Assembly (NCBI GenBank): GCA_013696965.1
Contig: JACCXN010000043.1
Coordinates: 1-14,293, forward strand
Direction of reading: 5' to 3'
Origin: Bacteroidota bacterium
GTDB lineage: Bacteria; Bacteroidota; Bacteroidia; JACCXN01
Length of the DNA stretch: 14,293 nucleotides
The notes below the pieces were generated by a model, which worked only from the letters and a program-made list of their open reading frames with translations, had not been told where the DNA came from and made no database searches. Position numbers and translations under genes: made by a program. The stretch's first letter is position 1; every line of letters starts with the position of its first letter. Shown here in pieces: positions 1 through 14,293 of the stretch.

Positions 1-33
1 GATGACAGTTAAAAATCAAATTATATACATATG
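1..33 (+). repeat. 3' tail of a dispersed palindromic repeat plus leader
   Basis: The window opens with GATGAC, followed by an A-rich stretch and ATTATATACATATGAAA. This matches the 3' end and spacer of the repeat units at 2208-2486 and 14132-14293, which end in ATGAC, then an A-rich spacer, then CATATGAAA. The start codon of the first gene lies in the final CATATG. The main body of the unit is outside the window, so its type cannot be told. Confidence 0.6.
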
Positions 34-1482
34 AAAAAATTCTACATCCTTTTTCTTCTTCTGCCTTTCCAGGTATTCTCACAAATTTCATTGGACTGGA
101 CAGACACGCTTGTGGTAAACAGATTTAACCCGAATGCTTTTACAAGGCCAAAAATTGCATTAACAACAAATAATGTTCCTGTTGTAATGTGGGGAAGAAA
201 ACCAAACCAACAGGTATTTGTTTCTCGTTTTGACGGGGCAGTATTTGCACAATCCTCACAGATTACTCCAGCTAATGCAAATGCGTTTGTAGAGGATTGG
301 GCAGGCCCTGATATGGCTGCTTCGGGCGATACCGTTTTTGTAGTGTTTAAATCTCATCCAGAGATGGACGGATTTGTTTACTCCGTGCGTTCTGTGAACG
401 GAGGTGCCAGCTTTTCTGATACAGTAAGGGTTTATCCCTCCAAATATTCCAGATTTCCGGCTGTGGCAGTTGCTCCAGGAGGAAAGCCTTTTGTTACTTT
501 TATGACTTTTAACAGCAGCATGGGTGGAGCCCAGTTTGCAGTAGCAACTTCAAATGATGGCGGTATTTCTTACCAAGCGGAGGTGGAAGCCTCTACTAAT
601 GCTCCGGGTGAAGTTTGTGATTGTTGTCCGGGCTTTATTGGAGCAGAGACTAATAACTTTGTTTATTCCCTTTTCAGGAACAACGACAATAATTTACGGG
701 ACATTTGGGCAGTGGTATCAACAAATGCAGGCGTTTCTTTCACGGCAAGTTCAGATATAGATAATTCAAACTGGATGATTAATGGATGCCCTTCCACAGG
801 GCCGGATGCTTATGTTAAAGGAGACAGTATTGTAACAGTTTGGATGAGCGGTGCAAGCGGTTCTTCAAGAATTTATATAGGAACTGCACATAAAAACACA
901 CTGGCTGTTGGCTTAAATGCAATGCTTTCTCCGGGAGTTTCCTCTATGGCAAATCAAAATTACCCAAAAGTGGCCGGTAACGGAGATACATTGGGAGTAG
1001 TTTGGCAGGAAAGCCAGATGGGAAGCACTATTATAAAATTTATTTATTCTGTAACAGGCCCAGCAGGTTTATTAAACCAGGTTGCAGATACAGTGAGCAT
1101 AAATTTTTCGGGAGCACAAAAAAATCCTGACATTGCTTTTGCAAATGGCACTTTTTATTTTGTATGGCAAGACGACAACAAGCAGGCTGTTACCTACCTT
1201 ACTGCTACAATTTCAGGGACTACAAAAGTAAAAGAAACAAAATTGGAAAACCATTATTCATTATATCCTAATCCGGTTAATGATAAGTTGAATATTCAAT
1301 TTTACAATGAATTAAAGGGTGAGATTACTTTGATTGATTATGCCGGGAAAACAGTTTTTACTAAAAAGATAAGTTCAGAAATTGAAATAATTTCCACGGA
1401 AGAATTTTCAGAAGGAATTTATATTTTAAGTATTGAAACACCTTCTTTTACAAAAAGAGAAAAGATAGTTGTGAAAAGATAG
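31..1482 (+). CDS. Secreted Asp-box (sialidase-like propeller) protein with T9SS sorting domain
   Basis: Predicted exported protein of 483 aa. Residues 1-17 form a signal peptide (Lys-Lys start, hydrophobic core, FS before Gln18). The body has three Asp-box-like motifs: SVNGGASF (121-128), SNDGGISY (174-181) and STNAGVSF (230-237). These are typical of sialidase/BNR beta-propellers. A Cys cluster, CDCCPG, lies at 196-201. From about residue 405 a T9SS type A C-terminal domain begins (YPNP at 412-415, ending in a basic KIVVKR), so the protein is probably exported and either anchored or released by the type IX system. The usual sialidase catalytic Arg/Tyr set could not be assigned, so enzymatic activity is not claimed; it may be a binding propeller. 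The start ATG sits in a CATATG behind a leader shared with the dispersed repeats. No operon partner is visible downstream. Confidence 0.88.
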   Translation: MKKFYILFLLLPFQVFSQISLDWTDTLVVNRFNPNAFTRPKIALTTNNVPVVMWGRKPNQQVFVSRFDGAVFAQSSQITPANANAFVEDWAGPDMAASGDTVFVVFKSHPEMDGFVYSVRSVNGGASFSDTVRVYPSKYSRFPAVAVAPGGKPFVTFMTFNSSMGGAQFAVATSNDGGISYQAEVEASTNAPGEVCDCCPGFIGAETNNFVYSLFRNNDNNLRDIWAVVSTNAGVSFTASSDIDNSNWMINGCPSTGPDAYVKGDSIVTVWMSGASGSSRIYIGTAHKNTLAVGLNAMLSPGVSSMANQNYPKVAGNGDTLGVVWQESQMGSTIIKFIYSVTGPAGLLNQVADTVSINFSGAQKNPDIAFANGTFYFVWQDDNKQAVTYLTATISGTTKVKETKLENHYSLYPNPVNDKLNIQFYNELKGEITLIDYAGKTVFTKKISSEIEIISTEEFSEGIYILSIETPSFTKREKIVVKR

Positions 1483-2033
1483 ATTGTGATATTATTTGTT
1501 GACTGAAGTTTCGCATGATTTTTAAAGCCGCTTTCCTTAAAGCAGAGTACTTTTGCATCTCCACTGCAAAATAGCTACGAAGAATACATGGCTATCGCCC
1601 CTCAAAAATCAACATATCGTATATTTTCTACACTCGCGAGTTTGTGAAAAAACTGAACCGCAGCCGCAGGTGTGCTTACCTGTGGCAATTATTTACAACT
1701 CTACCATTAAAAAGTGCAGAATTATAATCAGTAAAAAAACAACTCCCAGTACGATTAGAATATGCCTGCTTTTCGATTTTTTTCTAAAGTAGAATTATCC
1801 CGAACTTCCACTTTCTTTTCTCCCGCCACATTTAATTCTATTTCCAAAACTATTGAAAGCTTTAAACTAAGTATTGAGGCTTGATCCAGTATTGATTGTT
1901 CCTCAATGATAGAAAAGAATCAATAAAAAAATCCAATGTTAATTGTAGCTTAAATTTTTTTTGAAATTAGGTAATTCTATGATTTTTCATCAATTTTAAG
2001 TAACAACTAATATTAACTAAAAACTTTATTCTT
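1483..2033. other. 551-bp region without a confident gene
   Basis: No credible gene is visible. A TAnnTTTG-type box (TACTTTTG) lies at 1548-1555 on the plus strand but has no good upstream TTTG. On the minus strand, 1755-1919 is an open frame of 54 codons without ATG, rich in Glu/Lys/Leu. An adjacent frame over 1693-1765 encodes a strongly hydrophobic stretch ending in a stop. Joined by one frameshift they would read as a charged segment followed by a membrane helix, so this may be a decayed gene. A 79-codon plus-strand frame (1553-1792) has no family resemblance and poor composition. Confidence 0.4.
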
Positions 2034-2174
2034 ATGAAAAAGAAAGCAAAAAACACAAAAAAAGTATTGGGTATTATTATGACTGCTCTTGGCAGTACAG
2101 GAGTTAAAAAATCCAATACTAAAATTAAGAAAAAAGCTAAAAAATTAGCTAAACAAGTAGGAAAAAATAAATAA
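2034..2174 (+). CDS. 46-aa Lys-rich small protein, copy 1
   Basis: Encodes a 46-residue, strongly basic protein (start MKKKAKNTKK). It has a hydrophobic segment VLGIIMTALGSTGV (11-24) followed by a Lys/Ala helix KIKKKAKKLAKQV (30-42). The next small gene has the same length and 34 of 46 identical residues, with mainly conservative changes. That conservation is the main evidence that this short frame is a real gene. A third paralogue (2763-3029) carries the same module at its N terminus. I do not recognise the family. A helix-turn-helix-like or membrane/nucleic-acid-binding basic peptide is possible, but the sequence does not decide. The start is preceded by an A/T-rich leader with no Shine-Dalgarno site, usual for Bacteroidota. 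Confidence 0.65.
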   Translation: MKKKAKNTKKVLGIIMTALGSTGVKKSNTKIKKKAKKLAKQVGKNK

Positions 2175-2202
2175 TTACTTACATCATTAAACTTTAAATT
2201 AT

Positions 2203-2268
2203 ATGTAATAGCCATGCACAAATCTTGCACAAACAGCAATGAAGATAACATGGCGTATTCCATATGAC
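2203..2268 (+). repeat. Dispersed palindromic repeat, unit A
   Basis: ATAGCCATGCAC begins at 2208, and the unit closes with CATGGC, GTATTC and CATATGAC at 2268. GCCATG pairs with CATGGC, and the outer ATATG and TAATA segments find partners in the closing half (with a bulge), so the whole unit can fold as a long hairpin. It opens with ATG TAA at 2203-2208. Confidence 0.8.
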
Positions 2269-2291
2269 AATTAAAAAACAAAAAAAACACT

Positions 2292-2364
2292 TATGAAATA
2301 GCCATGCACGAACCGTTCACAAACGCTAATGAATATAACATGGCTCCCGATAAATCGGGATGAC
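2292..2364 (+). repeat. Dispersed palindromic repeat, unit B
   Basis: Begins with ATG AAA TAG (2292-2300). The core starts at 2297, 89 bp after unit A. The AGCCATG/CATGGCT stem is 7 bp. The outer 3' arm found in other copies is replaced by a separate perfect hairpin, TCCCGAT-AA-ATCGGGA (2345-2360), followed by TGAC. Confidence 0.85.
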
Positions 2365-2388
2365 AATTAACACTTAAATTATATACCT

Positions 2389-2461
2389 ATGAAATAGCCA
2401 TGCACAGAACGTGCGCAAACACGCATGAAGATAACCTGGCGTCCCGATAAATCGGGATGAC
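2389..2461 (+). repeat. Dispersed palindromic repeat, unit C
   Basis: Begins with ATG AAA TAG (2389-2397). The core starts at 2394, 97 bp after unit B. GCCA pairs with TGGC. The same TCCCGATAAATCGGGA hairpin as in unit B is at 2442-2457. The unit is followed by an A-rich spacer that ends in the CATATG start of the gene at 2487. The centre differs from the other copies (CGTG...CACG instead of CGTT...AACG). Confidence 0.85.
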
Positions 2462-2486
2462 AACTAAAAAAACAAATTATCTACAT

Positions 2487-2627
2487 ATGAAATTAAAATC
2501 AAAAAAAACAAAGAAAGTGATGGCTATAATTATGACAGCCATTGGAAGCACTGGGGTTAAAAAAACAAATAGCAAACTCAAGAGAAAAGCTAAGAAATTG
2601 GCAAAACAGGTAGTGAAATCTAAGTAA
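2487..2627 (+). CDS. 46-aa Lys-rich small protein, copy 2
   Basis: A 46-residue basic protein, paralogous to the gene at 2034 (same length, 34 identical positions, no gaps). The first residues are MKLKSKKTKK. The hydrophobic segment VMAIIMTAIGSTGV lies at 11-24 and the basic helix KLKRKAKKLAKQV at 30-42. Differences are mostly conservative (I/L, S/T, K/R), which suggests selection on the protein. The start ATG lies in CATATG directly behind repeat unit C, separated by the A-rich spacer that recurs before the gene at 31. Function is unknown. The tandem arrangement with the 88-aa paralogue suggests a shared role or a local duplication. Confidence 0.7.
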   Translation: MKLKSKKTKKVMAIIMTAIGSTGVKKTNSKLKRKAKKLAKQVVKSK

Positions 2628-2638
2628 AATTCAGGTTT

Positions 2639-2730
2639 GGGTGTTTAGGAATAGTTGGGATGATATTTAACCATTGTTTCAATCAATGGTAGGATTAAGC
2701 GTTATTTCAGCAACTTATTTCTAAACACCC
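2639..2730. repeat. Imperfect inverted repeat (about 92 bp) between small genes
   Basis: GGGTGTTTAGGAATA (2639-2653) pairs with TATTTCTAAACACCC (2716-2730), with 14 of 15 matching. With one bulge the pairing extends inward through GTTG/CAAC. A second stem ACCATTG/CAATGGT (2670-2676 / 2684-2690) closes a 7-nt loop. There is no T-tract after it, so it is not a typical terminator. It could be a MITE-like palindrome or an RNA structure between the two genes. Confidence 0.65.
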
Positions 2731-2762
2731 TTACTTAATAAAAACAAATAAAACTAAGCAAA

Positions 2763-3029
2763 ATGGAAAACAAAATTAAAAGTATAAAAAGGATAGAAAG
2801 CGCAATTCTAAATACATTGGGAGAATCCGGAGTATTAAAAACAAATAATGCTATTCAGAAAAAAGCCAGGAAATTGGCAAAAGAAGTACGATCACTTCGA
2901 ATTACAAAAAAACAAAAATCAAAAATTGAAGAACAAAAACACATTGTAGAAGAAAAACAAAATGAAGTTTTTGACAGTATTCATTATGCCAAAAGAATAC
3001 AGGAGGCCATTTTGCCTATTGAAAAATAG
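2763..3029 (+). CDS. 88-aa protein: small basic module fused to a SpoIIE-type linker helix, no phosphatase domain
   Basis: Residues 9-43 (KRIESAILNTLGESGVLKTN onward to KKARKLAKEV) align without gaps to the 46-aa proteins at 2034 and 2487. Residues 48-70 are Lys/Glu/Gln-rich and probably helical or coiled coil. Residues 71-85 read DSIHYAKRIQEAILP, nearly identical to the linker just before the catalytic domains of the phosphatases at 3127-5148 (DSINYAKRIQEAILP) and 5289-6353 (ASIHYAKYLQEAILP). The protein stops three residues later, exactly where a phosphatase domain would begin, and no phosphatase coding remains downstream in any frame before the convergent gene. In related phosphatases this segment dimerises and switches activity. 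It is therefore inferred that this protein could form mixed pairs with neighbouring phosphatases, but a gene remnant is an alternative. Confidence 0.75.
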   Translation: MENKIKSIKRIESAILNTLGESGVLKTNNAIQKKARKLAKEVRSLRITKKQKSKIEEQKHIVEEKQNEVFDSIHYAKRIQEAILPIEK

Positions 3030-3126
3030 ATTGAAAGAACCTTAGAAAATTTAAATAGAAAAATGATTTATAGCAACTTCACTTTCCAATTGGAATTTGT
3101 TTTTAATGGGGGAAATAATTCATTTT

Positions 3127-5148
3127 TTACCCCCTAACTCCTATCACACAAACATCATCTACTTGTTCGTGTTTTCCTTTCCATTGTTCAAATTTAGAAT
3201 CAAGGATTTCAGCCTGTTCATGCATCTCTTTTTCCTGGATAGCAATCAATAGTTCCTTAAATTGCGCATATTTAAACTTCTTTCCTTTTTCACCACCAAA
3301 TTGATCGGCATAACCATCGGTGAACAGGTAAAATGTTTCCCCCTTGTTAATTTGAATTGTATGCGTGGTAAAGGATTTATGTTCTGAATATTTTCCAATG
3401 GGTTGTTTATCTGGTTTTATCTCGTTTAATCCTTCTTTAGATAGTATCCATAAGGCATTATTTGCACCGGCCCATTTTAATTCATTTGTAACAACATTAA
3501 AGCTACAGAGTGAAATATCCATTCCGTCCCGAACTTCACTTTCGCTTTTTTCAAAAGTCTCAATCACCAACTCTCTTACCTTATCGAGAATTTTGCCTGG
3601 TTCTGTAATGCCGAACTCTTTTACCGTTCTGTTTAATGCATTAGAGCATACCACACTTACCATAGCTCCCGGAACCCCATGCCCGGTACAATCGGCTGCA
3701 GCTAAAAAAACCAATTGATTTGAAGGAAAATTAAATGATTTATCGCGTTCCATCCAGTAAAAATCGCCAGATACAATGTCTTTTGGTTTATAAAAAATAA
3801 AACTATCGGGTAATAGTTGTTTTACTAAATTATCGGGAGGCAATATGGCCTCCTGTATTCTTTTTGCATAGTTAATGGAATCCGTAATGTCTTTGTTTTT
3901 TCCTTCTATAATTTTTTTCTTTTCGCTTATTTCAATATTGTGAAGATTTAGTAAGGAATTTGCCCTTTTCTTTTGTGCATACCCTTTAATGGCCACAATT
4001 GCCAGAAGCATTACAAGCAAACCACCTCCTGCAACTGACCAACTTATTACTGTTTGTTTTTTAATTTCTGCAAGTTGCAGTTTTTTGTCATTTGTTAAAA
4101 GTGCTATTTCTTTTTCTTTTTTCTCCGTCTCATATTGTGTTTGCATTTCTGCAATTTGATTTGATGATTCAATATTAAACAAGGAATCTTTTACCTGTGA
4201 ATATAATTTATAATAATCAAAAGCTTTAGTGCAATTATCGGTAAGTGAATAGGCATCAGAATAGGCTTGATAGCTTTCCAGAACAATATCTTTAGCTCCG
4301 ATTTCATTGGAAAGATCCAGGGATTTTTGAATATAAATAAACGCGTTTTTATAATCACCCAAACCTGTATAAAGCGATCCGATATTAACAAGAGAGGAAG
4401 CCATGCCAAATTTATCCTGAGATTGTTCCCGTATTTTTAGGGCCTTTTTATGGTATTCCAGTGATTCCCGGAACATTTTACGGTCCAAATAAGTTGAACC
4501 TATATTGCTCAAAATTCCAGCAACTTTATCTTGATCTGCCATCTGCTCTGCGATGGGTAATGCCTTAAGATAATACTCGGTGGCTAATGCATAATTGCTC
4601 TGAAAATAATTAATGTTGCCAATATTAATCAAACATGCAGCTATTCCATTTTTATCACCTTGTTTCTCTCGTATAGTTAAGGATTTTGAATGGTAAGCCA
4701 TGGCCTCAGAATAATTTTTTTGGGCCTCATAAATAATTCCTATATTATTAAAAGAAGAAGCCATTCCATTTAAATCATTAATTTCCTCCAGGATTTTCAT
4801 GCTTTTAAAATGATGGGTTAATGCCACAGAATATTCACCCTGCAAATAATAAATTGCTCCCAATTTGCTTAAAGAGGCTGCAATTGCTACTTTATTATTT
4901 ATTTTTTCCCCCACTGCAAGTGCCTGCTTCGCATATTTTAGTGATTGCAGAGGGTCACTGTATTTATTTTCCCATGCAAGTTCGTTCAAAACCTTGTTTT
5001 TTGTAAAACCATCACTTGTGGTTTTTAATACCTTAAGCAATGAATCTACTTTAATAGGGTCCTGGGCAATCAAACTGTTTGTTGTAAGGTACATGGAAAC
5101 AAAAAGGCAAAAGATTACAAGCAATTTTATTCTCAGGCGGTTAATCAT
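3127..5148 (-). CDS. TPR-repeat, membrane-anchored SpoIIE/PP2C-type Ser/Thr phosphatase
   Basis: 673 aa. Residues 1-29 are a signal peptide or N-terminal membrane segment (cleavage plausible after IAQ). About six TPR motifs follow over residues 88-325, each about 40 residues, with repeated patterns such as NIGxxY and A..Y..K.L.I. A coiled region spans 326-365. One transmembrane helix lies at about 368-388, placing the TPRs outside and the rest in the cytoplasm. The linker DSINYAKRIQEAILP is at 423-437. The catalytic domain runs from about 445 to 673, with metal-binding Asp candidates D462 (SGDFYW), D486 (ADCTGHG), D611 (TDGYADQFGG) and D664/D665 (VDDVCVIG). The likely role is dephosphorylation of a phosphoserine/threonine partner in response to an extracytoplasmic signal. 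No STAS protein or kinase partner is in the window. It follows, on the same strand, the related gene at 5289-6353, 140 bp upstream. Confidence 0.92.
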   Translation of the reverse strand: MINRLRIKLLVIFCLFVSMYLTTNSLIAQDPIKVDSLLKVLKTTSDGFTKNKVLNELAWENKYSDPLQSLKYAKQALAVGEKINNKVAIAASLSKLGAIYYLQGEYSVALTHHFKSMKILEEINDLNGMASSFNNIGIIYEAQKNYSEAMAYHSKSLTIREKQGDKNGIAACLINIGNINYFQSNYALATEYYLKALPIAEQMADQDKVAGILSNIGSTYLDRKMFRESLEYHKKALKIREQSQDKFGMASSLVNIGSLYTGLGDYKNAFIYIQKSLDLSNEIGAKDIVLESYQAYSDAYSLTDNCTKAFDYYKLYSQVKDSLFNIESSNQIAEMQTQYETEKKEKEIALLTNDKKLQLAEIKKQTVISWSVAGGGLLVMLLAIVAIKGYAQKKRANSLLNLHNIEISEKKKIIEGKNKDITDSINYAKRIQEAILPPDNLVKQLLPDSFIFYKPKDIVSGDFYWMERDKSFNFPSNQLVFLAAADCTGHGVPGAMVSVVCSNALNRTVKEFGITEPGKILDKVRELVIETFEKSESEVRDGMDISLCSFNVVTNELKWAGANNALWILSKEGLNEIKPDKQPIGKYSEHKSFTTHTIQINKGETFYLFTDGYADQFGGEKGKKFKYAQFKELLIAIQEKEMHEQAEILDSKFEQWKGKHEQVDDVCVIGVRG

Positions 5149-5188
5149 TTCAATGGTATTATAAGTGATTCATTTTTTCCTCAATCAT

Positions 5189-5263
5189 TCAATTGAATTC
5201 ATCCTCTTTTAAATTGTTCTTCTTTTTGGAGCAAAGGCTGCTTGCTTCTTTTATAATTTTCAT
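5189..5263 (-). CDS. Possible 24-aa small ORF between two phosphatase genes
   Basis: ATG at 5263 opens 24 codons (MKIIKEASSLCSKKKNNLKE then DEFN), ending in TGA at 5189. An ATG follows immediately (TGAATG) and begins a further 9-codon frame, MIEEKMNHL, ending at 5159 just before the TPR-phosphatase start. The two frames joined would give a charged helical peptide of about 34 residues, so this may be a small gene with a frameshift, a pair of leader peptides, or chance. It lies in the only gap between the two co-directional phosphatase genes and would be co-transcribed with them. No family is recognised. Confidence 0.25.
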   Translation of the reverse strand: MKIIKEASSLCSKKKNNLKEDEFN

Positions 5264-5288
5264 TTTAATCAGGTTATATTATTCCTGC

Positions 5289-6353
5289 TTAAACTTTCAC
5301 GCCAATCACACATACATCATCCACTTGTTCAAGAATACCTTTCCACTTCTCAAATGTAGAATTTAAAATTTCATTTTGTTCCTGCATGGATTTATTTTGA
5401 ATTGAAAGCAACAATTTTTTAAAATTTGCTGATTTGAATTTTTTGCCATGCTCTCCACCAAACTGATCGGCAAAGCCATCGGTAAAAATATACAGGCTGT
5501 CATTTTTCTGGAGTTCTATACTGTGTGTAGTAAACATTTTATTGACCGCATATTTACCAATTGGCTGTTTGTCTGCTTTAATTTCTATAATAGCATTGTT
5601 GCGGCTAATCCAAAGAGGATTGTTAGCCCCTGCCCAATGAAGCTTATTGCCTTGCAATGCACAAAGGGAAATATCCATTCCATCCTTTACCTCACGCTCA
5701 GACCTTTCAAAAGTAGAAATCACAATTTCACGAACTTTATCCAGAATCTTACCTGGATCTGTAAGTCCATATTCTTTCATTGTCCGGTTAAGTGCATTTG
5801 AACAAACAACACTAACCATTGCCCCTGGAACCCCATGACCAGTACAATCAGCCGCAGCAAAATAAATATTTTTATCGCATTTTTCTACCCAATAAAAATC
5901 ACCCGCTACAATATCCTTTGGTTTATACATGATGAAGGATTCCTGCAAATATTCCTTTACCAATTTATTAGGTGGAAGTATGGCCTCCTGCAAGTATTTT
6001 GCATAATGAATACTGGCAAGAATATCCCTGTTTTTTTCTTCAATAATCTTGTTGCTTTTAGTTAATTCAATTGCAGATTTTTTTTTAATTCGGTATTGAT
6101 TGAATGAAACACCCGCAATTGTGAATAACAAAAACATGGTGAAATAAAAACTATTCCGGTGGGTTTTTTTATAACAAACTATTGTTTCTTGCTCAGCGCC
6201 TACGAAAATATCAGAAAATGTATGATCATCAAAAGCATGCTGGTGTTCATGCATTTTTTTATCTCCTGACTGGTGCTCGTGGTCAGAACAACCCAAATAC
6301 AGAAAGGAAAACAGGAGAAGTAATCCTGTAATTATTTTAGCTTTAAAATCCAC
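5289..6353 (-). CDS. SpoIIE/PP2C-type phosphatase with a short His-rich extracytoplasmic segment
   Basis: 354 aa. The start is GTG at 6353; an in-frame stop lies just upstream and no ATG precedes the signal sequence. Residues 7-21 are hydrophobic and end in a lipobox-like LYLGC (Cys22). Residues 23-65 form a short His-rich segment with H25, H27, H35, H37, H39, H44 and H65. A transmembrane helix follows at about 68-87, so the His-rich part should face the periplasm. The linker ASIHYAKYLQEAILP is at 113-127. The catalytic domain (about 138-354) has D152 (AGDFYW), D169 (ADCTGHG), D292 (TDGFADQFGG) and D345/D346. The His cluster suggests metal sensing, which is an inference. Whether Cys22 is lipidated or the first helix stays uncleaved cannot be told. 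The catalytic domain is closely related to that of the downstream TPR phosphatase. Confidence 0.9.
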   Translation of the reverse strand: MDFKAKIITGLLLLFSFLYLGCSDHEHQSGDKKMHEHQHAFDDHTFSDIFVGAEQETIVCYKKTHRNSFYFTMFLLFTIAGVSFNQYRIKKKSAIELTKSNKIIEEKNRDILASIHYAKYLQEAILPPNKLVKEYLQESFIMYKPKDIVAGDFYWVEKCDKNIYFAAADCTGHGVPGAMVSVVCSNALNRTMKEYGLTDPGKILDKVREIVISTFERSEREVKDGMDISLCALQGNKLHWAGANNPLWISRNNAIIEIKADKQPIGKYAVNKMFTTHSIELQKNDSLYIFTDGFADQFGGEHGKKFKSANFKKLLLSIQNKSMQEQNEILNSTFEKWKGILEQVDDVCVIGVKV

Positions 6354-6670
6354 TTCAGTTCTAATTTAAGGTGGCAGTAAATTTATTTATTAAATGCCTG
6401 ATTCCATATAAAAAACTCTTTTTTGTTTGTTTTCTGCTTTTTTAAAGAATAAAACAAATTTAGAATTACCGCTGTCCGGTAAAAGTTTTTTAGATTCCTC
6501 GCTATACTCGGATGACAGGCAGTGTAGTGAGGAATCTTTTCTTTTTACCGGACATTAATGATTAAGGATCTTCAAAAAACAAAGAAAGCTGAATGAAAAC
6601 TCAAAAAGATTTTTATTATTAAAGCAATAGTATTAATATTACTCAAATTCAAAATTGAAAACTTAAAACT
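6354..6670. other. 317-bp divergent intergenic region
   Basis: Separates the minus-strand His-rich phosphatase from the plus-strand stand-alone phosphatase. Apart from the nested inverted repeat at 6473-6554 it is A/T-rich and shows no gene. No confident promoter box was found for either flanking gene. The segment 6555-6670 is the leader of the downstream gene and contains only very short open frames. Confidence 0.6.
6473..6554. repeat. Nested inverted-repeat element (MITE/REP-like), about 82 bp
   Basis: The outer arms TGTCCGGTAAAA (6473-6484) and TTTTACCGGACA (6543-6554) are perfect 12-bp inverted repeats. Inside, AGATTCCTC (6492-6500) pairs with GAGGAATCT (6529-6537), and CTATAC (6502-6507) pairs with GTGTAG (6522-6527) with one G-T wobble. 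The whole sequence can fold into one long hairpin. The inner sequence resembles the AGATTCCTCxxx...CGGATGACA class of dispersed bacterial palindromes. No target-site duplication is evident in the flanks. Confidence 0.75.
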
Positions 6671-7411
6671 ATGGGAATAGTGAAAGAGGCACATACAATA
6701 AATGAAAATGTAACAGAAGAAAAAAACTTTTTCATTTTTTATAAACCAAAAGACATTGTTAGCGGGGATTTTTACCATGCCTTATCTCATTTTCATAAAG
6801 AGTTAAACAAAGAAATTTTCTATTTGTGTACGGCCGATTGCACTGGTCATGGAGTTCCGGGGGCACTTATGAGTATGATCAGTATTTCCAGACTCAATGA
6901 ATCTATTATTGAAAAACAGCTTGTTCATCCTGATGAAATTCTAAATTATACCAGGGATGGTATTATTGCTTCGCTAAATCCTGAAGGTAGTACAGAAGAA
7001 AGCAAAGATGGTATGGATTGTGTTTTGTGCGCCTATGATTTTGAAAATAAGACCCTAGAATTTGCAGCAGCAAATAACCCCTTATGGCTCATCCGTAACA
7101 ACCAACTAATAGAATACAAAGCAGATAAAATGCCTGTAGGGAAATATGCAGGAGAAATGCGCCCATATACTTTACAAAAAACAGACCTTCAAAAGGGTGA
7201 TTTAATTTATACTTTCACTGATGGTTTTCCTGATCAGTTTGGAGGGGAGAATGGCAAAAAATTCAAATCAGCAAATTTTAAAAAATTACTGCTTTCCATA
7301 GTACATTATTCAATGGAAAAACAAAAAGAAATCTTAAATGATACCTTTGAAAACTGGAAAGGTAATTTGGAACAGGTAGATGATGTATGCATCATTGGTG
7401 TGAAGGTTTAA
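6671..7411 (+). CDS. Stand-alone SpoIIE/PP2C-type phosphatase domain
   Basis: 246 aa. It has no signal peptide, membrane helix, TPR or YAKRIQEAILP linker. After about 20 residues it enters the catalytic domain directly (FYKPKDIVSGDFY at 25-37). Metal-binding Asp candidates are in SGDFY, TADCTGHGVPGA, KDGMD, FTDGFPDQFGG and QVDDVCIIGV, so the enzyme looks intact and cytoplasmic. The C-terminal quarter (from GGENGKKFKSANFKK) is almost the same as in the His-rich phosphatase, including 37 identical bases (7251-7287 against 5413-5449 on the other strand). The N-terminal half (LCTADCTGHG, LMSMISISRLNES) is much more divergent and resembles another SpoIIE subgroup. This suggests recombination or gene conversion. 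It could need a separate linker or sensor partner. Confidence 0.88.
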   Translation: MGIVKEAHTINENVTEEKNFFIFYKPKDIVSGDFYHALSHFHKELNKEIFYLCTADCTGHGVPGALMSMISISRLNESIIEKQLVHPDEILNYTRDGIIASLNPEGSTEESKDGMDCVLCAYDFENKTLEFAAANNPLWLIRNNQLIEYKADKMPVGKYAGEMRPYTLQKTDLQKGDLIYTFTDGFPDQFGGENGKKFKSANFKKLLLSIVHYSMEKQKEILNDTFENWKGNLEQVDDVCIIGVKV

Positions 7412-7641
7412 TTTTCTTAATTCAGAAAATCTCCATTCCGGGTTTTAATTCCTAAATGAAAAATTTGTTCTTGAAAAACCCTGGTATTTAAATCTACTCC
7501 ATTCATGCACTGATTTTTATAAAAGCGATTTAAATTTCAATTCTGTCTTTTTTAGAAATAATTTCATGTCATTTGGGTTATTATTGTTAACTTTAGTTAG
7601 ACTTATCACAAAAAAAACATCTTTCTCCAGCCACTAATTAT

Positions 7642-8097
7642 ATGATTTTAAAAAAAGAACTGATCGAACTGGAATTAGAAATTCCTAATTCTGATTTATT
7701 AAAAACCTCTGTTTCCACTAAAGAAGTCAAGTGGCATATTGATCATTCCCTTAAAGTAATAATTGGAATAGCTAATGCATTAAAAAATTCAAAACCCGAA
7801 GATTTTAAAAGTTCTTTTAATTTAACACGAACCTACATTTTTTTACTCGGTTTTATTCCACGGGGAAAAGGAAAAGCCCCAAAAAGTGTGGTTGCTCAAG
7901 GTGAAATTCAACACTATGAACTAATTGAGCAGTTGAATCAGGCAAAAATAATTTTAAAAAAAATGGATGACTTTCCTGCTAAAAGCCATTTTGACCATCC
8001 CTATTTTGGAAAATTAAACTTAAGGCAAAGTATTGCCTTTTTAGAAATTCATACAAAGCATCATTTGAAAATAATAAGAGATATTATTCAAAAATAA
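7642..8097 (+). CDS. DinB/DUF1569-like small protein
   Basis: 151 aa, mostly helical, with no signal peptide. WHIDHSLKV (31-39), HPYFGKL (119-125) and HTKHHLKII (137-145) match the pattern of the DUF1569 branch of the DinB/YfiT-like four-helix bundle. In that fold three His residues bind a divalent metal; candidates are H35, H137 and H141. The length is normal for the family. The substrate is unknown: family members include thiol-dependent transferases but most are uncharacterised. ATG at 7642 follows an A/T-rich leader. The gene appears monocistronic. Recognition is by motif, not by search. Confidence 0.7.
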   Translation: MILKKELIELELEIPNSDLLKTSVSTKEVKWHIDHSLKVIIGIANALKNSKPEDFKSSFNLTRTYIFLLGFIPRGKGKAPKSVVAQGEIQHYELIEQLNQAKIILKKMDDFPAKSHFDHPYFGKLNLRQSIAFLEIHTKHHLKIIRDIIQK

Positions 8098-8185
8098 AGA
8101 CTTCCTATTGCCAAAACCAAATGAATATGAGTTGAAGGATCATTCTGTTTTGAATTTAACCCTTTAGCGTGGTTTATTGATTATT

Positions 8186-9721
8186 TTATCTTTTATTTAA
8201 AACAACCTTTTTTGTGATAATTTCATTATCGGTTCTGATTGTCATAAAATAATTCCCCGCTGGCTGTGCAGAAAGATCAACAACATGCTTTTTTATGGAA
8301 TGAGTTGAGAAATCTTTTTTTAATACTTGGCTACCAATTATGTTGTTAACTGTTACTGTTGCAATTGAAGTGGAATACTTGCTGAAATCAATTGAAAGAA
8401 TACCATTAACGGAAGGGTTAGGGTAAACAGAAATTGCTTTTTTAACTTCATTGGATTTAATTCCGGTTACCGAAACATTGATTTGTTTGCAGATTTTATC
8501 CTCACATCCATTGGAGTCTGTTACTGTTAAACATGCATTGTAAACTCCCCCATTTACATAATTGTGCGTTATATTGGAGTTTGTATCATCATTTCCATCA
8601 CCAAAATCCCAGTAGTAGCTTAAAAAGCTTCCGGTCGAAACAGAACCATCAAATTCAACCATTTGCTGATTCACACTAAAATTGAAATCAGCTTGTGGTG
8701 CCTCATTTACCAAAACCGAACTTAAAGCAGTATCTGAACATGCCTCATTTGAAGAATAAACGATTAGTTTAATCTCAAGTATGCCATCAATTAAAAAATA
8801 ATGAGAAGGGCTCCAATCGCTAGTGTTTAATGCTGAGCCATCATTAAAATACCAGGCCCAGCTAACAATTGTACCATCAGAGGGATCAACAGAATTATTG
8901 GTTAAAACAAATTCCGCATTTTGACATAAAGGAGATGCATTGTGTGCAAAATCAGCTAAGGGTAACTCATACACATAATATTGCATTGAAATACTATCCT
9001 TGAACTGCATATTGTCCGTTACAACAAGTTTTACATTATATGTGCCAGCAGCGGAATAGAAATGTTTCGGATATTGATCTATGCTTGAAATGCTGTTTCC
9101 AAAATCCCAATTCCAATCTGTTATGGTTGTATTTCCAGATGTAAAAGACAAATCCAAAAAGGATGAAGAATCACCCAGACAAATAAATTGGGTTGCAAAA
9201 TCAGCAGTAACCTGTTTGTTTTGTATTAATTTAAAATCATCAAATGCTAGGTTTCCAACAGATTTATCATAATGGAATTTTAACTTGATAGTATTAAAAT
9301 TCACCTTGTATTTAAAAATAGTTCCGGTTGTTGGAAGATTATTCATGATTGCAATAGTATCCCAATCCGTACCATTGGCAGTTTGCACAACAATTAATGT
9401 ACTAATAGTGTCAATATTTGAGGATCCCTTTATCCAGAAAGAAACTGTATCAGCATATTGAAATTGTGGCGTAATAACCTTTACGTCATCCAATCCAAAT
9501 TTATAGGAATTAGGTCCGCTGGGTCCCGAACTTAAGGTTGATATATAATATGAACCGGTAGAGGCGTTGGTATTGTTCCAGGACACATTCCAACCTGCAG
9601 GAAGTGAATCTATAACTCCTGAGTAATTGTTAAAGTTGTAATCGATTAAAACTGTTTGTGCAGAAAGAAAATGCGTAAACAGAAAAAAAATGGTTAAAAA
9701 CGAAAGTAAAAGTTTTTTCAT
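8186..9721 (-). CDS. Secreted multi-PKD-domain protein with T9SS sorting domain
   Basis: 511 aa. Signal peptide at 1-21 (FLSAQ cleavage region). Residues about 22-168 form a beta-sandwich resembling the choice-of-anchor/jelly-roll domains that precede PKD repeats (FGLDDVKVITPQ; GNLAFDDFKLI). Three PKD domains follow at about 171-251 (WDFGNS, GTYNVKLVVTD), 254-339 (WYFNDGS) and 342-416 (YYWDFGDGND, GVYNACLTVTD). A T9SS type A C-terminal domain spans about 430-511 (SVYPNPSVNG, ending VVLNKR). It is probably exported by type IX secretion for adhesion or surface binding. No catalytic domain is visible. The gene has a TAnnTTTG box at 9750-9757 and a dyad just upstream of it, so it is likely transcribed separately from pth. 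Confidence 0.9.
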   Translation of the reverse strand: MKKLLLSFLTIFFLFTHFLSAQTVLIDYNFNNYSGVIDSLPAGWNVSWNNTNASTGSYYISTLSSGPSGPNSYKFGLDDVKVITPQFQYADTVSFWIKGSSNIDTISTLIVVQTANGTDWDTIAIMNNLPTTGTIFKYKVNFNTIKLKFHYDKSVGNLAFDDFKLIQNKQVTADFATQFICLGDSSSFLDLSFTSGNTTITDWNWDFGNSISSIDQYPKHFYSAAGTYNVKLVVTDNMQFKDSISMQYYVYELPLADFAHNASPLCQNAEFVLTNNSVDPSDGTIVSWAWYFNDGSALNTSDWSPSHYFLIDGILEIKLIVYSSNEACSDTALSSVLVNEAPQADFNFSVNQQMVEFDGSVSTGSFLSYYWDFGDGNDDTNSNITHNYVNGGVYNACLTVTDSNGCEDKICKQINVSVTGIKSNEVKKAISVYPNPSVNGILSIDFSKYSTSIATVTVNNIIGSQVLKKDFSTHSIKKHVVDLSAQPAGNYFMTIRTDNEIITKKVVLNKR

Positions 9722-9749
9722 ATATTTAGGAAATAGGAATAATTAAGAA

Positions 9750-9757
9750 CAAAACTA
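9750..9757 (-). promoter_or_regulatory. TAnnTTTG -7 box of the PKD gene
   Basis: TAGTTTTG on the minus strand fits the Bacteroidota primary sigma -7 consensus exactly and lies 29 bp upstream of the start codon at 9721. The position of the -33 box falls within the adjacent dyad. Confidence 0.55.
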
Positions 9758-9762
9758 TTTAA

Positions 9763-9781
9763 ATCTTACGAATTGTAAGAT
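9763..9781. promoter_or_regulatory. Operator-like perfect dyad
   Basis: ATCTTAC-gaatt-GTAAGAT is a perfect 7+7 dyad with a 5-bp spacer. It lies immediately upstream of the -7 box of the PKD gene, covering the -33 region. This geometry suits a repressor site. No cognate regulator is in the window. Confidence 0.4.
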
Positions 9782-9825
9782 ATAAAGTTTCTGGAAAATT
9801 GTTAAGGAATTGTTAAATTGGATAT

Positions 9826-10389
9826 TTAAAGGTTGTTAAAGGTACTCATTGTTCTATCAAGGCCAATGGTAGTAAAGCTCTTGATTAAATCCAAAGCAAA
9901 TGACATTCGGGTTTCAAGCGTTTTTAATTCCTCCTGGTTCCACTTGCCAAGAACGAAATCAACCTGCCTTCCTTTTGGGAAATCACAACCAACCCCAAAT
10001 CTTAGTCTTGCAAACTCTGTAGTTCCCGAAACTTCAATAATGCTTTTTAGCCCATTGTGACCACCATCGCTTCCCTTTCCTCTTAACCTTAATTTACCCA
10101 AAGGAAGGGAAATATCATCTGTAATTACCAATAAATTCTCAATGCCGATTTTTTCCTTTTGAAGGTAATAATTAACCGCCTTCCCGCTCAAATTCATATA
10201 AGTGGTAGGTTTGATAAGTATTAAAGTTCTTCCCTTGCATTTAACCTGGGCAGTAAATGCTAATTTATCCGCCTTGAAAGATACATCAGACGCTTTAACA
10301 AAAGCATCTAAAACATCAAACCCTATATTGTGTCGGGTTGAATTGTATTCTTCTCCTATGTTGCCTAAACCGGCAATCAGATATTTCAC
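9826..10389 (-). CDS. pth: Peptidyl-tRNA hydrolase
   Basis: 187 aa, the usual Pth length. It recycles peptidyl-tRNAs released from ribosomes by hydrolysing the ester bond between peptide and tRNA. The N terminus MKYLIAGLGNIGEEYNSTRHN contains conserved Asn10 and the catalytic His20. Other family landmarks are KPTTYMNLSG (Asn66), the Asp pair in ITDDISLPLG (D91/D92), and GGHNGLKSI (Asn112). All active-site residues are present. The start ATG at 10389 is unambiguous because the core begins four residues later. It lies downstream of rplY in the same direction, a common pairing, but a hairpin terminator separates them, so it may use read-through or its own promoter. Confidence 0.96.
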   Translation of the reverse strand: MKYLIAGLGNIGEEYNSTRHNIGFDVLDAFVKASDVSFKADKLAFTAQVKCKGRTLILIKPTTYMNLSGKAVNYYLQKEKIGIENLLVITDDISLPLGKLRLRGKGSDGGHNGLKSIIEVSGTTEFARLRFGVGCDFPKGRQVDFVLGKWNQEELKTLETRMSFALDLIKSFTTIGLDRTMSTFNNL

Positions 10390-10422
10390 TTAAAAAATTA
10401 TTTGGTGATTCAAAACAAATTA

Positions 10423-10453
10423 AAAACCCCCAGGTAGAAAACAAGGGGGTTTT
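10423..10453 (-). terminator. Rho-independent terminator after rplY
   Basis: AAAACCCCC (10423-10431) pairs perfectly with GGGGGTTTT (10445-10453). On the minus strand the stem is followed by further T residues, and it sits 27 bp past the rplY stop. Confidence 0.8.
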
Positions 10454-10479
10454 AATTGTATCAGAAATTTTTACTTGAA

Positions 10480-11073
10480 TTATTTCTTTTTAGCACCTGC
10501 TGCTGGGGCTGCTGCTGCTGCAGTATCCATTCCACGTTTTCCTTTAACGGTTGCAACTACTGTGCTTGGAGAATTAAGAATAATCAGTTTTTTAACAGAA
10601 ATATCTTTTACTCTCACAATACCACCTACCTGAAGGTTTTCCACATTTACTTCAATTGAATCTGGTAAATCGCCAGGCAAAGCTCTAACTTTAAGTAAAC
10701 GTTGTTTTTTAATTAATTTACCCCCCGCTCTAACGCCCACAGCTGTTCCGATTAAGTTCACAGGAATGTCAATTTTGGCAACTTTATCTTCAAAAAGTTG
10801 AATAAAATCCACGTGAAGAATATTGTCATTTACCGGATGGAACTGAGCTTCCTGCAATGCTGCACTGTATTCTTTTCCATTTACATTTAATTTTACCAAA
10901 TGGGCATCGGGAGAATAAATAAGGTCTTTAAATTCCTTTGAATCTGCACTGAAATGGATTTGTTCGGTGCCTCCGTAAAGTACACATGGAATTTGACCGT
11001 TTCTTCTGATTGCTTTTGCATCTTTTTTCCCTACGTTCTCTCTTGGAGAACCGCTAATAGATACTGTTTTCAT
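10480..11073 (-). CDS. rplY: Ribosomal protein L25, long (CTC) type
   Basis: 197 aa. A 5S rRNA-binding protein of the large ribosomal subunit. The N-terminal L25 domain (1 to about 90) starts MKTVSISGSPRENVGKKDAK, with the typical RRNGQIPCVLYGG motif. The C-terminal TL5/CTC beta domain (about 95-180) contains DIPVNLIGTAVGVRAGGKL and the LPGDLPDSIEVNVENLQVG motif. The Ala/Lys-rich tail ends in AAGAKKK. The length fits the two-domain CTC form rather than the short enterobacterial L25. It lies 33 bp downstream of prs, so the two are probably co-transcribed, and it ends in a strong terminator. The leader is A-rich (AAAACAAATT before ATG). Confidence 0.95.
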   Translation of the reverse strand: MKTVSISGSPRENVGKKDAKAIRRNGQIPCVLYGGTEQIHFSADSKEFKDLIYSPDAHLVKLNVNGKEYSAALQEAQFHPVNDNILHVDFIQLFEDKVAKIDIPVNLIGTAVGVRAGGKLIKKQRLLKVRALPGDLPDSIEVNVENLQVGGIVRVKDISVKKLIILNSPSTVVATVKGKRGMDTAAAAAPAAGAKKK

Positions 11074-11106
11074 AATTTGTTTTTATTTATTGATTATTAA
11101 TTACTC

Positions 11107-12039
11107 TTAAAAAATAAAATGTGGGCTTATTGATTCACATTCTACCACTCTTTTTATTACATCCGAAAATAGATGTCCTACTGTTAATACTTTTACCTTA
11201 TCACTTTGCTTGCTCAAAGGAATTGTATCGGTTACAATGATTTCTTTTAAAACTGAATTTTCAATACGTTCGTATGCTTTACCTGAAAAAATGGCGTGTG
11301 TGCATACAGCTCTTACACTACTGGCGCCCTTGTCCATCATTAACTGGGCAGCAGTGGTTAAGGTTCCTGCGGTATCGCATAAATCATCAACCAAAACTAT
11401 ATCGCGGCCTTCTACATCTCCAATAACGGTCATGCTGTGAATTTCGTTTGCCTTTTTTCTTTGCTTATAACAAATTGCCATTTCTGCATCTAAAAATGTA
11501 GCATAGGCATTGGCCCTTTTAGTCCCACCCGTATCTGGTGTGGCTATGGTAAGGTTTGGAAGGTTAAGACCTTTTAAATAAGGGATAAAAATCGAGGAAG
11601 AATATAAATGATCAACAGGAACCTCAAAAAATCCCTGAATCTGATCTGCATGTAAATCCATTGTCATTATCCTGGTAACTCCGGCAGCGGTTAGCAAATT
11701 TGCTACTAATTTTGCACCAATGGAAACTCTGGGTTTATCTTTTCTATCCTGGCGTGCATAACCAAAATAAGGCATAACAGCCACAATGTTTTTTGCTGAA
11801 GCTCTTTTTGCTGCATCAATAAGCAAAAGAAGTTCAAAAAGATTATCGGCAGGAGTAAAAGTGGATTGAATAATAAAAACATCATTTCCTCTTACTGTTT
11901 CCTCAAAAGAAGGTTGAATTTCACCATCACTGAATTTTGATACAATTACATTACCTAATTCAGCACCGTATTCAGCAGCTATTTTTTCAGCCAAATATCT
12001 TGAAGCTGTACCCGCAAAAAATTTTACCAGTGGTTTCAT
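11107..12039 (-). CDS. prs: Ribose-phosphate pyrophosphokinase (PRPP synthetase)
   Basis: 310 aa from the chosen start. Makes PRPP from ribose 5-phosphate and ATP for nucleotide, His and Trp synthesis. Landmarks: KFFAGTASRYLAEKIA near the N terminus, FSDGEIQPSFEETVRG (36-51), YARQDRKDKPR ATP-binding loop (94-104), TMDLHADQIQGFF (126-138, metal-binding His130), and the PRPP loop DIVLVDDLCDTAGT (213-226). The frame stays open upstream to 12261, but that extension runs through the tRNA gene and cannot be real. Of two near ATGs (12054 and 12039), 12039 fits the usual length. It also leaves about 18 nt of leader behind the TACTTTTG box, whereas 12054 would be nearly leaderless. Upstream of rplY in the same direction. 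Confidence 0.95.
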   Translation of the reverse strand: MKPLVKFFAGTASRYLAEKIAAEYGAELGNVIVSKFSDGEIQPSFEETVRGNDVFIIQSTFTPADNLFELLLLIDAAKRASAKNIVAVMPYFGYARQDRKDKPRVSIGAKLVANLLTAAGVTRIMTMDLHADQIQGFFEVPVDHLYSSSIFIPYLKGLNLPNLTIATPDTGGTKRANAYATFLDAEMAICYKQRKKANEIHSMTVIGDVEGRDIVLVDDLCDTAGTLTTAAQLMMDKGASSVRAVCTHAIFSGKAYERIENSVLKEIIVTDTIPLSKQSDKVKVLTVGHLFSDVIKRVVECESISPHFIF

Positions 12040-12063
12040 TTGATGATTTTTCATAAAGGGTAG

Positions 12064-12071
12064 CAAAAGTA
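12064..12071 (-). promoter_or_regulatory. TAnnTTTG -7 box of prs
   Basis: TACTTTTG on the minus strand matches the Bacteroidota -7 consensus. Transcription starting about 7 nt downstream would leave a short leader before the ATG at 12039, which supports that start over the upstream in-frame extension. Confidence 0.5.
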
Positions 12072-12140
12072 TGATTATTCCACAAATTATACTAAATTTA
12101 TTGCAACAATCTATTCTATTAAAACATTTTTTTTTGATTT

Positions 12141-12173
12141 TTGCTTTAAGTACGGCTAAATTTAATACTTTCG
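12141..12173 (+). promoter_or_regulatory. Promoter of tRNA-Leu
   Basis: TTG at 12141-12143 and TACTTTCG at 12166-12173 (one mismatch to TAnnTTTG) are separated by 22 bp. The tRNA begins 14 bp further on, the expected distance for a short 5' leader. It is divergent from the prs promoter. Confidence 0.45.
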
Positions 12174-12187
12174 CAGTCCAATTATTT

Positions 12188-12267
12188 GCCCAGTTGGCGG
12201 AATTGGTAGACGCGCTGGTCTCAAACACCAGTGAGAAATCGTGCCGGTTCGACTCCGGCACTGGGTA
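12188..12267 (+). tRNA. tRNA-Leu (anticodon CAA)
   Basis: 80 nt. The acceptor stem GCCCAGT (12188-12194) pairs with ACTGGGT (12260-12266) with a terminal G-T; the discriminator is A12267. The D arm holds GGCGGAATTGGTAGACGC. The anticodon stem CTGGT/ACCAG encloses CTCAAAC with anticodon CAA, which reads UUG. A class II extra arm follows, then the T arm GCCGG TTCGACT CCGGC. CCA is not encoded. Class II form plus anticodon makes this leucine. Confidence 0.95.
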
Positions 12268-12276
12268 CTTAACCGG

Positions 12277-12312
12277 AAAACCCCTGATAAAGCCTTATTT
12301 ATCAGGGGTTTT
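12277..12312 (+). terminator. Rho-independent terminator after tRNA-Leu
   Basis: AAAACCCCTGATAAA (12277-12291) pairs perfectly with TTTATCAGGGGTTTT (12298-12312) around a 6-nt loop, and a T run follows. It is 9 bp past the tRNA end. Confidence 0.9.
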
Positions 12313-12510
12313 TGGTTCGATAAAAGTACTTCAAAATTCAGATTGTTTATTTTCAAGGAGTTACATGTTCGACTTCGGAAGCCGATAAAAAATCTAAAGA
12401 GAATTCCATTTCTTATACATCTTTGATTTATTGTATCTTTTTAGACTTTCTCCGTTACAGGTGACAAGGCTTTTTCTTACCATTCATAAGCTTGAGTTTT
12501 AACATTAAAG

Positions 12511-12518
12511 TATATTTG
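12511..12518 (+). promoter_or_regulatory. TAnnTTTG -7 box upstream of the peptidase fragment
   Basis: TATATTTG is a perfect match to the -7 consensus. A TTG at 12492-12494 lies 16 bp upstream, slightly short of ideal. It is about 100 bp before the fragment at 12618. Confidence 0.4.
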
Positions 12519-12617
12519 TTTCCAAAATGTGTTTTAAAATTAGGTGGAACGTATTCTGTTTGTTTTTCAGCTCTCTGAATTTGTATTTATTTAAAATTAG
12601 TGTTTAAAAATTATGAA

Positions 12618-12908
12618 ATGTTTAGTCCATTAATTTTTGTTTTTAACCTTTCTTTCGGACAAAATAAGGAATTTTCAAACAATTTGTTATCAGAGAGAAC
12701 CTTAAAAAAAGACTCTATAATAAAAGAATTTGATATTCTATATAATTTGCTAAATGGCTTTCATCCCGGAGAATTTATGCATTGCGAAAAAAAATCTTTT
12801 GATAGTTGTTATGACAGTCTTTCAAAAAGCATCCAAACTGACCTGTCAATTATTGAATATTATTGCAAAACATCATTTTTAATATCACAAATGTTGAAGT
12901 TTTTTTAA
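12618..12908 (+). pseudogene. N-terminal fragment resembling an S41-type peptidase
   Basis: 96 codons from ATG 12618 (MFSPLIFVFNLSFGQNK, a signal-peptide-like start). The segment IIKEFDILYNLLNGFHPGEF, followed by a Cys-rich stretch (MHCEKKSFDSCYDSL) and SKSIQTDLSIIEYYCKTSFL, resembles the N-terminal helical region found before the PDZ and catalytic domains of Bacteroidota S41 (C-terminal-processing-type) peptidases. The frame then stops at 12908, and no PDZ or Ser-Lys catalytic region follows, so it is very likely truncated. A second ATG, 4 nt upstream in another frame (MKCLVH then stop), hints at a frameshift near the start as well. Family assignment is from memory of the pattern and is tentative. 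Confidence 0.45.
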
Positions 12909-12960
12909 TACTTCAAGTGATTCAGCTAATTTTCTCCCGGTGTTGCCATTTTTTATACTT

Positions 12961-13056
12961 GTGCTAAAACTCTATTATCGAGATGTGGCAAAGCTCTACT
13001 ATTGAGATGTTTTAAAGTTCTATTATTGCGTTGTGTTAAAACTCTATTATTGTGCA
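12961..13056. repeat. Four diverged 24-bp tandem repeats
   Basis: Units start at 12961, 12985, 13009 and 13033 with approximate consensus GTGnTAAAnCTCTATTATTG. The period is 8 codons. On the plus strand it reads VLKLYYRD-like octapeptides with one TGA; on the minus strand one frame is open (HLDNRVLA-like) but has no ATG start. Confidence 0.85.
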
Positions 13057-13222
13057 AAATATATACAAATATTTGTATTTGCTATTTATATATTTTTAAA
13101 TTCATCTTATAATCAATCAATTAAGATGACAACTTGAGGTTTATAGTCTATTTAGTTGTAGAATTACCTGATGGTTTTACTAATTCAATACTTTTGAAAT
13201 TTATTTTTAAGTCAATAAAATA

Positions 13223-13312
13223 ATGAATGAAACAATATTTCCGGGTTACCCGCAAGAGGTTGATAAATTCAACTGCATTGTGAGTTGTGTTATTAATAAG
13301 GCACAAGAATAA
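13223..13312 (+). CDS. Possible 29-aa ORF
   Basis: ATG at 13223 opens MNETIFPGYPQEVDKFN followed by CIVSCVINKAQE and TAA. The composition is protein-like and the start is preceded by an A-rich leader. There is no homologue that I recognise and nothing nearby supports it. It may be a real small protein, a fragment of a lost gene, or chance. Confidence 0.2.
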   Translation: MNETIFPGYPQEVDKFNCIVSCVINKAQE

Positions 13313-13344
13313 TCAAGAAACGCCTTTTAATCATTTTAAAATGT

Positions 13345-13384
13345 AAAAGAGGCCGTTTAAAATGCACCTCAAGCGGCCTCTTTT
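13345..13384. terminator. Bidirectional rho-independent terminator
   Basis: AAAAGAGGCCG (13345-13355) pairs perfectly with CGGCCTCTTTT (13374-13384), an 11-bp GC-rich stem with A and T flanks on both sides. It lies 18 bp past the stop of the minus-strand DUF4168 gene, so that gene is its likely user. Confidence 0.85.
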
Positions 13385-13402
13385 TGTCTGAATAGGATAT
13401 AT

Positions 13403-13879
13403 TTACTCCTGTAGCATTTCATTGATTTGTTGTTGAAAGGAAGGATTATTGTGATACTCTTCAACTATTTTTTGATAATCCTCAATTGCTATTCCGTTGT
13501 CAATTATTGCAGCTTCCATTTCCTGTTGAATTTCGAACTGTAGCCCCTGTAACTTTTCCAATACTTTGGTGAAAGAATCCATTTGTTCGGGAGTAACATC
13601 TATTTTTTCAGCACTTTCGGGATTAATCATCATTTCTGCAATTTTATTGAAGGTATCAACATCCAAATCCTCTTGCTCTATGGCCTGAACCATTTTTTGT
13701 TCCCCTTCCTGCTGAATTAAACTTACCTTTTTTGTTGCTTTAATAAATTTATTAAGCAATTCAACAGTATATGCTGTTTGCTGTTTTAATACCGCAGAGG
13801 ATGCTACATGAATTGTTGATGTAAACAAAAACAGAATAAATAAGATCCCAATGTATTTTATGTTTTTAACCACTTTCAT
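13403..13879 (-). CDS. Exported DUF4168-like protein
   Basis: 158 aa. Signal peptide at 1-28 (MKVVKNIKYIGILFILFLF core, ending about VASSA). The mature part is acidic and helical. It has the DUF4168 pattern: an N-terminal helix (ELLNKFIKATKKVSLIQQE), a middle Gln/Glu-rich helix (KLQGLQFEIQQEMEAAI), then DNGIAIEDYQKIVEEYHNNP, close to the family's GLs-x-eeYnxI motif near the C terminus. Location is periplasmic or outer; function is unknown. No neighbour suggests a pathway. It ends at a strong terminator. Confidence 0.75.
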   Translation of the reverse strand: MKVVKNIKYIGILFILFLFTSTIHVASSAVLKQQTAYTVELLNKFIKATKKVSLIQQEGEQKMVQAIEQEDLDVDTFNKIAEMMINPESAEKIDVTPEQMDSFTKVLEKLQGLQFEIQQEMEAAIIDNGIAIEDYQKIVEEYHNNPSFQQQINEMLQE

Positions 13880-14131
13880 TTTCTAAATGTTTTAGTTTTT
13901 ATTTCCTTAACCTGATGAATTTGGTTAACACTGTTTTTAATTACTTCCACACTATAGGTTAAGTAAAGCCTTATCCCATTCATCAGTATGATTAATAGCT
14001 ATTAAAAAATCTGCCAGAATAAGGTTGGTATAAACAGGGCTATTCAGAAGAAGACAAAAACATTCTTTTCCCAATTAGGAGGATTTTTTTCTTTTTGGGA
14101 AATTCGGCAAAACCAATCTTTTGACCATTTT
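13880..14131. other. 252-bp upstream region, no confident gene
   Basis: A/T-rich. On the minus strand 13952-14074 is open for 40 codons from a TTG, and its last part (VYTNLILADFLIAINHTDEW onward) reads like a real protein tail, but there is no ATG and no support. TTCCCAA and TTGGGAA around 14068-14101 could pair weakly. Confidence 0.35.
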
Positions 14132-14196
14132 ATGAAATAGCCATGCACCAAACGTTCACAAACGCTAATGAATATAACCTGGCTATACCATATGAC
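14132..14196 (+). repeat. Dispersed palindromic repeat, unit D
   Basis: ATG AAA TAG at 14132-14140, then core ATAGCCATGCAC through TGGCTAT and CATATGAC. ATAGCCA pairs with TGGCTAT. It differs from unit E at only a few positions, and the 5' CATATG is missing (CATTTTATG instead). Confidence 0.85.
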
Positions 14197-14216
14197 TCTA
14201 AAAAACAAATTATACA

Positions 14217-14284
14217 CATATGAAATAGCCATGCACGAACCGTTCACAAACGCTAATGAATATAACCTGGCTATACCATATGAC
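14217..14284 (+). repeat. Dispersed palindromic repeat, unit E
   Basis: The most complete copy. CATATGAAATAGCCA (14217-14231) is an inverted repeat of TGGCTATACCATATG (14268-14282) with 13 of 15 matches. It contains CGTT-CACA-AACG as a central small stem. It begins 88 bp after unit D and is followed by an A-rich run cut by the window end, so a gene start like those at 31 and 2487 may lie just outside. Confidence 0.88.
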
Positions 14285-14293
14285 TATTAAAAA

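Follow-up and report, generated by a model that had tools for sequence, protein, structure and literature searches.

The locus raises the question of why a small protein should end in the switch linker of SpoIIE/RsbU-type phosphatases and carry no phosphatase. In PPM phosphatases of the RsbU/RsbP type, the switch is under the control of a helical linker that precedes the SpoIIE-type domain and assembles into a coiled coil (PMC12143880). The protein in question, ORF C, is encoded in the window (the whole 14,293-nt stretch of DNA analysed) along with the following genes.

2034 to 2174, + strand: ORF A, a 46-residue basic protein, paralogous to residues 1-42 of ORF C
2487 to 2627, + strand: ORF B, a 46-residue basic protein, also paralogous to residues 1-42 of ORF C
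2763 to 3029, + strand: ORF C, an 88-residue linker-only protein, in which a small basic protein is fused to a phosphatase-type linker
3127 to 5148, - strand: TPR-membrane-linker-SpoIIE phosphatase in a single chain, with linker DSINYAKRIQEAILPP (PF07228, E 1e-19)
5289 to 6353, - strand: membrane-linker-SpoIIE phosphatase, with linker ASIHYAKYLQEAILPP (PF07228, E 5e-18)
6671 to 7411, + strand: stand-alone, linker-less SpoIIE-type phosphatase (PF07228, E 1e-19), the proposed catalytic subunit of a split system

The two halves of ORF C

ORF C is a real reading frame, whose product ends in ...VFDSIHYAKRIQEAILPIEK* (end also given as DSIHYAKRIQEAILPIEK). The initial annotation described it as a protein of 88 residues that ends at the linker motif and has no phosphatase domain. 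This was confirmed: the stop codon lies 8 codons past the motif, no PF07228 match was found in ORF C at up to E 1, and the catalytic domain of SpoIIE/RsbU-type phosphatases is thus missing. All Pfam matches obtained with ORF C were under the cut-off. The two halves of the protein differ in origin, with residues 1-42 corresponding to a basic protein and residues 43-88 to a phosphatase-type linker. Residues 41-88 are 79% identical (E 5e-18) to a linker encoded elsewhere in the same genome, so the motif match is not due to chance.

Within the genome, this linker is most similar to the C-terminus of a TPR-membrane protein from contig C94 (79%) and next to that of the adjacent protein (70%); both stop right past the linker without a phosphatase. 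The annotation had likened the linker to those of the two neighbouring phosphatases. Linkers DSINYAKRIQEAILPP and ASIHYAKYLQEAILPP do precede both SpoIIE domains, but the nearest relatives of ORF C are these phosphatase-less TPR proteins. They have a TPR-membrane-linker architecture and their own tail helix just past the motif, and we call them 'linker-tail' proteins. The annotation had named continuation of all relatives into a phosphatase as evidence against its reading; this was not observed, as the closest ones end just past the motif.

ORFs A and B code for lysine-rich proteins that are 74% identical, and their codon differences comprise 14 synonymous and 12 nonsynonymous changes. Based on this synonymous excess (NG86 dN/dS about 0.08), they are probably real genes. 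No clear relative of either was found among 395 Bacteroidia genomes, nor any family match. Window positions 2194-2497 and 14127-14272 harbour units of a dispersed repeat of ~96 nt (CATGCAC...AACATGGC...CCCGATAAATCGGGATGACAA), with 56 more matches in the same genome, several of them at contig ends. A 15-nt inverted repeat, GGGTGTTTAGGAATA / TATTTCTAAACACCC, at 2639-2730 flanks the stretch that separates ORF B from ORF C and looks like a small element or hairpin.

Origin and fate of ORF C

Comparison with the C94 contig divides the ORF C region as follows.

2763 to 2888, + strand: N-terminal half of ORF C, a third copy of the basic-protein family of ORFs A and B, 44% identical to ORF A
2889 to 3063, + strand: duplicate of the 3'-terminal part of linker-tail gene C94:7688-9088 (- strand), spanning the linker, the alpha0 motif, the broken tail and beyond
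3003 to 3010, + strand: patch GAGGCCAT, shared with the neighbouring phosphatase genes and different from C94
3027 to 3029, + strand: TAG stop codon (TTT in the source gene), with a 1-nt deletion ~10 bases later, at about 3036-3039

With ~90% DNA identity, the linker of ORF C is a copy of the C94 gene's 3' end, 15 differences being present in the 138 nt ahead of TAG. Homology starts abruptly at 2889 and extends beyond both the ORF C stop and the source gene's own stop codon, and a protein profile of the linker plus tail scores the window segment across TAG at 88 bits. From these sequence comparisons we conclude that ORF C arose as a recent chimeric copy: ~175 bp from the 3' terminus of a sensor gene were duplicated behind a small basic-protein gene, after which the tail helix was lost through the TAG codon and the 1-nt deletion. 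The patch at 3003-3010 resembles the outcome of a short gene conversion. That ORF C might be a truncated neighbouring phosphatase was rejected, as its linker DNA is far closer to the C94 linker-tail gene, this one short patch excepted. Compared with linker-tail proteins, ORF C retains the YAKRIQ-motif linker without a phosphatase domain. It has no sensor part or membrane helix before the linker, the homology to the sensor gene beginning only at 2889, and no tail helix after LLP owing to the TAG at 3027 and the deletion.

Relative to the source, the copied segment carries 8 nonsynonymous and 3 synonymous differences, or 5 and 3 without the patch (NG86 and plain counts), over only 46 codons, too few to tell weak constraint from none. 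With the second C94 gene as the outgroup, all 8 amino-acid differences are assigned to the ORF C lineage. They include one Ile to Lys change in the linker, and the core motif DSIHYAKRIQ is unaltered. Purifying selection on these 46 codons is not evident. The ORF C fusion is present in this one genome and absent from every other genome searched.

ORF C might nevertheless be a functional, soluble linker-only regulator that forms mixed coiled coils with the linkers of phosphatases or sensors and thereby activates, inhibits or titrates them. The frame is intact over 88 codons with an unaltered core, and the genes of the stand-alone phosphatase and of two linked ones are found in the same region. 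Nevertheless, the truncated tail followed by a deletion, the balance of nonsynonymous over synonymous changes, the Ile to Lys replacement in the linker and the restriction to one genome make this reading unlikely. ORF C is probably a decaying copy rather than a selected gene; if translated, it could act as a soluble competitor, but this is less likely than decay.

The annotation also called for a search for other short proteins ending at the motif. We found a frame of 49 codons without ATG (genome G188), one of 70 residues (G142) and one of 50 residues that apparently follows a frameshift (G009). Their N-termini are unrelated or they look like remnants, and a conserved family of linker-only proteins was thus rejected. 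The G188 frame (G188:C33:22000-27000, locus L183, about 2020-2170, - strand) is a linker-tail remnant located directly upstream of a stand-alone phosphatase gene, apparently a leftover after loss of the sensor part.

Linker-tail sensors and the stand-alone phosphatase

The linker-tail profile has the consensus EEKQKEILDSIHYAKRIQxSLLPTEKYIxKxLxRLK, then stop. The linker plus tail profile retrieved many proteins of ~400-600 residues composed of TPR repeats or another sensor followed by the linker and the end of the chain. The motif is near invariant across them, and their genes are often clustered in tandem arrays, which reach a size of eight linker-bearing frames. In the predicted structure of the C94 protein, TPR helices are followed by a continuous helix (335-438) that comprises both the membrane segment and the linker. 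This helix is interrupted at LLP, and residues 442-452 form a tail helix. The TPR sensor part resembles that of FimS-like TPR-membrane sensor kinases (NCBIfam NF053520, E 3e-26), but the linker-tail protein has no output domain and ends instead in a phosphatase-type linker and tail helix. The sensor module of the phosphatase encoded at 5289-6353 is found as a linker-tail protein in genome G083 (L186:2821-3213). The same module can thus be joined to a phosphatase or to a linker-tail end, which indicates that the outputs are exchangeable. The second linker-tail gene of the genome under study (L116, G000:C94:1000-18000, 8050-9677, - strand) consists of two overlapping frames and is frameshifted or misassembled, and only the linker-tail gene at 6686-8047 of that region is intact.

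As the annotation had stated, the protein encoded at 6671-7411 lacks exactly the linker piece. It has a SpoIIE domain with a predicted PPM fold (Foldseek best hit 6k4e, E 8e-16; nearest to SiaA-PP2C), and its model begins at beta1, with no in-chain linker helix before the domain. It belongs to a distinct family of proteins of 232-248 residues whose N-terminus is located directly at the first beta strand. The profile of this family detected exactly one gene in each of 16 genomes among 247 Bacteroidia, with E values no higher than 3e-126 and frames of 236-277 codons; the matches that follow, from E 2e-109 upwards, are in longer frames. In a tree, the 19 known stand-alone members are separated from 61 linked domains by a branch with a support of 97. 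All 19 have in-frame stop codons close upstream of the gene, and hence no linker is encoded there.

The closest solved fold is that of SiaA of Pseudomonas aeruginosa (NCBIfam NF038263, PDB 6k4e), a single membrane protein. Its family model spans both halves, ORF C covering positions 370-428 and the stand-alone protein 436-656, with scores far under the family cut-off of 700 bits. These halves are complementary, as are the predicted folds of the C94 linker-tail protein and the stand-alone phosphatase. Another stand-alone PPM phosphatase without a linker, RsbX of Bacillus (PDB 3w40), is also a fold match but not the nearest.

Each of the 16 sampled genomes that encode the stand-alone phosphatase also has linker-tail genes, as judged from profile coverage through the tail for G231 and the intact G188 gene and from inspection of the sequences for the others. 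Conversely, whole-tail coverage was found in none of 56 comparison genomes with linked phosphatases only and no stand-alone gene, for G100, G145 and G219 among the matches listed; these 56 were mostly chosen for strong phosphatase or linker signals, and profile searches may miss divergent tails. Short frames fetched from them all continue into a phosphatase. Fifteen of the 56 come from families that also hold positive genomes, and for these the match list extended to 5e-11; at another 17 doubtful loci, every frame is linked. In the six families that hold both states the agreement is perfect (chance p about 2e-5 to 3e-5). In an out-of-sample test of three genomes chosen for a linker-tail on the fetched contig, the stand-alone gene was found in all three. 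The genomes surveyed are a sample.

In eight genomes a linker-tail gene immediately precedes the stand-alone gene on the same strand, in apparent operons, with a gap from stop to ATG of 10-36 nt in seven of them. In G188 the gene upstream of the stand-alone gene is reduced to the linker remnant, in G245 the order is reversed, and in six genomes the two genes are apart. The genes of prs, ribosomal protein L25 and pth (9826-12261) adjoin the stand-alone phosphatase region of the window; in a genome of another family (L189, G034:C41, 717-2849), they adjoin a linker-tail array with a stand-alone phosphatase.

The two partners might be co-inherited without binding each other, the phosphatase being constitutive like RsbX and the sensors having other partners. 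RsbX is not known to have linker-tail partners. The stand-alone genes form one clade and often share an apparent operon with a linker-tail gene, which could account for part of the co-occurrence. This explanation is rather improbable, since both genes are kept even where they are far apart and both states switch together within six families. That the linked SpoIIE phosphatases in the same cell are the main partners of linker-tail proteins, which would tune them as mixed dimers, would fit with the similarity of the linkers and the many linked phosphatases of these genomes but is very doubtful given the lack of observed linker-tails, among the matches listed, in the 56 genomes that have linked phosphatases only.

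A putative split phosphatase

Based on the architectures, co-occurrence, gene order and predicted complementarity described above, we propose, with a probability of roughly two in three, that there is a split SpoIIE/RsbU-type phosphatase whose sensors act in trans, and that ORF C is a stray and probably decaying copy of one of its halves. As the sequences show, the sensor proteins comprise TPR repeats or a different sensor part, then a membrane helix, the linker with its YAKRIQxxLLP helix and a short tail helix, and the catalytic domain, devoid of a linker, is encoded by a separate single-copy gene. The sensors would dimerize via their linkers, and the linker helix would dock in trans on the switch of the stand-alone phosphatase as the RsbU linker does in cis. 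In RsbU, linker and enzyme form one chain, in contrast with the separate genes found here. Many sensors would thus feed one catalytic subunit.

As linker-tail proteins have a linker but no enzyme, and the stand-alone enzyme has no linker, docking in trans, with several membrane sensors per catalytic subunit, appears to be the simplest reading. Whereas architecture, co-occurrence, gene order and complementarity are seen in the data, we infer binding, the direction of control and the role of the tail helix. The tie between the linker-tail and stand-alone genes argues for the stand-alone enzyme, rather than the linked phosphatases, as the main partner. Nevertheless, linked phosphatases or other partners could be the targets of linker-tail proteins, and the separation of the genes in six genomes also speaks against the proposal. 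The idea of the initial annotation that phosphatase-less linkers act on phosphatases thus fits the general pattern (16 of 16 genomes against 0 of 56 among the matches listed, three of three in the additional test, apparent operons), but ORF C itself, copied recently and only in part, with a truncated tail and in one genome, is a weak case for it. A search of the open-access literature yielded no paper on a split SpoIIE phosphatase; one may exist elsewhere.

In the SpoIIE/RsbU linker mechanism as described, sensor and enzyme share a single chain. We somewhat favour the view that some Bacteroidia have a hub-and-spoke arrangement in which arrays of sensors ending in a switch linker share one soluble catalytic subunit, in which case ORF C would be a natural soluble competitor at the docking site. 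If the switch helix is provided by the sensors in trans, a single phosphatase can integrate many signals, and switching could be studied simply by supplying or withdrawing a separate helix. This would also give a function to many TPR proteins of Bacteroidia that resemble sensors without an output.
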